Assembly (NCBI GenBank): GCA_030429105.1
Contig: JAUIDE010000009.1
Span: 1-64,000 of the forward strand
Reading direction: 5' to 3'
DNA: 64,000 nt
Source: Alphaproteobacteria bacterium
GTDB taxonomy: Bacteria > Pseudomonadota > Alphaproteobacteria > Rhodobacterales > Rhodobacteraceae
Shown: positions 1 through 64,000 of the stretch, piece after piece
Layout: each line of letters opens with the position of its first letter
Numbering within the stretch: the first letter of the stretch is position 1
Notes under the pieces: generated by a model
Databases searched by the model: none
Told to the model about the DNA's origin: nothing
The model's input: only the letters and a program-made list of their open reading frames with translations
Made by a program: the position numbers and the translations under genes

Positions 1-25
1 TGCGACAGGCGCTTTGTTCGCTCAT
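1..25 (-). CDS. 5' end of a gene running off the left edge
   Basis: On the minus strand an ATG at 25 opens a frame reading M-S-E-Q-S-A-C-R before the window ends. It is preceded directly by the purine-rich stretch GAGGTGGAG, a good ribosome binding site (GAGG five bases from the ATG). Only eight codons are visible, so the product cannot be named. The gene would be divergent from the frame starting at 197. The call rests only on start codon plus ribosome binding site. Confidence 0.35.
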
Positions 26-86
26 CTCCACCTCGTGTCCCCGACGGGGGCAATTCGCGCGGCCACTATAGCGGCGCGTTGCCAAC

Positions 87-116
87 TTGACACCCGCGAA
101 GCCTCAGTGCTACGAC
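87..116 (+). promoter_or_regulatory. candidate sigma-70 promoter
   Basis: A perfect TTGACA lies at 87-92, followed after 18 bases by TACGAC at 111-116 (or CTACGA after 17). It lies in the divergent gap between the minus-strand start at 25 and the plus-strand ATG at 197, pointing toward the latter. The -10 element is weak, and no transcript evidence is available. Confidence 0.35.
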
Positions 117-196
117 CTGCCAGGATTGAGCCCGCAAAAAGTCCTAGGATTTCGCGACCCTGCGTGGCGACCGGGGCGCACCTCCCTCGCTGGCAA

Positions 197-505
197 ATGA
201 CGATTTCGCGCACCCTGCTCGCTGCAGCGTCGATCCTGGTCGTAGCCCTCTCGGCGGGATGCGGCTCCATCCTGTCGTCGTCCGAGATCACGGCGGCGCG
301 GGGCGCGCTCGTGCTGGGGGACGGGGCGGCCGCGCTCGTCTCCGCGACCGGGGAGGGCGAGGCCGGAGACGGGAGCGATGCGCCGCTCGAGGCCTACGCC
401 GCCGCGGCGCTCAGGCTGAGGGGCGCCGCACCGCGGCCGGCGCCGCGCTATCTCCGCCCGCCCGCCGCCGCGCCGATGGCGCCGCCGCCGCCGATGATCG
501 GATGA
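197..505 (+). CDS. lipoprotein-type leader joined in frame to a TsaB-like C-terminus
   Basis: The first 25 residues look like a lipoprotein signal: a short polar start (MTISRT), a hydrophobic core and the lipobox LSAGC. The rest does not look like a lipoprotein. The segment from LGDGAAAL through RPAPRYLRPP to the PPPPMIG end resembles the C-terminus of TsaB, the partner of TsaD in making the tRNA modification t6A, and rimI follows directly, as is usual for tsaB. A normal TsaB is about 200 residues and has an ASKHA-fold N-terminal half; that part is absent and the 5' side is of different composition. It may be a broken tsaB joined to unrelated DNA, or an assembly junction. The stop overlaps the rimI start (ATGA). 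There is no clear ribosome binding site before 197. Confidence 0.5.
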   Translation: MTISRTLLAAASILVVALSAGCGSILSSSEITAARGALVLGDGAAALVSATGEGEAGDGSDAPLEAYAAAALRLRGAAPRPAPRYLRPPAAAPMAPPPPMIG

Positions 506-951
506 TCGCCCGCCGCGCCGCGCCCTCGCCGGCGCATCTCGAAACGCTCGCCCGGCTCCATGAAGAAGCCTTCGCGCCGGAGCGCGGCTGGAGCGCGGGG
601 GAGATCGCGGCGCTCGCCGAAGGCGGGCTCCTCCTTTCGGCGGAGGACGGCTCGGCCTTCGCCCTCCTCTCCCGCGCGGCGGACGAGGCGGAATTGCTGA
701 CCATCGCGGTTGCGGCGGGAGCCCGGCGTCGCGGCCTTGGCGCGCGCCTGCTCGCGGCGGCGGAGGCGGCGGCGCGGGCGGAGGGGGCGCGCCTCCTCCA
801 TCTCGAAGTCGCGGAGGATAACGAGGCCGCGCGCCGGCTCTACGCCGCCGCCGGCTGGGAGGAGGCGGGGCGAAGACCACGCTATTACCTCCGCCCCGGC
901 GGCGCCCGCGTCGACGCGGTGCTGATGCGGAAGGCGGCGCCGGCGCCCTGA
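502..951 (+). CDS. rimI: RimI-like ribosomal protein S18 N-acetyltransferase
   Basis: A 149-residue GNAT protein. The acetyl-CoA binding motif A is visible as the run ending RRRGLGARLLAAAE (residues about 73-86), followed by LHLEVAEDNEAARRLY and the AGW...YY pattern typical of RimI. RimI acetylates the N-terminal alanine of ribosomal protein S18. The ATG at 502 overlaps the stop of the TsaB-like frame, so the two are translationally coupled; a tsaB-rimI pair is common in alphaproteobacteria and supports the name. The length is normal for the family (about 140-160). The catalytic assignment is by family only. Confidence 0.75.
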   Translation: MIARRAAPSPAHLETLARLHEEAFAPERGWSAGEIAALAEGGLLLSAEDGSAFALLSRAADEAELLTIAVAAGARRRGLGARLLAAAEAAARAEGARLLHLEVAEDNEAARRLYAAAGWEEAGRRPRYYLRPGGARVDAVLMRKAAPAP

Positions 952-1031
952 CGCCCGGCTATCGACATGCCTTCCCCCTTGCGCTATCCCCCGGCGCGAC
1001 ACAGATCACGCCCGAAAGGGAGCCGCCGCGC

Positions 1032-1394
1032 ATGGAAAACGTCATCCTGATCGTCCACCTCGTGATCGCGGTGTTCCTGATCGCCGTCGTGCTCCTTCAG
1101 CGCTCCGAGGGCGGCGCGCTCGGCATCGGCGGCGGGGGCGGCGGCGGGCTCGTCTCCTCCCGCGGGGCCACCAGCGCGCTGGCGAAGGTGACCTGGGCGC
1201 TCGCTGCGGCCTTCATCGCGACATCGCTGACGCTGACGGTGATCGCGGCCACCTCCTCCGGCGGCCGCTCGGTGATCGAGGGCGTCTCCACGGGCGTGCC
1301 CGAGGCGGACGACACGCCCGCCCTGCCGGGCGCCGGCGGCTTCAGCCTGCCGACGCTCCCCTCCGCGCCGACGGAGCCGCCCGCGGCGGACTGA
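1032..1394 (+). CDS. secG: SecG, protein translocase subunit
   Basis: A 120-residue inner-membrane protein with two hydrophobic segments (about 4-22 and 51-72) separated by a glycine-rich loop. The motif VLLQRSEGGALG is the SecG signature (LLQ..kG...G). SecG assists SecYE during protein export. The tail is rich in proline, alanine and glycine, and low in conservation, as is common in alphaproteobacteria. pyrG follows 140 bases downstream on the same strand, a conserved neighbour. Confidence 0.93.
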   Translation: MENVILIVHLVIAVFLIAVVLLQRSEGGALGIGGGGGGGLVSSRGATSALAKVTWALAAAFIATSLTLTVIAATSSGGRSVIEGVSTGVPEADDTPALPGAGGFSLPTLPSAPTEPPAAD

Positions 1395-1534
1395 TCCGGG
1401 CGGGAGGGGGCGGATCGGCGGTTGTGGCGCCGGCGCGAATCCGCTATCTCTCGACTCCCGTGGAACGACATGTTGCGGTTGCGGCTTCGCCGGCCGCGAG
1501 ATGATGGATAACCAGCGGAACGCGGGGGCCGGCG

Positions 1535-3181
1535 GTGGCGCGATACATCTTCATCACGGGCGGCGTCGTCTCCTCCCTCGGCAAGGGCCTCGCCTCCGCG
1601 GCGCTCGGGGCGCTGTTGCAGGCGCGGGGATTCTCCGTCCGGCTCCGGAAGCTCGACCCCTATCTCAACGTCGACCCGGGCACGATGAGCCCGTTCGAGC
1701 ATGGCGAGGTCTTCGTCACCGATGACGGCGCGGAGACGGACCTCGACCTCGGCCACTACGAGCGCTTCACGGGCGTCCCCTGCCGGCGGACGGACAGCGT
1801 CAGCGCCGGGCGCATCTACACCAACGTGCTGGAGAAGGAGCGGAACGGCGACTATCTCGGCAAGACCATCCAGGTGATCCCCCACGTCACCAACGAGATC
1901 AAGGACTGGCTCGCCATCGGCGAGGACGAGACCGATTTCATGCTCTGCGAGATCGGCGGCACGGTGGGGGACATCGAGGGCCTGCCCTTCTTCGAGGCGA
2001 TCCGGCAGTTCATGCAGCAGCGGCCGAAGGGCGACTGCATCCTGATGCACCTGACGCTCCTGCCCTATCTCGCCGCCTCCCACGAGCTGAAGACGAAGCC
2101 GACGCAGCATTCGGTGAAGGAGCTGCGCTCCATCGGGCTACAGCCCGACATCCTCGTCTGCCGCACGGAGCATCCGATCCCCGAATCGGAGCGGGCGAAG
2201 ATCGCGCTCTTCTGCAACGTGCGGCCCGAGGCCGTGATCCCGGCGATGGACCTCCCCTCGATCTACAAGGCGCCCATCGCCTATCACGAGGTCGGGCTCG
2301 ACCAGGCGGTGCTCGACGCCTTCGGCATCTCCCCCGCGCCGAAGCCCCAGCTCGACCGCTGGCGCGACGTGGCGGAGCGGATCGACAACCCGGACGGCGA
2401 GGTGCGGATCGCCGTCGTCGGCAAGTATGTGAAGCTCGAGGACGCCTACAAGAGCCTCGCCGAGGCGCTGACCCATGGCGGCTTCGCCAACCGGGTGAAG
2501 GTGCGCGCGGAGTGGATCGACGCCGAGATCTTCGAGCGGGAGGATGCGGCGCCGCATCTCCAGGGCTTCCACGCGATCCTCGTGCCCGGCGGCTTCGGCG
2601 AGCGGGGGACGGAGGGGAAGATCCGCGCCGCGCAGTTCGCGCGGGAGCGGCGGGTGCCCTATCTCGGCATCTGCCTCGGCATGCAGATGGCGGTGATCGA
2701 GGCGGCGCGGAACCTCGCCGGGCTCGACAAGGCCGGGAGCCAGGAATTCGACCATGAGGGCGCGGGCGGCGGCCGGTTCGAGCATGTCGTCTATCACATG
2801 TCCGAATGGGTGGAGGGCAACAAGGTCGTCCGCCGCAAGGCCGACGACGCCAAGGGCGGCACGATGCGCCTCGGCGCCTATGACGCGATCCTGACGCCGG
2901 GGAGCCGGGTGGCGGAGATCTATGGCTCGCTCACGATCAGCGAACGCCACCGCCACCGCTACGAGGTGGACAGCAAGTACCTGAAACGGCTGGAGGAGAC
3001 GGGCCTCCGCTTCTCCGGCCTCTCGCCGGACGGCGCGCTGCCGGAGATCGTGGAGATTCCGGACCATCCGTGGTTCGTCGGCGTGCAGTTCCATCCCGAG
3101 CTGAAGTCGAAGCCGTTCGCGCCGCATCCGCTGTTTGCGGATTTTGTCAGGGCGGCGATGGAGCAGTCGCGGTTGGTGTGA
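1535..3181 (+). CDS. pyrG: CTP synthase
   Basis: Makes CTP from UTP, ATP and glutamine in the cytoplasm. It is 548 residues, normal for PyrG. The N-terminal synthetase domain starts with the P-loop-like [10 protein letters not shown] (residues 9-18) and contains GGTVGDIE (about 141-148). The C-terminal class I glutamine amidotransferase domain shows the oxyanion strand GGFGERG (about 352-358), the nucleophile Cys380 in LGICLGMQ, and the His/Glu pair in VQFHPEL near residue 520. The start is GTG at 1535, which places the conserved RYIFITGG directly at the N-terminus. No convincing terminator follows; lower-GC DNA begins within 60 bases of the stop. Confidence 0.97.
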
Positions 3182-3424
3182 TGGGGTGGGGAGACAGATA
3201 TTGATAGCGCTTGGTGCAACGGTGCGTTTTCCAAAATAGGCTGTCATCCTATAAATAATATCCTCATAGTCTGGACAGGGATCTTCATTCTGTTTCAATC
3301 ATACAATAATCGTCGAGAACCTGGATTTCTGTGGCAACTGCCCCGTACAAGAATCGAGCCGAATCTCGGAAGCTCTTTTAGTCACTGCCGCCCCAAATTC
3401 TGCGCGACGCCCGGATATCCGGTT

Positions 3425-3520
3425 GGTCAGTTCCAGCGTGAGGTGCAACACCTTTGACGGATAATTTATCCGTGTGTTATCAAACAAGAAACGGTGTTTC
3501 ATCTCACGCTGGAACTGACC
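3425..3520. repeat. 96-bp inverted-repeat element
   Basis: Two 28-base arms (3425-3452 and 3493-3520) are inverted copies of each other with 26 of 28 positions matching. The outer 18 bases, starting GGTCAGTTCCAGCGTGAG, match perfectly. The inner 40 bases are AT-rich. A perfect 12-bp palindrome CCGGATATCCGG sits just outside at 3411-3422. The arms look like insertion-sequence ends, but no transposase lies between them, so this may be a miniature element or two facing relic ends. The flanking 3182-3424 has no convincing gene. The element abuts the decayed recombinase. Confidence 0.6.
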
Positions 3521-3527
3521 CTCACCC

Positions 3528-3976
3528 CGCGCGAATGTCTCGGATACCGATCCCCGGTCCAAGCCTTCCTCTCACAGCTTGGCATAGAGATCAGGGTCAG
3601 GTTTGCTTGAGCCGTTGCACTTCGCGATAGAATCCACCGGTCCCTTCGCGACCTTCTCGGCATAGTGGAGGCGATCAGGGACCGTGGCGCGGGCTTCCGG
3701 TCACTGGCCGAGGACTTCGACACGACCACGCCCGCCGGACGGATCGTGCTCCATGTCTTCGCATTGACCGCGCAGTTTGAGCGGGTACCATTATCCGAGC
3801 TCACTAGGGAAGGCTTGGAGGCCGCAAAGCGGCTTGGCCGGATCGGCGGCAGGCCCTTTGCCCTGTCGCCCGCTCAGCAAGAAGAAGTATGCCGGATGAG
3901 GAATGATGAGCATCGTTCTCTGGCCGAGATCGCCCGGCTCTTCAAGTTCATCGTCAAGACATTGCAGAGGGACTAA
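3528..3976 (+). pseudogene. decayed serine recombinase (resolvase/invertase family)
   Basis: The readable part (3665-3976) matches the middle and C-terminus of Tn3-type resolvases: RDRGAGFRSLAEDFDTTTPAGR, followed by an AQFER-like segment, then RIGGRPF and a helix-turn-helix region ending KTLQRD. Resolvable remains of the N-terminal part lie upstream in two frames: R-A-N-V-S-D-T-D near 3528 recalls the catalytic ARVS.DQ motif, and LRDRIHRSLRDLLGIVEAI (about 3608-3664) recalls LDRLGRSLRDL. The catalytic serine region is interrupted by stops and a frame change, so no full enzyme can be made. GC content is lower than in the neighbours. I read it as a relic of a mobile element. Confidence 0.75.
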
Positions 3977-3992
3977 GTTCCTCATTAGAATC

Positions 3993-4409
3993 TTAGCCTG
4001 CACCTCTAGACAGAACTTCTTCGGCTTTCTTGGTCTCAATCTGCTCCCGAGCAAAATAAAGCCCCCATATCAGAATTGGAATCCCAATAATTACCACTGA
4101 AAGAACGGCGCCAGGCAGAATCATCAGCAAACAAACAAGCCAAAGCCAAGACTTGTAGCCTCCATATTTTACTCCCGTAGTGTGGTTTATAATTATAAAT
4201 GCTTTGAACTCGCCCCCGTTTGACTTTCCAGAGATCTCTATATCATCGCCATCGTTAACATTCGCGTCGCCAGAAAAGCGGATCACTTTACCGTCTATCC
4301 GAAACTCCTTTCTGGTTGTTGTGGAGACATTCTTTCTGTTCCCACTAACGATCTGACTCGTCGATATGTGATTTGCTATGCCCCTAATTACTGCAAATTT
4401 GCTGCTCAC
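3993..4409 (-). CDS. small membrane protein of unknown function
   Basis: I do not recognise a characterised family. The start is GTG at 4409, chosen because AAGGAG lies six bases upstream; an ATG at 4532 in the same frame has no such signal. The 138-residue product has a polar beta-rich N-terminal part (to about residue 85, with FRIDGKVIRFSGDANV and DDIEISGK), then a hydrophobic block (about 95-125, WLWLVCLLMILPGAVL and IIGIPILIWGLYFA) that could form one or two membrane spans, and a charged tail. The N-terminal part could be a small OB-like barrel exposed on one side of the membrane. Base composition is far more AT-rich than in the surrounding genes, which suggests acquisition by transfer together with the recombinase relic. 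Confidence 0.65.
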   Translation of the reverse strand: MSSKFAVIRGIANHISTSQIVSGNRKNVSTTTRKEFRIDGKVIRFSGDANVNDGDDIEISGKSNGGEFKAFIIINHTTGVKYGGYKSWLWLVCLLMILPGAVLSVVIIGIPILIWGLYFAREQIETKKAEEVLSRGAG

Positions 4410-4931
4410 CTTGAACTCCTTAGATTCTGCAATTGGACTGCGAACGCAGCACGAAACTTGGCAGTTTCGGTTGCATTTGAGAAGTAGAATATCACCGACG
4501 AAGCTTTCAAGCGTTACCAACTCCGGGCGCAAACCTGAGCCGCCCCGTAAGGGTCTGCCAGCGACGGGTGGATTTACAGCCTTTGGTCGCCCGGTGCGGT
4601 TTTTCTTTTAATAGACGTGATGTCCTCAGCAGAAACTACACAGCGTTATCCTTTTCTGATGCGGGGCGTGACGCAAGCAGCAGACATTCCCCAAAACAAA
4701 ACTGCCATCACCGTGACGATACTCTGTGCGCCGGTCAAGCGTATTGGGCCTGCTGCGCCGCGCATCGGGCGCTTCACGCCCGGACGGGACGCTATTGCTT
4801 GCCGCTGTCGCCGGTTCCGATGCGTTGGCTGCAACTGCCTAAACGTCCAGGAAGGTCTCGACGCGGCCTTTCGCTGCGCCCTGCGCAAGAGCTTCCCCCT
4901 GCCCGAGCCTATGCGCCCCGCCCCCTCCCCC
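4410..4931. other. gene-free stretch, end of the low-GC patch
   Basis: No convincing gene. The left part up to about 4700 keeps the low-GC character of the patch and must hold the promoter of the small membrane-protein gene. A T-rich run follows GGTGCGG near 4597-4616 and could act as a terminator on the plus strand, but I could not draw a strong stem. From about 4730 the composition returns to the high-GC norm. Long plus-strand frames here are antisense shadows of the ribokinase gene. Confidence 0.5.
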
Positions 4932-5849
4932 TCACCCCCGCGCCACCAACGCATCAATCTCCGCCCTCGAAGGCATCGCCGGCGCCGTCCCCGCCCGCGT
5001 CACGGAGATCGACGCCGCGGCGCAGCCGAAGCGCGCCGCCTCCAGCGGGTCGGCGCCTTCCGAGAGCCTTGCGGCGAAGGCGCCGGTGAAGGCGTCGCCG
5101 GCGCCGGTCGTCTCCACCACCGGGCCCGCGTCGAAGGCGGGGATGTGGGCGGTGCGCGCGCCGTCATGGAAGAGCGCGCCCTCCGCGCCGAGGGTGACGA
5201 TGGCGGCGCCGGCGCCCGCCTTGCGGAGCGCGCGGGCGGCCGCCTCGGCGTCCGCGACGGACCGGACGGCAATGCCGGTCAGCGCCTCCGCCTCGCTCTC
5301 GTTCGGGGTCACGAAATCGCAGAGGGCGAGCATGCCGGCGGGGAGCGGCGCGGCGGGGGCGGGGTTCAGGACGGTCAGCGCCGCGCCCGCGCGGGCGATC
5401 TCCAGCGCTCGCAAAGCGGCCGGAATCGGCTGTTCGAGCTGCGTGACGAAGACGGCGGCGCCGCCGATCAGCGCCGCCTGCGCCTCCACATCGTCCGGCC
5501 CGATCTCTCCGGCGACGCCGGGGCAGACGATGATGGCGTTGTTCCCCGTCGCCGCCTCGATGAAGATATAGGCGGCGCCGGTATAGCCTTCCTCCTGGAA
5601 GGAGATGGCGGGGCGCACGCCGGCCTTCTCCCATGTCTTCAGCGCCATCTCCCCGAACGGGTCCCGCCCGAGGCGGCTGACGAAATGGGTCTCCGCCCCG
5701 GCGCAGGCGGCGGCGACGGCCTGGTTCGAGCCCTTGCCGCCGGGCCCGAGCGCGAAACTCTCCCCGAGGATTGTCTCCCCCATCCGCGGCGGGCGGGCGG
5801 CGCGATAGGCGGTGTCGGCGACGAAGACGCCGAGGATCACGACGCTCAC
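4932..5849 (-). CDS. rbsK: ribokinase (PfkB family)
   Basis: A 305-residue sugar kinase that phosphorylates ribose or a related sugar with ATP in the cytoplasm. The first PfkB signature is seen as GPGGKGSNQAVAAA (about 35-48), an NPAPAAPLP segment near the middle, TPNESEAE (about 186-193), and the second signature ETTGAGDAFTGAF (about 244-256), whose GAGD aspartate is the catalytic base. It is the last gene of the operon ATPase, FucU/RbsD, kinase, and overlaps the upstream gene by four bases. The RbsD-RbsK pairing supports ribokinase. The true substrate may be another pentose, given the fucose-like neighbours. Confidence 0.85.
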   Translation of the reverse strand: MSVVILGVFVADTAYRAARPPRMGETILGESFALGPGGKGSNQAVAAACAGAETHFVSRLGRDPFGEMALKTWEKAGVRPAISFQEEGYTGAAYIFIEAATGNNAIIVCPGVAGEIGPDDVEAQAALIGGAAVFVTQLEQPIPAALRALEIARAGAALTVLNPAPAAPLPAGMLALCDFVTPNESEAEALTGIAVRSVADAEAAARALRKAGAGAAIVTLGAEGALFHDGARTAHIPAFDAGPVVETTGAGDAFTGAFAARLSEGADPLEAARFGCAAASISVTRAGTAPAMPSRAEIDALVARG

Positions 5850-6304
5850 GCCGTCCCCTCCGGCGGGATCACGCCCTTGCGGAGGATGAAGCAGCCGTAG
5901 AAGCGGCGCTCCCCGGTCTGGATCACGGCGTAGGCTTCGCGCGCGCGGTCATAGAAGGCGAAGCGCTCGATCCCGACCATCGGCCGGGGCCTGCCCTCGG
6001 CCCGGTCGATCTCCGCCTGGACCTCCGCCTGAACGGGCGGGATTTCCTCCGGCGCGCCGACCACCTCCATCCGCCCGGCGAAATCCTCCACGAAGGTGTC
6101 GAGCGGGAGGACGGAGAGGATGGCGCGCACCGCCTCCGCCGCACTCTCCGTCTCCATCCGGAGGAGCGCGCCGCGCACGGTCGCCCGCGCCACGGAATCG
6201 GAGGGGAAGTTCGCATCCGCGATCACCAGCGCGTCGCCGTGGCCCATCGCGCGGAGCGTATGCAGCACCTCCGCGTTCAGCCGATGGTCGATCCCTTTCA
6301 GCAT
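5846..6304 (-). CDS. RbsD/FucU-family sugar mutarotase
   Basis: A 152-residue protein of the RbsD/FucU fold, which interconverts sugar anomers. The N-terminus MLKGIDHRLNAEVLHTLRAM has the conserved histidine and the start typical of FucU (L-fucose mutarotase), as do HGDALVIADANFP near residue 23 and the C-terminal tyrosine pattern ERRFYGCFI. FucU-type proteins are usually about 140-150 residues. It sits between the ABC ATPase (16-base gap) and the ribokinase (four-base overlap). An L-fucose-like substrate fits the aldo-keto reductase and lactonase-like genes farther along, but that is inference. Confidence 0.85.
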   Translation of the reverse strand: MLKGIDHRLNAEVLHTLRAMGHGDALVIADANFPSDSVARATVRGALLRMETESAAEAVRAILSVLPLDTFVEDFAGRMEVVGAPEEIPPVQAEVQAEIDRAEGRPRPMVGIERFAFYDRAREAYAVIQTGERRFYGCFILRKGVIPPEGTA

Positions 6305-6320
6305 GGGCTCCCTCCCTTGG

Positions 6321-7388
6321 TCAGTCGATCCGCCGCCCGCTCCCGGCGTCGAAGAGATGCGCGAGGCCGGGCCGGGGCGCGAGGCGGAGACGGGCGCCGG
6401 GCGCGACGGAGAGGCGGTCCCTCGCCACGACGGTCAGCTCCGCGCCCTCCGCCCGCGCCACCAGATGCGTTTCGGAGCCGGTGGGCTCCACCACGGCGAC
6501 CGTGGCTTCGATGGCGCCCTCGGCGCCCTCCGGCGCGATGTCGAGATGTTCGGGCCTCACGCCGAAGGTCACCGCCGCGCCGGGGGCGAGCCGCTCCGCC
6601 CCCGGCGCCGCGAGGTCCGCGCCCGCCGCGCGCACGCGCCCGCCCCCGAGCGCGACCGCGGGGAGGAGGTTCATCGACGGGCTGCCGATGAAGCCGGCCA
6701 CGAAACTGTCCGCCGGCCGGTCATAGACGTCGAGCGGCGCGCCGACCTGCGCGATCCGGCCGTCGCGCATGACGACGATCTGGTCCGCCATCGTCATCGC
6801 CTCGATCTGGTCATGGGTGACATAGACGGTCGTCGTCGCGAGGCGCTGGTGCAGCTCCCGGATCTCCGCCCGCATCTGCACGCGCAGCTTCGCGTCGAGA
6901 TTGGAGAGCGGCTCGTCGAAGAGGAAGACCTGAGGCGCGCGCACGATCGCCCGGCCCATCGCCACGCGCTGCCGCTGCCCGCCGGAAAGCGCGCGGGGAT
7001 AGCGGGAAAGATAGGGGGTGAGCCCGAGGATTTCCGCGGCCCGCGCCACCCGCTCCTCGATCTCCGCGCGCGGCATCCCCCGCATCTTCAGCGGGAAGCC
7101 CATGTTCGCCGCCACCGTCTTGTGCGGATAGAGCGCGTAGGACTGGAACACCATCGCGATGTCCCGCTCCGCCGGGGGGAGGTTGTTCACCACCCGCCCG
7201 CCGATCCGGATCGTCCCGCCCGTCACGGCCTCGAGCCCGGCGATCATGCGGAGGAGGGTGGACTTGCCGCAGCCTGAGGGGCCGACGAGGACGACGAACT
7301 GCCCGTCCTCTATGTCGATGTCGACGCCGTGGACGACCGCCTGCGCGCCATAGGCCTTCACCAGCCCGCGGATCTCGACTTCGGCCAT
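6321..7388 (-). CDS. sugar ABC transporter ATP-binding protein (UgpC/MsmK type)
   Basis: A 355-residue ATPase that powers the importer encoded divergently at 7570-11270. Walker A is GPSGCGKST (about 37-45), the signature is LSGGQRQR, Walker B is VFLFDEPLSNLDA, and the switch histidine is in YVTHDQ. The C-terminal third has the TOBE/MalK-type regulatory domain, including FGVRPEHL. The ATG at 7388 was chosen because it gives the normal MAEVEIRGL start and has GGGGAGG just upstream; longer frames run through the divergent promoter. It leads the operon with the mutarotase and ribokinase. Confidence 0.93.
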   Translation of the reverse strand: MAEVEIRGLVKAYGAQAVVHGVDIDIEDGQFVVLVGPSGCGKSTLLRMIAGLEAVTGGTIRIGGRVVNNLPPAERDIAMVFQSYALYPHKTVAANMGFPLKMRGMPRAEIEERVARAAEILGLTPYLSRYPRALSGGQRQRVAMGRAIVRAPQVFLFDEPLSNLDAKLRVQMRAEIRELHQRLATTTVYVTHDQIEAMTMADQIVVMRDGRIAQVGAPLDVYDRPADSFVAGFIGSPSMNLLPAVALGGGRVRAAGADLAAPGAERLAPGAAVTFGVRPEHLDIAPEGAEGAIEATVAVVEPTGSETHLVARAEGAELTVVARDRLSVAPGARLRLAPRPGLAHLFDAGSGRRID

Positions 7389-7468
7389 CCATCCTCCCCG
7401 CCTTGCCTTCGGGCGGCTTTTCTCCAGCGTTAACGCGGCGGGCGGGGCCTGTCCATCATCCGAACATG

Positions 7469-7480
7469 CTAACATGTCAG
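7469..7480. promoter_or_regulatory. operator site A, palindrome CTAACATGTCAG
   Basis: This near-palindrome lies in the 181-base gap between the divergent ATPase operon and the binding-protein operon. It differs from the site in front of the GntR gene (CTAACATGCTAG at 19532) at two positions. A possible -35 TTGACT starts at 7485, directly beyond it, with a candidate -10 near 7509. I infer that it binds the GntR regulator encoded at 18799-19530. Confidence 0.6.
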
Positions 7481-7569
7481 GCGCTTGACTCGATGCGGCG
7501 CGGCGCGGAATGATCCCGCCCAAGATCAAAGGACGGCCCGTCGATGCGGCGGCCGCAAGGGAGGACGCC

Positions 7570-9201
7570 ATGAAAGTCGAACTCTACGAACACGCCCTGC
7601 GCGCCGGGCTGACGCGCCGCGGAATGCTGCGGGGCGCGACCTGCCTCGCGGCCGGCGCCGCGCTCGGCGGCCTCCCCTCGCTCGCGCGGGCGCAGGGCGG
7701 GCTCCGCGCGGAAATCCTGAAGATCCCCGGCGTCGGCCGCGGCTCCCCGACGGATGCGGACTGGCGGAAGGTCGGCGAGCTCTGCCTCGGGGGGACGAAG
7801 GCCTCCGTCCAGCCGGGCGAGTTCGCGGGCGTGGAGCTGACCTTCATGGGGCTCAACAACCAGAACCTGCACAACTTCCTCTTCCGCGGCTTCCTGCGGC
7901 CCTGGGAGGAATACACGGGCGCGAAGATCAACTGGATCGACCTCGCGCAGGCCGACTACAACGCGCGGCTCCAGCAGTCGATCGCGACCGGGACGGTGGA
8001 TTTCGACATCCTCGAGATGGGCGCACCCTTCGAGGGCGACACGGCGGGCCGCGGCCTCCTCGACGAGATGCCCGCCTGGGTCGCCGACATGATCGAGATG
8101 GACGATTATGTGGGCTACCTGAAGGCGCCGGTCGGCACCTGGGACGGCAAGACCTATCGCGTCGCCATCGACGGGGACTGCCACACCTTCGCCTACCGCA
8201 CGGATTATTTCGGGCCGGGCTCGATCTCCGGCATGGACGCCCCGCCGAAGACCTGGGAGGAGGTCAACGCCGCCTCCAAGGCCCTCGTCGGCAAGGAGGA
8301 CCCGCTGACCGGCCTGCCCGCCCACGGCTATCTCGACCCGCTGAAGGGCTGGGGCGGCTTCGGCTTCTACTTCCTCGAGAACCGCGCCGCGGCCTACGCC
8401 AAGCACCCGGACGACCCGGCCTGGCTCTTCGACCCGGAGACGATGAAGCCGCGCGTGAACAACCCGGCCTGGGTGCAGGCGATCCAGGACGTGATGGACC
8501 TGATCGCGACGCCCGGCGTCTATCCCGCGGACCAGATCAACGCCGACCCGGGGACGACCGCCTTCTCCCAGTTCCTCGCCGGGACGGGCTCGATGCTGAT
8601 GTGGTGGGGCGACGTGGGCTCCTCCGCCCGCACCTCGGACACTTCGGTGGTGGGCGACGTGGTCGGCTTCGGGATCAACCCTGGCGCGACCCGCGTCTGG
8701 AACTCGAAGACGGGCGCCTGGGAGGAGGGCTATAACGAGGCCCCGAACATGGCCTATATCGGCTGGGGGATCTACGTCACCTCCCGCGTCTCGGGCGACG
8801 AGAAGAAGCGGAAGGCCGCATGGTCCGCCGCCGCGCATCTCGGCGGCAAGGACCTCTCGCTCTGGACCTCGGCCTATCCTTCGGGCTTCCAGCCCTACCG
8901 CAACTCGCATTTCCAGTTCGCGGAATGGGAGGAGGCGGGATACGACCGCGCCTTCGTCGAGGATTATCTCGGCTCCAACGCGGACAGCTACAACCACCCG
9001 AACGCCGCGATCGAACCCCGCATCCCCGGCATCTTCCAGTATTACTCGGTGGCGGAGGACGAGCTCGCCAAGGGCTTCGCCGGGCAATACGGCTCTGCGC
9101 AGGAGACGGCGGACGCCATCGCCGCGGCCTGGGAGAAGATCACGGACCAGATCGGGCGGGACAGCCAGGTGGCGCTCTACAAGGCGTCTCTGGGCCTCTG
9201 A
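7570..9201 (+). CDS. sugar ABC transporter substrate-binding protein
   Basis: A 543-residue family-1 extracellular solute-binding protein. The ATG at 7570 was chosen over an in-frame ATG at 7510 because AAGGGAGG ends five bases upstream and because it gives a sensible leader. That leader carries twin arginines (LTRRGMLRGA), a hydrophobic stretch and an ALA-type cleavage site near residue 42 (SLARAQG), so export may be by Tat. The mature part is rich in aromatic residues (YFGPGS, MLMWWGDVG, AYPSGFQPYRNS), as is common in sugar binders. It is larger than typical MalE (about 400), as in the longer oligosaccharide-type binders. Two permease genes follow. Confidence 0.9.
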   Translation: MKVELYEHALRAGLTRRGMLRGATCLAAGAALGGLPSLARAQGGLRAEILKIPGVGRGSPTDADWRKVGELCLGGTKASVQPGEFAGVELTFMGLNNQNLHNFLFRGFLRPWEEYTGAKINWIDLAQADYNARLQQSIATGTVDFDILEMGAPFEGDTAGRGLLDEMPAWVADMIEMDDYVGYLKAPVGTWDGKTYRVAIDGDCHTFAYRTDYFGPGSISGMDAPPKTWEEVNAASKALVGKEDPLTGLPAHGYLDPLKGWGGFGFYFLENRAAAYAKHPDDPAWLFDPETMKPRVNNPAWVQAIQDVMDLIATPGVYPADQINADPGTTAFSQFLAGTGSMLMWWGDVGSSARTSDTSVVGDVVGFGINPGATRVWNSKTGAWEEGYNEAPNMAYIGWGIYVTSRVSGDEKKRKAAWSAAAHLGGKDLSLWTSAYPSGFQPYRNSHFQFAEWEEAGYDRAFVEDYLGSNADSYNHPNAAIEPRIPGIFQYYSVAEDELAKGFAGQYGSAQETADAIAAAWEKITDQIGRDSQVALYKASLGL

Positions 9202-9249
9202 CCGCAGGCGGGGCCGGGCTCGCCCCCGGCCCCTTTCCGAAAGGCGGCG

Positions 9250-10356
9250 ATGAGCGCATCGGGCGACCTTCTCCATGTCGTGGAGCCCGACGGGCTCTCG
9301 CCCCGCCGCGCGCGTTTCGGGCGCGCGGCGATGTGGGGGGCGGGGGCGATCCTCCTCCTCGTGGCCGGGGCGCAGACGATGCAGGCGCTCGGCCATGCCG
9401 ATCTCGGCTTCACGACCTGGCGGCCCACGCTCTACGCCTGGCTCCTGTGGATGACCGCCTTCTGCTGGGCGCAGGTGCTGATCCGGGGGGAGGCGGGGAA
9501 GCGGCTCCTCTTCGTGCTGCCGGCGGCGTTCTTCGTCGGCTCGATGGTGGTCTTTCCGCTGATCTTCGGGCTCGGCATCGCCTTTTCGGACTGGAACCTC
9601 TCCTCGCCCGACGGGCGGCGCTTCAACGGGTTCGACAACATCGCGCAGATGTGGGGGGATCCGTTCTACTGGAACGCGCTCGGCAACATGGTCTGGTATG
9701 TGCTGGCGATCCTCGTCGAATACGTCATCGCCTTCGGGCTCGCGCTGCTGCTCAACGCGGAGATCCGGGCGCGGCGCTTCTTCCGCGTCGCCTTCCTCCT
9801 GCCGCTGATGCTCTCTCCCGTCGCGGTGAGCTGGATGATCGGCAAGTCGATGCTGGAGCCGCGCTTCGGCCCCGTCGCCCGGCTCGGGCGGGAGCTCGGA
9901 TGGGAAAATCCCTCCTTCTTCGGCTCGCCGGAGATCGCGCGGCTGACCATCATGGTGATGGACGCATGGACCTTCATTCCCTTCATGATGATCATGCTGC
10001 TGGCCGGGCTGCAGGCGATCCCGAAGGAATTGCAGGAGGCGGCGCGGGTGGACGGCGCGGGCGGCTGGCGCGGCTTCCGCGAGATCACCTTCCCCTTGAT
10101 GATCCCCGTCTCGATCACGGCGATCCTGATCCGCATCATCTTCAAGCTGAAGCTGGCGGACGTCATCATCAACGTCACCGCCGGCGGGCCGGGCGGGGCG
10201 ACGGACAGCGTGACGAGCTTCATCTTCCGCGAATACCGGGACCGGTCGAACGTGGGCTACGGGACGATGCTGGCGATGGTCTATCTCGTGCTCATCGTCG
10301 TCGCCATGACGCTCCTGATGAAGGCGGCTGACCGCTGGATGAGGCCGAAAGGATGA
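9250..10356 (+). CDS. sugar ABC transporter permease (MalF type)
   Basis: A 368-residue inner-membrane permease with about eight hydrophobic segments; two lie before the core domain (about 27-45 and 60-75). The EAA loop that docks the ATPase reads EAARVDGAGGWRGFREITF (about 262-280). It follows the binding protein by 48 bases and overlaps the second permease by four bases. The last gene pair of such importers works as a heterodimer. Substrate specificity cannot be read from the permease. Confidence 0.92.
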   Translation: MSASGDLLHVVEPDGLSPRRARFGRAAMWGAGAILLLVAGAQTMQALGHADLGFTTWRPTLYAWLLWMTAFCWAQVLIRGEAGKRLLFVLPAAFFVGSMVVFPLIFGLGIAFSDWNLSSPDGRRFNGFDNIAQMWGDPFYWNALGNMVWYVLAILVEYVIAFGLALLLNAEIRARRFFRVAFLLPLMLSPVAVSWMIGKSMLEPRFGPVARLGRELGWENPSFFGSPEIARLTIMVMDAWTFIPFMMIMLLAGLQAIPKELQEAARVDGAGGWRGFREITFPLMIPVSITAILIRIIFKLKLADVIINVTAGGPGGATDSVTSFIFREYRDRSNVGYGTMLAMVYLVLIVVAMTLLMKAADRWMRPKG

Positions 10357-11270
10357 GCGGGCAGATCTTCCATGACGGCGAGGCGGACCTCGCCCATCGC
10401 GCGAAATGGTGGACGGGCCGGGCGCTGATCTACGGCGCGCTCGCGCTCTGGGCCTTCATCTGCCTCTTCCCGATCTTCTGGACGCTGACGACCTCGTTCA
10501 AGACGGCGCCGGACGTGATGAAGGGCAACATCCTGCCCTGGTGGGATTTCCGGCCCGCCTGGCTCGGCTGGCGCTCGCTCGGCCTCTCGCCGGAGACGAT
10601 CTTCGAGGAATCGACGGTGCGGGAGGAGTTCCTGAAGCGGTTCCTCAACTCGCTCGTCACCTCCGTCTCGGCCTCCGTGCTGGCGGTGATCCTCGGCAGC
10701 CTCGCGGCCTACGGGCTTTCCCGCTTCGCCTACCGGTTCGGGCCGATGCGGAACGGGGACATTTCCTTCTTCTTCCTCTCGCAGCTGATCCTGCCGCCGG
10801 TCGTCCTCGCCCTGCCCTTCCTCGTGCTCTATCGGGAACTCGGGATGCTCGACACCCGGATCGGTCTGATCCTCCTCTACACGCTCACCGTGCTCCCCAT
10901 CGTCATCTGGATCATGCGGGACCAGTTCGCCGCGATCCCGACCGAGCTAGAGGAGGCGGCGCTGATGGACGGGCTCTCGATCTGGGGCGCCTTCGCGACG
11001 ATCATCCTGCCCATCGCGCTGCCCGGCATGGTGGCGGCGCTGATCCTCAGCCTCGTTCTGACCTGGAACGAGTATTTCTTCGCCGCGCTCCTCACCTCCA
11101 CCCATGCGAACACGCTGCCGGTGATGGTGGCGAGCCAGACCGGGAGCCAGGGGATCAGCTGGTGGTCGATGGCCGCGCTTTCCGCCGCCTCCATCGCGCC
11201 GCTGATCCTCGTCGGCATCCTGCTCGAGCGGTTCATCATCCGAGGGATGGCGGCGGGGGCGGTGAAATAG
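10353..11270 (+). CDS. sugar ABC transporter permease (MalG type)
   Basis: A 305-residue second permease with six predicted membrane spans. Its EAA loop reads EEAALMDGLSIWGAFATIIL (about 198-217). The ATGA overlap with the first permease indicates coupled translation. It is the last gene of the plus-strand transport operon, and a short hairpin followed by Ts begins 13 bases after the stop. Confidence 0.93.
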   Translation: MSGQIFHDGEADLAHRAKWWTGRALIYGALALWAFICLFPIFWTLTTSFKTAPDVMKGNILPWWDFRPAWLGWRSLGLSPETIFEESTVREEFLKRFLNSLVTSVSASVLAVILGSLAAYGLSRFAYRFGPMRNGDISFFFLSQLILPPVVLALPFLVLYRELGMLDTRIGLILLYTLTVLPIVIWIMRDQFAAIPTELEEAALMDGLSIWGAFATIILPIALPGMVAALILSLVLTWNEYFFAALLTSTHANTLPVMVASQTGSQGISWWSMAALSAASIAPLILVGILLERFIIRGMAAGAVK

Positions 11271-11282
11271 GGGCGCGCGCTC

Positions 11283-11300
11283 ACCTGATCTTCAGGTTTT
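11283..11300 (+). terminator. short hairpin with T-run after the transport operon
   Basis: ACCTGA (11283-11288), loop TCT, TCAGGT (11292-11297), then more Ts to 11300. The stem is perfect but only six base pairs, so a weak intrinsic terminator is the most that can be claimed. Its position 13 bases past the permease stop supports the reading. Confidence 0.45.
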
Positions 11301-11584
11301 GGTGATAGAGAGCGGTCTTGCGAACGGAGAGGGAGCATATCGGCGAAGGTTTGACATCGGGTTTGCGAACATATCTGAAATACGCTTGTAATACGTTTGT
11401 AATACGCTTGTAATACATTAACGGTCGTGAATATCCCATATAAATCATAAGGTTGCCGGACAAGCCCGGAAAAGACGGCTCGCGCCGGACCGCCCGCAAC
11501 AGGGAGAAACGGTAGTTTATTGTTACAGAACAACGATTTGACGGGAAGGCAACACCTGCCCGGCAGCGTTCGCACCCTCTCCCG
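11301..11584. other. convergent intergenic stretch with unusual AT-rich sequence
   Basis: The space lies between two converging operons (the permease ends at 11270 and the FGGY kinase at 11585), so no promoter for either is expected here. It nevertheless holds a TTGACA (11351-11356), the tandem 11-bp repeats at 11381, and a stem pair TGACGGGA / TCCCGTCA (about 11538 and 11578) that could end the kinase operon. Short frames across it have no family match and cross into known genes. Confidence 0.5.
11381..11421. repeat. 11-bp tandem repeats, three copies and a part
   Basis: TACGCTTGTAA (11381), TACGTTTGTAA (11392) and TACGCTTGTAA (11403) follow each other without gaps, then TACATTAA begins a degenerate fourth copy. 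One substitution separates the middle copy. The 11-bp period is close to one helical turn, so each copy would face the same side of DNA. The AT-rich block stands out in a region of about 70 percent GC. Confidence 0.8.
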
Positions 11585-13075
11585 TCAGCCTTCCCCGCCC
11601 AAGGCCGCCGCAATCTCCTTCGTCCGCTCGTAGAGCGCGCGGAAGAGCGGGTATTGCGCCTCGTATTCCGGGCGGCGGACCGGGGCGATCTCCGCCTCCT
11701 GCGGGTTCCAGGCCTCGATGTCCTCCGGCCTTGCGGCGCCGAGGGCGAGGGCGGCGAGGAAGGCGTCGCCATAGGCGGCGCCGAGGCTCGTGCGGCGGAG
11801 GCGGTGGGGCAGGCCCGTCATGTCCGCCGTCGCCTGCAGCCAGACCCGGTTCTTCACCCCGCCGCCGACGGCGAAGACGGATTCGGGTGCGGCGCCCGCC
11901 TCCGCATAGGTTTCCGTAACATGCCGGGTGGCGGCGGCGATCCCCTCCAGAACCGCGCGATACATCTCCCCGCGCCCGTGCGTCAGGTCGAGCCCGAAGA
12001 AGGCGCCCTTCGCCTTCGGATCGTGGATCGGCGTCCGCTCGCCCGAGAAATAGGGGAGGCAGAGCAGGCCCCGCGCGCCGGGCGGCGCCGCCTCCGCCTC
12101 AGCGGCGAGGGCGGCGAAGGCGGTTTCGCGGGGCAGTTCGCGGGCGAATGAATCCCGGAACCAGTGGGTCAGCGTGCCGGAGGTGGCGAGCCCCGCCATC
12201 GCCGCATGGCGCCCCGGAAAGAGCCAGGGCGCGTGCCAGAGCCGCGGGTCGGAAAGGCGCCGCTCCGTCACGAGGATGATGAAGATGGTGGAGCCCATCA
12301 TCATCATCATCTCCCCCGGCGCCCGCACGCCGACGCTGACCGCCTCCGCCGCCGCGTCGATCGTGCCGCAGGTGACGGGCGTTCCGGCGAGAAGGCCGGT
12401 CTCCGCCGCCGCGGCCGCCGTGACCCGCCCGGCGATCTCATTGGACCACATCAGCCGGGGCAGCATCGCCGCGCCGCAGATGCCCTCAAGGTCCGCGCGC
12501 CAGCCCTGCGCCTCGATGTCGTAGAGCGGGGTGAAGTTGGCGGCGGTGTAATGGTCGATCACCGCCTCCCCGGTCAGCCGCAGGGTCAGGAAGCTGGTGG
12601 AGGTCAGGATGCGCGCCGTCTTCGCCCAGAGTTCGGGGCGGTTGCGCCGGAGCCAGAGGATCTTCGGGCCGACCGATTGCGAGGTGAGCGCGTTGCCGCC
12701 GCGGGCGACGATCTCCGCCTCGCCGATCTCCGCGTTCAGCGAGGCGATCTCCGCCGTCGCGCGCGTGTCGACGCCGTAGAGGACGCCGTTCATCAGCGGC
12801 GCGCCCGAAGCGTCCACCGGCGCCATGCAGGGGCCGATGGCGGAGACGGCGACGCCCGCGATGCGCCGGGGCTCGACCCCCTGCGCCAGCAAAGCGCGGG
12901 AGAGGTGGACGAAATCCCCCCACCAGTCCTCCTCCGGCCGGTGCTCCGCCCAGCCGGGGCGGGGCACGATCATCTCGTGCGGGCGCGCGGCCTGCGCCAG
13001 CACGCGGCCCGAAGCGTCCACGATCACGCCCTTCGATTCGAAGGTGCCGATGTCGATGCCGAGGAAGCAGTCCAT
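11585..13075 (-). CDS. FGGY-family carbohydrate kinase
   Basis: A 496-residue sugar kinase of the xylulokinase/gluconokinase group, phosphorylating a sugar or polyol with ATP. The N-terminal phosphate motif is GIDIGTFESKGVIVD (about 6-20), the middle shows CGTIDAAAEAVSVG (about 242-255), and the adenosine motif is FAVGGGVKN (about 403-411). The threonine of DIGT is followed by FESK rather than the usual TSVK or TGGR pattern, which marks a less studied branch. A run of five methionines precedes GSTIF. It ends a three-gene operon with the BtpA-like and M42-like genes; the gap to the M42 gene is four bases. Substrate unknown. Confidence 0.88.
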   Translation of the reverse strand: MDCFLGIDIGTFESKGVIVDASGRVLAQAARPHEMIVPRPGWAEHRPEEDWWGDFVHLSRALLAQGVEPRRIAGVAVSAIGPCMAPVDASGAPLMNGVLYGVDTRATAEIASLNAEIGEAEIVARGGNALTSQSVGPKILWLRRNRPELWAKTARILTSTSFLTLRLTGEAVIDHYTAANFTPLYDIEAQGWRADLEGICGAAMLPRLMWSNEIAGRVTAAAAAETGLLAGTPVTCGTIDAAAEAVSVGVRAPGEMMMMMGSTIFIILVTERRLSDPRLWHAPWLFPGRHAAMAGLATSGTLTHWFRDSFARELPRETAFAALAAEAEAAPPGARGLLCLPYFSGERTPIHDPKAKGAFFGLDLTHGRGEMYRAVLEGIAAATRHVTETYAEAGAAPESVFAVGGGVKNRVWLQATADMTGLPHRLRRTSLGAAYGDAFLAALALGAARPEDIEAWNPQEAEIAPVRRPEYEAQYPLFRALYERTKEIAAALGGEG

Positions 13076-13079
13076 CGCC

Positions 13080-14171
13080 CTAACCCCGTTCCAGCCGGAA
13101 GCCCGGCCCGATCCGCGCGAGCGCCGAAGCCGTAAGCCGGACGAGCCCTTCGAGGTCCCCGAGGTCGCAGCATTCCACGGCGGAATGCGAATGGCGCATC
13201 GGGAAGCCGATATCGAGCGAGGCGACGCCCTCCCCGACCGTCTGGACGTAGGAGAGATCGGTGAGGACGCCGACCTGCGCGGAACGCTGGAGCCCGATCC
13301 CCTCCGCCTCCGCCGTTTCCTCGAAAAGGCGGACGAGCGCGGGATGCGGGATGACGCCGTTCAGCGTGCCGCGGCCGTGGAAGGAGTAGAGGCTCATCCC
13401 CGGCCCGGCGCCGAGCCGCATCTCCCCGCGGTCGGCCATGTCCGGCGTGTCGGAGGCGAGCATGAGGTCGATCTGGATCGCGATGTCCGGCCGCAGCGCC
13501 TGCGCGGCGACGACGGCGCCGCGGAGGTTGAACTCCTCCTGCACGGAAAAGACGAGATGGACGGTCGGCCCGCCCGCCCGCGCCGCGAGGAGCCGCGCGA
13601 GGGCGATGAGCGCGGCGCAGCCCGCGCGGTCGTCCACCGAGGGGCCGGCGATCCGGTCCCCCGCGAGCTCCATGACGGAGGGCCGGTAGATCACCGGCGT
13701 CCCGATCCGCACCCCGGCTTCCTCCACCGCCGCCTTCGAGCCGTGGCCCGTGTCGATCAGGATTTCGGGCGCGGTCAGGACGCGGTATTTCTCCTCCGGC
13801 CCGGTGGCGTGATGGGCCTTGTTCATCACGATCCCCGGCACGTCCCGCCCCTCCCCGACGCAGAGGAGGACGGGCTGCGCCGCCATGGCGCGCTCGGAGA
13901 CGCCGCCCATCCGCTCGACCCGGATCAATCCGTCCGCCTCGATCCGGCGGACGAAGAAGCCGATCTGGTCCATATGCGCGAAGACCATGACGGAGGGTGA
14001 TTCCGCATCGCCCGCGAAGGTCGCGATCACGTTGCCGAGCCGGTCTGCCCGGCTCTCCACGCCCGCCTCGCCGAGCTTCGCGCGGATCAGCGCGGCCACC
14101 CGCTCCTCATGGCCCGAGAGGCCGGGCGCGAGCATAAGGGCCTTGAGGTCGTCCCGCAGCCCTTCGCGCAT
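13080..14171 (-). CDS. M42-family metallohydrolase (SgcX/FrvX-like)
   Basis: A 363-residue protein of the M42 glutamyl aminopeptidase/endoglucanase family. Dinuclear metal ligands are visible in order: His in FAHMDQIGF (about 64-72), Asp in SVDDRAG, the Glu pair in QEEFNLRG, Asp in ASDTPDM, and a His in RHSHSAVE near the C-terminus. Its start overlaps the stop of the BtpA-like gene (TGATG). In Escherichia coli the M42 homologue sgcX and the BtpA homologue sgcQ also sit in one sugar operon, so the pairing is likely functional. Whether it acts on peptides, glycosides or another conjugate is not known; I favour a sugar-linked substrate from context. Confidence 0.85.
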   Translation of the reverse strand: MREGLRDDLKALMLAPGLSGHEERVAALIRAKLGEAGVESRADRLGNVIATFAGDAESPSVMVFAHMDQIGFFVRRIEADGLIRVERMGGVSERAMAAQPVLLCVGEGRDVPGIVMNKAHHATGPEEKYRVLTAPEILIDTGHGSKAAVEEAGVRIGTPVIYRPSVMELAGDRIAGPSVDDRAGCAALIALARLLAARAGGPTVHLVFSVQEEFNLRGAVVAAQALRPDIAIQIDLMLASDTPDMADRGEMRLGAGPGMSLYSFHGRGTLNGVIPHPALVRLFEETAEAEGIGLQRSAQVGVLTDLSYVQTVGEGVASLDIGFPMRHSHSAVECCDLGDLEGLVRLTASALARIGPGFRLERG

Positions 14172-14983
14172 CACCGGCCCCCGCGTGCGGCGCGGGCGCG
14201 GGCCATGAAGTCCGCCGCCCTCTCCGGGTCCACCGCGCTCCAGGTGTCGCCGCCGTGCTTCAGCGCGGAGCCGACGACGCAGCCGTCCGCCACGCGGAGG
14301 ACGTCCGCCACCGTCTCGTGCTTCACGCCAGTATTGGCGAGGACGGGAACCTTCGGCAGGACGCGCTTGACCGCTTCGAGATCGGAGAGCGCCGCCGCCT
14401 CCCCGGTGATCTGGCCGGAGACGAGCACCGCGTCCGGGATCGAGGAGAAGACGGCGGAGCGCGCCCGGTCCGGCAGGGGCCGCCGGTCCAGCGAATCTGC
14501 GAATTCGGCGGAGACGTTGAAGAGCGTCGCGAGATCCCCCCGCCCGAGCCGGGCGCGGTAGCGCATCGCTGCGCCGGCGTCGGGGGACCAGAGGCCCATG
14601 TCGCTCGCATAGGTCCCCGTGAAGATCTCCCGCACGAAGGCGGCGCCGGTCGCGGCGGCGAGCGCCATCGTCGCCATCGGGTCCCAGAGGACGTTGACGC
14701 CGAAGGGGAGCGCGATCTCCCCCCGCAGCTGGCCGATGACATAGGCCATCGTCGCGGTCGAGGCCGGATCGACCTTCAGCTCGTAGGGCCGGTCGTTCTC
14801 GTTGCCGAACATCACCGCGTCGAAGCCCGCCGCCTGAAGGGCGGCGAGGTCGCGCCGCGCGCCCTCCACGAGGCCTTCGAGCCCCGCCTCCGCATCGTGC
14901 AGCGGCGCGCCCGGCAGGGCGCCGAGATGGACCATCGCGATCACGGGCTTGCCGGGCCCGAAGACCCGCGTGAAGTTCCCCAT
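14171..14983 (-). CDS. BtpA/SgcQ-family protein
   Basis: A 270-residue TIM-barrel-like protein of the BtpA family. It starts with the family pattern FGPGKPVIAMVHLGALPG (residues 8-25), followed by NENDRPY (about 61-67), a GVNVLWDP strand and, near the end, DGCVVGSALK, a phosphate-binding-like loop. The family is named after a cyanobacterial photosystem I biogenesis factor, but most members, like SgcQ, occur in sugar operons and have no established reaction. Here it is first in an operon with the M42 hydrolase and FGGY kinase, and is divergent from the aldo-keto reductase across operator site B. Confidence 0.87.
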   Translation of the reverse strand: MGNFTRVFGPGKPVIAMVHLGALPGAPLHDAEAGLEGLVEGARRDLAALQAAGFDAVMFGNENDRPYELKVDPASTATMAYVIGQLRGEIALPFGVNVLWDPMATMALAAATGAAFVREIFTGTYASDMGLWSPDAGAAMRYRARLGRGDLATLFNVSAEFADSLDRRPLPDRARSAVFSSIPDAVLVSGQITGEAAALSDLEAVKRVLPKVPVLANTGVKHETVADVLRVADGCVVGSALKHGGDTWSAVDPERAADFMARARAARGGR

Positions 14984-15042
14984 CCCTCCCCCCGATCTTC
15001 CATCGCCGGGCGCGAAGGGGATGCGCCGGGCCTTGTTTCACA

Positions 15043-15054
15043 CTAGCATGTTAG
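15043..15054. promoter_or_regulatory. operator site B, palindrome CTAGCATGTTAG
   Basis: This is the exact reverse complement of the site in front of the GntR gene. It lies in the 88-base gap between the divergent BtpA-like operon and the aldo-keto reductase operon, so one bound dimer could control both. It contains an in-frame ATG (15048) that might be mistaken for the reductase start. Confidence 0.65.
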
Positions 15055-15071
15055 CCGTCACGGAGGCGGAC

Positions 15072-16112
15072 ATGCAATTGAAGACAAGGCGCTGGGATCG
15101 GCGTGGAGACGGCGGCCTGAGCTTCACGGAGCTCGGCTTCGGCACCGCGCCGCTCGGCAATCTCTATCGCCCGGTTCCCGAACCGGAGGCGGAGGCGACG
15201 CTGGAGGCGGCCTGGGAGGCGGGCGTCCGCTATTTCGACACGGCGCCGCTCTATGGCTTCGGGCTCGCGGAGACGCGGCTCAACCGCTTCCTGCGCGGCA
15301 AGCGGCGGGACGATTATGTGCTTTCCACCAAGGTCGGCCGCCTTTTGCGTCCTTGCGCGAAGGGAGAGGAGCGGGACGGGATCGGCAAGTTCTTCGACAC
15401 GCCGGCGCGCAAGGAAGTCTACGACTACGGGCATGACGGCGTCCTCCGTTCCTTCGAGCATTCGCTGGAGCGGCTGGGGGCGGACCGGGTGGACATCCTC
15501 TTCGTCCACGACATCGACGTGCGGAACCAGGGCGGGCAGGCGGCGCTCGACGCCCGGCTCGCGGAGTTCATGGCCGGCGGCTACAAGGCGCTGCTGCGGC
15601 TTCGGGACGAGGGGGCGATCCGCGCCATCGGCGCCGGGGTGAACGAATGGGAGCCCTGCCAGTGGCTCGCGGAGCGGGGGGATTTCGACCTCTTCCTCCT
15701 CGCCGGGCGCTACACTTTGCTGGAGCAGGAGGCGCTGGAGAGCTTCCTGCCGATGGCGGAGGCGCGGGGAATCGGGATCGTGCTCGGCGGGCCCTACAAT
15801 TCCGGCATTCTCGCCACCGGGCCGAAGCCGGGCGCCTTCTACGATTACGCGCCCGCGCCGCAGCCGATCCTCGACCGGGTGGCGCGGATCGAGGCGGTCT
15901 GCGCCCGGCACGGCGTGCGGCTGGCGGAGGCCGCGTTCCGGTTTCCGCTCCTCCACCCTGCCGTCGTCTCCGTCATCCCCGGCGGGGCGACGCCGGCGGA
16001 GATGGCGGCGAATGCCCGCGCCGCCTCCGCAACGATCCCGCCCGCGCTCTGGGCCGAGCTGAAAGCGGAGGGATTGATGCGCGAAGACGCGCCGACCGGA
16101 GGCGCGGCATGA
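15072..16112 (+). CDS. aldo/keto reductase, aldose 1-dehydrogenase type
   Basis: A 346-residue NAD(P)-dependent oxidoreductase. The catalytic tetrad appears as Asp and Tyr in FDTAPLYG (about 55-62), Lys in STKVGR and His in FVHDID. The pattern LGFGTAPLGNLYRPV near the N-terminus is typical of D-threo-aldose (L-fucose) 1-dehydrogenases and related pyridoxal dehydrogenases. The ATG at 15072 was chosen because GGAGG lies five bases upstream; the ATG at 15048 lies inside the operator. The next gene, a lactonase-like hydrolase, overlaps it by four bases, which fits a sugar to lactone to acid sequence. Confidence 0.87.
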   Translation: MQLKTRRWDRRGDGGLSFTELGFGTAPLGNLYRPVPEPEAEATLEAAWEAGVRYFDTAPLYGFGLAETRLNRFLRGKRRDDYVLSTKVGRLLRPCAKGEERDGIGKFFDTPARKEVYDYGHDGVLRSFEHSLERLGADRVDILFVHDIDVRNQGGQAALDARLAEFMAGGYKALLRLRDEGAIRAIGAGVNEWEPCQWLAERGDFDLFLLAGRYTLLEQEALESFLPMAEARGIGIVLGGPYNSGILATGPKPGAFYDYAPAPQPILDRVARIEAVCARHGVRLAEAAFRFPLLHPAVVSVIPGGATPAEMAANARAASATIPPALWAELKAEGLMREDAPTGGAA

Positions 16113-16942
16113 GGATCGACGCGCACCAGCATTTCTGGAACCCGGGCCGCGGCGATTACGGCTGGATGCCGGAGGACGAGCCGACCCTCTTCCGCGCCTA
16201 CGGGCCCGATGACCTCCGCCCAGCGCTGGAGGCGGCGGGGATGGAGGGGACGGTTCTGGTCCAGGCCGCGCCGACCGTCGAGGAGACGGAATACATGCTC
16301 GGGATCGCGGACGCCGCGCCCTTCGTCCGCGGCGTCGTCGGCTGGGTGGATTTCGAGCGGGCGGATCATGCCGCCGTGCTGAAGCGGCTCGCCGGGCATC
16401 CGAAGTTCAGGGGCGTGCGCCCGATGATCCAGGACCTGCCGGATGATGACTGGATGCACCGCGACGACGTGCAATGGGGCTATCGCGCCGTCATCGAGCA
16501 TGACCTGACCTTCGACGCGCTCGGCTTTCCCCGCCATCTCGCGCCCTTCCTCGCGCTCCTGAAACGGTATCCGGAGATGCGGGTGGTGATCGATCATTGC
16601 ATGAAGCCCGACATCGCGAACCACTCGCCGGAACGCTTCGCCCATTGGGCCGAGGGCATGGCGCGGCTCGCCGGGGAGACGGGCGCCTATTGCAAGTTCT
16701 CCGCCCTCGTCACCGAGGCGAAGCCGGGCTGGACTGTGGAGGACCTTCGCCCCTACGCCGCGCATGTCCTCTCCGTCTTCGGGCCGGAGCGGGTGATGTG
16801 GGGGTCGGACTGGCCGGTCTGCCGGCTTCGGGCGGAATACGGCGAATGGCGCGCGGCGGCGGAGGCGCTGACGGCGCATCTCTCCGCGCCGGACCGGGCG
16901 CGGGTCTTCGGCGGAACGGCGGCGGCCTTCTACAGGCTCTGA
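16109..16942 (+). CDS. amidohydrolase, L-fuconolactonase-like
   Basis: A 277-residue metal-dependent hydrolase of the group that includes L-fuconolactone and L-rhamnono-lactone hydrolases. Metal and catalytic residues are seen in MRIDAHQHFWNP at the N-terminus, VIDHCMKP (about 158-165) and MWGSDWPVC (about 230-238). It most likely opens the lactone produced by the coupled aldo-keto reductase. Its 3' end overlaps the convergent second ribokinase by 13 bases. No sugar-acid dehydratase is found in the window, so the rest of an oxidative route must lie elsewhere. Confidence 0.87.
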   Translation: MRIDAHQHFWNPGRGDYGWMPEDEPTLFRAYGPDDLRPALEAAGMEGTVLVQAAPTVEETEYMLGIADAAPFVRGVVGWVDFERADHAAVLKRLAGHPKFRGVRPMIQDLPDDDWMHRDDVQWGYRAVIEHDLTFDALGFPRHLAPFLALLKRYPEMRVVIDHCMKPDIANHSPERFAHWAEGMARLAGETGAYCKFSALVTEAKPGWTVEDLRPYAAHVLSVFGPERVMWGSDWPVCRLRAEYGEWRAAAEALTAHLSAPDRARVFGGTAAAFYRL

Positions 16943-17802
16943 CCGGCGAGGGCGGCGGCGGCTTCCGGCGTCGGCGCCGCGCCCGAGACGAAGAGCGCGG
17001 CGGCGGCCTGCGCGAAGCGGGCGGCCTCCGCAAGCGGCGCGCCTTCATGGAGCCGGGCGGCGAGGGCGCCGACGAACATGTCCCCCGCCCCGTGGCTCGA
17101 CCTGGCGCTTACGGGAAAGGCGGGCGAGGCGGCTGCGGCGCCCTCCGCGGCGAGGACGAGCCCCTCCGCCCCGAGGGTGACGATCACGGCGCCCGGCCCG
17201 CCCGCGGCGAGGGCGCGCGCGGCCGCCTCGGGCGCGGCGTCCTCGCCCGCCATGTCCGCCGCCTCCACCCGGTTGACCACAAGAATGTCCGTCAGCGCCC
17301 GGAGCGCGGGGGAGAGCGGGCGGGCCGGGGCGGCGTTCAGAATAACGCGCGCGCCCGTCGCGCGGGCGCGCCGGGCGAGGGCGAGGTTTGCGGCCTCCGG
17401 TATCTCGTTCTGGAGGAGGAGGAGGCGGAGACCGGCGGGCGGTTCGATCGCGGCCGGGTCGATCCGGAGATTGGCGCCGGAGACGATGACCGCGCCATAG
17501 CCGCCCGGCTCCTCGATCGCGACGCTCATGCCCGAGGCGCCCCGGTCGCGCGCGACGCGGGAGGCGTCCACCCCCGCGGCGACGAGCCCGGCGAGGAGCC
17601 GCTCCCCCCACCCGTCCGAACCGACGCAGCCGGCGAAGGCCGTGGGCGCGCCCATAAGCGCGGCGGCGCGGGCCTGGTTGCCGCCCTTGCCGCCCTCCAC
17701 CTCCCGCACCGCGCCGCCCGCCACCGTCTCGTCCAGCCGCGGCAGGCGGGGGGCGGAGACGACGATATCGAGATGGAGGGCGCCGCAGACGAGGATGGTC
17801 AC
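16930..17802 (-). CDS. second PfkB-family carbohydrate kinase
   Basis: A 290-residue ribokinase-like enzyme. The substrate-binding motif GGKGGNQARAAAL (about 37-49) is standard. The catalytic motif reads SSHGAGDMFVGAL instead of the usual TTGAGDAF; the GAGD catalytic aspartate is kept, but the threonine position is histidine. It shares only family-level features with the kinase at 4932. It is last in the operon GntR, TIM-barrel isomerase, kinase, with a four-base overlap. The substrate may be the product of that isomerase. Confidence 0.85.
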   Translation of the reverse strand: MTILVCGALHLDIVVSAPRLPRLDETVAGGAVREVEGGKGGNQARAAALMGAPTAFAGCVGSDGWGERLLAGLVAAGVDASRVARDRGASGMSVAIEEPGGYGAVIVSGANLRIDPAAIEPPAGLRLLLLQNEIPEAANLALARRARATGARVILNAAPARPLSPALRALTDILVVNRVEAADMAGEDAAPEAAARALAAGGPGAVIVTLGAEGLVLAAEGAAAASPAFPVSARSSHGAGDMFVGALAARLHEGAPLAEAARFAQAAAALFVSGAAPTPEAAAALAGQSL

Positions 17803-18785
17803 GGTTCCGGCCCGTAGAGCGCCTCGGCCACGATCCGGAGGCTCGCCGGCGCGTCCTGCGCCGCGATGGCGGCGGCGAGGCGCGCATCGCCCTCCAGCCG
17901 CGCGGCGATGCGGCGCATCCGCTCCGCCATCGCCACATTCGCCGCCGCCTCGGCGCAGGGGTCAGCGCCGCCGTGATCGGGGAAGGTGTCGAAATAGATC
18001 GCGCCGGAATAGCCGATGCGCCGAAGCTCGACGAAAAGCTCCAGCGTCTGCACGGGATGGACGGAGGCGACCATCAGCCCGTCATCCCGCTTCCCGTAGC
18101 CGTCGTTCAGATGCACGCCGAGGAGCCGCGAATGGCGCGCGACAAGGCGCGCGGCGTGGGCCGGCAATTCGTCCGCATAGAGCACATGCGCGAAGTCGAG
18201 CGTGACGCCGAGATTGGGCGCCCCGGCCTCCTTCACCGCCAGAAGCGTCGTCCCGATATCGGGCATGAGCGAATAGGCGCGGGGCTCGTTCGGCTTGTAT
18301 TCGATGGCGAGGTCGAGGGCGGGGTCATGCGCGGCGAGTCGCTGTAGGGCCTCTATCGTGTCGTCCCACATCCGCCCGTAATCGCCCTGGAAGGAGTAAT
18401 CCACGCCGTCCTGCCCCATCCAGAGCGTCATCAGCCGCCCGCCCATTTCCGCCAGCGCGTCGAGCCCACGGCGCGTGAGATCGATGGCCGCCTCCCGCAC
18501 CTTTCGGTCCGGGTTGGTGAAGGCGCCGAGGCGGAGCGCCGGGTCCGCGCCGTAGCGCATGGCGAGGCCGTTGAGCGCCAGCCCCTCCCGCGCCAGCAGG
18601 GCGGCGGCCTCCGCGGGCGCATGATCCGCGAAATGGTCGGGATAGTTGAGGTCCGCCGCGTCGATCCCCTCCACCGACGCGGCGCGGGCGAGCATCTCCG
18701 CGAGGCCGGGCCGGCCCTGCAGTCCGATGCGGAAGGCGTTGAGCCGGGCGGCGTAAAGCGGCTTCGGCTCCGGCTGTGCGGTCAT
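17799..18785 (-). CDS. sugar isomerase/epimerase, xylose-isomerase-like TIM barrel
   Basis: A 328-residue AP-endonuclease-2/xylose-isomerase-like TIM barrel. Likely metal ligands occur in LAIEYKPNEP (Glu, about 160-169), VTLDFAHVL (Asp and His, about 194-202), GVHLNDGYGKRDD (His and Asp) and IYFDTFP. Members interconvert ketoses and aldoses or epimerise ketoses. The gene lies between the GntR regulator (13-base gap) and the PfkB kinase (four-base overlap), so it probably works on the regulon substrate before phosphorylation. The exact sugar is not readable from sequence. Confidence 0.82.
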   Translation of the reverse strand: MTAQPEPKPLYAARLNAFRIGLQGRPGLAEMLARAASVEGIDAADLNYPDHFADHAPAEAAALLAREGLALNGLAMRYGADPALRLGAFTNPDRKVREAAIDLTRRGLDALAEMGGRLMTLWMGQDGVDYSFQGDYGRMWDDTIEALQRLAAHDPALDLAIEYKPNEPRAYSLMPDIGTTLLAVKEAGAPNLGVTLDFAHVLYADELPAHAARLVARHSRLLGVHLNDGYGKRDDGLMVASVHPVQTLELFVELRRIGYSGAIYFDTFPDHGGADPCAEAAANVAMAERMRRIAARLEGDARLAAAIAAQDAPASLRIVAEALYGPEP

Positions 18786-18798
18786 GTCGGGCTCCGGG

Positions 18799-19530
18799 TC
18801 ATTCGGGCGCGAAGAGGCCCGGATCGGTTTCGGCGAGGCGTTCGAGCTGCGCGAGGAGCTGGCCGAGATGCGCGCGCGTCGCCGCCTCCGCCGCCTCCGG
18901 GTCCCGCGCTTCGAGCGCGGCGAGGATGGCGCGGTGTTCGTCGATCGTCGCCTCCGCGCGCCCCGGCGCCGGCAGCATCATCCGCCGAGCCCGGTCCACG
19001 TTCACCCAGGCGGAGCGGGTGAGGGGGACGAGCCGGCGGAAGCCGGTGAAGGAGAGGATCAGCTCGTGCATCGCCGCATCCTCCGCGAAAAAGCCGGCAA
19101 GGTCCCCGTCCGCCACCAGAAGCTCCTGAAGCCGCAGCACCCTGCGAAGTTCGGTGAGTTGCGCCTCCGTCGCGGCGGCGACGACGCGGCGGATGGCGGC
19201 GACCTCCAGCGCCTCGCGCAGGAACGCGCCTTCCCGGATGTCGGCGAGGGAGAAGCGGGCGACATAGGTGCCCGCCTGCGGAGCGACGACGACGAGCCCC
19301 TCCCCCGCCAGCTTCGCGATGGCCTCCGAGACCGGGCTGCGGGAGACGCCGAGCGCGGCGCAAAGCTCCGCCTTGCGCAAGGTCTCCCCCGGCGCGAGCG
19401 CGAGGGTCAGGATCGCCTCGCGCAAGGTGGCGTGGACGCGCTGGCCGAGCGAGCCCGCGAAGGCGGAAAGCGGCCGGATCGCGGGCGCTCCCGCGCCGGC
19501 CTCCGGCTCCCTCTCCCGCACGCTTGGCAT
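18799..19530 (-). CDS. GntR-family regulator, FadR/FCD subgroup
   Basis: A 243-residue transcription factor. The winged helix-turn-helix is in residues about 28-90, with LCAALGVSRSPVSEAIAKL as the recognition part. The C-terminal all-helical FCD ligand domain has the expected metal-binding candidates (Asp and His in AEDAAMHELIL, His in TIDEHRAIL, His in ATRAHL). The operator CTAACATGCTAG lies two bases before its ATG, leaving no ribosome binding site. The mRNA may be leaderless, or a downstream start may be used. Autoregulation and control of the sugar island are inferred from the shared palindrome. Confidence 0.87.
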   Translation of the reverse strand: MPSVREREPEAGAGAPAIRPLSAFAGSLGQRVHATLREAILTLALAPGETLRKAELCAALGVSRSPVSEAIAKLAGEGLVVVAPQAGTYVARFSLADIREGAFLREALEVAAIRRVVAAATEAQLTELRRVLRLQELLVADGDLAGFFAEDAAMHELILSFTGFRRLVPLTRSAWVNVDRARRMMLPAPGRAEATIDEHRAILAALEARDPEAAEAATRAHLGQLLAQLERLAETDPGLFAPE

Positions 19531-19531
19531 G

Positions 19532-19543
19532 CTAACATGCTAG
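19532..19543. promoter_or_regulatory. operator site C, palindrome CTAACATGCTAG
   Basis: This lies directly upstream of the GntR ATG and 30 bases past the acyl-CoA dehydrogenase stop. The extended form GGCATGCTAACATGCTAGCC spans 19527-19546. It is the reverse complement of site B and closely matches site A. A repressor here would occlude its own promoter. Confidence 0.65.
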
Positions 19544-19573
19544 CCGCGGCCCCGCCGCTGTCAACGACGCGGC

Positions 19574-20842
19574 TCAGGCGGGCGCCGCGCGGCCCCAGTC
19601 CGCCGGGACCCAGCCGGAGACGCCGCCCTGCCGGTTCGCCTCCGCCTGGCGGCGGTATTCGAGCCGGGCGAGCTGGTCCCGATGCACCTCGTCCGGCCCG
19701 TCCGCGAGGCGGAGGAGGCGGGCGGTGGCGTAGGCGTTCGCCATGCCGAAATCGTTGCTCGTGCCGCCGCCGCCGAAGGCCTGGATCGCCCAGTCCGTCA
19801 CCTGGCAGGCCATGTTCGGCACCGCGACCTTGATCATCGCGATCTCCGCCTTCGCCGCCTTGTTGCCGACCGTGTCCATCATGTGCGCGGCGCGGAGGGT
19901 GAGGAGGCGGCATTGCTCGATCATGATCCGCGCCTCCGCCACCCGCTCCCGCGTCACGGACTGTTCCGAGACGGGCTTGCCGAAGGCGACGCGCTGCGTG
20001 GTGCGGAGGCACATCTTCGCCAGCGCGCGCTCGGCGAGCCCGATGAGCCGCATGCAATGATGGATGCGCCCCGGCCCGAGCCGGCCTTGCGCGATCTCGA
20101 AGCCGCGCCCCTCCCCGAGCAGCATGTTGGAGGCGGGCACGCGGACATTCTCGAACACCACCTCCGCCGCCCGGTCCGGCACGCCGTAGAAGCCGAAGAT
20201 CGGCAGCGCCCGCTTCACCGTCACGCCCGGCGTCGCCTTGGGGACGAGGATCATGGATTGCTGGCTGTAGGTCGGGGCGGTCGGGTCCGTCTTCCCCATG
20301 AAGATGATGATCTCGCAGCGCGGGTCGGTCGCCCCGGTCGTGTACCATTTGCGGCCGTTGATGACGTAATCGTCCCCGTCCCGCACGATGGCGCTCTCGA
20401 TGTTGCGGGCGTCGGAGGAGGCGACGTCCGGCTCCGTCATCGCGAAGGCGGAGCGGATTTCGCCTGCGAGAAGCGGCTTCAGCCAGCGCTCCTGCTGTTC
20501 CGGCGTGCCGTAGCGGGCGAGCACCTCCATGTTGCCGGTGTCGGGCGCCGAGCAGTTGAAGAGTTCCGGGGCGAGCGGGGAGCGGCCCATGATCTCGCAG
20601 AGCGGGGCGTATTCGAGATTGGTCAGGCCGGGCCCGTGCTCTGATTCCGGCAGGAAGAGGTTCCAGAGCCCGGCCTCCCGCGCCAGCGGCTTCAGCGCCT
20701 CGACGACGGGGAGGACGGCCCAGGGGCCGAGTTCCTCCGCCTCGCGCGCATGGCGGGCTTCGTTCGGATAGACATGGGCCTCCATGAAGTCGAGAAGGCG
20801 GGCCTCCAGCGCCTCGGTGCGGGGGGATTTTTCCGGGATCAT
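19574..20842 (-). CDS. acyl-CoA dehydrogenase family protein
   Basis: A 422-residue FAD-dependent dehydrogenase that introduces a double bond in acyl-CoA. Seen are [15 protein letters not shown] (flavin/substrate signature, about 144-158), [22 protein letters not shown] and [12 protein letters not shown] near the C-terminus. It most resembles the ACAD10/11-like branch. The ATG at 20842 has AAGGAGG about seven bases upstream; the longer open frame beyond it is not supported. It is not obviously part of the sugar island; it precedes the GntR gene on the same strand, with the operator between them. Possible electron acceptor is ETF. Confidence 0.88.
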
Positions 20843-20950
20843 CGCGTTTCCTCCTTTTCCGGCGATGCTCCGCCTGTGGCCCGCCGGCCGCAAGGGCGCG
20901 GGATGGCCCGGATTGACGCACCCTTCCGCCTGCCCTAGCCTTGGCCGCGC

Positions 20951-21029
20951 CTCGGGGTGCGGCGAAGGCCGCTGAGATGCGCAAGCGAACCCGATGAACC
21001 TGAACCGGATCATGCCGGCGTAGGGAAGG
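20951..21029 (+). promoter_or_regulatory. TPP riboswitch aptamer (THI element)
   Basis: All conserved parts of the thiamine pyrophosphate aptamer are in order: GGGGTGC (20954), CTGAGA (20972), ACCC followed by GAACCTGA (20996), CCGGAT, ATGCCGGCG and AGGGAA (21022). The closing stem pairs the 5' CTCGGGG side with the 3' AGGGAAG region in the usual way. It lies about 55 bases before thiB, which makes control of thiamine uptake by TPP very likely. Confidence 0.95.
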
Positions 21030-21050
21030 CGTGGCGATCATCCCGTCCCG

Positions 21051-21078
21051 AACCTCCTTGCGCCGCAGCGAATGGAGG
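21051..21078 (+). promoter_or_regulatory. expression platform: CCTCC can mask the thiB GGAGG
   Basis: CCTCC at 21053-21057 is complementary to the thiB ribosome binding site GGAGG at 21074-21078; flanking AA and TT extend the pairing around one bulged A. The arrangement suggests that TPP binding favours this hairpin and blocks translation initiation. No T-run follows, so a terminator mechanism is less likely. Confidence 0.6.
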
Positions 21079-21083
21079 ATTCC

Positions 21084-22079
21084 TTGAAGACCATGAATCT
21101 CGCCGCTGCGGCTTTCGCTTTCGCCCTCGCGGGCGGCGCGGCCGCACAGGAAAAGCTCGTCGTCTACACCTATGACAGCTTCGTCACGGAATGGGGCCCC
21201 GCCCCGAAGATCGAGGCGAATTTCGAGGCTGTCTGCGCCTGCGACCTCGAATTCGTCGCCGCGGGGGACGGGGCCGCGCTCCTCGGCCGCGTGCAGCTCG
21301 AAGGCGCGGGGACGGAGGCGGACATCGTGCTCGGGCTCGATTCCAACCTCGTCGCCGCCGCGGCGGAGACCGGGCTCTTCGCGCCGCACGGGCTGACGCC
21401 GGAGACGGACGCGCCGGGCGGCTGGGCGGACCCTCTGTTTCTCCCCTATGACTGGGGCTGGTTCGCCTTCGTCTACGACAAGACCCGCCTCGCGGAGGCG
21501 CCGTCGAGCTTCGAGGCGCTGATCGAAGCGCCGGAGGACGTGACGATCGTGATCCAGGATCCGCGCTCCTCCTCGCCCGGCCTCGGCCTCCTCCTCTGGG
21601 TGAAGGCGGCCTATGGAGACCGCGCGCCGGAAATCTGGGAAGCGCTGGCGCCCCGGATCGTCACGGTGACGAAGGGCTGGTGGGAGGCCTATTCGCTGTT
21701 CCTCGAAGGGGAGGCGATGATGGCGCTCTCCTACACCACCTCCCCCGCCTATCATTCCATCGCGGAGGGGGACGAGACGAAAGCCGCCGCGATGTTCGAC
21801 GAAGGGCATTACATGCAGGTCGAGGTCGCGGGCATGCTGAAGGGGACGGACCAGCCGGAACTCGCCGCGCGCTTCATGGCCTTCATGCTGGAGGAAGGCT
21901 TCCAGTCCGTCATCCCGGAAACCAACTGGATGTATCCGGCGAAGACGCCGCCCTCCGGCCTCCCTGAAGGCTTCGCCGCGCTGCCGGTTCCGGCGAAGAC
22001 GCTGGCCTTCCCGCCCGAAGAGGCGCGGGCGATGCGGGAGGAGGCGCTGGCCGAATGGCTGGAGGCGCTCAGCCAGTGA
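21084..22079 (+). CDS. thiB: thiamine ABC transporter substrate-binding protein
   Basis: A periplasmic thiamine/TPP-binding protein of 331 residues. The start is taken as TTG at 21084: GGAGG lies five bases upstream and this start supplies the lysine before the hydrophobic core of the signal peptide, which ends at GGAAAQ. The ATG at 21072 overlaps the ribosome binding site, and the ATG at 21093 would lose the charged residue. ThiB-type features include VVYTYDSFV at the mature N-terminus, DPRSSSPGLG and NWMYP near the end. The gene follows the TPP riboswitch and overlaps thiP. Confidence 0.92.
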   Translation: MKTMNLAAAAFAFALAGGAAAQEKLVVYTYDSFVTEWGPAPKIEANFEAVCACDLEFVAAGDGAALLGRVQLEGAGTEADIVLGLDSNLVAAAAETGLFAPHGLTPETDAPGGWADPLFLPYDWGWFAFVYDKTRLAEAPSSFEALIEAPEDVTIVIQDPRSSSPGLGLLLWVKAAYGDRAPEIWEALAPRIVTVTKGWWEAYSLFLEGEAMMALSYTTSPAYHSIAEGDETKAAAMFDEGHYMQVEVAGMLKGTDQPELAARFMAFMLEEGFQSVIPETNWMYPAKTPPSGLPEGFAALPVPAKTLAFPPEEARAMREEALAEWLEALSQ

Positions 22080-23662
22080 ACGGAGCGGCGCGCCCCCCGG
22101 CCGGGCTGCTCGTCTGGCTGGCGGGGGGCGCGGCGCTCGCCCTCGTCCTCGCGCTCACGCTCGGGGCAGTCGCGCTCGTGGCGCTCCGGGCGGAAGGAGC
22201 GGGGGCGCTGACGACGCCCGATCTCCGCGCGCTGCGCTTCACGGCCTGGCAGGCCTTCCTCTCCGCCGCGCTGTCCGTGCTCCTCGCCATCCCGCTCGCG
22301 CGGGCGCTGGCGCGGCGGCGCTTTCCGGGGCGGGGGTTGCTCGTGAGCCTGCTCGGCGCGCCCTTCCTCCTCCCCGTCATCGTCGCCATTCTCGGCGTCA
22401 TCGCGATATGGGGGCGGTCGGGATGGGTGAATGACGGGCTCGGGGCGATTGGCGCTCCGCGGATCGACGTTTACGGGCTCCCGGGCGTGCTCCTCGCCCA
22501 TGTCTTCTTCAACCTGCCGCTGGCGACGCGGCTGATCCTGCAAGGCTACGCCGAGATCCCGGCGGAGCGCTGGCGGCTCGCCGCGCAGCTCGGGATCGAG
22601 GGGCGCGCGCTCTTCCGCCTGCTCGAAGCGCCGATGCTGCGCGCCGTGGCGCCCGGCGCCTTCGCGCTCGTCTTTCTCATCTGCGCGACGAGCTTCGCCG
22701 TCGCCCTCGCGCTCGGCGGCGGGCCGCGGGCGACGACGCTGGAGCTGGCGATCTACCAGGCGATGCGGTTCGATTTCGACCTCGGGCGCGCCGCGTTGCT
22801 GGCGGCGCTGCAATTCGCGCTCTGCCTCGGCCTTGCGCTGCTCGCCGCGGGGCTTTCCGCGCCTGCGGCCTTAGGGCCGGGCTTCGGCGCGGCGCCGGAG
22901 CGGTGGGACGGGCGGGGAGGCCTCGCCCGCGCGGCGGATGCGGCGCTGATCGCACTCGGCGCGCTCTTCCTCCTCTCGCCGCTCCTCGCCGCGCTCCTCC
23001 ACGGGATACCGGGGCTCGGCGCGATGGGCGCGGGCGTGTGGCCGGCGGCGGGGCGCTCGCTGATCGTCGCGCTCGCGGCGGCGGCGCTTTCGTTGGCGCT
23101 CGCGGGGGCGCTTGCGGGGCTCATCGTCGCGCTGGAGGCGCGGTGGGCGCCGGCCGGGCGTCTGACGGAGGCGCTGGGGCTCCTGACGCTCGCCGTCTCT
23201 CCCTTCGTCGCCGGGGTCGCGCTCTTTCTCGCGCTCCGGCCCTTAATCTCGCCCGTTTCCGCTGCGTTGCCGCTCATTGCGCTCGTCAACGCCCTGATGG
23301 CGTTGCCTTACGCGCTGCGCCTCCTCCTGCCGCCGCTCCGGGAGGCGGCGCGGGATTACGGGCCGCTCGCCGCCTCGCTCGGCATGGGGGCGGGGGCGCG
23401 GCTCCGGCTCGTCTGGCTGCCGCGGCTCCGCCGGCCGCTCGGCTTCGCGGGCGGAGTGGCGGCGGCCCTGGCGATGGGGGATCTTGGCGTCGTCGCGCTC
23501 TTTTCCGCGCCGGGGGCGCCGACGCTGCCGCTCTATGTCTACGGGCTCGTTTCGGCGCATCGGCTGGAGGCGGCGGGGGGCGCCGCGCTTCTTCTCGCCG
23601 GGCTCAGCTTCAGTCTTTTCGCGGCGTTCGACGCATGGGGGCGCGCCCGTGATCCGGCTTGA
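22076..23662 (+). CDS. thiP: thiamine ABC transporter permease
   Basis: A fused permease with two homologous halves and about twelve hydrophobic segments, the usual design for ThiP (about 530 residues). Each half has an EAA-type loop: the segment around EIPAERWRLAAQLG (first half) and AARDYGPLAASLGMG (second half). GTG at 22076 gives a GTGA overlap with thiB; an in-frame ATG at 22055 is possible and adds seven residues. It overlaps thiQ by 14 bases. Confidence 0.92.
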   Translation: MNGAARPPAGLLVWLAGGAALALVLALTLGAVALVALRAEGAGALTTPDLRALRFTAWQAFLSAALSVLLAIPLARALARRRFPGRGLLVSLLGAPFLLPVIVAILGVIAIWGRSGWVNDGLGAIGAPRIDVYGLPGVLLAHVFFNLPLATRLILQGYAEIPAERWRLAAQLGIEGRALFRLLEAPMLRAVAPGAFALVFLICATSFAVALALGGGPRATTLELAIYQAMRFDFDLGRAALLAALQFALCLGLALLAAGLSAPAALGPGFGAAPERWDGRGGLARAADAALIALGALFLLSPLLAALLHGIPGLGAMGAGVWPAAGRSLIVALAAAALSLALAGALAGLIVALEARWAPAGRLTEALGLLTLAVSPFVAGVALFLALRPLISPVSAALPLIALVNALMALPYALRLLLPPLREAARDYGPLAASLGMGAGARLRLVWLPRLRRPLGFAGGVAAALAMGDLGVVALFSAPGAPTLPLYVYGLVSAHRLEAAGGAALLLAGLSFSLFAAFDAWGRARDPA

Positions 23663-24383
23663 GGGGGCGGAGGCGCGGCGGGGGGCGTTCTGGCTCCGCG
23701 CCGATTTCGCGCTGGCGCGCGGCGCGCATCTGTCGCTCATCGGCCCTTCGGGCGGGGGCAAGAGCACGCTCCTGAACCTCATCGCCGGCTTCGTCTCCCT
23801 CTCCGCCGGGCGGCTCCTGCTCGACGGGCGGGAGATGGGGCGGGCGGCGCCGGCGGAGCGGCCGGTCACGATGCTCTTTCAGGAGCACAACCTTTTCCCC
23901 CATCTCGACGCCGCGGCGAATGTCGGGCTCGGGATCGACCCGGGCCTCCGGCTATCGCCGTCGGACCGGGCGCGGGTCGCCGCCGCGCTGGCGGAGGTCG
24001 GGCTCGAAGGCCTTGGCGCGCGGATGCCAGCGGATCTTTCGGGCGGACAGCGTCAGCGCGTCGCTCTCGCCCGCGCCCTGCTGCGGGACCGGCCCATCCT
24101 TCTGCTGGACGAGCCCTTCGCCGCGCTAGGCCCGGCGATGCGGGCGGAGATGCTGGGCCTAGTCGCCGCGCTCCGGGAGGGGCGGGGCATGACGGTCGTC
24201 ATGTCCACCCACGACCCGGACGAGGCGCGGCGCGCGGGCGGGCTCGCTTCTTTCGTGGCGGAGGGTGAGGTTTCGGCCCCTGCTCCGGTCTCCGCCGTAT
24301 TGGACGCGCCGCCGCCCGCGCTCGCCGCCTATCTCGGCGCTCAGGAGATCGCGCGCAGCGCCGCCATCAGGCCGGCGACGTAG
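23649..24383 (+). CDS. thiQ: thiamine ABC transporter ATP-binding protein
   Basis: A 244-residue ATPase. Walker A is GPSGGGKST (about 33-41), the signature LSGGQRQR, Walker B ILLLDEPFAALGP and the switch His is in STHDPDEA. The short C-terminus without a TOBE domain fits ThiQ. The GTG start at 23649 lies within the last codons of thiP. Its 3' end overlaps the convergent FMN reductase gene by 43 bases, so no separate terminator fits between them. Confidence 0.92.
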   Translation: MIRLEGAEARRGAFWLRADFALARGAHLSLIGPSGGGKSTLLNLIAGFVSLSAGRLLLDGREMGRAAPAERPVTMLFQEHNLFPHLDAAANVGLGIDPGLRLSPSDRARVAAALAEVGLEGLGARMPADLSGGQRQRVALARALLRDRPILLLDEPFAALGPAMRAEMLGLVAALREGRGMTVVMSTHDPDEARRAGGLASFVAEGEVSAPAPVSAVLDAPPPALAAYLGAQEIARSAAIRPAT

Positions 24384-24877
24384 CCGCGGGTCTTCTCGTC
24401 CACGAGCCTGCCATCCTTGAACAGGCCGTCCCGCCCGTTGTCGCCGACATGGACCTGCGGCGCGGCGAGCACCCGGCAGTCGAACGGCGTGAGGCAGTGG
24501 CGGAGCGAGAACTGCGTGAGCTGCCCGCCCGCCGCGCCCGCGGTGGCCGACATGATGGCGACGGGCTTGCCCTTCAGCGGGCCGGGGCTGAAGCGGCTCT
24601 GCCAGTCCAGCGCGTTCTTCAGCACGCCGGAGAGGTTCTTGTTGTATTCGGGCGTGGAGATCACGACCCCGTCCGCCGCGCGGATCGCCTCGACGAAGGC
24701 GAGGACCTTGGGCGGATAGCCATCGTCCTCGACATCGCCGTTGTAGAGCGGCAGGTCGATATCGGCGAGGGTGAAGGCGACGTCATCCCCCGCCAGCTCC
24801 CCCGCGGCGCGGACGAGCGCGGTGTTGGTGGAGGCGCGCCGCAGCGCGCCGGAAATGCCGAGCAGGCGATAGGTCAT
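24341..24877 (-). CDS. NAD(P)H-dependent FMN reductase
   Basis: A 178-residue flavodoxin-like reductase. The phosphate loop of FMN is in ISGALRRASTN (about 8-18), and STPEYNKNLSGVLKNALDW (about 74-92) is the signature of the NADPH-dependent FMN reductase family (ChrR/SsuE-like). It reduces FMN, quinones or chromate-like acceptors using NAD(P)H. It is the last gene before the 2-oxoglutarate dehydrogenase block, separated from lpd by 72 bases, and overlaps thiQ at the 3' end. Confidence 0.87.
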   Translation of the reverse strand: MTYRLLGISGALRRASTNTALVRAAGELAGDDVAFTLADIDLPLYNGDVEDDGYPPKVLAFVEAIRAADGVVISTPEYNKNLSGVLKNALDWQSRFSPGPLKGKPVAIMSATAGAAGGQLTQFSLRHCLTPFDCRVLAAPQVHVGDNGRDGLFKDGRLVDEKTRGYVAGLMAALRAIS

Positions 24878-24949
24878 GATGCGGTCCCTCTGGTCGTCTC
24901 TGCCATCTAGACCCGGGCGCGGCCTCGCGCGCGCAAGATCGCGTGAGGT

Positions 24950-26335
24950 TCAGAAATGAATCGCGCCGTCGCCGGCCGCCAGCGCCGCCTCGCGCACCGC
25001 CTCGGAATAGGTCGGGTGCGCGTGGCAGGTGCGGGCGATGTCCGCCGCCGTCGCGCCCATCTCCATGCCGACGCAGATTTCGTGGATGAGGTCCCCCGCC
25101 GCCGGGCCGATGATATGGGCGCCAAGAAGCTGGCCCGTCTTCGCGTCGGCCAGCAGCTTCACGAAACCGTCGGAGACGAGATTGGCCTTGGCGCGCCCGT
25201 TCGCCATGAAGGGGAACTTGCCGGCCTTGTAGTCCCGCCCCTGCGCCTTCAGCGCCTCCTCCGTCACGCCGACCGAGGCGACCTCGGGCGTCGTGTAGAT
25301 CACGCCGGGGATTACGGCGTAGTTGACGTGGGACTTGCCGCGCGCGATCTCCTCCGCCACGGCCATGCCCTCGTCCTCCGCCTTGTGGGCGAGCATCGGG
25401 CCCTCTGTGACGTCGCCGATGGCGTAGAGGCCGGGGATGTTGGTGCGGAAGCGCGCGTCGGTCATCACCACGCCCCGCTCCATGCGGACGCCGAGCTCTT
25501 CGAGCGCGAGGCCCTTCGTATAGGGGCGCCGCCCGGTGGCGACGAGCACGATATCGGCGTCGATCTGGTGCTCCGACCCGTCCTTCCGCCGCTGGAAGGC
25601 GACCTTCAGCTTGGTCTTCAGCGTCTCGACGCCCGTGACGGCGGCGCCGAGTTCGAAGGCGATTCCCTGCTTCTTCAGGATTTTCCGAAATTCCCGGGCG
25701 ACCTCGCCATCCTGACCCGGCGTGATCTCGTCCAGATACTCGATCACGGTGACTTCGGAGCCGAGCCGCTTCCAGACCGAGCCGAGTTCGAGCCCGATCA
25801 CGCCGCCGCCGATGACGACGAGCTTCTTCGGAACCTTCGGCAGGTCGAGCGCGCCGGTGGAGGAGACGATCCGCTCCTCGTCGATCTCGAGGAAGGGGAG
25901 CGTCGCCGGCTCGGAGCCGGTGGCGATGACGATGTTCTTCGCCTTGTGGGTCTCGTCCCCCACCTTCACCTCGCCGGGGGCGGGGATCGTTCCCCAGCCC
26001 TTGATGTAGTCCACCTTGTTCTTCTTGAAGAGAAATTCGATCCCCTTCGTGTTGGCCTCGATCACGCTCTTCTTGTGGGCGTGCATCTGGGGCAGGTCGA
26101 CGGAGACGGATTTCGCGACGATCCCCATCTTCGCGAAGCTCGTTTCGGCCTCGTGCAGCATCTCGGAGGCGTGGAGCATCGCCTTCGACGGGATGCAGCC
26201 GACATTGAGACAGGTGCCGCCCAATGCGCCGCGGCCCTCGACGCAGGCCGTCTTGAGCCCGAGCTGCGCGGCGCGGATCGCGGCGACATAGCCGCCGGGG
26301 CCGCCGCCGATGATGATGAGATCGTATTCGGCCAT
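24950..26335 (-). CDS. lpd: dihydrolipoyl dehydrogenase (E3)
   Basis: A 461-residue FAD enzyme that reoxidises the lipoyl arm of 2-oxoglutarate dehydrogenase and passes electrons to NAD. FAD motif [19 protein letters not shown] (about 8-26), redox-active disulfide [13 protein letters not shown] (about 39-51), NAD motif [15 protein letters not shown] (about 176-190) and the C-terminal catalytic HAHPTYSEA are all present. It closes the suc block, 22 bases after the MAPEG gene. Confidence 0.96.
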
Positions 26336-26357
26336 GTCGGCCTCCCTCGGTTCAGCG

Positions 26358-26747
26358 TTAGACCAGCGCGGACGCGAGCATCGCGACGGTGGCGAAGAAC
26401 CCGGCCGCCCAGATGACCGAGCGCCAGGGCGCCCAGCCGAAGGCGTAGGCCGGGATGTAGAGCACGCGGGCGCCGAGATAGACCCAGGCGCAGGCGGCGG
26501 TGTAGCCGCTTGCCTGCCCCCCCAGCGTCACCACGACGACCGCAATGGTGAAGAGGATCAATCCCTCGAAATGGTTGTTCATCGCCCGCTGCATGCGACC
26601 GGCGAAACCCTTGAGCGCAAGCGGCTCGTCACGCGGCCCCATCGTTTTGTCCGGCCCGAGCTGCCGGTTGGCGGGGACGGCCATCAGCATGAACTGGACG
26701 ACCTGGAGCAGCGCGGCGAGTGCGAGGGCGGTGAGTTCGGGGGTCAT
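26358..26747 (-). CDS. MAPEG-family membrane protein
   Basis: A 129-residue four-helix membrane protein of the MAPEG family (membrane-associated eicosanoid and glutathione metabolism). The family pattern is [16 protein letters not shown] (about 63-78), followed by [13 protein letters not shown] near residue 100. The ATG at 26747 overlaps the thioesterase stop by four bases. Its function inside a citric-acid-cycle operon is unknown; similar placement is common in Rhodobacterales. Confidence 0.87.
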
Positions 26748-27226
26748 TGTCGCCGCCCCGGGGCGAGGACGGACAGGTCGAGCCTCCGGCCTGTCGCCAG
26801 CACGGTTCCGCACAGCGTCGCGGCGCCCCCGTCGAGAACGAACACGTCCGCCGCGCCGACGCAGGTCGTCTTGCCTGTCTGGAGGACACGGCCGACGGCG
26901 CGCAGCCGGGAGCCCTGGCTGAGGCCGAGCATCTTCACGGTGAAGTCCATGGTGGACATGGCCGCTCCCCGCGGCAGCGCCGATGAGATCGACGTCATGG
27001 CCGCCATGTCGCCGAGCGCTCCGACCGAGCTCGCGGCGAACGCGCCGGGCGGGGCCTCGAAGGCGGGCGTGAGCGGAGCCTCAAGCGTCACGGAGCCCGG
27101 CTCCGCGCTCACGATTTCGACCTGCAGCGCGATGAAAAAGGGCATGCCCCGGAGGAGGCTCGCTATGTCGCCTTCGGTCGTGAGAATCGCCGCGACGTCC
27201 TCCGCGGCGGTTTCCTTGGCCGTCAT
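26744..27226 (-). CDS. PaaI-type hotdog-fold thioesterase
   Basis: A 160-residue hotdog-fold protein with the thioesterase-superfamily layout: a long central helix region GAFAASSVGALGDMAAMTSIS (from about 62) with an Asp typical of the PaaI active site, then STMDFTVKMLG and a strand ending KTTCVGAADVFV. It probably hydrolyses an acyl-CoA. The ATG at 27226 overlaps the sucB stop (TGATG); a GTG one codon earlier is also possible. It is the first of two extra genes between sucB and lpd. Confidence 0.78.
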   Translation of the reverse strand: MTAKETAAEDVAAILTTEGDIASLLRGMPFFIALQVEIVSAEPGSVTLEAPLTPAFEAPPGAFAASSVGALGDMAAMTSISSALPRGAAMSTMDFTVKMLGLSQGSRLRAVGRVLQTGKTTCVGAADVFVLDGGAATLCGTVLATGRRLDLSVLAPGRRQ

Positions 27227-28398
27227 CACAGATCCATCAGCAGCCGCCGCGGATCCTCCAGCGCCTCCTTCACGCGGACGAGGAAGGTCACCGCCTCCTT
27301 CCCGTCCACGATCCGGTGGTCGTAGGAGAGGGCGAGATACATCATCGGGCGCGCGACGATCTGGCCGCCGACGACCATCGGCCGCTCCATGATCTTGTGC
27401 ATGCCGAGGATGCCGGATTGCGGGGGGTTGAGGATCGGGGAGGACATCAGCGAACCGTAGATGCCGCCGTTCGAGATCGTGAAGGTCCCGCCCTGCATGT
27501 CGCCCATGGTCAGCTTGCCGTCACGGGCCTTCACGCCGAGGTCGTTGATCGTCTTCTCGATGGCGGCGAAGCCCATCTCGTGCGCGTTCCGCACGACGGG
27601 GACGACAAGGCCCGTGGGCGTGCCGACGGCGACGCCCATATGGACGAAGTTCTTGTAGACCACATCCGCCCCGTCGATCTCCGCATTCACAGCGGGGACT
27701 TCGAGCAGGGCGTGGACGCAGGCCTTGGTGAAGAAGGACATGAAGCCGAGCTTCACGCCGTGCTTCTTCAGGAACTCGTCCTTGTATTCGTCGCGGATCG
27801 CCATGATCGCGCCCATGTCCACCTCGTTATAGGTGGTGAGCATGGCGGCGGTGTTCTGCGCGTCCTTGAGGCGGCGGGCGATGGTCTGGCGGAGGCGCGT
27901 CATCCGCACCCGTTCCTCCCGCGCCGCGTCCTCCGCTGGAACCGGGGCGCGCGGGGCGCTCGTCGGGGCCGGGGCGGGGGCGGAGGTGGCTTGCACCGGA
28001 GCGGCGGCGGGGGCGGCGGGCGCCGGGCCGCGCGCGGCCTCGGCCAGAACCTCCGTCTTCGACTTCGCATCGCCGGCCGGAGCGGGCGCGGGCGCCGGGG
28101 CTGGGGCCGGCTCTTCCTTCGGCTTCGCCTCGGCCTTCGGCGCCGGGGCGGCGCCCTCGGCGCCTTCGATCAGGAGCGCGAGAAGGGCGTCGCGCCCCAC
28201 CGTCTCGCCTTCCTTGGCCACGATCTCGTCGAGCCGGCCGGCGGCGGGCGCCGGCACCTCGATGGCGACCTTGTCGGTCTCCAGCTCCACCAGCGGCTCG
28301 TCGGCGGCGACGGCGTCCCCCGCCTTTTTCAGCCACTTGCCGACCGTCGCCTCCGTCACGCTCTCGCCGAGCGTCGGCACGCGGATTTCGATGCTCAT
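27226..28398 (-). CDS. sucB: 2-oxoglutarate dehydrogenase E2, dihydrolipoyl succinyltransferase
   Basis: A 390-residue core component. One lipoyl domain is at the N-terminus with the modified lysine in ETDKVAIEV (about 40-48), then a long Ala/Pro-rich linker (about 80-150), a peripheral-subunit-binding region shorter and less clear than usual, and the catalytic domain ending with the active-site [12 protein letters not shown] (about 360-371). The catalytic domain opens [15 protein letters not shown]. It follows sucA after 14 bases. The PSBD weakness is my reading and could reflect a diverged linker only. Confidence 0.94.
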
Positions 28399-28412
28399 GC
28401 CGTGATCCTCTC

Positions 28413-31352
28413 TCAGCCCGTCAGCGCGTCGGAGACGAGCTTTTCCTGTTCATGCTTGTGCTGCGCCGCGAGGCCGGTGGCCGGCGAGGCCGAGGCGTTG
28501 CGGCCGGCATAGCGGGCGCGGCCCTGCTTCGCGCCGATCCGCTCCAGCACCCATTCGATGTTCGGCTCGACGAAGCTCCAGGGCCCCTGGTTCTTCGGCT
28601 CCTCCTGACACCAGACGATCTCCGCCTTCTTGAAGCGGGTCAGCTCCTTGGTGAGGGAGAGCGCGGGGAACGGGTAGAGCTGTTCGAGCCGGAGGAGATA
28701 GACGTCGTCCAATCCCGCCGCGTCCCGCGCCTCGAGAAGATCGTAATAGACCTTGCCGGAGCAGATCACGACGCGCTTGATCTTGTCGTCCTTCTTCAGC
28801 TTGACGGTCGAGCCGCCGCCCATCTCCGCATCGTCCCAGAGGACGCGGTGGAAGCTCGAATCCGGCCCCATCTCCTCCAGCTTCGAGACGCAGAGCTTGT
28901 GCCGGAGGAGGCTCTTCGGCGTGAAGAGCACCAGCGGCTTCCGGAAGTTGCGGTGCAGCTGCCGGCGCAGGATGTGGAAATAGTTGGAGGGCGTGGTGCA
29001 GTTCGCCACGATCCAGTTGTCCTCCGCCGAAAGCTGGAGGAACCGCTCGATCCGCGCGGAGGAATGCTCCGGCCCCTGCCCCTCGTAGCCATGCGGCAGC
29101 AGCATCACGAGGCCGGACATGCGGAGCCATTTCCGCTCGCCCGGGCAGATGAACTGGTCGATCATGATCTGGGCGCCGTTGGCGAAATCGCCGAACTGCG
29201 CCTCCCAGAGCGTCAGGCCGTTCGGCTCCGCCAGCGTGTAGCCGTATTCGAAGCCGAGCACGGCGTATTCGGAGAGCATCGAGTCGATCACGTCGAACTC
29301 GGCCTGCCCCTCGCGGATGTTCTTCAGCGGGTAGTAGCGCTCTTCCGTCTGCTGGTCGATGATCCCGGAATGCCGCTGGGAGAAGGTGCCGCGCGTGCAG
29401 TCCTGCCCGGAAAGGCGGACGGGGAAGCCTTCGAGCTGGAGCGTGCCGAAGGCGAGCGCCTCCGCCGTCGCCCAGTCGATCCCCGCGCCCGTCTCGAACA
29501 TCTTCGCCTTGTCGGCGAAGATGCGCTCCACCGTCTTGTGCGCGTTGAAGCCTTCGGGGATGCGGGAGAGGGCGGCGCCGACCTCGCGCAGACGGTCGAG
29601 CGCCACGCCGGTGACGCCGCGCTGATATTCCTCCGCCCCGGCGCCGAGATGCTTCCAGCGGCCGTCCAGCCAGTCCGCCTTGTTGGGGCGATAGACCTTG
29701 CCGGCCTCGAATTCCTCGTTCAGCAGCGCCTGGAACTCGGCCTTCATCTGGTCGACCTCGCCCTCGGCGATCAGGTCGTCCTTCACCAGCGTCTCGGCGT
29801 AGAGTTGCAGCGTCGTCTTGTGCTTCTTGATCTGCCGGTACATTTCCGGCTGCGTGAACATCGGCTCGTCGCCCTCGTTATGGCCGAAGCGGCGATAGCA
29901 GAAGATGTCCACCACCACGTCCTTGTGGAACTTCTGCCTGAATTCCGTGGCGATGCGCGCGGCGTGGACCACCGCCTCCGGATCATCGCCGTTCACATGG
30001 AAGATCGGCGCCTCCACCATCAGCGAAATGTCCGTCGGGTAGGGGGAAGAGCGGGAATTGTGCGGCGCCGTGGTGAAGCCGATCTGGTTGTTGACGATCA
30101 GGTGGATCGTCCCGCCCGTGCGGTGCCCGCGGAGGCCCGAGAGGCCGAAGCATTCCGCAACCACGCCCTGGCCGGCGAAGGCCGCGTCGCCGTGGAGGAG
30201 GACGGGGAGGACTTCCGTACGCTCCCGGTCGCCGATCTGCTCCTGCTTGGCGCGGGCCTTGCCGAGCACCACGGGGTTCACCGCCTCGAGATGCGAGGGG
30301 TTGGCGGTGAGCGAGAGGTGGACGGAATTGCCGTCGAACTCCCGGTCGGAGGAGGCGCCGAGATGGTACTTCACGTCGCCGGAGCCCGCCACGTCGTCCG
30401 GCTTGAAGCTGCCGCCCTGGAACTCGTTGAAGATCGCGCGATAGGGCTTGCCCATCACGTTGGCGAGCACGGAGAGCCGCCCGCGATGCGGCATCCCGAT
30501 GATGATCTCCTTCACCCCGAGCGCGCCGCCGCGCTTGATGATCTGCTCCATCGCGGGGATCAGCGCCTCGCCGCCGTCGAGGCCGAAGCGCTTGGTGCCG
30601 AGATACTTCACGCCGAGGAACTTCTCGAAGCCCTCCGCCTCAACCAGCTTCTGCAGGATCGCCTTCCGGCCCCGCTTGGTGAAGGCGATCTCCTTGCCGT
30701 AGCCCTCGATCCGTTCCTTCAGCCAGCCGGCCTGCTCGCCGTCGGAGATGTGCATGTACTGGAGCGCGAAGGTGCCGCAATAGGTGCGCTTCACGATCGC
30801 CGTGATCTCGCGCATAGAGGCGAATTCGAGCCCGAGAACGTTGTCGATGAAGATCGGGCGGTCCATGTCCCCGGCCGTGAAGCCGTAGCTCGCCGGGTCG
30901 AGCTCCGGATGGCTCGCCGGCGGGGTGAGCTTCAGCGGGTCGAGATCGGCGGCGAGATGGCCGCGGATGCGGTAGGCGCGGATCAGCATCAGCGCCCGGA
31001 GGCTGTCCAGCACCGCGGTGCGGACCTGCGCCTCGGTCAGCGCGGCGCCCTTCGCCTGCGCTTTGGCGGCGACCTTGTCGGCCAGCTCCTTCGGGCTCCG
31101 TTCGGTGGGCCACTGCCCATCCATGGCGGCGACGAGATCGCCGCCGCGGGTCGGCGGCCAGTCCTTCCGCGCCCAGGAGGGGCCTGCGGGCGCGGCGTCC
31201 TCCCCGAGGGAACGGAAGAAGGCGCCCCAGGCCTCGTCCACCGCGCCGGGGTCGGCCTGGTAGCGGGCGTAGAGCTGTTCGACATAAAGGGCGTTATGCC
31301 CCTGCAGGAAGGACGAGTTCTGGAAGAGCTCGTTCGGGGATTGCTCGGTCAT
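28413..31352 (-). CDS. sucA: 2-oxoglutarate dehydrogenase E1
   Basis: A 979-residue thiamine-diphosphate enzyme that decarboxylates 2-oxoglutarate and loads succinyl onto E2. The N-terminal E2-binding stretch ([17 protein letters not shown], about 16-32), [10 protein letters not shown] (about 289-298), the ThDP region [13 protein letters not shown] (388-400) with NNQIGFTT (421-428), and the C-terminal domain with EEPKNQGPW are normal. The length is slightly above the 930-residue enterobacterial enzyme, as in alphaproteobacteria. A 1551-codon antisense frame opposite it is not a gene. Confidence 0.97.
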
Positions 31353-31376
31353 GTCGCTCTCTCGCCCTTTGTCAGG

Positions 31377-32252
31377 TCAGCGCCCCATCGCCTTCAGGAT
31401 CGCGGCGCCCAGCCCGGCGGGGCTGTCGGCCACGGTGAATCCGGCGGATTTCATCGCCTCGATCTTGTCCTCCGCGCCGCCCTTGCCGCCGGAGATGATC
31501 GCCCCGGCATGGCCCATGCGCCGGCCCGGAGGGGCCGTGCGGCCGGCGATGAAGCCGGCCATCGGTTTCTTGACACGGTTCTGCTTAACGAAGTCCGCAG
31601 CGTCCTCCTCGGCGGAGCCGCCGATCTCGCCGATCATGATGATCGCCTCGGTCTCGTCGTCCGCCAGCAGAAGCTCCAGCGCGTCCACGAACTCGAAGCC
31701 CTTGATCGGGTCGCCGCCGATGCCGATGCAGGTGGACTGGCCGAGCCCCGCCGCCGTCGTCTGCCCCACCGCCTCATAGGTCAGCGTGCCGGAGCGGGAG
31801 ACGATGCCGATCCGCCCGCGGCGGTGGATATGGCCGGGCATGATGCCGATCTTGCACTCGTCCGGCGTGATGACGCCGGGGCAGTTCGGGCCGATGAGGA
31901 TCGAGTTCGAGCCCTGGAGCGCGCGCTTCACCTTCATCATGTCCATCACCGGGATGCCCTCGGTGATGCAGACGATGAGCTCGATCTCCGCATCAATGGC
32001 TTCGAGGATCGCGTCCGCCGCGAAGGGCGGGGGGACGTAGATGGCGGAGGCGTTGGCGCCCGTCGCCTCCCGCGCGTCAGCCACCGTGTCATAGACGGGG
32101 AGGCCGATATGCGACGTCCCGCCCTTTCCGGGCGTCACGCCGCCGACCATCTTCGTGCCGTAGGCGATCGCCTGTTCGGAATGGAAGGTGCCCTGCGAGC
32201 CGGTGAGGCCCTGGCAGATCACCTTGGTGTTCTTGTTTACGAGAACGGCCAT
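31377..32252 (-). CDS. sucD: succinyl-CoA ligase, alpha subunit
   Basis: A 291-residue subunit carrying the CoA-binding Rossmann domain ([20 protein letters not shown], about 15-34) and the ligase domain with the phosphorylated histidine in MGHAGAII (about 244-251). It makes succinate and ATP or GTP from succinyl-CoA together with SucC. It precedes sucA by 24 bases and is separated from sucC by the exported hypothetical gene. Confidence 0.97.
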
Positions 32253-32267
32253 GAAGTTGTCTCCGAG

Positions 32268-32771
32268 TCAGCGGCCCGGCCGCGCTTCAAGTTGGATGGT
32301 CGCGCCGGCGCCCTCGCCAGAATTTCCCTCAGCGCCATGAACCCACGCGTAGAAGTTCGGCCCGGCTCCGCGGACGACGATCCAGCGCCCGCCGTAGTCG
32401 TTGTTCTCCCATCCGGCCTTGCCGGGAAAGGCGCGGCCGAAATAGTCCTCGATCATGGCGGTGGCGGCGGCCTGGTCGACAAGGGGATGCGCGACGGAGC
32501 AGCCCGAACTGTCATTTCCGACGCCTACGCTGACATAGGCTCGCATCGGCGGCCTTGCGAGTTCGTGTTCGAGATCAGAGAGCGCAAAAGCCTGCCAGCC
32601 TTCGCGTTCCATCCGGGCGGCGACCCCCTCGAAGGTCGGGTAGCCGGACATGCAGGCTTCGAAGGCGCCGGCGAGTTCGTTGAACGGCGAAGCCCCTGTC
32701 TGCGTGGCCGCCGCGAAGAGCGCGGCTGCTCCGACGGCGGCGCTGAGCGAGGCGGCCCTGACACAGCGCAT
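32268..32771 (-). CDS. exported hypothetical protein between sucC and sucD
   Basis: I do not recognise the family. The 167-residue product starts with a clear signal peptide ([20 protein letters not shown], cleavage near TGASP). The mature part has two cysteines (EACMSGYPTF and SSGCSVAHPL) that could form a disulfide, and a C-terminal stretch WIVVRGAGPNFYAWVHG. Its ATG overlaps the sucC stop by one base, and sucD begins 15 bases after it, so it is transcribed with the citric-acid genes. A periplasmic role would be unrelated to the enzyme complex. Confidence 0.8.
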   Translation of the reverse strand: MRCVRAASLSAAVGAAALFAAATQTGASPFNELAGAFEACMSGYPTFEGVAARMEREGWQAFALSDLEHELARPPMRAYVSVGVGNDSSGCSVAHPLVDQAAATAMIEDYFGRAFPGKAGWENNDYGGRWIVVRGAGPNFYAWVHGAEGNSGEGAGATIQLEARPGR

Positions 32772-33970
32772 CACTGGCCTTCCCTCACCGCCTTCACGAT
32801 CTTCGCCGCCGCATCCGCGAGGTCGTCCCCCGAGGTGATGTTGAGGCCGGATTCCGCGAGGATCTTCTTGCCGAGCTCCACGTTCGTCCCCTCGAGCCGG
32901 ACGACGAGGGGGACCTGGAGGCCCACTTCCTTCACCGCGGCGATCACGCCCTCGGCGATCACGTCGCAGCGCATGATTCCGCCGAAGATGTTGACGAGGA
33001 TGCCCTTCACGTTCGGGTCCGACGTGATGATCTTGAAGGCTTCCGTCACCTTCTCCTTCGTCGCGCCGCCGCCCACGTCGAGGAAATTGGCGGGTTCGGA
33101 GCCGTAGAGCTTGATGATGTCCATCGTCGCCATGGCGAGGCCGGCGCCGTTCACCATGCAGCCGATCTCGCCGTCGAGCGCGATGTAGTTGAGGTCGAAC
33201 TTGGAGGCCTGAAGCTCCTTCGGGTCCTCCTCCGTCTCGTCGCGGAGCGCCATGATCTCCGGATGGCGGTAGAGCGCGTTCGAGTCGAAGTTCATCTTGC
33301 AGTCGAGGCAGACGACATCGCCGGCCTTGTTCACGATCAGCGGGTTGATCTCGAGGAGGCTGCAATCCTTCTCTGTGAAGAGCTGGTAGAGCTTCGCGAC
33401 AAGGGCGACGCACTGCTTCACCGCCTTGCCCTCGAGCCCCAGCGCGAAGGCGACGCGGCGGCCGTGGAAGGGCTGCACGCCGGAAGCGGGGTCGACCGAG
33501 AAGGTCAGGATCTTCTCCGGCGTGTCATGCGCCACCTTCTCGATGTCCATCCCGCCTTCGGTGGAGACGATGAAGGAGACGCGGGAGGTTTCCCGGTCCA
33601 CCAGCAGGGCGAGGTAGAGTTCGGTCTCGATGTCCGAGCCGTCTTCGATATAGACGCGGTTGACCTGCTTGCCCGCCGGTCCGGTCTGGTGCGTCACGAG
33701 GGTGCGGCCGAGCATCCGCTCCGCCTCCTCCGCCGCTTCCTCGACCGATTTCGCGATGCGGACGCCGCCCTTCGGTCCGGCCGATTCCTCCTTGAAGGAG
33801 CCCTTGCCGCGGCCGCCCGCATGGATCTGCGCCTTCACGACCCAGATCGGCCCGTCGAGCGCGCCGGCCTGAGTCTTGGCCTCCTCCGCCCGCGTCACCG
33901 CGCGGCCGTCGGATACGGGAAGCCCGTATTCCTTGAGGAGGTGCTTCGCCTGATATTCGTGAATGTTCAT
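32771..33970 (-). CDS. sucC: succinyl-CoA ligase, beta subunit
   Basis: A 399-residue ATP-grasp protein. It starts [19 protein letters not shown], the family hallmark, and contains the glycine-rich GGRGKGSF (about 51-58), LEINPLIVN (about 206-214), LDCKMNFD and the C-terminal domain with [10 protein letters not shown] (about 319-328). It is the first gene of the sucC to lpd block on the minus strand, and a candidate promoter lies 80-110 bases upstream. Confidence 0.97.
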
Positions 33971-34051
33971 GGGGTTCGGTCCGTCGCCAGATCATCGACC
34001 CCGCGGGGCCAGCGCCACTCGGCGGCGCCCCGCAGCGCGCCGTGTCCGCAT

Positions 34052-34080
34052 CGCATAAGCCGCTCGGCGCAGGATCGCAA
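34052..34080 (-). promoter_or_regulatory. candidate promoter of the suc block
   Basis: On the minus strand TTGCGA (34080-34075) and TATGCG (34057-34052) are separated by 17 bases, 81 bases before the sucC start. Both boxes match sigma-70 only partly. A T-rich tract (34093-34101) lies upstream on the other side. Confidence 0.35.
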
Positions 34081-34217
34081 CGAAAATGACCGTGTTTTTT
34101 TGGTAACCGCCCGAAGGGGTGGTATCCGGCTCGCAGGGGCGGGCGCCGGGCCCGCGTCGTTGACAGCCCGGCGAGCGTCTGAAACACAACCTCCGCTGGA
34201 TGACGAAGGAAACGCTC

Positions 34218-34901
34218 ATGCCGCTGGCGACGATCAACGGGCAGGTCTTCTTCTTCGTCCATGTCCCGAAATGCGGCGGAACCAGCGTGGAGGAGTTTCT
34301 CGCCCGGCATGGGCGCCTCGCGCTGATCGGCCCGAAATGGCGCTACGAGAAGTGCAGCGTGCAGCACATCCACCGCCGGGTCTATGAGCGGATCATCCCG
34401 CGGGAGGGATACGACCACGGCTTCGTCGTCTTCCGCGATCCGCTGGAGCGGATGAAGAGCGAGTTCCGAATGAAGGCGAGGGAGGCCGGGCCGAGCCTCA
34501 ACCCGTTCAACATCCTCATGCGGCTCAGGGCGCGGTTCACGGGCGCGCGGCTTTACGAGTTCAGGGCGCGGGGCCTGCGGCTCCAGCTCGACTTCGCGCT
34601 CTGGTCGCGCCTCACGCTCTTCGCCCTGCGGTGGGACCCGTTCCTCTCCGACAATCACTTCCGCCCGCAGAGCGAGTTCTGGCGGGAGGATCACGAGGTC
34701 TTCTTCCTCGAGGACGGACTGGAGCCCGTGTTCCGCTGGATCGTGGAGAAGGCGGGGATCGAGGCGGAAGAAGCCCCGATCCGCGAGAACCGGGGCAGGC
34801 CGGCTGAGATCGTATGCTCGCCGGAGACCGAACGGATGATCCGCGACTTCTACGCCGCGGACTACGCCCTCTTCGAACGGCTGCGCGCCGCCCGCCGATG
34901 A
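34218..34901 (+). CDS. sulfotransferase-like P-loop protein
   Basis: A 227-residue protein with the 5'-PAPS-binding P-loop of sulfotransferases near the N-terminus: FVHVPKCGGTSVEEFL (residues about 12-27). A second motif FRDPLERMKSEF (about 73-84) matches the 3'-phosphate binding region. It likely transfers sulfate to a carbohydrate, such as surface polysaccharide. The ATG at 34218 was preferred because GAAGGA lies eight bases upstream; an ATG at 34200 has no such signal. It stands alone between sucC and mdh, and a strong hairpin overlaps its last codons. Confidence 0.78.
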   Translation: MPLATINGQVFFFVHVPKCGGTSVEEFLARHGRLALIGPKWRYEKCSVQHIHRRVYERIIPREGYDHGFVVFRDPLERMKSEFRMKAREAGPSLNPFNILMRLRARFTGARLYEFRARGLRLQLDFALWSRLTLFALRWDPFLSDNHFRPQSEFWREDHEVFFLEDGLEPVFRWIVEKAGIEAEEAPIRENRGRPAEIVCSPETERMIRDFYAADYALFERLRAARR

Positions 34902-34910
34902 GCGGGCGGC
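34887..34910. terminator. nine-bp hairpin between convergent genes
   Basis: GCCGCCCGC (34887-34895) and GCGGGCGGC (34902-34910) pair perfectly around a six-base loop that contains the sulfotransferase stop codon. The mdh gene ends ten bases farther on from the other side. There is no T-run on either strand, so it would be a stall or Rho-assisted terminator. The symmetric position suits both genes. Confidence 0.5.
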
Positions 34911-34919
34911 GGCGGCGGC

Positions 34920-36724
<1,805 letters not shown>

Positions 36725-36732
<8 letters not shown>

Positions 36733-37282
36733 GGGCGAGCGCCGCGCCCGCCGCCGCCGCCAGCCCGCCCAGCGCCCGCGCGCCGGCCCCCGAAAGCGCC
36801 CGCGCGAGCCCGATCCCCGCAAGATGCAGCCCCGCCGTCGCCAGCACGAAACCGGCGCCGAAGGCGAGCGCGCCGGCTCCGCCGATCTCCCCGCCATGCG
36901 CATGGCCGTGGAAGAGCGCGAAGAGCCCGGCGAGCCCCGCCGCGGCGGCGGGCGGCAGCTTCAGCGCCAGCGCGGCCACGAGGCCGAAGGCGACGATCGA
37001 GGCGAGGATCATCGGCTCCGCCGCCGGCAGCGGGACGCTCGCGAGCGACAGCGCATAGCCCGCGACCATCGCGAGGACGAAGGCCGCCGGCGCCGCCAGC
37101 GCGGCCCGCCCGCCGATCATCCCCGCCCAGAGGCCGACGACCGTCATCGCCAGAACGTGGTCGAGCCCGAAGAGCGGATGCGTCGCCCCGGCCATGAAGG
37201 AGCCGTATTCGCCATGCGGCAGATGCGCGAAAGCGGGCGAGGCGAGAAGGATCAGGGGCAGGGCGAGGGCGGCGCGGTTCAT
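36725..37282 (-). CDS. HupE/UreJ-family membrane protein
   Basis: A 185-residue protein with a signal peptide ending ASPAFAH, then the family motif GLDHVLAMTVVGLWAG (about 51-66) and ALFHGHAHG (about 136-144), both rich in histidine and typical of HupE/UreJ nickel or cobalt permeases. About six hydrophobic segments follow the signal. No hydrogenase or urease genes are in the window, so the metal and partner are unknown. The ATG at 37282 starts the signal peptide; a longer frame upstream is not supported. Confidence 0.88.
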
Positions 37283-37366
37283 GTCTGTCTCCGGGTTGTC
37301 ACGGAGAGAGAGAACCACGCGGCGCCTCATGCGGCAAATGGATTTCGCAGATGCGAAACCGATTGC

Positions 37367-37999
37367 TCAGCCCTTCGCCCGCACCCCGCGGAAGACGAGC
37401 CGGAGCACGCCCTCGAATTCCGGCTTGATCGTGGACTTGTCCCGCCATTCGGCGAGGCATTGCGGCACCTGGAAGGCCTTCAGGCAATGCATGAGGTCGA
37501 CCGCCGTCTCCGGCAGGGGCGCCGGCTCGAACGCGCCCGCCGCCATGCCCCGCGCCAGTTCCGCCTCGACCTGCGCCCGTTTCCAGCCGATATGCCGCTC
37601 CAGCACATGGCGCGGCCCGTCCTCTCCGCAGAGGAACTCGCACAGCTCCATGATCTTTGGCGCGCCCGCCATCATCTCCAGCATGGCGGCGAGCCCGGCG
37701 CGGAACATGGCGCAGATGCGCGCCTCCGGCGCCGTCTCCGGCTCCATCGCGGCCGCCATCGAGGCTTCGGAACAGCGGAAGAAGCGCTCGATCACCGCCT
37801 CCCCGATCGCCTGCTTGTTGCGGTAGTAGCGATAGAGATTGCCGGGGGACATGCCGGCCCGCTCCGCGATGTCGGCCATCGACGTCTTGGAGAAGCCGTA
37901 ATGGGAGAAGAGGTCCTCCGCGTGGCGCAGGATTTCGGCGCGCGTCTCGTCCGAATGGTCGGCCGGGCGATGTTCCGCCAATGTCACGGTCAGCGTCAT
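37367..37999 (-). CDS. TetR-family repressor
   Basis: A 210-residue regulator. The N-terminal helix-turn-helix covers residues about 18-63, with GFSKTSMADIAERAGMSPG and NLYRYYRNKQAI as the recognition part. The C-terminal ligand domain belongs to no subgroup I can name with certainty. It is the last gene of a three-gene operon: seven bases separate it from the beta-barrel gene. The probable operator is the inverted repeat at 42479-42512, in front of the first gene. Confidence 0.88.
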   Translation of the reverse strand: MTLTVTLAEHRPADHSDETRAEILRHAEDLFSHYGFSKTSMADIAERAGMSPGNLYRYYRNKQAIGEAVIERFFRCSEASMAAAMEPETAPEARICAMFRAGLAAMLEMMAGAPKIMELCEFLCGEDGPRHVLERHIGWKRAQVEAELARGMAAGAFEPAPLPETAVDLMHCLKAFQVPQCLAEWRDKSTIKPEFEGVLRLVFRGVRAKG

Positions 38000-38006
38000 T
38001 CCTCCC

Positions 38007-39326
38007 TCACCAGAAATACGCCAGTTTCATGCGAATGAAACTGTCGTCGCGAAGGTCCGAGGCGAGCGGGTCATCTCCGCTGTTCACGAAGAGCACCCCT
38101 TCGAGCGAGGCGATCCAACCGTCCGTCACCCGCGTCTCCGCCTCGAGCCGGATCGAGGCCGCGCCGAATTCGTGGTCGATGGCGGAGGTGAGTAGGAAGG
38201 ACGTGTCCGCGATGTCGTTTAGCGCGAGACGGGCGCCGAGGATCACGTCGTTCTGGAAGATCGTCGTGGCGTTCCGGCCGCGGCTGTCGATGGAATATTC
38301 GGCTATGAGGCCGAGATCGGCGTTCTCCAAGAAACCCGTCCCCTCCCCGACGCCGAAGAGCGTGTGTTCGAGTCCGCCCGTCGCGCCGACGAAGGCGCGC
38401 TCGCGCCCGCGGAGATCCTCCTGCCCGTCGCGCCAGATCGCCTCCGCCTTCCAGAGCGTCGCGCCGCTCGTGTACTGGCCGTCGAAGCCGAACTGCGTGA
38501 TCGTCTCGTAGACCGGGACGAGCCGGGTCGGCGCCGGGCCCGCGGGCGTCGCGACGAAGCCGCCGGGGCGCAAGGTCGGGTCCCGCGCAACGCCGTTGAA
38601 GGCGGAAAGGCCGATATCCGCCCCGCCGAACACGCCGGCGAAGCGCGCGGCGAAGGAGGGCGCCCAGCGCCCGCCGTCCCTCTCGATCACCCGCGCATCC
38701 TCATCGACGACGAGCGCGGAGCGGAGCCGCCCCTCTTGCCCCGGAAAGGTCCGGGTGCGGACGTAGGGAAGATAGAAGACGGAGAATTCCCCGATCTCCG
38801 TGAGGCGGGAGACGCGAACCATCGGCTGGCCGAGATTGTCCTCGTCGTCGATATCCTCCACCGCGTCGGTCTGGTTGATGATGTCGACGAGGTGGTTGGC
38901 CTCCGTCTTGCCCCAGAACACGCGGTCGAGGCCGACCGTCGCCTCCCAGTCGCCGCTCCGGAAGTCGAACTTCGCCTCGCGGATGTCGTAATGGCTCCGG
39001 TCGTCATCCGCCGCGGCGGCGCGGGCGAAGGGCGTGAAGGTGAATTCGAGGTCTCCGTCCAGCCATTCCGCCCGGATCGTCGGCTCGATGGCGACGGAGA
39101 GGTCGTGCCGCCGCTGCCCGGCGAAGCGCGGGCCCTCGCCGAAGAGCGTCGCCTCGCCCTCGATCTTGCCGAAGAACTCCGCGTATTCGGGCGTGAAGGG
39201 CCCGAAATCCGCCTCCTCCGCCCGCGCCTCGCAGGGCGACAGCCCGGCGAAAACGAGCGCGGCGAGAGAAAGGGCGGCGCCGGCGCCGAAGCGCTCAGCG
39301 CGCCATGCGGTCGAGACGCTGCGCAT
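38007..39326 (-). CDS. outer-membrane beta-barrel protein
   Basis: A 439-residue protein with a signal peptide (AALSLAALVFAGLSPCEARA, cleavage before EEAD) and alternating aromatic and polar residues throughout, ending in the terminal aromatic KLAYFW typical of porin-like barrels. The middle segment FDFRSGDWEATVGLDRVFWG recalls the DUF1302-like alginate/phenol porins that accompany MMPL exporters. Its ATG at 39326 lies 32 bases inside the 3' end of the MMPL gene, and an AAGGGGA is upstream. It probably forms the outer-membrane part of a lipid or hydrophobe export path. Confidence 0.83.
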   Translation of the reverse strand: MRSVSTAWRAERFGAGAALSLAALVFAGLSPCEARAEEADFGPFTPEYAEFFGKIEGEATLFGEGPRFAGQRRHDLSVAIEPTIRAEWLDGDLEFTFTPFARAAAADDDRSHYDIREAKFDFRSGDWEATVGLDRVFWGKTEANHLVDIINQTDAVEDIDDEDNLGQPMVRVSRLTEIGEFSVFYLPYVRTRTFPGQEGRLRSALVVDEDARVIERDGGRWAPSFAARFAGVFGGADIGLSAFNGVARDPTLRPGGFVATPAGPAPTRLVPVYETITQFGFDGQYTSGATLWKAEAIWRDGQEDLRGRERAFVGATGGLEHTLFGVGEGTGFLENADLGLIAEYSIDSRGRNATTIFQNDVILGARLALNDIADTSFLLTSAIDHEFGAASIRLEAETRVTDGWIASLEGVLFVNSGDDPLASDLRDDSFIRMKLAYFW

Positions 39327-42300
39327 CGAAATCCCCTTCCTCGAGCCCGGCGTTGAAGACGTAGTCGGTCCAGACCAGTTCGGTGCTCTTGCCCGTCTGC
39401 CGGTTTTCCATGCGGATCGTGTCGGGCCGCCAGAACTTGCCGAGATATTGCTGGTAGCCGCCGAAGGTCATCACTTTCTCGAACTCGCCGCGGCGGTTGT
39501 AGAACTCGACCTGGTCGAGCCGGTACTCCGCCTGGTCGATCCAGACGATGGTCTTCGAATAGCCGGACTTCGAGTTCTTCGGCGTCCGCTCGGAGACATA
39601 GCAGGTCCCGCCCAGATTGGGGCAGGGCTCGTCCCTCAGCCACTTGTAGTCATAGTCGTCAACCTCCTGCCCGCCGAGATCCTCGTAGGAAAACTCGGAG
39701 GAGACGAACTTGCCGGTCCTGTTGGAGGAGGAGATGCGCTTCACCCGCTTCACCGCGGGGAGGTAGAGCCACTGGTCGTCATCCGCCGGCTCGATATTGG
39801 CGTGGGTGAGGAGGCCGGTCCCCTTCACGTCGCGCGGCTCGTCGAAGACGATGACGGAGAGGTCTCCGACGCCGCCTTCGGGGCGCTCCTTGATCATGTT
39901 GCGGAAGACGCGGGTCGAGCTCTGGCCCTGGCTGTCGCGCAGGATCATCTGGCCCTGCACCGTGTAGTCGCCGAAGCCGAGGTCCCGCCGGTCCGCCTCC
40001 ATGGCGATGGCGAGGCCCTTTTCCTCCGGGGTCTCGGCCATCACGTCCTTCGCGAAGGCGACGAGGCCGAGGCCGATCAGGCCGGCGGCGACGAGGGCGG
40101 GGGCGGGAGCGGGAATGCGCATGGGCGTTCTCCTCTGGTCGAGCTGGATCAGGAGCGCCGGCAGCAGCAGGAAATCCGCCACGAGCGCGATGGTGATGGT
40201 GATGGCGGTGAGCTTGGCGAGGTCGCCGTTCACCGCGAAGCCGGATTGCGCGAGGACGCCGAACCCGGCGACAAGCCCCGCAGTGGTGACGAAGAGCGCC
40301 ATGCCGACCTTCGAGAAGGCGTAGCGCACCGAATCCTCGGCCGTTTTCCCCTCTTTCCGCGCCTTCGCGTATTTCGAGAGGAAGTGCACCGTGTCGTCCA
40401 CCACGATGCCGAGCGTCGCTGCGAGGACGACCGCGATGGCGAGCGTGACGGCGCCGACACCGTAGCCCCAGAGCCCGAAACCGACGACGGCGGGCAGCAC
40501 ATTCGGGATGAGCGAGATGAGGCCGATCCTGATGTCTCTCAGCGCCAGCATGATGACGGCGGAGATCAGGACGAGGGCGATGGCCGTGCCCGTCAGCATC
40601 GCCCGCGTGTCGCGATAGGAGATGAGGTTGAAGACATGGACGATCCCGGTCGGCGCCGCGGTGAGCGACTGGCCGCCATTCGCTGCGAGCCATGCCTCGG
40701 CCCTGCCGGTCAGATCCCTCATGTCGGAGGTCGTCACGTCCCGCATGTTGAAAGTGACGCGCATGAACTGGCGGGAGACGTCGATCTGGTCCGTCAGGTC
40801 CATGCCGTAGCCGATGGAGAGCTCGTAGAGGAAGAGATATTGCGCCGCCTCGTCCGCATCTTCCGGGATTCGCATGTAGCCCGGATCGTCCGCGTGCATG
40901 TTCATGTTGAGCCGCTTCACCGTGTCGGTGAGCGTGCGGACGTTGACGACCTCCGGCTGCGCGCGGAGCCATTCGGCGAAGCCGTCCACCGTCTTCAGGA
41001 AGGCGGGGTCGTTGATGCCCTGCTCGCGCCCGCTGTCGACCTTGAATTCGAGCTGGTATAGGCCGGCGAGGCGCTCCTCCGCATAGTCGGTGTCGCGCCG
41101 GAACTCGTAGCTCTCGTCGAAGTATTCGACGAAATTGTCCTCCAGCTTAAGCTGGCTGACGCCGGCCGCCGCCGCAGCGACGACGACGATTCCACCGAGC
41201 AGGATCGGGCGGCGGCGCGCGATCACGAATTCGGCGATCCGGTCCATCGCCAGCCCCGCAGCCGGTCGCGCCGTCTGCCGCCGGAAGGGCAGGATGGCGA
41301 CGAGCGCGGGGAGGAGCGTGAGCGTGTAGATCATCGCCGCCAGCACGCCGAAGCCGGTGATGTTGCCGAGCTGCCGGAACGGCGGAGAGATCGAGAAGTT
41401 GAGCGAAAAGAAGCCTATGGCGGTCGTCACGCAGGCGACGACGATGGGGCCCATATGCTCCGTCAGCGCGCGGCGCGCCCATTCCTTCCGGTCTTCCGTA
41501 TCCACCATGTGCTGGCGAACCGAGACGAGGATGTGGACGGCGGAGGCGACCGCGAGCGTCATCACATATAGCGGCGCCAGCACGGTGACGGAATTGAGCT
41601 GCACCCCCATCCAGCCGAGCGCGCCAAGGCCGCCGAGCGCGGAGAGAATGATGATGAGAAGGACGCTCGCCACGCCGAAGAAGGAGCGGAGCGCGAGCCC
41701 GACGATGAGGAGAATCGCCGCGAACATCAGCGGCGTGAGCGAGGAGGCGTCCTTCTGCCCCGAATCGGCGAATTGCTGGTTGAGCGCGACGGAGCCGGTC
41801 AACCGGAGGTCGATGCCGGGATTGGCGGCCTCGACCCGATCAATCAGCGCCCGCGCCTCGTTGTAGATCTTCGGCCCCTCGACCTCCGGGTTCACGCTGG
41901 GAAGGGTGAAGAGCACCTGCACCTGGGTGATCGAGGCCGCCGGATCGATCATCGAGTTCCGGAGTTCGACGCGGGAGAGGGCGATCTCCTGCGCCTCCGC
42001 CGCCTCCTCCGGCGTGACGTTCGCCGGGTCCTCGACGAGGTCGCGGACGATCATCTCGTCGCCCTCGGCGTAGGTATGCTGGAAATTCGTGATCGAGTTG
42101 ACCCGGCGCACGAAGGGCAGGCGCCACATGTCCTCCGTCATCTGGCCAATCAGGGCGAGCGTCTGGGGCGTGAAGACCTTGCCGTCGAGCGGCTCCACGA
42201 GGAAGACGAGGTTGTCGTCCTTCGAGAACATGGCCTCGAAGGCGTCCAGCCTCTGCCGGTCCGGATTCTCGGGGGCGAAGAAGATGCGCGCGTCAGGGTC

Positions 42301-42444
42301 GATCGGCACGATCCGGTCCAGCCGGGCGACCGAGAGGGCCGCGAGGATCACCGTGAGCGCCAGCCAGGCCCAGCGCCATCGGACGATGAAGGTTGCGATC
42401 CGGGCGCTCGCGCCGCCCTGTTGCTCAACGCCGTCTTTCGCCAT
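39295..42444 (-). CDS. MMPL/RND exporter fused to an outer-membrane lipoprotein-sorting (LolA-like) domain
   Basis: A 1049-residue protein. Residues about 1-774 form an RND/MMPL transporter with two periplasmic loops and two sets of six spans, including VLLIIILSALGGLGALGW and, in the second half, GIVVDDTVHFLSKYAKARK. Around residue 775 the sequence switches without a stop to M-R-I-P, a hydrophobic segment and VMAET, which looks like a complete signal peptide. Then comes a LolA-like domain of the outer membrane lipoprotein-sorting family (YLPAVKRVKRISSSN, TYYVSERTP-like region and a final WTDYVFN). These parts are normally two neighbouring genes. GAGGAG seven bases before the ATG at 40122 suggests a second start. 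GGAGG before the ATG at 42444 supports the main start. Confidence 0.88.
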   Translation of the reverse strand: MAKDGVEQQGGASARIATFIVRWRWAWLALTVILAALSVARLDRIVPIDPDARIFFAPENPDRQRLDAFEAMFSKDDNLVFLVEPLDGKVFTPQTLALIGQMTEDMWRLPFVRRVNSITNFQHTYAEGDEMIVRDLVEDPANVTPEEAAEAQEIALSRVELRNSMIDPAASITQVQVLFTLPSVNPEVEGPKIYNEARALIDRVEAANPGIDLRLTGSVALNQQFADSGQKDASSLTPLMFAAILLIVGLALRSFFGVASVLLIIILSALGGLGALGWMGVQLNSVTVLAPLYVMTLAVASAVHILVSVRQHMVDTEDRKEWARRALTEHMGPIVVACVTTAIGFFSLNFSISPPFRQLGNITGFGVLAAMIYTLTLLPALVAILPFRRQTARPAAGLAMDRIAEFVIARRRPILLGGIVVVAAAAAGVSQLKLEDNFVEYFDESYEFRRDTDYAEERLAGLYQLEFKVDSGREQGINDPAFLKTVDGFAEWLRAQPEVVNVRTLTDTVKRLNMNMHADDPGYMRIPEDADEAAQYLFLYELSIGYGMDLTDQIDVSRQFMRVTFNMRDVTTSDMRDLTGRAEAWLAANGGQSLTAAPTGIVHVFNLISYRDTRAMLTGTAIALVLISAVIMLALRDIRIGLISLIPNVLPAVVGFGLWGYGVGAVTLAIAVVLAATLGIVVDDTVHFLSKYAKARKEGKTAEDSVRYAFSKVGMALFVTTAGLVAGFGVLAQSGFAVNGDLAKLTAITITIALVADFLLLPALLIQLDQRRTPMRIPAPAPALVAAGLIGLGLVAFAKDVMAETPEEKGLAIAMEADRRDLGFGDYTVQGQMILRDSQGQSSTRVFRNMIKERPEGGVGDLSVIVFDEPRDVKGTGLLTHANIEPADDDQWLYLPAVKRVKRISSSNRTGKFVSSEFSYEDLGGQEVDDYDYKWLRDEPCPNLGGTCYVSERTPKNSKSGYSKTIVWIDQAEYRLDQVEFYNRRGEFEKVMTFGGYQQYLGKFWRPDTIRMENRQTGKSTELVWTDYVFNAGLEEGDFDAQRLDRMAR

Positions 42445-42478
42445 GCGCGGCCTCCGCCCGGTTTCGCCGCGGAATAGC

Positions 42479-42512
42479 GACGAATGAATTTTTTTGATAT
42501 TATTCAGTCGTC
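42479..42512. promoter_or_regulatory. inverted-repeat operator, probably for the TetR protein
   Basis: GACGAATGAAT (42479-42489) and ATTCAGTCGTC (42502-42512) are inverted copies with ten of eleven positions matching, around an AT-rich 12-base spacer. The site overlaps the candidate -10 box of the minus-strand promoter and lies in the divergent gap to the cytochrome gene. The TGAATGAAT-type core is common in TetR-family operators. Confidence 0.6.
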
Positions 42513-42524
42513 ACTTTCGTTCAA
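42497..42524 (-). promoter_or_regulatory. candidate promoter of the MMPL operon
   Basis: On the minus strand TTGAAC (42524-42519) and TAATAT (42502-42497) are 16 bases apart, about 50 bases before the MMPL start. The -10 box falls inside the inverted repeat, so bound repressor would cover it. Confidence 0.4.
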
Positions 42525-42660
42525 GGGCCAGGAGGAAATTTTACGGAAATGTCTCGAAACGCAGGGAAGGAGCCCGGCGCCGCGAATCTTTGAAACCCGC
42601 GGGCCGCCGATGGCGTAAATTGCCCGTGGGGCGCACCCACCCAGACAGGAAGGACACGCC

Positions 42661-43182
42661 ATGAACCGCCGCTTCGCTCTCGCCGCATTCGCCCTCCCCG
42701 CCGCGCTCGCCCTCGGCGCAGCCGCACTGGAGGATCGCAGCCTCGCCTTTCCCTCGGATTACCGGACCAGCTTCAGCAACTACCTGATTTCGGACCGATT
42801 GGGGCAGGAGGACCAGATCATGAATTTCTGGGCCAACGACATCGCCCGCAAGGCGGCGCAGGCGGGCGAGCCGCTGCCGGACGGATCCGTGCTCGTCGCG
42901 GAAATCTACAAGGCAAAGAAGGACGATTCGGGCGAGGTGATCGAATCGCAGCTCGGTCGCCGCATTGCGGGCGAGATGTCGGTCATCCTCGTGATGGAGC
43001 GGAAAGCGGGCTGGGCGGAGCAGTATCCGGACGATCTGAAGGTCGGCGGCTGGGAGTTCGAGGCCTTCAGCCCCACGGGCGAGAACCTGAACCGGGACAC
43101 GACGGCCTGCCGGGAATGCCATCAGCCGCTGGCGGACACGGAATACACCTGGTCCTATCCGCACATGGCCGGGCTGAACTGA
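42661..43182 (+). CDS. cytochrome P460-family protein
   Basis: A 173-residue exported c-type haem protein. A signal peptide (MNRRFALAAFALPAALALGA) is followed by a short beta-rich domain and a single haem site CRECH (residues about 149-153) near the C-terminus. The layout, with FPSDYRTSFSNYLI after the leader and the haem motif at the end, fits the cytochrome P460 family. P460 enzymes oxidise hydroxylamine-like compounds, but many relatives have other roles. AGGAAGGA precedes the ATG. It is divergent from the MMPL operon, and the shared gap holds the operator, so the TetR protein may also act on it. Confidence 0.78.
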   Translation: MNRRFALAAFALPAALALGAAALEDRSLAFPSDYRTSFSNYLISDRLGQEDQIMNFWANDIARKAAQAGEPLPDGSVLVAEIYKAKKDDSGEVIESQLGRRIAGEMSVILVMERKAGWAEQYPDDLKVGGWEFEAFSPTGENLNRDTTACRECHQPLADTEYTWSYPHMAGLN

Positions 43183-43225
43183 ACGCCGTGCGGCGCGCCC
43201 TTCGGGCGAGGGGCGCGCCGTTCTT

Positions 43226-43573
43226 TCATGCGGGCTCGTCTTTCTTCGCGACGGGCTCCGCGCCCGCCTCGGTCTGGAACGCCTCGCCCGCCGCCACGAG
43301 GCAGGCGACGCCGGTCGGCATGGCGACGATGATCGTCCAGCTCCCCGTCTCGCTGTTGGCGTAGGTCTCCATCACCTGCATGTTCTGCTGGAGCCCGACG
43401 GCGCGCCGCGTCTCGCCGTGCTTGTCGGCGAGCTGGGCGACGATCCGCTCCCGCGGGCCGCAGAACGCGCCCTGCTGCGCGGCGGCGGCGAGGCTGGAGG
43501 CGAGGAGGGCCGCGACGCAGGCGGCGGCCCCGAGGCTGGCTTTCTTCACGGCACGGGACAAGCGGATCTTCAT
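43226..43573 (-). CDS. exported hypothetical protein
   Basis: A 115-residue protein with a signal peptide (hydrophobic core AACVAALLASSLAAAAQ) and a small mature part with two cysteines (GAFCGPRERI near residue 36 and GVACLVAAGE near 90) that may pair. The pattern GSWTIIVAMPTGVACLV recalls a conserved family of small periplasmic proteins found in Rhodobacterales whose function I do not know. Its 3' end lies 43 bases from the convergent cytochrome gene. Confidence 0.75.
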   Translation of the reverse strand: MKIRLSRAVKKASLGAAACVAALLASSLAAAAQQGAFCGPRERIVAQLADKHGETRRAVGLQQNMQVMETYANSETGSWTIIVAMPTGVACLVAAGEAFQTEAGAEPVAKKDEPA

Positions 43574-43765
43574 GGGTCACGCCTTTCCGCGCGCGGCGGG
43601 TCTTCTCGCCTTTGGCCTGAGCCCGGCGCGCGCCTTCTCCGGTTGCTGAAGCGTCGGCCGGATTTTCCGGCTTTCGCGGCTCACTGGCGGCGCCTACTGG
43701 TCAACCCGCCTATCCGACAACGCTGCCACCGTGAGCCGAATAAATGGTGAATCGGGCGCGCGCTT

Positions 43766-44215
43766 TCACGTTTCGCGCAACGCCGCGGAGGGAACCCAGA
43801 CATAGCCGTCCGGATCGACCAGATGCGCCTCGCGGAGCCCGTGCGGCTTGTCCACTGCGCCGGAGAGGACGATGGCGCCGGCCGCGCGCGCCCGCGCCTC
43901 CGCCGCGTCGGGGTCGAGCCCGTAGAGCCTGAACTCCGCGCCGGCGCCCCGCGCTTCCACGCCCTCGAGCACGCCCCGCATCTCATGGTTGCGGTAGGAC
44001 CAGTCCGAATGGAGCTGCCATGTCGCGCCGAGGAGGGCGACGACGGCGAAATGCTCCTCGAAATAGACGACCCGGGCGGAGAGAACCTCCGCCGCGAACC
44101 GGGCCGCGCGCTCCACATCCGCGACAAGGAGGTTGAGCCCCAGCCCCGCCGGCAGCGCCCGGCCGAACGCCATCGGGTCGGGCCGCCCTGCGCCCTTTTC
44201 CGGCAGGTCCGTCAT
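43766..44215 (-). CDS. VOC-family (glyoxalase-like) protein
   Basis: A 149-residue protein with the two beta-alpha-beta-beta-beta units of the vicinal oxygen chelate fold: LGLNLLVADVERAARFAAEV (about 25-44) and EFRLYGLDPDAAEARARAAG (about 94-113), ending DPDGYVWVPS. Candidate metal ligands are His (TWQLHSDW), His (NHEMRG), and the final region; not all three usual positions are clear, so catalysis is uncertain. The ATG at 44215 gives a normal length. Confidence 0.77.
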   Translation of the reverse strand: MTDLPEKGAGRPDPMAFGRALPAGLGLNLLVADVERAARFAAEVLSARVVYFEEHFAVVALLGATWQLHSDWSYRNHEMRGVLEGVEARGAGAEFRLYGLDPDAAEARARAAGAIVLSGAVDKPHGLREAHLVDPDGYVWVPSAALRET

Positions 44216-44288
44216 CGCCCCCGCTCCCTTTCGCCGCGCACGGCTCGCAGTCTTTCCGGAGCGCGCCGGGCCTGTCCAGCCTGCGGCC

Positions 44289-45107
44289 TCACTCCGCGGC
44301 CCTCCCCTCGAACCAGTCGAGCGCCAGCGCCACCCAGCCTTCCGGGATGCGATGGCCGCCGGGATGGAGTCCGAGGGCGAGCCGCGCGCCCGCGGCGCAG
44401 CCCTCCCACGAACGCAGCAGAAAGGGGCTGGAGGCCACGTATCGGTCCGGATCGTCCTTCGGGCAGCGGAGCGCGGCGCGGAGGAGGGCGAGCCCGGCGA
44501 AGAGGTCGCCCTGCGTGATTCGCCCGCCGGCGACGGAGCGGCCTTCGAGCGGCACGACCTCGTCCGCCCAGCCGTGGACATGGAAGAGGGAGACGGGCCC
44601 GGCGCAGGCCTCCGGCAGCGGGCGCCAGAGGAGGCCCGCGACCGGCGCATAGGCAGCGAAGACTTCGGGCGCGTCGCAGGCGACTCGCCAGGCCATCATT
44701 CCGCCGCCGGAAAACCCGGCTAGGAGCATGCGCCCGCGGTCGAGCGCGAATCGCGCGGCGGCGTCCTCCGCCACGGCGGAGAGAAAGGCGACGTCGTCGC
44801 GCCGCTCCGGGCTCGCGAAGCTGTTCCAGGCGCCGCCCTTGTCGCCCTCCTCCCGCGGCGCGCCCTGCGGGGCGAGGACGGCGTAGCCGCGCCCGAGCGC
44901 GGCCTCCACCAGGACCCGGTCGCGGAGCATTCCGGCGCCCGTGCCGCCATAGCCGTGGAGGAGGATCAGCGCAGGATGCGGGCCGGCGCCGGGCGGGACT
45001 TCCGCCAGATAGGCGCCGTCGCCAGCCTCGCAGGGCGTCTCCGCGCCGCAGGCTTCGGCGGCGAGGGGCATGAGCAGGAAAAGGAGGAGCACGCGGAGAA
45101 GGATCAT
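44289..45107 (-). CDS. alpha/beta hydrolase, exported esterase-like
   Basis: A 272-residue hydrolase of the polyhydroxybutyrate-depolymerase/feruloyl-esterase-like group. A signal peptide (MILLRVLLLFLLMPLAAEAC) precedes the oxyanion segment LILLHGYGGTG (about 47-57). The nucleophile elbow is GFSGGGMMAW (about 128-137), an acid is in HGWADEVVP, and the catalytic His is in LHPGGHRIP. Probable substrate is a polymer-linked or small ester. The ATG at 45107 was chosen for the signal peptide; no strong ribosome binding site is visible. It is divergent from the caspase-like gene. Confidence 0.82.
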   Translation of the reverse strand: MILLRVLLLFLLMPLAAEACGAETPCEAGDGAYLAEVPPGAGPHPALILLHGYGGTGAGMLRDRVLVEAALGRGYAVLAPQGAPREEGDKGGAWNSFASPERRDDVAFLSAVAEDAAARFALDRGRMLLAGFSGGGMMAWRVACDAPEVFAAYAPVAGLLWRPLPEACAGPVSLFHVHGWADEVVPLEGRSVAGGRITQGDLFAGLALLRAALRCPKDDPDRYVASSPFLLRSWEGCAAGARLALGLHPGGHRIPEGWVALALDWFEGRAAE

Positions 45108-45200
45108 TGCGGGACCATGCCCGAGCATGGATGCGCGATCCATCACGTTCGCGCCCGACCCGGCCTTGGCGGCGCAGCGTAGGGCTGGCACTCTCGCCTT

Positions 45201-46769
45201 ATGCGCGCGCTCCGGCCACTCGCCCTTCTCGCCTGTCTCGCGGCCGCTCCGGCGGCGGCGGAGATTCACGCGGTGGTGGTGGGGGTGGACGCCTATCGCC
45301 ATCTCCCCCAGCTCGGCGGCGCGGCGAACGACGCGCGGGACATTGCCGGAACCTTCCGCCGCCTTGGCGCGGAGGTCGAACTCCTCGTCGACGGGGAGGC
45401 GTCGCGCGCGGCGGTGATCGCCGCCTTCGAACGGCAGGCGGCGAAGGCGGGGCCGGGGGACATGTTCGTCTTCTCCTATGCCGGCCACGGGCTGCAGGAG
45501 CCCGAGGCGATCCCGGGCGACGAGGAAGACGGGAAGGACGAGACCATCGTCTTCGCCGGGTTCGACTTCAGGGGCCCGGCGGCGGGCGAGCGGCTCCGGG
45601 ACAACGAGATCGGCGCGCTTCTGGCGAAGGTCCACCCCGAGGCCCGCGCGCTCGTCATCGTCGATTCCTGCCATAGCGGCACGATGACCCGCGAGGGGGA
45701 CCCGCGCGGCGCCCCGCTCGTGACCCGGTTCGGCGGGATCGGGCGGATCGGCGAGGATCCCTTGCCCCGCCCTCCAGCGGAAACGAAGGGGCTGGACCTG
45801 ACAGGCGCGGACAACATCGTCTTCGTCGCCGCGGCGCGGGACGAAGAGCAGATCCCCGAGGTGGAGATCGACGGCGTTCCCCGCGGCGCGCTGAGCTGGA
45901 CCGTCGCGCGCGCCATCGACGGGGCGCAGGGCTTCGGCGGGCCGGACATGCCGCTTTCCGAGTTCCGCGCCTATGTCCGCGCGCAGGCGCGGGCGCTTTC
46001 CGCCGGGCGGCAGACCCCTTCTGTGACCTTCCGCTCCGCCCGGATCGGGGCGGAGGCGGCGGTCATCCCCGCCTCTGCGCGCCCGCCGGGCAGGATCGCG
46101 CCTCCGGACCACGGTTCCCCGGAGGTCGACAGGCCGGCGCTTGTCCACCCGCTCGGAGCGGAGGCGGAGGGCGATCTAGGCCCCGGCGGCGCCTGGGCGG
46201 AGGCGCGGGAGGCCGCGGATCTGATTTGGGACGCTAGGGCTGGCGAGCTGATCGACCGGCGGAGCGCCGATCTCGTCGCCACCGTGCATGACCGCGCGGC
46301 GCTCGCCCGCGCGCTGACGACATGGCGCGCGGCGCGGCGGCTGACCGGCTGGAGCGCGCGCAGGCATGCGGAGCTGCTGATAGAGCCCGACCACGGGCGC
46401 CACCGGCTCGGCGCCTATGTCACGCTCTCCGTCGCCCGGCCGGCGGAGGCGGACGCCTGGCTCACCATCGTCAACCTCGCCTCGGACGGGCGGGTGCAGT
46501 TCGTCTTCCCCGATGTGCGCGACGTCGCCTCCGGCGCGGACCGGGTGCGCGCAGGCGAGGGCCGCCAGCGGATCGGGGAGGTGGAGGTGACGCACCCTGT
46601 CGGCGCCGATCACGTCGTCGCGATTCTCTCGGCGGAGCGGCCGGACGCGCTGCGCGAGACGCTGGAGCGGGGCGGGCGGGATGCGGAGGCCTTCGTCGCG
46701 CTTCTTCAGGCCGAGGCGGCGCGGGGCGGCCACCGGATCGGCGTCACGCCGATCTACACGACCCGGTAG
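45201..46769 (+). CDS. caspase-like (C14) peptidase with DUF4384-like C-terminus
   Basis: A 522-residue protein with a signal peptide (ALLACLAAAPAAAEI). The caspase-fold domain follows (about 22-230), with the catalytic His in FSYAGHGLQ (about 90-98) and the catalytic Cys in IVDSCHSG (about 152-159), so it should be an active cysteine peptidase outside the cytoplasm. The C-terminal part (about 390-500) has the pattern GAYVTLSVARP...LTIVNLASDGRVQFVFP of DUF4384, found beside caspase and FecR/CHASE2 proteins. Its stop is nine bases from the stop of the convergent cyclase. The target is unknown. Confidence 0.87.
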   Translation: MRALRPLALLACLAAAPAAAEIHAVVVGVDAYRHLPQLGGAANDARDIAGTFRRLGAEVELLVDGEASRAAVIAAFERQAAKAGPGDMFVFSYAGHGLQEPEAIPGDEEDGKDETIVFAGFDFRGPAAGERLRDNEIGALLAKVHPEARALVIVDSCHSGTMTREGDPRGAPLVTRFGGIGRIGEDPLPRPPAETKGLDLTGADNIVFVAAARDEEQIPEVEIDGVPRGALSWTVARAIDGAQGFGGPDMPLSEFRAYVRAQARALSAGRQTPSVTFRSARIGAEAAVIPASARPPGRIAPPDHGSPEVDRPALVHPLGAEAEGDLGPGGAWAEAREAADLIWDARAGELIDRRSADLVATVHDRAALARALTTWRAARRLTGWSARRHAELLIEPDHGRHRLGAYVTLSVARPAEADAWLTIVNLASDGRVQFVFPDVRDVASGADRVRAGEGRQRIGEVEVTHPVGADHVVAILSAERPDALRETLERGGRDAEAFVALLQAEAARGGHRIGVTPIYTTR

Positions 46770-46778
46770 GGCGCGGGC

Positions 46779-48848
46779 TCACTTCGCCGTCATCGTCACC
46801 GCCCCGTCCCAGTCTGGCGGCGGGGGCGTGCCTTCGGCGGCTTCGCGCGCGAAGCGGGCCATCGCCGCGGCGGCGCCTGCGCCGTGCCATTCACCATCCG
46901 TCAGCGCCTCCCATGCGGCGGCGGCCTCCCCGAACCGGGCCTCGCGCCAGAGCGAGAGGGCGGCGGCGAAAGCGGCGCTTCGCGCCGGCTCCGCCCCTTT
47001 CGCGAGCGGCGTGAAGACGCTGGCGGGCTCCCGCCGGCCCTTGACCCGGATCGGGGCGATCTCCAGCATGTCGAAGTCGTCCGCCGACACGGCGGCGACG
47101 CCCGGGCCGAGGACGATCTCCGTCCCGAAGGTCGAGCAGAGCCCTTCGAGCCGGGCGGCGAGGTTCACGGCGTCGCCGATCGCCGTGTAGTTCATTCGTG
47201 TCTCCGTGCCGACATTGCCGACGATGGCGGGCCCCGCGTTCACCCCGATCTTCACGGCGAAGGCGGGGAGGTTCCGCGCCCGGTCCCTCCGCCCGGCTGC
47301 GGGCACAAGCTCCCGGATCGCGACGGCGGCGCGCACCGCCGCGCGCGCATGGTCCGGCGCCTCGACCGGCGCGTTCCATAGCGCCATCACCGCGTCGCCG
47401 ATGAACTTGTCCACATAGCCGCCGGAGCGTTCGACCTCCGCCGCGATGATCGAGAGATAGGCGTTGACGGTCGCCGTCAGCACCGTCGCCTCCAGCTCGC
47501 CGCTGTTCACCTTCTCCGAGAGCGCGGTGAAGCCCGAGAGGTCTGCGAACATCACTGTGATCTCCCGCGGCTCGCCTTCGAGAGCGGGGAGCCGCTCCTG
47601 GCTCAGCATCCGGTCCACCAGCGCCGGGGCAAGGTAGCGGGAGAAGCTGTCTCGGAGCGCGCGGGCGCGACGGTCCAGCAGCAGGAGCCGCCCGGCCCAG
47701 CCGATTGCGAAGCCGAGGAGCGCGGCGAGGCCGGGCCGCGCCGCCGGGGCGAGAACGCCGGCCTCGAGGGCCGCCGCAGCCCCGGCGAAGCCGAGCGCAG
47801 CGAGCCCCGCCGCCGCCGCCGCCGCACGCGCCGGGGCGAGGCGGAGCCCGGCGAACGCCGCGAGGGCGGCGAAGAGCGCGGCGAGCGCGGCGTCGAGCGC
47901 CGGCGGCGTCGGTTCCGGCGCCCAGCCGGAGAGGATTGCGTCCGCCGCCGCGGCGTGGAGGAAGACGCCCGGCAGGTCTCCGCCCGGCCCGCGGATGGAA
48001 GGCGGGGCGAGGGCGCAGGGGTCGCCCTGCGCCTCCGGCGCAGTTTCGGAAGTGGGAAAGAATCTGTCCGGCGCGCGGAACCGGTCCTCCCCCGGCAGCG
48101 CGCCGCCGACGAGCACGACCCGGCCGCCGAAGAAGGTGGCGAGCGCCGCAGCGCCGCCCGCCTCCGCGCAAGCCAGCACGTCCGCGAGCCGGGCGGCGGG
48201 CAGCGCATCGAGCGGCGCGGGCGGTATGATGTTCAGCGTCCGTGGCGCATCGCCCGCGCCGGTCAGCGCGCCGGAGAGGGTGGGCGCGAGGCCGCCCTCC
48301 GCCGTGCGAAAGGCGGTCCGGACCCGGCGCACCACGCCGTCCGGCTCCGTCTCGATGTCGACATGGGCGAGGCCGGCGCCGCCCGCCATCAGCGCGAAGC
48401 GGCGGGCGGGGGCGAGCGCCGCGCTCCGGCCGATCGCCAGCCGCCCCGCGCGCCCCTCTTGGCGCAGGAGCTGGAGGAAGGCGTCGTCATGCCGGGCGAG
48501 CGGCGCCTCGTCCCCGATCCGGAAGGCGGCGGCGTCGAAGGCGAAGATGAAGTCGAAGCCGACGGAAACCGCGCCATGGGCGAGCGCCGTCTCCGCCAGC
48601 GCGGCCCAGACCGGGGACATCAGCGCCCGCGGCGTCGATTCAAGCCGGGGGTCGGCGGCGCTCGCCTCGTCGAGGAGGACGAGCGCGACCTGCGGCGCCG
48701 CGAAACCGCCGGGGGCCACAAGCGCGCGGAGCGCCGCCGCGCCGTCCCCCGCCGCGCCGTCGAGCGCCGTGGGCGGGGCGAGCGCGGCGAGCCCGCCGCC
48801 CGCCGCCGCCGCGACAAGGACGGCGAGAAGGCGGCGCAGCGGCCTCAC
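46779..48848 (-). CDS. CHASE2-domain adenylate/guanylate cyclase
   Basis: A 689-residue membrane sensor. An N-terminal span (LLAVLVAAAAGGGLAALAP) is followed by a large extracytoplasmic CHASE2 domain (about 40-310), three C-terminal spans (about 315-400) and a class III cyclase domain (about 435-640). Metal-binding aspartates are seen in MFADLSGFTALS and DKFIGDAVMALW, with NYTAIGDAVNLAARL as the transition-state region. It probably makes cAMP or cGMP in response to a periplasmic signal. GTG at 48848 avoids the 53-base overlap that the upstream GTG at 48908 would make with the FecR-like gene. Confidence 0.87.
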   Translation of the reverse strand: MRPLRRLLAVLVAAAAGGGLAALAPPTALDGAAGDGAAALRALVAPGGFAAPQVALVLLDEASAADPRLESTPRALMSPVWAALAETALAHGAVSVGFDFIFAFDAAAFRIGDEAPLARHDDAFLQLLRQEGRAGRLAIGRSAALAPARRFALMAGGAGLAHVDIETEPDGVVRRVRTAFRTAEGGLAPTLSGALTGAGDAPRTLNIIPPAPLDALPAARLADVLACAEAGGAAALATFFGGRVVLVGGALPGEDRFRAPDRFFPTSETAPEAQGDPCALAPPSIRGPGGDLPGVFLHAAAADAILSGWAPEPTPPALDAALAALFAALAAFAGLRLAPARAAAAAAGLAALGFAGAAAALEAGVLAPAARPGLAALLGFAIGWAGRLLLLDRRARALRDSFSRYLAPALVDRMLSQERLPALEGEPREITVMFADLSGFTALSEKVNSGELEATVLTATVNAYLSIIAAEVERSGGYVDKFIGDAVMALWNAPVEAPDHARAAVRAAVAIRELVPAAGRRDRARNLPAFAVKIGVNAGPAIVGNVGTETRMNYTAIGDAVNLAARLEGLCSTFGTEIVLGPGVAAVSADDFDMLEIAPIRVKGRREPASVFTPLAKGAEPARSAAFAAALSLWREARFGEAAAAWEALTDGEWHGAGAAAAMARFAREAAEGTPPPPDWDGAVTMTAK

Positions 48849-48855
48849 GGCCGGC

Positions 48856-49491
48856 TCAGGGCTGGACGATGGTGACGCCGGCCGCGGGGGAGACAGCGGC
48901 GGGCGCACGCCGCGTTACGCCGCCGCCGGTGAAGGCGATCTCGTATTCCGCCCCCGCCTCCAGCGACGGTAGGCCGGCCGGCCACCGCGCGATCCCGCCC
49001 CGCACATCCATCGCGCCGACGACTGCGCCGCCCTGCTCCACCGCGATCTCGGTCAGCCCATCGCCGAGCACGACGAAAAAGGGGCGGGCGTTGACCACCG
49101 TCCGCGCCTCCCCGCCGCGGAGCACGACGGAGGCCGCCGCGTCCGGCGCTTCGGCCAGGGCGACCTTGCGCGGGCATTCGATCTCCGTCTCCGCCACGAT
49201 CTCCGCCCCGCCGGTCGCGCCGAGCGGGCCGATGGCGACCTCTCCGCCGCGGAAATGGCTTTCCACGCAGCTGGCGTAGTGAATGACGATCAGCTCGGCC
49301 GTTTCGTCGAGCGTGAAGGTCGCGCCCTCCTCGGCTTCCGTGAGGGCCAAAGCCGGCGGGATGATCGCGCCGCGACTGTCGACGATGAGAGCCATCGGCG
49401 CGGCCGCCGCCGCGCCCGCCGCGAGCAGGGCGGCGAGGCCAAATGCAGGGCCGCAAAGGGTCAACGCCATGAGAAACCGCCCGCCTGTCAT
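48856..49491 (-). CDS. exported FecR-like protein, partner of the CHASE2 cyclase
   Basis: A 211-residue protein with a signal peptide (CGPAFGLAALLAAGAAAAAP). The mature part is beta-rich; GATFTLDETAELIVIHYASC and GGEVAIGPLG recall the FecR-domain pattern of small proteins encoded next to CHASE2 cyclases. Two cysteines (ASCVES and EIECPR) may pair. The stop lies seven bases before the cyclase GTG, so they form an operon. I infer that it senses or carries the signal for CHASE2. The start is one of two possible ATGs (49491 or 49470). Confidence 0.72.
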   Translation of the reverse strand: MTGGRFLMALTLCGPAFGLAALLAAGAAAAAPMALIVDSRGAIIPPALALTEAEEGATFTLDETAELIVIHYASCVESHFRGGEVAIGPLGATGGAEIVAETEIECPRKVALAEAPDAAASVVLRGGEARTVVNARPFFVVLGDGLTEIAVEQGGAVVGAMDVRGGIARWPAGLPSLEAGAEYEIAFTGGGVTRRAPAAVSPAAGVTIVQP

Positions 49492-49575
49492 TGCGCCGGA
49501 CGCAAGACTAGGCCGGCGGAGCCCCCCGCCGCAAGTGACCCCGCTCACGCCCCGGCGGGGGCGAGGCGCGGCCGG

Positions 49576-49962
49576 TCACTCGGCCGCGGCGTCCTTGAGC
49601 GGGCGATAGTTCGTCTTCTCGACGATGCGCGCGGATTTCCCGCGGCGGTCGCGGAGGTAGTAGAGCTTCGCGCGGCGCACCTTGCCGCGGCGCACCACCT
49701 CGATCGAGTCGATGGCGGGCGAATGCAGCGGGAAGACGCGCTCCACGCCCTCGCCGAAGCTGATCTTGCGGACGGTGAAAGAGGCGCCGAGGGTCATCCC
49801 GCCCTTGCGGCCGATGCAGACGCCTTCATAGGCCTGGACGCGGCTGCGCGTCCCTTCCGTCACCTTCACGCCAACGCGGATCACGTCGCCCGGCGCGAAA
49901 TCGGGGATCTTCTTGCCAAGCTCGGCGATATGCTCGGCTTCGAGCTGCTGCAGCAGGTTCAT
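49576..49962 (-). CDS. rplS: 50S ribosomal protein L19
   Basis: A 128-residue ribosomal protein at the 30S-50S interface. The start [20 protein letters not shown] is typical, as are [34 protein letters not shown] and the basic [19 protein letters not shown]. It follows trmD by four bases. The longer frame to 50061 is the trmD gene read out of phase. Confidence 0.97.
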
Positions 49963-49966
49963 CGTC

Positions 49967-50845
49967 TCAGTCCTTCTCAAGCCCGCCTGTGGCGGCGGTG
50001 ATGTGCGCGCCCGATTGCTCTGTCCTCGCCTCCGGGTCCGCAGCGGAGGCTTTCGCCTCATGCGCCCGCCAGAGATCTGGGCGACGTTCCTTCGTCAGCG
50101 CCTCGCTCTGTTCGGCTCGCCATGCGGCGATCCGGGCGTGATGGCCGGAGAGCAGGACCTCCGGTATCGCGCGCCCTTCCCAGAGCTGCGGCTTCGTGTA
50201 GTGCGGCGCTTCGAGAAGCCCCGCCGAAAAGCTTTCCTCGGCCACGCTGTCGGCGTTTCCGAGGACGCGGGGTATAAGCCGAACCGTGGCGTCGATCAAC
50301 GCCATTGCGGCGATTTCGCCGCCCGTCATCACGAAATCGCCGAGCGAAACCTCCTCGACGCCCCGCGCCTCGATCAGCCGCTCGTCGATCCCCTCGAACC
50401 GGCCGCAGATCAGCGTCACGCCCTCGCAGGCGGCGAATCGCCTGGCCATCGCCTGGTCGAAGGGCTTGCCGCGCGGCGAGAGATAGACGAGCGGCCAGCG
50501 CGCCCGTTCGGCGGGCGCGCCGCGCATCGCCTCGTCGACCGCCGCGGCGGCGATGTCGGCGCGGAGCACCATGCCCGGCCCGCCGCCCGCCGGCGGCGCG
50601 TCCACGTTCCGGTGCCGGCCCTCGCCGAAGCGGCGCAGGTCCAGCGTCGTGAGGTTCCAGAGTCCCGTCTTAAGCGCCTGGCCGATGAGCGAGGCGCCGA
50701 GCGGGCCGGGGAAGAGCTCGGGGAAGAGCGTGACGATCCGCGCCGTCCACGCGCCCTTCACCTCCGCCTCTTCCATCAGCGCCCGCGGCTTCAGCGTCAC
50801 GCGTGGCGCAATCCGGCCGTGGGAGCGGGAGGGCGGCTCACTCAT
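49967..50845 (-). CDS. trmD: tRNA (guanine37-N1)-methyltransferase
   Basis: A 292-residue SPOUT enzyme that methylates G37 of tRNAs reading CNN and related codons. Seen are [20 protein letters not shown] (about 36-55), the S-adenosylmethionine knot in [11 protein letters not shown] (about 120-130), [12 protein letters not shown] (about 145-156) and [11 protein letters not shown] (about 167-177). The N-terminus has about 25 more residues than usual, and the C-terminal extension contains [15 protein letters not shown]. Its ATG overlaps the rimM stop by eight bases. Confidence 0.95.
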
Positions 50846-51371
50846 CCGGCGCCCCTTCGACGACGATCTCCTCCGGCGGGTCGATCACGACGCGCCGCGC
50901 CGCGATGTCCACAGTCGGAACAGCGGCGCGGGTGAACGGGACGAGGAGCGGCGGCGCGGGCGGGCGGGCAATCTCGAGGAAATCGCCGCCGCCGTGATTC
51001 TCGACCGACCGCACGCGCCCGAGCGACGCGCCGCCGGTATCTACGGCGTCGAGCCCGATCAGGTCCGCATGGTAGAACTCGTCGTCCGGGAGGGCGGGCA
51101 GGCGGGAGCGCGGGGCGTGCAGCCGCAGGCCGCGGAGCGCCTCCGCCTGCTCCCGCGTCGCGACGCCCCCAAGCCGCGCGGCGAAGCCGCCTGCGGCGGG
51201 CCGCGTGATGCGGATCGTGAAGCTCCGCGCCCCGTCCTCCGTCAGGAGCGGGGCGTAGCGGGCGATGTCTTCCGGCTCCGCGCAGAAGGACTTGATCCGC
51301 GCCTCTCCGTGGACGCCGAAGGCGCCGGCGACGGCGCCGACGCAGATCAGGTCATCCGGCCCGCCGGGCAC
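50838..51371 (-). CDS. rimM: 16S rRNA processing protein RimM
   Basis: A 177-residue ribosome maturation factor. The RimM domain starts [20 protein letters not shown] (about 8-27), and the PRC-barrel half includes [13 protein letters not shown] (about 96-108) and [11 protein letters not shown] (about 140-150), ending with DPPEEIV. The start is GTG at 51371, six bases after the rpsP stop. It assists late 30S assembly by binding S19. Confidence 0.93.
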
Positions 51372-51377
51372 GCGGCG

Positions 51378-51740
51378 TCACTCCGCCGGCGCCTCGGCCG
51401 CGGCGGCGGCCTTGTCGGCCTTCTCCTTGGCGCGCTCCACCGCCTTCTGGCCCGGCTTCGCCTTCTCGGGGTTGTTGCGGACCGTCTTCTCCACCGCGCC
51501 GGCGGCTTCGAGGAAGCGGCGGATGCGGTCGGTCGGCTGGGCGCCCTGGCCGATCAGCTCCATGATCCGCTCAACATTCATCTTCACGCGGTTCTCGTCA
51601 TCCTTGCCGAGAAGCGGGTTGTAGGCGCCGAGGCGCTCCATGAACCGCCCGTCGCGCGGCGCGCGCGCATCCGCCGCCACGATCGTGTAATAGGGCCGCT
51701 TCTTCGAGCCGCCGCGCGCCAGTCTGATCTTCACAGCCAT
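51378..51740 (-). CDS. rpsP: 30S ribosomal protein S16
   Basis: A 120-residue ribosomal protein. The start [20 protein letters not shown] is the S16 hallmark, followed by [11 protein letters not shown] (about 33-43). The C-terminal tail (about 85-120) is Lys/Ala/Glu-rich and extends beyond the compact protein, as in other alphaproteobacteria. The chorismate mutase gene lies 37 bases upstream. Confidence 0.97.
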
Positions 51741-51777
51741 GTCAGTCTCCTTTGGTCATGTCTCCGGGGCAGCGCCC

Positions 51778-52071
51778 CTATTTCTGGAACTGTTCGTGGT
51801 GCCTGATGACTTCCGAAATGATGAAGCTCAGGAACTTCTCCGCGAAGACGGGGTCTAGGTCGGCGTCCGCCGCCAGCTTCCGCAGCCGCTCCACCTGTCG
51901 CGCCTCGCGCGCCGGGTCGGAAGGCGGCAGCGCATGCTCCGCCTTCAGCCGGCCGACCGCCTGCGTCGCCTTGAACCGCTCGGCGAGCGTGTAGACGAGG
52001 ATCGCGTCGAGATTGTCGATGTGATGCCGCTGCTCCGCCAGCAGGGCCTGCGCCCTTGTCTCGTCGCTCAT
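51778..52071 (-). CDS. chorismate mutase (AroQ type)
   Basis: A 97-residue all-helical protein converting chorismate to prephenate. The pattern IDNLDAILVYTLAERFKATQAVGRLKAE (from about residue 18) contains the conserved Arg and Lys that bind the substrate carboxylates, and EKFLSFIISEVIRHHEQ forms the third helix. Length fits the stand-alone AroQ class. It overlaps the first GNAT gene by four bases and lies before rpsP, a position common in Rhodobacterales. Confidence 0.9.
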   Translation of the reverse strand: MSDETRAQALLAEQRHHIDNLDAILVYTLAERFKATQAVGRLKAEHALPPSDPAREARQVERLRKLAADADLDPVFAEKFLSFIISEVIRHHEQFQK

Positions 52072-52640
52072 GCCGCCCTCCGGTAGCGATAGACGCGGAT
52101 GCGGCCCCCGTGCGCCGCCTCCGCCGCCGCATCCCGCGCGCCGCCGAGCCGTTCGGCGAGCCGCTGGGAGCGCGTGTTTTCGTGGTCGATCGTGCTCACC
52201 AGCGTGGGCAGGCCGAGCGGCCCGAAGGCGTGGGCGAGAGCGGCCCGCGCCGCCTCGGTCGCATAGCCCTTCCCCTCCGCCTCGGGGCGCAGGAAATAGC
52301 CGAGTTCCGGCTCATGGTCCCCGTCCTCGAAGCCGATCAGCGCGAAGCCGAGGGGCTCGCCCCCCGCGCGGGGCTCCACCGTCCAGAGCCCGTGGCCGCG
52401 CAGGAGCCAGGTGGAGACCGTCTGCACGAAATCGAGCCAGAGGTCGCGCCGCGCCGGCGCCTCGTCGAAGACGAAGCGCGCCGCCGGGCCGCCGAGGCAT
52501 TCCGCATAGAGCGGGAAGTCCCCGATCCGCGGCGCGCGGAGGCGCAGCCGCTCCGTCTCGATCTCGGGCAGGAGGGCGACGAGCCGCGCGGCGAAGGCGG
52601 CCGCTGCGCCCTCGGGCGCGCGTTCGTGCGGAAGGGTCAT
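52068..52640 (-). CDS. GNAT acetyltransferase, tandem copy 1
   Basis: A 190-residue RimJ/RimL-type acetyltransferase. It starts with a lead of about 25 residues, then IETERLRLRAPRIGDFPLYA, the family entry strand. Motif A is RPEAEGKGYATEAARAALAH (about 116-135), followed by VSTIDHENTRSQRLAERLG. It is the last of four tandem, overlapping GNAT genes that lie between ffh and the chorismate mutase. The substrate is unknown; candidates are a protein N-terminus or a small amine. Confidence 0.87.
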   Translation of the reverse strand: MTLPHERAPEGAAAAFAARLVALLPEIETERLRLRAPRIGDFPLYAECLGGPAARFVFDEAPARRDLWLDFVQTVSTWLLRGHGLWTVEPRAGGEPLGFALIGFEDGDHEPELGYFLRPEAEGKGYATEAARAALAHAFGPLGLPTLVSTIDHENTRSQRLAERLGGARDAAAEAAHGGRIRVYRYRRAA

Positions 52641-53158
52641 CGCAGCCCCTCCGGCTTTGGGTGACGGAAGACGACGCATTGCAGCCCGTCCGGCGTCTTC
52701 GCCGACCAGTCGGGCCGCGCGCCGAGACGCTCGGCGAGCCGGGCGGAGCGGGCGTTCCGCGCATCCACATAGCTCACCGCCGTCTCCCAGCCGAGATCGC
52801 GGAACACATGGTCCCGCGCAGCGGACGCGGCCTCGAAGGCGTAGCCTTTGCCTTCCGCCTCCTCGCGCCAGAGCGTCCAGCCCAGCTCCCGCTCCGGCCA
52901 GCCCTCCGGCTCCCATGGCCCCGTCGCGCCGAGCAGGGCTTCCGGCGCCGTCTTGTCCGCGAAGACGAGGGAGCCGAAGCCGCGGATCGCCCAATGGCCG
53001 ATGATGGCGGCGAATGCGCGCCAGCCGAGCGCCCGGGTCGGCTCGGGCGTGCGGACATAGCGCGCCCTGTCGCTCATGAAGAAGTCGAGCCAGACGGGCA
53101 GGTCCGAAGCCTCGGGTCGGCGGAGGATCAGCCGTTCGGTCTCAAGCACGGGCGTCAT
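52637..53158 (-). CDS. GNAT acetyltransferase, tandem copy 2
   Basis: A 173-residue RimJ/RimL-type protein. LETERLILRRPEASDLPVWL (about 5-24), then GWTLWREEAEGKGYAFEAAS (about 94-113) as motif A and VSYVDARNARSARLAERLG (about 129-147). Four-base overlaps with both neighbours indicate coupled translation. The close match in motif order to copies 3 and 4 suggests origin by tandem duplication. Confidence 0.87.
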   Translation of the reverse strand: MTPVLETERLILRRPEASDLPVWLDFFMSDRARYVRTPEPTRALGWRAFAAIIGHWAIRGFGSLVFADKTAPEALLGATGPWEPEGWPERELGWTLWREEAEGKGYAFEAASAARDHVFRDLGWETAVSYVDARNARSARLAERLGARPDWSAKTPDGLQCVVFRHPKPEGLR

Positions 53159-53670
53159 CGCGCAACCTCGCGCGCGAAACGGTAGGTGACGGCCCCGGGC
53201 GACCAGGGCGGCGACGCCGCCTCCTCGTCGAGTTGGCCGCCGATCCGTTCGGCGACCCGGCGCGAGGCGGCATTGTCGCGCGCGATCAACGCCACCATTC
53301 CGCGCTCGCCCGTCGCCGCGAAGAAGTGATCCCGCGCAGCCGCCGCGGCCTCGGATGCATAGCCGCGCCGCTCGTCCCGCCCGTCCCAGATCGTCCAGGT
53401 CAGCTCCGCCGGGCCGCCATCCCCGATGCGGAGCGCGCCGGCATGGCCGAGCGGGCGCGCCTCGCCGCGCGCGAGGAACACGAACCTGCCGAAGCCGCGC
53501 ACGGCCCAGTGGCCGATCATGGCGCAGAACTTCTCGAAGGCCTTCGCCGCGTCCACCGGCCCGCCTACGAACCGCGCCCGCGACCCGGTGTAATAGGCCG
53601 CGTAAAAGGGCAGGTCCGCCGCCTCGGGGCGCCGGAGGATCAGCCGTTCCGTTTCCACGATCGCGCTCAC
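53155..53670 (-). CDS. GNAT acetyltransferase, tandem copy 3
   Basis: A 171-residue relative of copies 2 and 4: ETERLILRRPEAADLPFYAA (about 6-25), LTWTIWDGRDERRGYASEAA (motif A, about 91-110) and IARDNAASRRVAERIGGQ. The motif A glycine pattern is RRGYASE rather than the usual EGKGYA, so cofactor binding may be slightly altered. The start is GTG at 53670, and the stop of copy 4 overlaps it by one base (TAGTG). Confidence 0.86.
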   Translation of the reverse strand: MSAIVETERLILRRPEAADLPFYAAYYTGSRARFVGGPVDAAKAFEKFCAMIGHWAVRGFGRFVFLARGEARPLGHAGALRIGDGGPAELTWTIWDGRDERRGYASEAAAAARDHFFAATGERGMVALIARDNAASRRVAERIGGQLDEEAASPPWSPGAVTYRFAREVAR

Positions 53671-54212
53671 TAAAGGGCCTCCGGGGCCGGATGCCGCCAG
53701 ACTTTCAGCTCGAACCCGTCAGGATGCTGGAAAACGCTGTCCTCGACCGCGCCCATGCGCCGGGCCAGCGCCTCGGAGCGCGTGTTGCCCGGCAGCGTGC
53801 AGGAGATCGCCGTGCGCCAGCCGAGCGTTCCGTAGGCGAAGGCGCGCGCCGCCTGCGCCGCCTCGAAGGCGACGCCCCTGCCCTCCGCCGCCTCGAACAC
53901 CGTCCAGGCGATTTCGGGCTCCGGCCAGCCCTCGGGATACATCGGGCCGACGATTCCGAGCGGTGCGTCTGTCTCCCGCTCCGCGACCACCCAGCGGCCA
54001 TAGCCGCGCATCCGCCAGTGGCCGATCAGGGCGCAGAAATTCCTGAATGCATCGGCGCGCCCGAATGGCCCGCCCACGCCCGCCGCGCGCGAGGATGCGC
54101 CGAAGGCCGCATAGGCCTCGAAATCCTCCGGCCCCGGCGCGCGCAGCCGCAGCCGCGCCGTCGTCAGCGTCGGAATGGCGACGGTCGCCGGCTCTGCGAA
54201 CGCCACCGTCAT
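53670..54212 (-). CDS. GNAT acetyltransferase, tandem copy 4
   Basis: A 180-residue RimJ/RimL-type protein, the first of the four to be transcribed after ffh. TLTTARLRLRAPGPEDFEAY (about 15-34), IAWTVFEAAEGRGVAFEAAQ (motif A, about 103-122) and SCTLPGNTRSEALARRMGAV. It overlaps ffh by four bases, so the GNAT set is co-transcribed with the signal recognition particle gene. Confidence 0.87.
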   Translation of the reverse strand: MTVAFAEPATVAIPTLTTARLRLRAPGPEDFEAYAAFGASSRAAGVGGPFGRADAFRNFCALIGHWRMRGYGRWVVAERETDAPLGIVGPMYPEGWPEPEIAWTVFEAAEGRGVAFEAAQAARAFAYGTLGWRTAISCTLPGNTRSEALARRMGAVEDSVFQHPDGFELKVWRHPAPEAL

Positions 54213-55699
54213 TTCTTCTTGCCGAAGCCCGAAAAGCCGGGCGGCAGCGCGCCGCCGCCGAGGCCAGGGAGGCCGCCGCCCGGCATGCCGCCCGGCGGGG
54301 TGAGGCCGCCGCCGGGGCCGCCCATCATGCCGGGGTTCATGCCGCCCTTGCCGAACATCTGGGACAGGGCGCCGCGCATCAGGCCCTTCTTTCCCATCTT
54401 GCCCATCTTCTTCATCATGTCGGCCATCTGCCGGTGCATCTTCAGGAGCCGGTTCAGCTCCTGCACCTCGAGCCCGGCGCCGGCGGCGACGCGCTTCTTC
54501 CGGCTGGCCTGCATCAGGTCGGGGTTTGCCCGCTCCTGCTTCGTCATGGACTGGATGAGCGCGATCTGCCGGCGGATCACGCGGTCGTCGAAATTCGCGT
54601 TCTCCATCTGCTTTTGCATCTTGCCCATGCCTGGCAGCATGCCCATCAGGCCCTGGAGCCCGCCCATCTTCATCATCTGTTCGAGCTGTCCGCGAAGGTC
54701 GTTCATGTCGAAGCGGCCCTTCTGGAACCGCTTCATCATGCGCTCGGCTTCGTCCTGCTCAACCGTCTCCTGCGCCTTCTCCACAAGCGCGACGATGTCG
54801 CCCATTCCGAGGATGCGGCCCGCGATGCGGGAGGGGACGAATTCCTCCAGCGCGTCCATCTTCTCGCCGGTGGCGACGAACTTGATCGGCTTGCCGGTGA
54901 CGGCGCGCATGGAGAGCGCGGCGCCGCCGCGCCCGTCGCCGTCCATCCGCGTCAGCACGACGCCGGTGACGCCGATGCGCCCGTCGAACTCCGTGGCGAC
55001 GTTCACCGCGTCCTGCCCGGTCAGGCCGTCCACCACGAGCAGCGTCTCGTGCGGCTTCGCCACGTCCCGCACCGCCTCGACCTGCGCCATCAGCGCCTCG
55101 TCGATATGGAGCCGGCCCGCCGTGTCGAGGAGGTAGACGTCATAGCCGCCGAGCGTCGCCTGTTGCTTGGCGCGCTTCGCAATGGCGACCGGGTCCTGCC
55201 CCTTCACGATCGGGAGCGTGTCGACGCCGACCTGCATGCCGAGGATGGCGAGCTGCTCCATCGCGGCGGGGCGGTTCACGTCGAGCGAGGCCATGAGGAC
55301 CTTCTTGCCCTCCCGGTCCTTCAGCCTCTTGGCGATCTTCGCCGTCGTCGTCGTCTTGCCCGAGCCCTGGAGGCCGACCATCAGGATCGGCGCGGGCGGG
55401 CTGTCCACCCGCAGCTTGCCAGCGGCGGCGTTGTCGCCCGCCAGAGTCGCAGTCAGCTCGTCATTGACGATCTTGACGACCTGCTGGCCGGGGGAGACTG
55501 ATTTCGTCACCGCCGCGCCGGTGGCCTTCTCCTGCACCCGCGCGATGAAGTCCCGCGCGACGGGGAGGGAGACGTCGGCTTCTAGCAGCGCGACGCGCAC
55601 CTCGCGGAGCGCCGCGGTCACATCCGCCTCGGTAAGCGCGCCCTGGCGCGTCAGCCGGTCGAGGACGCCGGAGAGGCGTTCGGACAAACCTTCGAACAT
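54209..55699 (-). CDS. ffh: signal recognition particle protein
   Basis: A 496-residue GTPase that binds signal peptides and 4.5S RNA. The NG domain carries G1 GLQGSGKTTTTAKIA (about 104-118), G3 DTAGRLH (about 190-196) and G4 TRMDGDGRGGAAL (about 246-258). The M domain (about 300-430) is rich in methionine (MMKMGGLQGLMGMLPGMGKM). A glycine- and methionine-rich C-terminal tail follows. No 4.5S RNA gene was found in the window. Confidence 0.96.
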   Translation of the reverse strand: MFEGLSERLSGVLDRLTRQGALTEADVTAALREVRVALLEADVSLPVARDFIARVQEKATGAAVTKSVSPGQQVVKIVNDELTATLAGDNAAAGKLRVDSPPAPILMVGLQGSGKTTTTAKIAKRLKDREGKKVLMASLDVNRPAAMEQLAILGMQVGVDTLPIVKGQDPVAIAKRAKQQATLGGYDVYLLDTAGRLHIDEALMAQVEAVRDVAKPHETLLVVDGLTGQDAVNVATEFDGRIGVTGVVLTRMDGDGRGGAALSMRAVTGKPIKFVATGEKMDALEEFVPSRIAGRILGMGDIVALVEKAQETVEQDEAERMMKRFQKGRFDMNDLRGQLEQMMKMGGLQGLMGMLPGMGKMQKQMENANFDDRVIRRQIALIQSMTKQERANPDLMQASRKKRVAAGAGLEVQELNRLLKMHRQMADMMKKMGKMGKKGLMRGALSQMFGKGGMNPGMMGGPGGGLTPPGGMPGGGLPGLGGGALPPGFSGFGKKK

Positions 55700-55829
55700 C
55701 GCGCGCCTCCCGCCCGCCGAAATGCCATTCGCCCCGGCGGGCGCAACGCGCTGACCGGGGGCGATCTCCGCCCCATGCGGAGACCGGAAGCGCAGAGATG
55801 CTTCCGAGACGCGCCGCCCTTACGCCTTT

Positions 55830-55851
55830 CCGGCGTTCGGGTCAACGCCGG
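55830..55851 (-). terminator. hairpin after the formate dehydrogenase operon
   Basis: CCGGCGTT (55830-55837) and AACGCCGG (55844-55851) pair perfectly around a six-base loop, five bases past the fdsD stop. No T-run follows on the minus strand. The position fits the end of the fds operon, before the ffh gene. Confidence 0.5.
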
Positions 55852-55856
55852 GCGCT

Positions 55857-56063
55857 TCAGCGCAGGAGCGGGGCGGCCTCGATCACCGCCTGGTCGAGCC
55901 CGCGCCCGCCCTGCTCGACATGGCGACGCAGCTGCTCGCGCATCCGCGGCTCCCAGAAATCCCGCAAATGGGCGGCGACGCGCTCCGCCGCCTTGCCGCC
56001 CGGCTGGGTCTTGAAGAAGGCGGCGATCTGGTTCGCCATGTGGACCATCTTGTCAGGCGACAT
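55857..56063 (-). CDS. fdsD: formate dehydrogenase delta subunit
   Basis: A 68-residue small subunit found at the end of NAD-dependent formate dehydrogenase operons. MVHMANQIAAFFKTQPGGKA (about 6-25) and AAHLRDFWEPRMREQL (about 30-45) match the FdsD pattern. It helps assembly or maturation of the molybdenum enzyme. It overlaps fdhD by 11 bases. The longer frame extending to 56234 is only the fdhD gene read out of phase. Confidence 0.88.
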   Translation of the reverse strand: MSPDKMVHMANQIAAFFKTQPGGKAAERVAAHLRDFWEPRMREQLRRHVEQGGRGLDQAVIEAAPLLR

Positions 56064-56874
56064 CGGCGGCCTCCGTCTTGATGCGCTCGGGATGGGAGAA
56101 GACGTCGAACCCGCCCTGCCGCGCGAAGGCGACAAGGGTGATCCCCGCCGCCTCTGCGACGCGGAGGGCATGCGCGGTCGGGGCCGAGACGGCGACGAGG
56201 ACGGGGCAGCCCGCCATCGCGCATTTCTGCACAAGTTCGACCGAGATGCGGCTGGTCAGCACGAAGGCGCCCGCGCCCATGTCCGCGCCCCGGAGGGCGA
56301 GGGCGCCGATCAGCTTGTCGAGCGCATTGTGCCGGCCGACATCCTCCCGCGCCGCGATGACGCCCTCGCCGGGGACGAGGAACCCGGCGGCATGCGTCGC
56401 CCCGGTGAGCGCGTGCAGCGCCTGATGCGCGCGAAGCGCGTCGGTCGCGCCCGCAAGCTCGATGCGGCTAAAGGCGAAGCCCGGCTCGGGGACGCGGGGG
56501 GCGGGCCGGTTCGCCTCTTCGAGGCTCTCGATCCCGCAGAGACCGCAGCCGACCGGCCCGGCCATCCGCCGCCGCCTTGCCGCGAGCGCGTCCGCCCGGT
56601 CCGACCGAAGCCAGAGCCGCGCCTCGATCCCTTCTTCCGAGGCGACTTTCTCGAACGCCTCGATCTCATCGAGCCTGGCGACGAGGCCCTCGGTGAGCGC
56701 GAAGCCGTGGGCGAAATCGCGGATGTCCCCCGGCGTCGCCATCATCACCGCCTGCGTCGTCCCGTTGCAGACGATCGCGACGGGGACCTCCTCCGGCAGG
56801 GAGCGGCTGATCGGCGTCGCGCCCCCGGCGCGGAGCGCAAGGCCGGGGAAGGAGCGGCTGAGCGGAGGGGTCAT
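56053..56874 (-). CDS. fdhD: formate dehydrogenase accessory sulfurtransferase FdhD
   Basis: A 273-residue protein that delivers sulfur to the molybdenum cofactor of formate dehydrogenase. The cysteine pair is in VGCGLCGIE (about 108-116), and DVGRHNALDKLIGA (about 179-192) is the family signature. It is called fdsC in some fds operons. It begins six bases past the fdsA stop and overlaps fdsD. Confidence 0.93.
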   Translation of the reverse strand: MTPPLSRSFPGLALRAGGATPISRSLPEEVPVAIVCNGTTQAVMMATPGDIRDFAHGFALTEGLVARLDEIEAFEKVASEEGIEARLWLRSDRADALAARRRRMAGPVGCGLCGIESLEEANRPAPRVPEPGFAFSRIELAGATDALRAHQALHALTGATHAAGFLVPGEGVIAAREDVGRHNALDKLIGALALRGADMGAGAFVLTSRISVELVQKCAMAGCPVLVAVSAPTAHALRVAEAAGITLVAFARQGGFDVFSHPERIKTEAADVA

Positions 56875-56880
56875 CGCCGC

Positions 56881-59784
56881 CTACTCCGCCGCCAGGATGC
56901 GGCGGGACTGCGCCGCCTGTTCCGCATAGTCGCGCTGCCAGCCGGTCGGCCCGTTGGACGGGCTGACCTGCACCGCCGTCACCTTGTATTCGGGGCAGTT
57001 GGTCGCCCAGTCCGAATAATCGGTGGTGATGACGTTGGCCTGCGTCTCGGGGTGGTGGAAGGTCGTGTAGACGACGCCGGGGCTCACCCGGTCCGTCACC
57101 TGCGCGCGGAGCGCAGTCTCGCCGGAGCGGGAGGCGAGGCGCACCCAGTCCCCGTCCTTCACGCCGCGGGTTTCCGCATCATGCGGGTGGATTTCCAGCA
57201 CGTCCTCCTGATGCCAGACCACGTTCGCCGTCCGCCGCGTCTGCGCCCCGACATTGTACTGGCTGAGGATGCGCCCCGTCGTGAGGAGGAGCGGGAAGCG
57301 CGGGCCCGTCCGCTCGTCCGTCGCGACATATTCGGTGACGATGAAGCGCCCCTTGCCGCGCACGAACCCGTCCACATGCATGAGCGGCGTGCCCTCGGGA
57401 TGCGCCTCGTTGCAGGGCCATTGCACAGAGCCCTTCTCCTCCAGGAGGGCGTAGTCCACCCCTGAGAAGCTTGGCGTAGTCGCCGCGATCTCGTCCATGA
57501 TCTGGCTCGGATGCGTGTAGCTCCAGCCCCCGCCCATCGCGTTGGCGAGCATCTGGGTGATCTCCCAGTCGGCGTAGCCGTTACGCGGGGCCATGACCTT
57601 GCGGACGCGGTTGATGCGCCGCTCGGCGTTGGTGAACGTCCCGTCCTTCTCCAGGAAGGTCGAGCCCGGCAGGAAGACATGGGCGTAATTCGCGGTCTCG
57701 TTCAGGAAGAGATCGTGGACGATGACGCAGTCCATCGCCCCCAGCCCCGCGGCGACATGATGCGTATCGGGGTCCGACTGGAGAATGTCCTCACCCTGGC
57801 AGTAGAGGCCCCTGAACTCGCCCTCCACCGCCGCGTCGAGCATGTTGGGGATGCGGAGGCCAGGCTCCGGGTCGATCTCGACGCCCCAGGCCTGCCGGAA
57901 CACGTCCCGCACCTCCGGGTTCTTCACATGGCGATAGCCCGGCAGCTCGTGCGGGAAGGAGCCCATGTCGCAGGAGCCCTGCACGTTGTTCTGCCCGCGG
58001 AGCGGGTTCACGCCGACGCCCTTGCGCCCGATGTTCCCGGTCAGCATCGCGAGGTTCGCGATGGCCATCACCGTGGTCGAGCCCTGGCTGTGCTCGGTCA
58101 CGCCGAGGCCGTAATAGATCGAGCCGTTCCCGCCCGTGGCGAAGGTCCGCGCGGCTGCGCGAAGCTCGGCCGCGGGAACGCCGGTGAGAAGCTCGGTCGC
58201 CTCCGGCCCGTGGCGCGGGTCGGAGACGAATTCGGCGTAGACTTGGAACTCGTCCCAGTCGCAGCGTTCGCGGATGAAGGCCTCGTCCATCAGGCCCTCG
58301 GTAACGATCACATGCGCGAGCGCGGTCACCACGGCGACGTTCGTGCCGGGCCGGAGCGGAAGGTGATGCGCCGCCCCGATATGGGCGGATTTCACGAGGT
58401 CGATGCGCCGTGGGTCGATCACGATCAGCTTCGCGCCCTTGCGGAGCCGCTTCTTGAGGCGGGAGGCGAAGACGGGGTGCCCGTCCGTCGGGTTCGCGCC
58501 GATGACGATGACGACGTCGGTATGCTCGACGCTGTCGAAATCCTGCGTCCCCGCCGAGGTGCCGAAGGTCTGCCCGAGGCCGTATCCGGTGGGCGAATGG
58601 CAGACGCGGGCGCAGGTGTCGGTATTGTTGTTGCCGAAGACGGCGCGCGCCAGCTTCTGCACCAGATACGCCTCCTCGTTCGTGCAGCGCGAGGAGGTGA
58701 TGACGCCGATGCTCTTCTTGCCGTAGGTTTCCTGCAATCCGCGGAGCCGGTTGGCGGCGAAGGAGATCGCCTCCTCCCAGCCCACTTCGCGCCAGGGCTC
58801 GTCGATCCGGTCCCGGATCATCGGGCTGAGGATGCGGTCCTTGTGGGTCGCGTAGCCCCAGGCGAAGCGGCCCTTCACGCAGGAATGGCCGCGATTGGCC
58901 TTGCCGTGCTTCCACGGCGTCATGCGGACGAGCGTGTCGCCCTGCATCTCAGCCTTGAAGGAGCAGCCGACGCCGCAATAGGCGCAGGTGGTGATGACGG
59001 AGCGCTCCGGCGTTCCCAGCTCGATGATCGACTTTTCCTGCAGCGTCGCGGTCGGGCAGGCCTGAACGCATGCGCCGCAGCTGACGCAATCGGAGGCGAG
59101 GGCGTTATCCTTCCGGGCGCCGAAGGAGACGCGGCTGTCGAAGCCGCGGCCCTCGATGGTCAGCGCAAAGGTCCCCTGCACTTCCTCGCAGGCGCGGACG
59201 CACCGGCTGCAGACGATGCATTTCGCGGGGTCGTAGGTGAAATACGGGTTGCTCTCGTCCTTCGGAATCCATTGCGGGTTCGCGGCGCCGGAGGCTTCGC
59301 GCGGGGCGAAGTGGTTGGCGAGGCCGCCTTCCGCCGGGGCCTTGTAGCGCACGTCGCGGAGGCCCACAGCGCCCGCCATGTCCTGCAATTCGCAATCGCC
59401 GTTGGCGGCGCAGGTCAGGCAGTCGAGCGGATGGTCGGAGATGTAGAGCTCCATCACCCCCTTGCGGAGCTTCCGCAGCTTCGCCGTCTGGGTATGGACG
59501 ACCATGCCGGGCGCGACCGGCGTGGTGCAGGAGGCGGGGGCGCCGCGCCGGCCCTCGATCTCCACCGCGCAGAGCCGGCAGGAGCCGAAAGCCTCCACGC
59601 TGTCCGTCGCGCAGAGCTTCGGCACCTGGATGCCGGCCTCGGCGGCCGCGCGCATCACGGAGGTTCCGGCGGGAACCGTCACCGCGAAGCCGTCGATGGT
59701 GAGCGTGACCGGCGCGCCCTCCCGCGCGGGCGTGCCCATGTCGCGCTCGTCGAAGGCGGCTGGGGGCATCACGAAGTCTCTCAT
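56881..59784 (-). CDS. fdsA: NAD-dependent formate dehydrogenase, alpha subunit
   Basis: A 967-residue molybdopterin enzyme that oxidises formate to CO2. N-terminal [2Fe-2S] ferredoxin-like cysteines lie in SCRLCAVE and a His-bound cluster in HPLDCLTCAANGDCELQ. Two [4Fe-4S] sets follow in CIVCSRCVRACEE and CVSCGACVQACPT. The cofactor-proximal cluster is CAYCGVGCSF, and the catalytic cysteine is in DTCARVCHSPTG; it is cysteine, not selenocysteine. The C-terminal domain binds molybdopterin guanine dinucleotide. It overlaps fdsB by four bases. The FdsGBA complex is soluble. Confidence 0.95.
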   Translation of the reverse strand: MRDFVMPPAAFDERDMGTPAREGAPVTLTIDGFAVTVPAGTSVMRAAAEAGIQVPKLCATDSVEAFGSCRLCAVEIEGRRGAPASCTTPVAPGMVVHTQTAKLRKLRKGVMELYISDHPLDCLTCAANGDCELQDMAGAVGLRDVRYKAPAEGGLANHFAPREASGAANPQWIPKDESNPYFTYDPAKCIVCSRCVRACEEVQGTFALTIEGRGFDSRVSFGARKDNALASDCVSCGACVQACPTATLQEKSIIELGTPERSVITTCAYCGVGCSFKAEMQGDTLVRMTPWKHGKANRGHSCVKGRFAWGYATHKDRILSPMIRDRIDEPWREVGWEEAISFAANRLRGLQETYGKKSIGVITSSRCTNEEAYLVQKLARAVFGNNNTDTCARVCHSPTGYGLGQTFGTSAGTQDFDSVEHTDVVIVIGANPTDGHPVFASRLKKRLRKGAKLIVIDPRRIDLVKSAHIGAAHHLPLRPGTNVAVVTALAHVIVTEGLMDEAFIRERCDWDEFQVYAEFVSDPRHGPEATELLTGVPAAELRAAARTFATGGNGSIYYGLGVTEHSQGSTTVMAIANLAMLTGNIGRKGVGVNPLRGQNNVQGSCDMGSFPHELPGYRHVKNPEVRDVFRQAWGVEIDPEPGLRIPNMLDAAVEGEFRGLYCQGEDILQSDPDTHHVAAGLGAMDCVIVHDLFLNETANYAHVFLPGSTFLEKDGTFTNAERRINRVRKVMAPRNGYADWEITQMLANAMGGGWSYTHPSQIMDEIAATTPSFSGVDYALLEEKGSVQWPCNEAHPEGTPLMHVDGFVRGKGRFIVTEYVATDERTGPRFPLLLTTGRILSQYNVGAQTRRTANVVWHQEDVLEIHPHDAETRGVKDGDWVRLASRSGETALRAQVTDRVSPGVVYTTFHHPETQANVITTDYSDWATNCPEYKVTAVQVSPSNGPTGWQRDYAEQAAQSRRILAAE

Positions 59785-61301
59785 TCGGCAGCCTCCTTCG
59801 CCGTGGCGAATTCGTCGGGGAAATGGCGGACGGCGGACATGACGGGGAAGGGCGTGAAGCCGCCGAGCGCGCAGAGCGATCCGTCCTTCATCGTCTCGCA
59901 GAGATCGGCGAGGAGCGGCAGCGCGGAGGGGTCACCCTCCCGGATGCGGTCGATCGTCTCCACCCCGCGCACCGCGCCGATGCGGCAGGGGGTGCACTTG
60001 CCGCAGCTCTCGATGGCGCAGAACTCCATGGCGAAGCGGGCCATGCCCAGCATGTCCGCCGTATCGTCGAAGACGACGAGCCCGGCATGGCCGATCAGCC
60101 CGCCGGCGGCGTCGAACTCCTCGTAGCCGAGGGGCGTGTCGAACATCGAAACGGGCATGTAGGCGCCGAGCGGCCCGCCGACCTGAACCGCCTTCACCGG
60201 CCGCCCCGTCGCGGAGCCGCCGCCGAGATCGTTCACCGCCTCACCGAGAGTCATGCCGAAGGCGGTCTCGAAGAGCCCGCCGCGCTTCACGTTCCCGGCG
60301 ATCTGGAGCGTGACCGTCCCCTTGGAGCGGCCGAGGCCGAAGCCGGCGTAATGCGCCGCGCCCTTCTCCATGATGACCGGGACGGTCGCGAGAGAGATCA
60401 CGTTGTTTACGACCGTGGGCCGCCCCATGAAGCCTTCGAGCGCGGGGAGCGGCGGCTTCGCGCGCACGATCCCGCGCTTGCCTTCGAGCGAGTTGAGGAG
60501 CGACGTCTCCTCGCCGCAGACATAGGCGCCCGCGCCCTTCCTGATCTCGATGTCGAAGCCTCGGCCCGGCCCGAGCGCGTCCGCGCCGAGAATGCCGGCC
60601 TCCCGAGCGATCTCCACGGCGCGACCCATGACGCGGATCGCATCGGGATATTCCGAGCGGAGATAGACATAGCCCTTGCTCGCGCCGACGGCGTGGGCGG
60701 CGATGGCCATGCCCTCGATCAGGGAGAACGGGTCCCCCTCCATCAGCATCCGGTCGGCGAAGGTGCCGCTGTCCCCCTCGTCCGCGTTGCAGACAATGTA
60801 TTTCCGCGCGCCCGGCGCGTCATACACCGTCTTCCACTTGATCCCGGTCGGGAAGCCGGCGCCGCCCCGGCCGCGGAGGCCGGAGGCGGAAACCTCGTCG
60901 ATCACCGCCGCCCCGTCCATCGCCAGCGCCCGGCGAAGGCCGGAGAGCCCACCATGCGCCTCGTACTCCGCGAGCGAGAGCGGGTCGATCACGCCGACGC
61001 GGGCGAAGGTCAGCCGCGTCTGGCGGCGCATCCAGCCGAGCGCCTCCACGGGGCCGAGCGCGCAGGGCGCGTCGCCCGAGAGGATCGCCGCCGCATCGGC
61101 CGGAACGGCGGGGCCGTAGCCATGCCGAACGCCGTCGATCTCGACCTCGACCAGCGGTTCGAGCCAGATCATGCCGCGCGAGCCGTTGCGGACGATCCGC
61201 GCCTCGATTCCCCGCGCGCGCGCCTCGGCGGCGAGGGCCTCGGCCACCTCGTCCGCGCCGAGCGCCCGGGCGGCGCTGTCTCCGGGGACCCAGATCCTCA
61301 C
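59781..61301 (-). CDS. fdsB: NAD-dependent formate dehydrogenase, beta (diaphorase) subunit
   Basis: A 506-residue flavoprotein homologous to NuoF. It passes electrons from the iron-sulfur chain to NAD. The NADH/FMN loop is SGLRGRGGAGFPTGIKW (about 166-182), followed by CNADEGDSGTFADR, GAYVCGEETSLLNSLEG and the [4Fe-4S] cysteines in ESCGKCTPCRIG. The start is GTG at 61301, overlapping the fdsG stop by four bases; a longer frame to 61406 is out of context. Confidence 0.94.
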   Translation of the reverse strand: MRIWVPGDSAARALGADEVAEALAAEARARGIEARIVRNGSRGMIWLEPLVEVEIDGVRHGYGPAVPADAAAILSGDAPCALGPVEALGWMRRQTRLTFARVGVIDPLSLAEYEAHGGLSGLRRALAMDGAAVIDEVSASGLRGRGGAGFPTGIKWKTVYDAPGARKYIVCNADEGDSGTFADRMLMEGDPFSLIEGMAIAAHAVGASKGYVYLRSEYPDAIRVMGRAVEIAREAGILGADALGPGRGFDIEIRKGAGAYVCGEETSLLNSLEGKRGIVRAKPPLPALEGFMGRPTVVNNVISLATVPVIMEKGAAHYAGFGLGRSKGTVTLQIAGNVKRGGLFETAFGMTLGEAVNDLGGGSATGRPVKAVQVGGPLGAYMPVSMFDTPLGYEEFDAAGGLIGHAGLVVFDDTADMLGMARFAMEFCAIESCGKCTPCRIGAVRGVETIDRIREGDPSALPLLADLCETMKDGSLCALGGFTPFPVMSAVRHFPDEFATAKEAAE

Positions 61302-61774
61302 GTCCCCGCCTCCGCGAGGAGCGCGTCGATCCGCGCCCGGTCCACGCGGCCGACGGGCCGCTCGTCCAGCATCGCCGCCGGGGCGCAGGCGCAAAGGCCG
61401 AGGCAATAGACCGGCTCCACCGTCACCGCGCCGTTCGCCGTCGTCCCGTGCCAGCCGAGCCCGAGCCGCGCCAGCGCCGTCTCCGCCAGCGCCGCGCCGC
61501 CCATCGCCTGGCAGGCCTCGGCGCGGCAGATCTTCAGCACATGCCGGCCCGCCGGCGCCTCGCGGAAGTCATGGTAGAAGGTGATGACGCCGTGGAGTTC
61601 CGCGCGCGTGATGTTAAGCGCGTCGCAGATCGGCGCGCGCGCCGCCTCGGGGATATGGCCGCAGGCCTCCTGCAGCGCGTGAAGGATCGGCAGGAGCGGC
61701 CCTTCGAGCGCAAGATGCCGGTGGATGATCGCGCGGATCTCGTCTGCCGAGAGCGAAGGCGCCGGTGGTTGCAA
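61298..61774 (-). CDS. fdsG: NAD-dependent formate dehydrogenase, gamma subunit
   Basis: A 158-residue NuoE-like [2Fe-2S] protein. The cluster cysteines are in CRAEACQAMGG (about 83-93) and VYCLGLCACAPA (about 121-132). The start is TTG at 61774: GGGAGG lies six bases upstream and the resulting MQPPAPSLSADE gives a normal length. The frame runs open to 61807 but begins there with another TTG without such a signal. It is the first gene of the fds operon, behind an inverted-repeat operator. Confidence 0.92.
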   Translation of the reverse strand: MQPPAPSLSADEIRAIIHRHLALEGPLLPILHALQEACGHIPEAARAPICDALNITRAELHGVITFYHDFREAPAGRHVLKICRAEACQAMGGAALAETALARLGLGWHGTTANGAVTVEPVYCLGLCACAPAAMLDERPVGRVDRARIDALLAEAGT

Positions 61775-61826
61775 GGCTTGCCTCCCGCGTGTTGCGAACC
61801 TCCTCAAACGGTGCCATGCGGATCAT

Positions 61827-61865
61827 ATCGCAATCAATATCGCTTTCCCGTCGATTGATTGCGAT
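61827..61865. promoter_or_regulatory. 12-bp inverted repeat in front of fdsG
   Basis: ATCGCAATCAAT (61827-61838) and ATTGATTGCGAT (61854-61865) are perfect inverted copies separated by 15 bases. They lie between the lysR stop (61868) and the fdsG start, 50 bases before it. Both arms contain the T-N11-A type symmetry expected for a LysR protein, so this is likely the binding site of the regulator next door. Confidence 0.65.
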
Positions 61866-61867
61866 TT

Positions 61868-62755
61868 TCAATCGTGACGGGACATCCCCCGCGCAGCGCG
61901 CAGCATCGCGTCGAGAACCGGCGTGTGCGGTTCGCGCCAAGGGGCGATCAGACCCACGGAATGCGCCGGGCCGGGCCCCTCGAGCCGCACGAGGCTCACG
62001 GCCTTGCCCGAAGCGAGGAAGCGCGCAATGTCCTCCGGCAGCACGGTGACGCAGCCGCCGCGCTCCACCGTCGCCATCAGCACCACGGTCGAATTCGATT
62101 CGATCCAGGCTTCGGGCTCCACCCCGGCCTCGGCGAAGTTGCGGTTGATGATGCGCCGGTTCTGCATGTCTGGCGTCAGGAGGCAGAGCCGCTCCCCCCG
62201 GAGCTCGCCCCACCCGACAGAATCGCGTCCGGCGAAGGGGGAGTCCTTCGCGCAGACGAGCATGAAACGCTCGCGGTAGAGCGGCTGCGTGCTGACGCGG
62301 CCCATCGGCTCGTTGTCGAGATAGGAGATGCCGGCGTCCACTTCGAGATCGTCGAGCATGGAGAGGATCTCGACCGAGGTGCGGGAGAGGATCGTGAAGC
62401 GCACGTTCGGATGCTTCTCGCCGAACCGGGCGGCGAGCCAGGCCGCCCAGGTCAGCGCCGTGGGGATGACGGCGAGGCGCAGGCGGCCCGAAAGCCCCTC
62501 CCGCTTGAAACGCATCTCCTCGCGGAGCTGCCGCGCGTCCCCGACGATCCGGCGGGCCCAGACCAAAGCCGTCTGCCCTTCGGGCGTCAGCCCGCCATAG
62601 CGCGAGCCGCGGAAAACGAGCTGGACGCCGAGCTGCTCCTCCAGCTGCTTGATCCCGGTCGAGAGGCTGGGCTGCGTGATCCCGAGGCTTTCCGCGGCGC
62701 GGCCGAAATGCTCCTCCCGCGCGACGGCGATGAACATTTCGAGCTTGTCGAGCAT
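61868..62755 (-). CDS. LysR-family regulator of the fds operon
   Basis: A 295-residue regulator. The N-terminal winged helix-turn-helix reads FGRAAESLGITQPSLSTGIK (about 17-36), and the rest is a periplasmic-binding-protein-like effector domain. It lies directly upstream of fdsG on the same strand, where many fds operons have an fdsR gene, so it may sense formate. The inverted repeat between the two is its likely target. The ATG at 62755 gives the typical start MLDKLEMFIAVA. Confidence 0.87.
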   Translation of the reverse strand: MLDKLEMFIAVAREEHFGRAAESLGITQPSLSTGIKQLEEQLGVQLVFRGSRYGGLTPEGQTALVWARRIVGDARQLREEMRFKREGLSGRLRLAVIPTALTWAAWLAARFGEKHPNVRFTILSRTSVEILSMLDDLEVDAGISYLDNEPMGRVSTQPLYRERFMLVCAKDSPFAGRDSVGWGELRGERLCLLTPDMQNRRIINRNFAEAGVEPEAWIESNSTVVLMATVERGGCVTVLPEDIARFLASGKAVSLVRLEGPGPAHSVGLIAPWREPHTPVLDAMLRAARGMSRHD

Positions 62756-62826
62756 GGTCGGCGTACCGGATCGAAAACCGTCGTTCCGATAGCCTTGCTC
62801 AATGAAGAGGCCGGCGCAAGCCGGGC

Positions 62827-64000
62827 TCAGCCGGCCTCCCGCAGAACATGCTTCATCACCTTGCCGTTGGCGTTCCGCGGCAGGGGCGCCTCGGTGAAGG
62901 TGAAGAGGTCGGGCGTCTTGTAGTCCGAAAGCCGCTCCCGGCAGAAGGCGCGGAGGTCCGCCTCCGTCACCGCCGGGTCGGATAGATGAACGAAGGCGCG
63001 GGATTTCTCCCCGAGCACCGGATCGGCGAAGCCGACCACCGCCGCCTCCGCGACCCCGGGATGGTAGGCGAGCGCGTTCTCCACCTCGGCCGGGTAGACC
63101 TTGTAGCCGCCGCGGTTGATCATGTCCTTGATCCGGTCGTGAACGTAGAGGAACCCCTCCTCGTCGAACCGCCCGACATCGCCGGATTTCCAGAAGCCGG
63201 CATGGAAGCTTTCCGCCGTCTTCTCCGGCATCCGCCAGTAGCGGGGGACGACCATGGGCCCGCCGATCCAGATCTCGCCTGAGGCCCCGGGCGGAAGCTC
63301 GCGCCCCTCCGGATCGACGACGACGATCTCCGCCGTCGGCACGGGGCGGCCGACGCTCGCGGGCCGTTCGATCTGGAGGCCGAGCGGCATGATCGTGGCG
63401 GGCGAGGTCGTCTCCGTCGAGCCGTAGGCCTGCGCCAGCGTCAGGCCGGGCAGCGCGGCGCCGAGCCGCTCGATCGTCGCGACGGGCATCGGCGCGCCGC
63501 CGAAGGCGCCGACGCGCCAGGCGGAAAGGTCGTAATCCGAAAGCTCCGCGCGCATCAGGCAGAGATTGTACATGGCGGGGACGAGCACGGTGAAGCTCAT
63601 CCGTTCCGCCGCCGCTATGGTCAGGAAACCCTCCACCTCGAACCGCTCCAGCATCACCGCGGCGCCGCCGGCTGCCAGCGGGGCGAAGATGCAGGCTACG
63701 AGCCCGGTCACATGGCTCGCCGGAACGGCGACCACGGCGCGGTCCGCCGGGCCGAGCGCGAAGGCCTCGGCATAAGCGATGCAGGAATGGACGATGTTGA
63801 GATGCGTGAGCGTCGCGCCCTTCGGCCGCCCGGTCGTGCCGGAGGTGTAGAGAATCACCGCAACGTCCGTCTCCTCAGCCGCCGCGGGCGGGACCGGCGA
63901 ATGGGCCGCGAGGGCGTCGAACCCGCCCGGCCCGTCATCCCCGGCCGAGGCGAAGGCGGCGCCTTCGGGCAGGAGCGGCTCCAGCCCTTCGTCGCAGAGC
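62827..64000 (-). CDS. AMP-dependent acyl-CoA synthetase/ligase, 5' end outside the window
   Basis: The frame is open through the right edge, so the start is missing. Adenylation motifs are in order: VILYTSGTTGRPKG, YGSTETTSPA, ENALA preceded by GGYKVYPAE, SGDVGRFDEEGF and, at the C-terminus, the catalytic Lys in PRNANGKVMK. It activates a carboxylic acid to the acyl-AMP and then the CoA ester. The visible part is about 390 residues of an expected 500-550. It precedes lysR on the same strand by 71 bases. Substrate is not readable; a medium-chain or aromatic acid is possible. Confidence 0.88.
   Translation of the reverse strand, partial: LCDEGLEPLLPEGAAFASAGDDGPGGFDALAAHSPVPPAAAEETDVAVILYTSGTTGRPKGATLTHLNIVHSCIAYAEAFALGPADRAVVAVPASHVTGLVACIFAPLAAGGAAVMLERFEVEGFLTIAAAERMSFTVLVPAMYNLCLMRAELSDYDLSAWRVGAFGGAPMPVATIERLGAALPGLTLAQAYGSTETTSPATIMPLGLQIERPASVGRPVPTAEIVVVDPEGRELPPGASGEIWIGGPMVVPRYWRMPEKTAESFHAGFWKSGDVGRFDEEGFLYVHDRIKDMINRGGYKVYPAEVENALAYHPGVAEAAVVGFADPVLGEKSRAFVHLSDPAVTEADLRAFCRERLSDYKTPDLFTFTEAPLPRNANGKVMKHVLREAG

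Follow-up and report, generated by a model that had tools for sequence, protein, structure and literature searches.

An MMPL exporter fused in frame to a LolA-like protein, with a conserved internal start signal

Within a stretch of 64,000 nucleotides from a Rhodobacteraceae bacterium, in the following called the window, one open frame codes for both an MMPL exporter and a LolA-like protein, and a start signal of its own lies between the two parts. This raises the question of whether such a gene gives one protein or two, and whether the LolA-like part would stay at the exporter or be released into the periplasm.

The open frame and its neighbours

The frame (positions 39295-42444, minus strand) runs from ATG to stop over 1049 amino acids without an internal stop in the translated window, and is present as a single copy in the source genome, a 4.46-Mb draft of 201 contigs. 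MMPL (PF03176) was identified in two stretches of it with 95.4 bits (Pfam cut-off 20.5), and LolA_like (PF17131) at residues 862-1046 with 192.1 bits (cut-off 30), which bears out an earlier note on this DNA in describing a transporter joined to a second domain without a stop. Weaker Pfam matches above the cut-offs were identified for Patched, SecD_SecF_C and DUF1329, the last of which covers only about 75 residues (37.4 bits for the whole protein and 42.9 bits for its last 275 residues, cut-off 23.1). In the AlphaFold2 model of the fusion (mean pLDDT 88.2), pump and carrier, as the two parts are called here, are both well modelled.

The MMPL/RND exporter part comprises about residues 1-771 (40132-42444, minus strand). 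Twelve long transmembrane helices are predicted for it, as counted by eye in the AlphaFold2 model, the last of which ends near residue 768. The model resembles MmpL4 and MmpL5, with Foldseek TM-scores by target of 0.71-0.77 in the best seven matches, and the hopanoid transporter HpnN is also among the matches. The best NCBIfam match was to the HAE3 subfamily (TIGR00921), at 130.8 bits under the cut-off of 351.9, and the HpnN models were likewise below their cut-offs (NF052374, 88.6 against 1100 bits; TIGR03480, 125.9 against 751.85 bits). The LolA-like periplasmic domain (39298-40035, minus strand) resembles the solved free homologue 3bk5 (phmmer E 8.3e-70; Foldseek TM-score by target 0.90, 50% identity). 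No canonical LolA model matched the 275-residue part above its cut-off, the only one found being NF053572 with 15.6 against 100 bits. The lipoprotein sorting that had been ascribed to the domain is thus not supported, and the name LolA is, as far as the sequence goes, a family label and not evidence of such a function.

At the junction, the order GAGGAG AACGCCC ATG is read, with seven bases between a Shine-Dalgarno motif (40130-40135, minus strand), which lies mostly inside the Arg codons AGG AGA, and an in-frame ATG (40120-40122, minus strand), as the earlier note had it. Also in agreement with that note, the ATG opens a leader with the end VMAET, a predicted signal peptide of 29 residues (40036-40122, minus strand) with a cleavage-type end, which reads MRIPAPAPALVAAGLIGLGLVAFAKDVMA|ET and for which cleavage is predicted at VMA|ET; from this ATG to the stop, 275 amino acids are encoded. 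The first start of the frame is also preceded by a strong Shine-Dalgarno sequence, GGAGG (42451-42455, minus strand; -9.5 kcal/mol with the anti-Shine-Dalgarno sequence), so that both starts look functional by sequence.

Downstream, a gene for a 439-residue protein resembling an outer-membrane beta-barrel, with the C-terminus KLAYFW (38007-39326, minus strand), overlaps the end of the fusion frame by 32 nt. Its AlphaFold2 model (pLDDT 80.8) has AlgE and porins as the nearest structures in Foldseek, with a best E of 2.8e-11 and a TM-score of about 0.5, and no Pfam match was found at E 0.01. A TetR-family regulator (Pfam TetR_N; 37367-37999, minus strand) follows 7 nt after the barrel gene; no inverted repeats that might form a TetR site were found upstream of the operon at seed 6, length 8 and a distance of up to 30. 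On the other side, a cytochrome P460-like gene (PF16694; 42661-43182, plus strand) is divergent from the operon.

Fused and split forms among relatives

The complete unbroken fusion was identified in 15 genomes of four genera, the relatives carrying it including MAGs. Four genomes of the window's genus were searched: the window's own and G003 (74% identical) are fused, in G002 just two gene fragments were found, and the single-contig genome G001 gave only one weak match of 147 residues, so that the gene is not universal even in this genus. In a draw from the family, 40 of 295 genomes matched at E <= 1e-10 and 255 had no match; an unbroken full-length match was seen in four, namely the window's own, G196, G011 and G057, with G196 and G011 being the sole genomes of their genera in the set. 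Matches occur in 13 of the 14 genomes from the genus to which G057 belongs; of these, 11 are fused, one is split (G305) and one carries a deletion (G297). Fused proteins from other genera are about 60-63% identical to that of the window. The comparison of orthologues that had been proposed for this locus thus gave fused forms in G003 and three further genera, and not split genes in all close relatives. An assembly or sequencing error that removed a stop would be conceivable in a draft of so many contigs, but an equally unbroken frame in 15 genomes and four genera rules it out as the cause of the fusion and leaves it a negligible probability.

In G297 (L046 and L054, MAG-169), the frame stays open but lacks about 200 residues, a deletion that spans the junction and most of the carrier and may be a real loss or an assembly collapse.

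Matches were also found in draws from the order (7 of 390 genomes at 1e-100), the class (59 of 385 at 1e-100) and the phylum (54 of 398 at 1e-60). These were parsed where loci or long frames were flagged (L063-L096 and L097-L132) and otherwise judged from the match table, and on this basis a stop-free span of both parts was seen, beyond the window's own, only in G1091. Here (locus L129, G1091:C56, minus strand), a real but remote MMPL-LolA fusion is present, which is 27% identical and cut by the contig end. Open frames of more than 1000 amino acids were recorded for G213, G841, G1064, G1238, G1267, G1023 and G716, all of which were rejected as fusions on account of a stop between the genes, as was G093 with a TAA between pump and carrier; the automatic open-frame length can exceed the true open frame in split pairs. 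G879 was rejected for its different partner domain: at L128 (G879:C86:18800-22600, positions 91-3711), an MMPL pump stands in frame with an alpha-hydroxyketone autoinducer synthase-like domain (NF005526, 498.5 bits, cut-off 428), a possible synthase-exporter fusion. Up to L096, the 84 distinct pump loci (92 minus 8 duplicate records; loci from L097 on are outside the counts) comprise 15 complete fusions, one deleted fusion (L046), 47 split pairs and 21 loci without a carrier, the last being judged on the available stretch, which in some ends at a contig end.

Pump and LolA-like gene occur as two genes in 47 distinct loci and lie close together in 46 of these, while in L067 the carrier is 995 nt from the pump and not strictly a neighbour. 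As neighbours in the split loci and one frame in 15 genomes, exporter and LolA-like protein belong together, a point on which the earlier note was right. An overlap of 1 or 4 nt (TGATG or ATGA) was found in 19 of 45 split pairs, with the start nearest the pump stop taken as that of the carrier, a choice that favours overlaps. Of the 47 split leaders, 45 were used; L019 and L067 gave no start, and the starts of L057, L076 and L092 look unlikely by eye. An SD-like run was seen within the last pump codons in several split loci. Genes that are translationally coupled typically show this kind of spacing. In 12 of the 15 fusions, the internal start reads ATGA, as an ATGA overlap would leave behind, with the TGA out of frame, and we infer from these letters that the ATGA derives from a former overlap whose old stop is now out of frame. 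A barrel-type gene follows 14 of the 15 fused loci (L036 gave no row), and a barrel-type frame with an aromatic C-terminal residue follows 10 distinct split loci, many other stretches being too short.

When a tree was built from only the pump part, the split pair of G305, which has an ATGA overlap and a Shine-Dalgarno sequence, grouped with four fused congeners (support 100/99) in an otherwise fused genus. Fused and split forms thus interchange. A single fused clade was rejected by the AU test (p 0.0022, with L046 counted as fused), so that at least two changes are needed; several fusions, or one fusion followed by a return, may both be fitted to the pump tree. The first tree omitted eight remote split rows, and the second, from which these values come, contained 11 chosen split rows, with the long branch L063 flagged. 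A one-base assembly error may lie behind the split form of G305, but its linker also exceeds that of the neighbouring L035 by 17 bases.

The internal start signal and the fate of the leader

An in-frame ATG is present at the junction in all 15 complete fusions, and the AGG core ends 9 bases before it in 14 of them and 10 bases before it in L006. In the window, the duplex of the junction with the anti-Shine-Dalgarno sequence amounts to -9.0 kcal/mol, a strength reached by none of the 28 other in-frame ATGs. This count excluded the first 40 codons of the frame and the 60 codons ahead of the domain start. Over the 15 fusions, the mean energy at the junction was -6.75, the strongest ATG being taken where the junction stretch holds several, compared with -2.30 (sd 2.43) for 516 other in-frame ATGs. 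The picture is less clear gene by gene: up to 8 of 38 other ATGs are equally strong (in L038), and the junction ATG is outscored by a later one within the leader in both L038 and L039.

The choice of codons points in the same direction. In the eight linker codons of the 15 fusions, Arg is encoded by AGG 14 times, AGA 6 times, CGA 3 times and CGT once, so that AGG and AGA account for 20 of 24 Arg codons, against 40 of 936 (28 AGG, 12 AGA) elsewhere in the same frames. The binomial value for the AGG excess in the linker is 6.8e-16, which overstates the evidence, since the rows are related. Synonymous recoding of the linker gave a weaker mean Shine-Dalgarno in 15 of 15 genes, with 0 to 755 of 2000 recodings as strong as the native sequence; taken singly, the motif is weak evidence in L006 (755 of 2000), L037 (307), L002 (288) and L035 (275). 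With fused proteins of other genera at only 60-63% identity to that of the window, synonymous sites should have had time to change. The internal start signal that the earlier note had pointed out is thus genuine in that all 15 fusions preserve it in their nucleotide sequence, and internal Shine-Dalgarno, ATG and signal peptide are probably kept by selection. Rare AGG and AGA codons directly after helix 12 would also suit a ribosome pause that aids insertion of the last span, the SD-like run then being no start. This is very unlikely, as it leaves the ATG in 15 of 15 fusions at nearly fixed spacing unexplained and as L006 forms its motif from AAA GGA, using neither AGG nor AGA.

Read by eye, all 15 fused leaders have Ala at -1, and position -3 is occupied by Ala, Ser, Thr or Val, the end being A-x-A in 12 and V/S/T-x-A in 3. 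Ala at -1 with a small residue at -3 is the pattern of signal peptidase I. Among the fused leaders, 5 of 15 have neither Lys nor Arg in residues 2-11, and among the split ones 3 of 45 (p 0.019, the rows not being independent), while 2-3 such residues are present in the eight residues before the internal Met in all 15 fusions. Positive charges missing after the Met and present before it suggest that the fusion is itself exported in some lineages and, together with the cleavage-type end, that the carrier would be released from it.

The earlier note had proposed that the leader acts in the fusion as an extra membrane span. A thirteenth span that holds the carrier at the pump, perhaps with an additional free pool from the internal start, would agree with the upkeep of the fusion in 15 genomes, and the 2-3 positive linker charges on the expected cytoplasmic side suit such a span. 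However, the ends are of the cleavage type throughout, a split form occurs within the fused group with G305, and residues 774-803 have pLDDT values below 50 and no confident modelled helix, although low confidence is no proof of an absent span. A permanent tether is judged unlikely and is a weaker option than release by signal peptidase.

Release could also be the whole account, with a single chain from which signal peptidase frees the carrier and with the internal start as a little-used relic of the split state. The conserved leader end in 15 of 15 fusions and the distribution of Lys and Arg in 5 of them speak for such a polyprotein, for which the cytochrome b/c1 (fbcH) precursor of Bradyrhizobium is a precedent. 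The same is true of the remote L129, whose leader ends AAADE with no ATG ahead and with weak GTG codons there (Shine-Dalgarno -2.5 and -1.3); provided that the assembly is right, L129 looks like a natural fusion-only route, so that an internal start is not always needed. A relic should decay, yet the ATG is kept in 15 of 15 fusions at near-constant spacing, and the Shine-Dalgarno motif, mostly in rare codons, is kept across genera. As the sole explanation, the polyprotein is considered rather unlikely.

A proposed exporter and its known counterparts

The reading preferred here, which we hold to be somewhat probable, is that of a three-part exporter encoded by coupled genes, the first of which has lost its stop, with a dual product and with the carrier mainly free in the periplasm. 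The first half of the operon would consist of translationally coupled genes for an envelope exporter of hydrophobic molecules, composed of an MMPL/RND pump in the inner membrane, a LolA-like periplasmic carrier, which may carry lipids, and a barrel in the outer membrane. From an ancestral overlap of one or four bases, the stop would have been lost and the carrier joined to the pump frame. Ribosomes finishing the pump would produce the 1049-residue fusion, while others would start at ATG 40122 and produce a 275-residue pre-protein, so that one gene probably yields the fusion and a separate carrier. In both, the leader would most likely be cut by signal peptidase I, and the carrier would act mainly as a free periplasmic protein. 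More tentatively, and with considerable doubt, the frame could be a polyprotein and a nested gene at once, with one cleaved carrier per pump and an internal start that adds a tunable free surplus; the stop would then be an evolutionary switch, changed more than once in a small group, that sets the ratio of pump to carrier with the proteins unaltered.

In the natural fusion, an MMPL pump and a LolA-superfamily protein are linked and a barrel gene adjoins them, which makes the hand-over from pump to carrier testable in one chain. It would also be a warning for annotation, since a second protein with its own export would go unnoticed if a gene finder kept just the longest frame.

The split MMPL - LolA_like operons of Proteobacteria have the same order of pump and carrier as the window, but with a stop codon between them. 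In fbcH of Bradyrhizobium, a polytopic inner-membrane protein and a leader-bearing periplasmic protein are encoded in one frame and separated by signal peptidase; it differs in coding for a respiratory complex, and we know of no internal start in this gene. For sctQ genes such as hrcQ, it was described that the full protein is accompanied by a C-terminal product of the same frame, translated from an internal ATG that has a potential Shine-Dalgarno sequence (PMC8553256). SctQ is a component of type III secretion, unlike the exporter of the window. To our knowledge, no signal peptide is present at the internal start of sctQ genes.

For the substrate, the AmeABCD system of Castellaniella defragrans is informative, a monoterpene exporter whose deletion reduces monoterpene tolerance (PMC6394551). 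According to the passages on this system, AmeD is an RND pump of the HAE3 family, AmeB a periplasmic protein of the LolA superfamily with DUF1329, and AmeA an outer-membrane protein with DUF1302; the same paper states that most such LolA-superfamily proteins with a solved structure have no known function in the periplasm (PMC6394551). In the window, too, an RND pump, a LolA-superfamily protein and an outer-membrane protein are encoded together, and the carrier also matches DUF1329 above the cut-off, as AmeB does. However, the Ame proteins are encoded by four separate genes with the pump last, and not by a pump-carrier fusion; the best match of the window's carrier is PF17131, far above DUF1329, and the window's barrel is without DUF1302. 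The two flanking genes that were scanned code for TetR and a cytochrome P460, neither of them AmeC-like.

A single MMPL-LolA protein has been published as TOL_3187 of Thalassolituus oleivorans, which rose 42-fold on n-C28 alkane, TOL_3188 being detected only there (PMC6304351). It comes from a different bacterium and is likened here by its description, and the passages on it in that report mention neither an internal start nor a leader. Based on the monoterpene tolerance conferred by AmeABCD and the rise of TOL_3187 and TOL_3188 on a long alkane, the best guess is that a hydrophobic molecule would be passed from pump to carrier to barrel. Among the matches listed in the literature searched, which lay outside preprints and most subscription journals, no description was found of an internal start in an MMPL-LolA gene or of an interchange of fused and split forms. 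Compared with TOL_3187, by which the fused architecture was already known, the conserved internal start and the interchange of the two forms are, by this search, apparently the new part.
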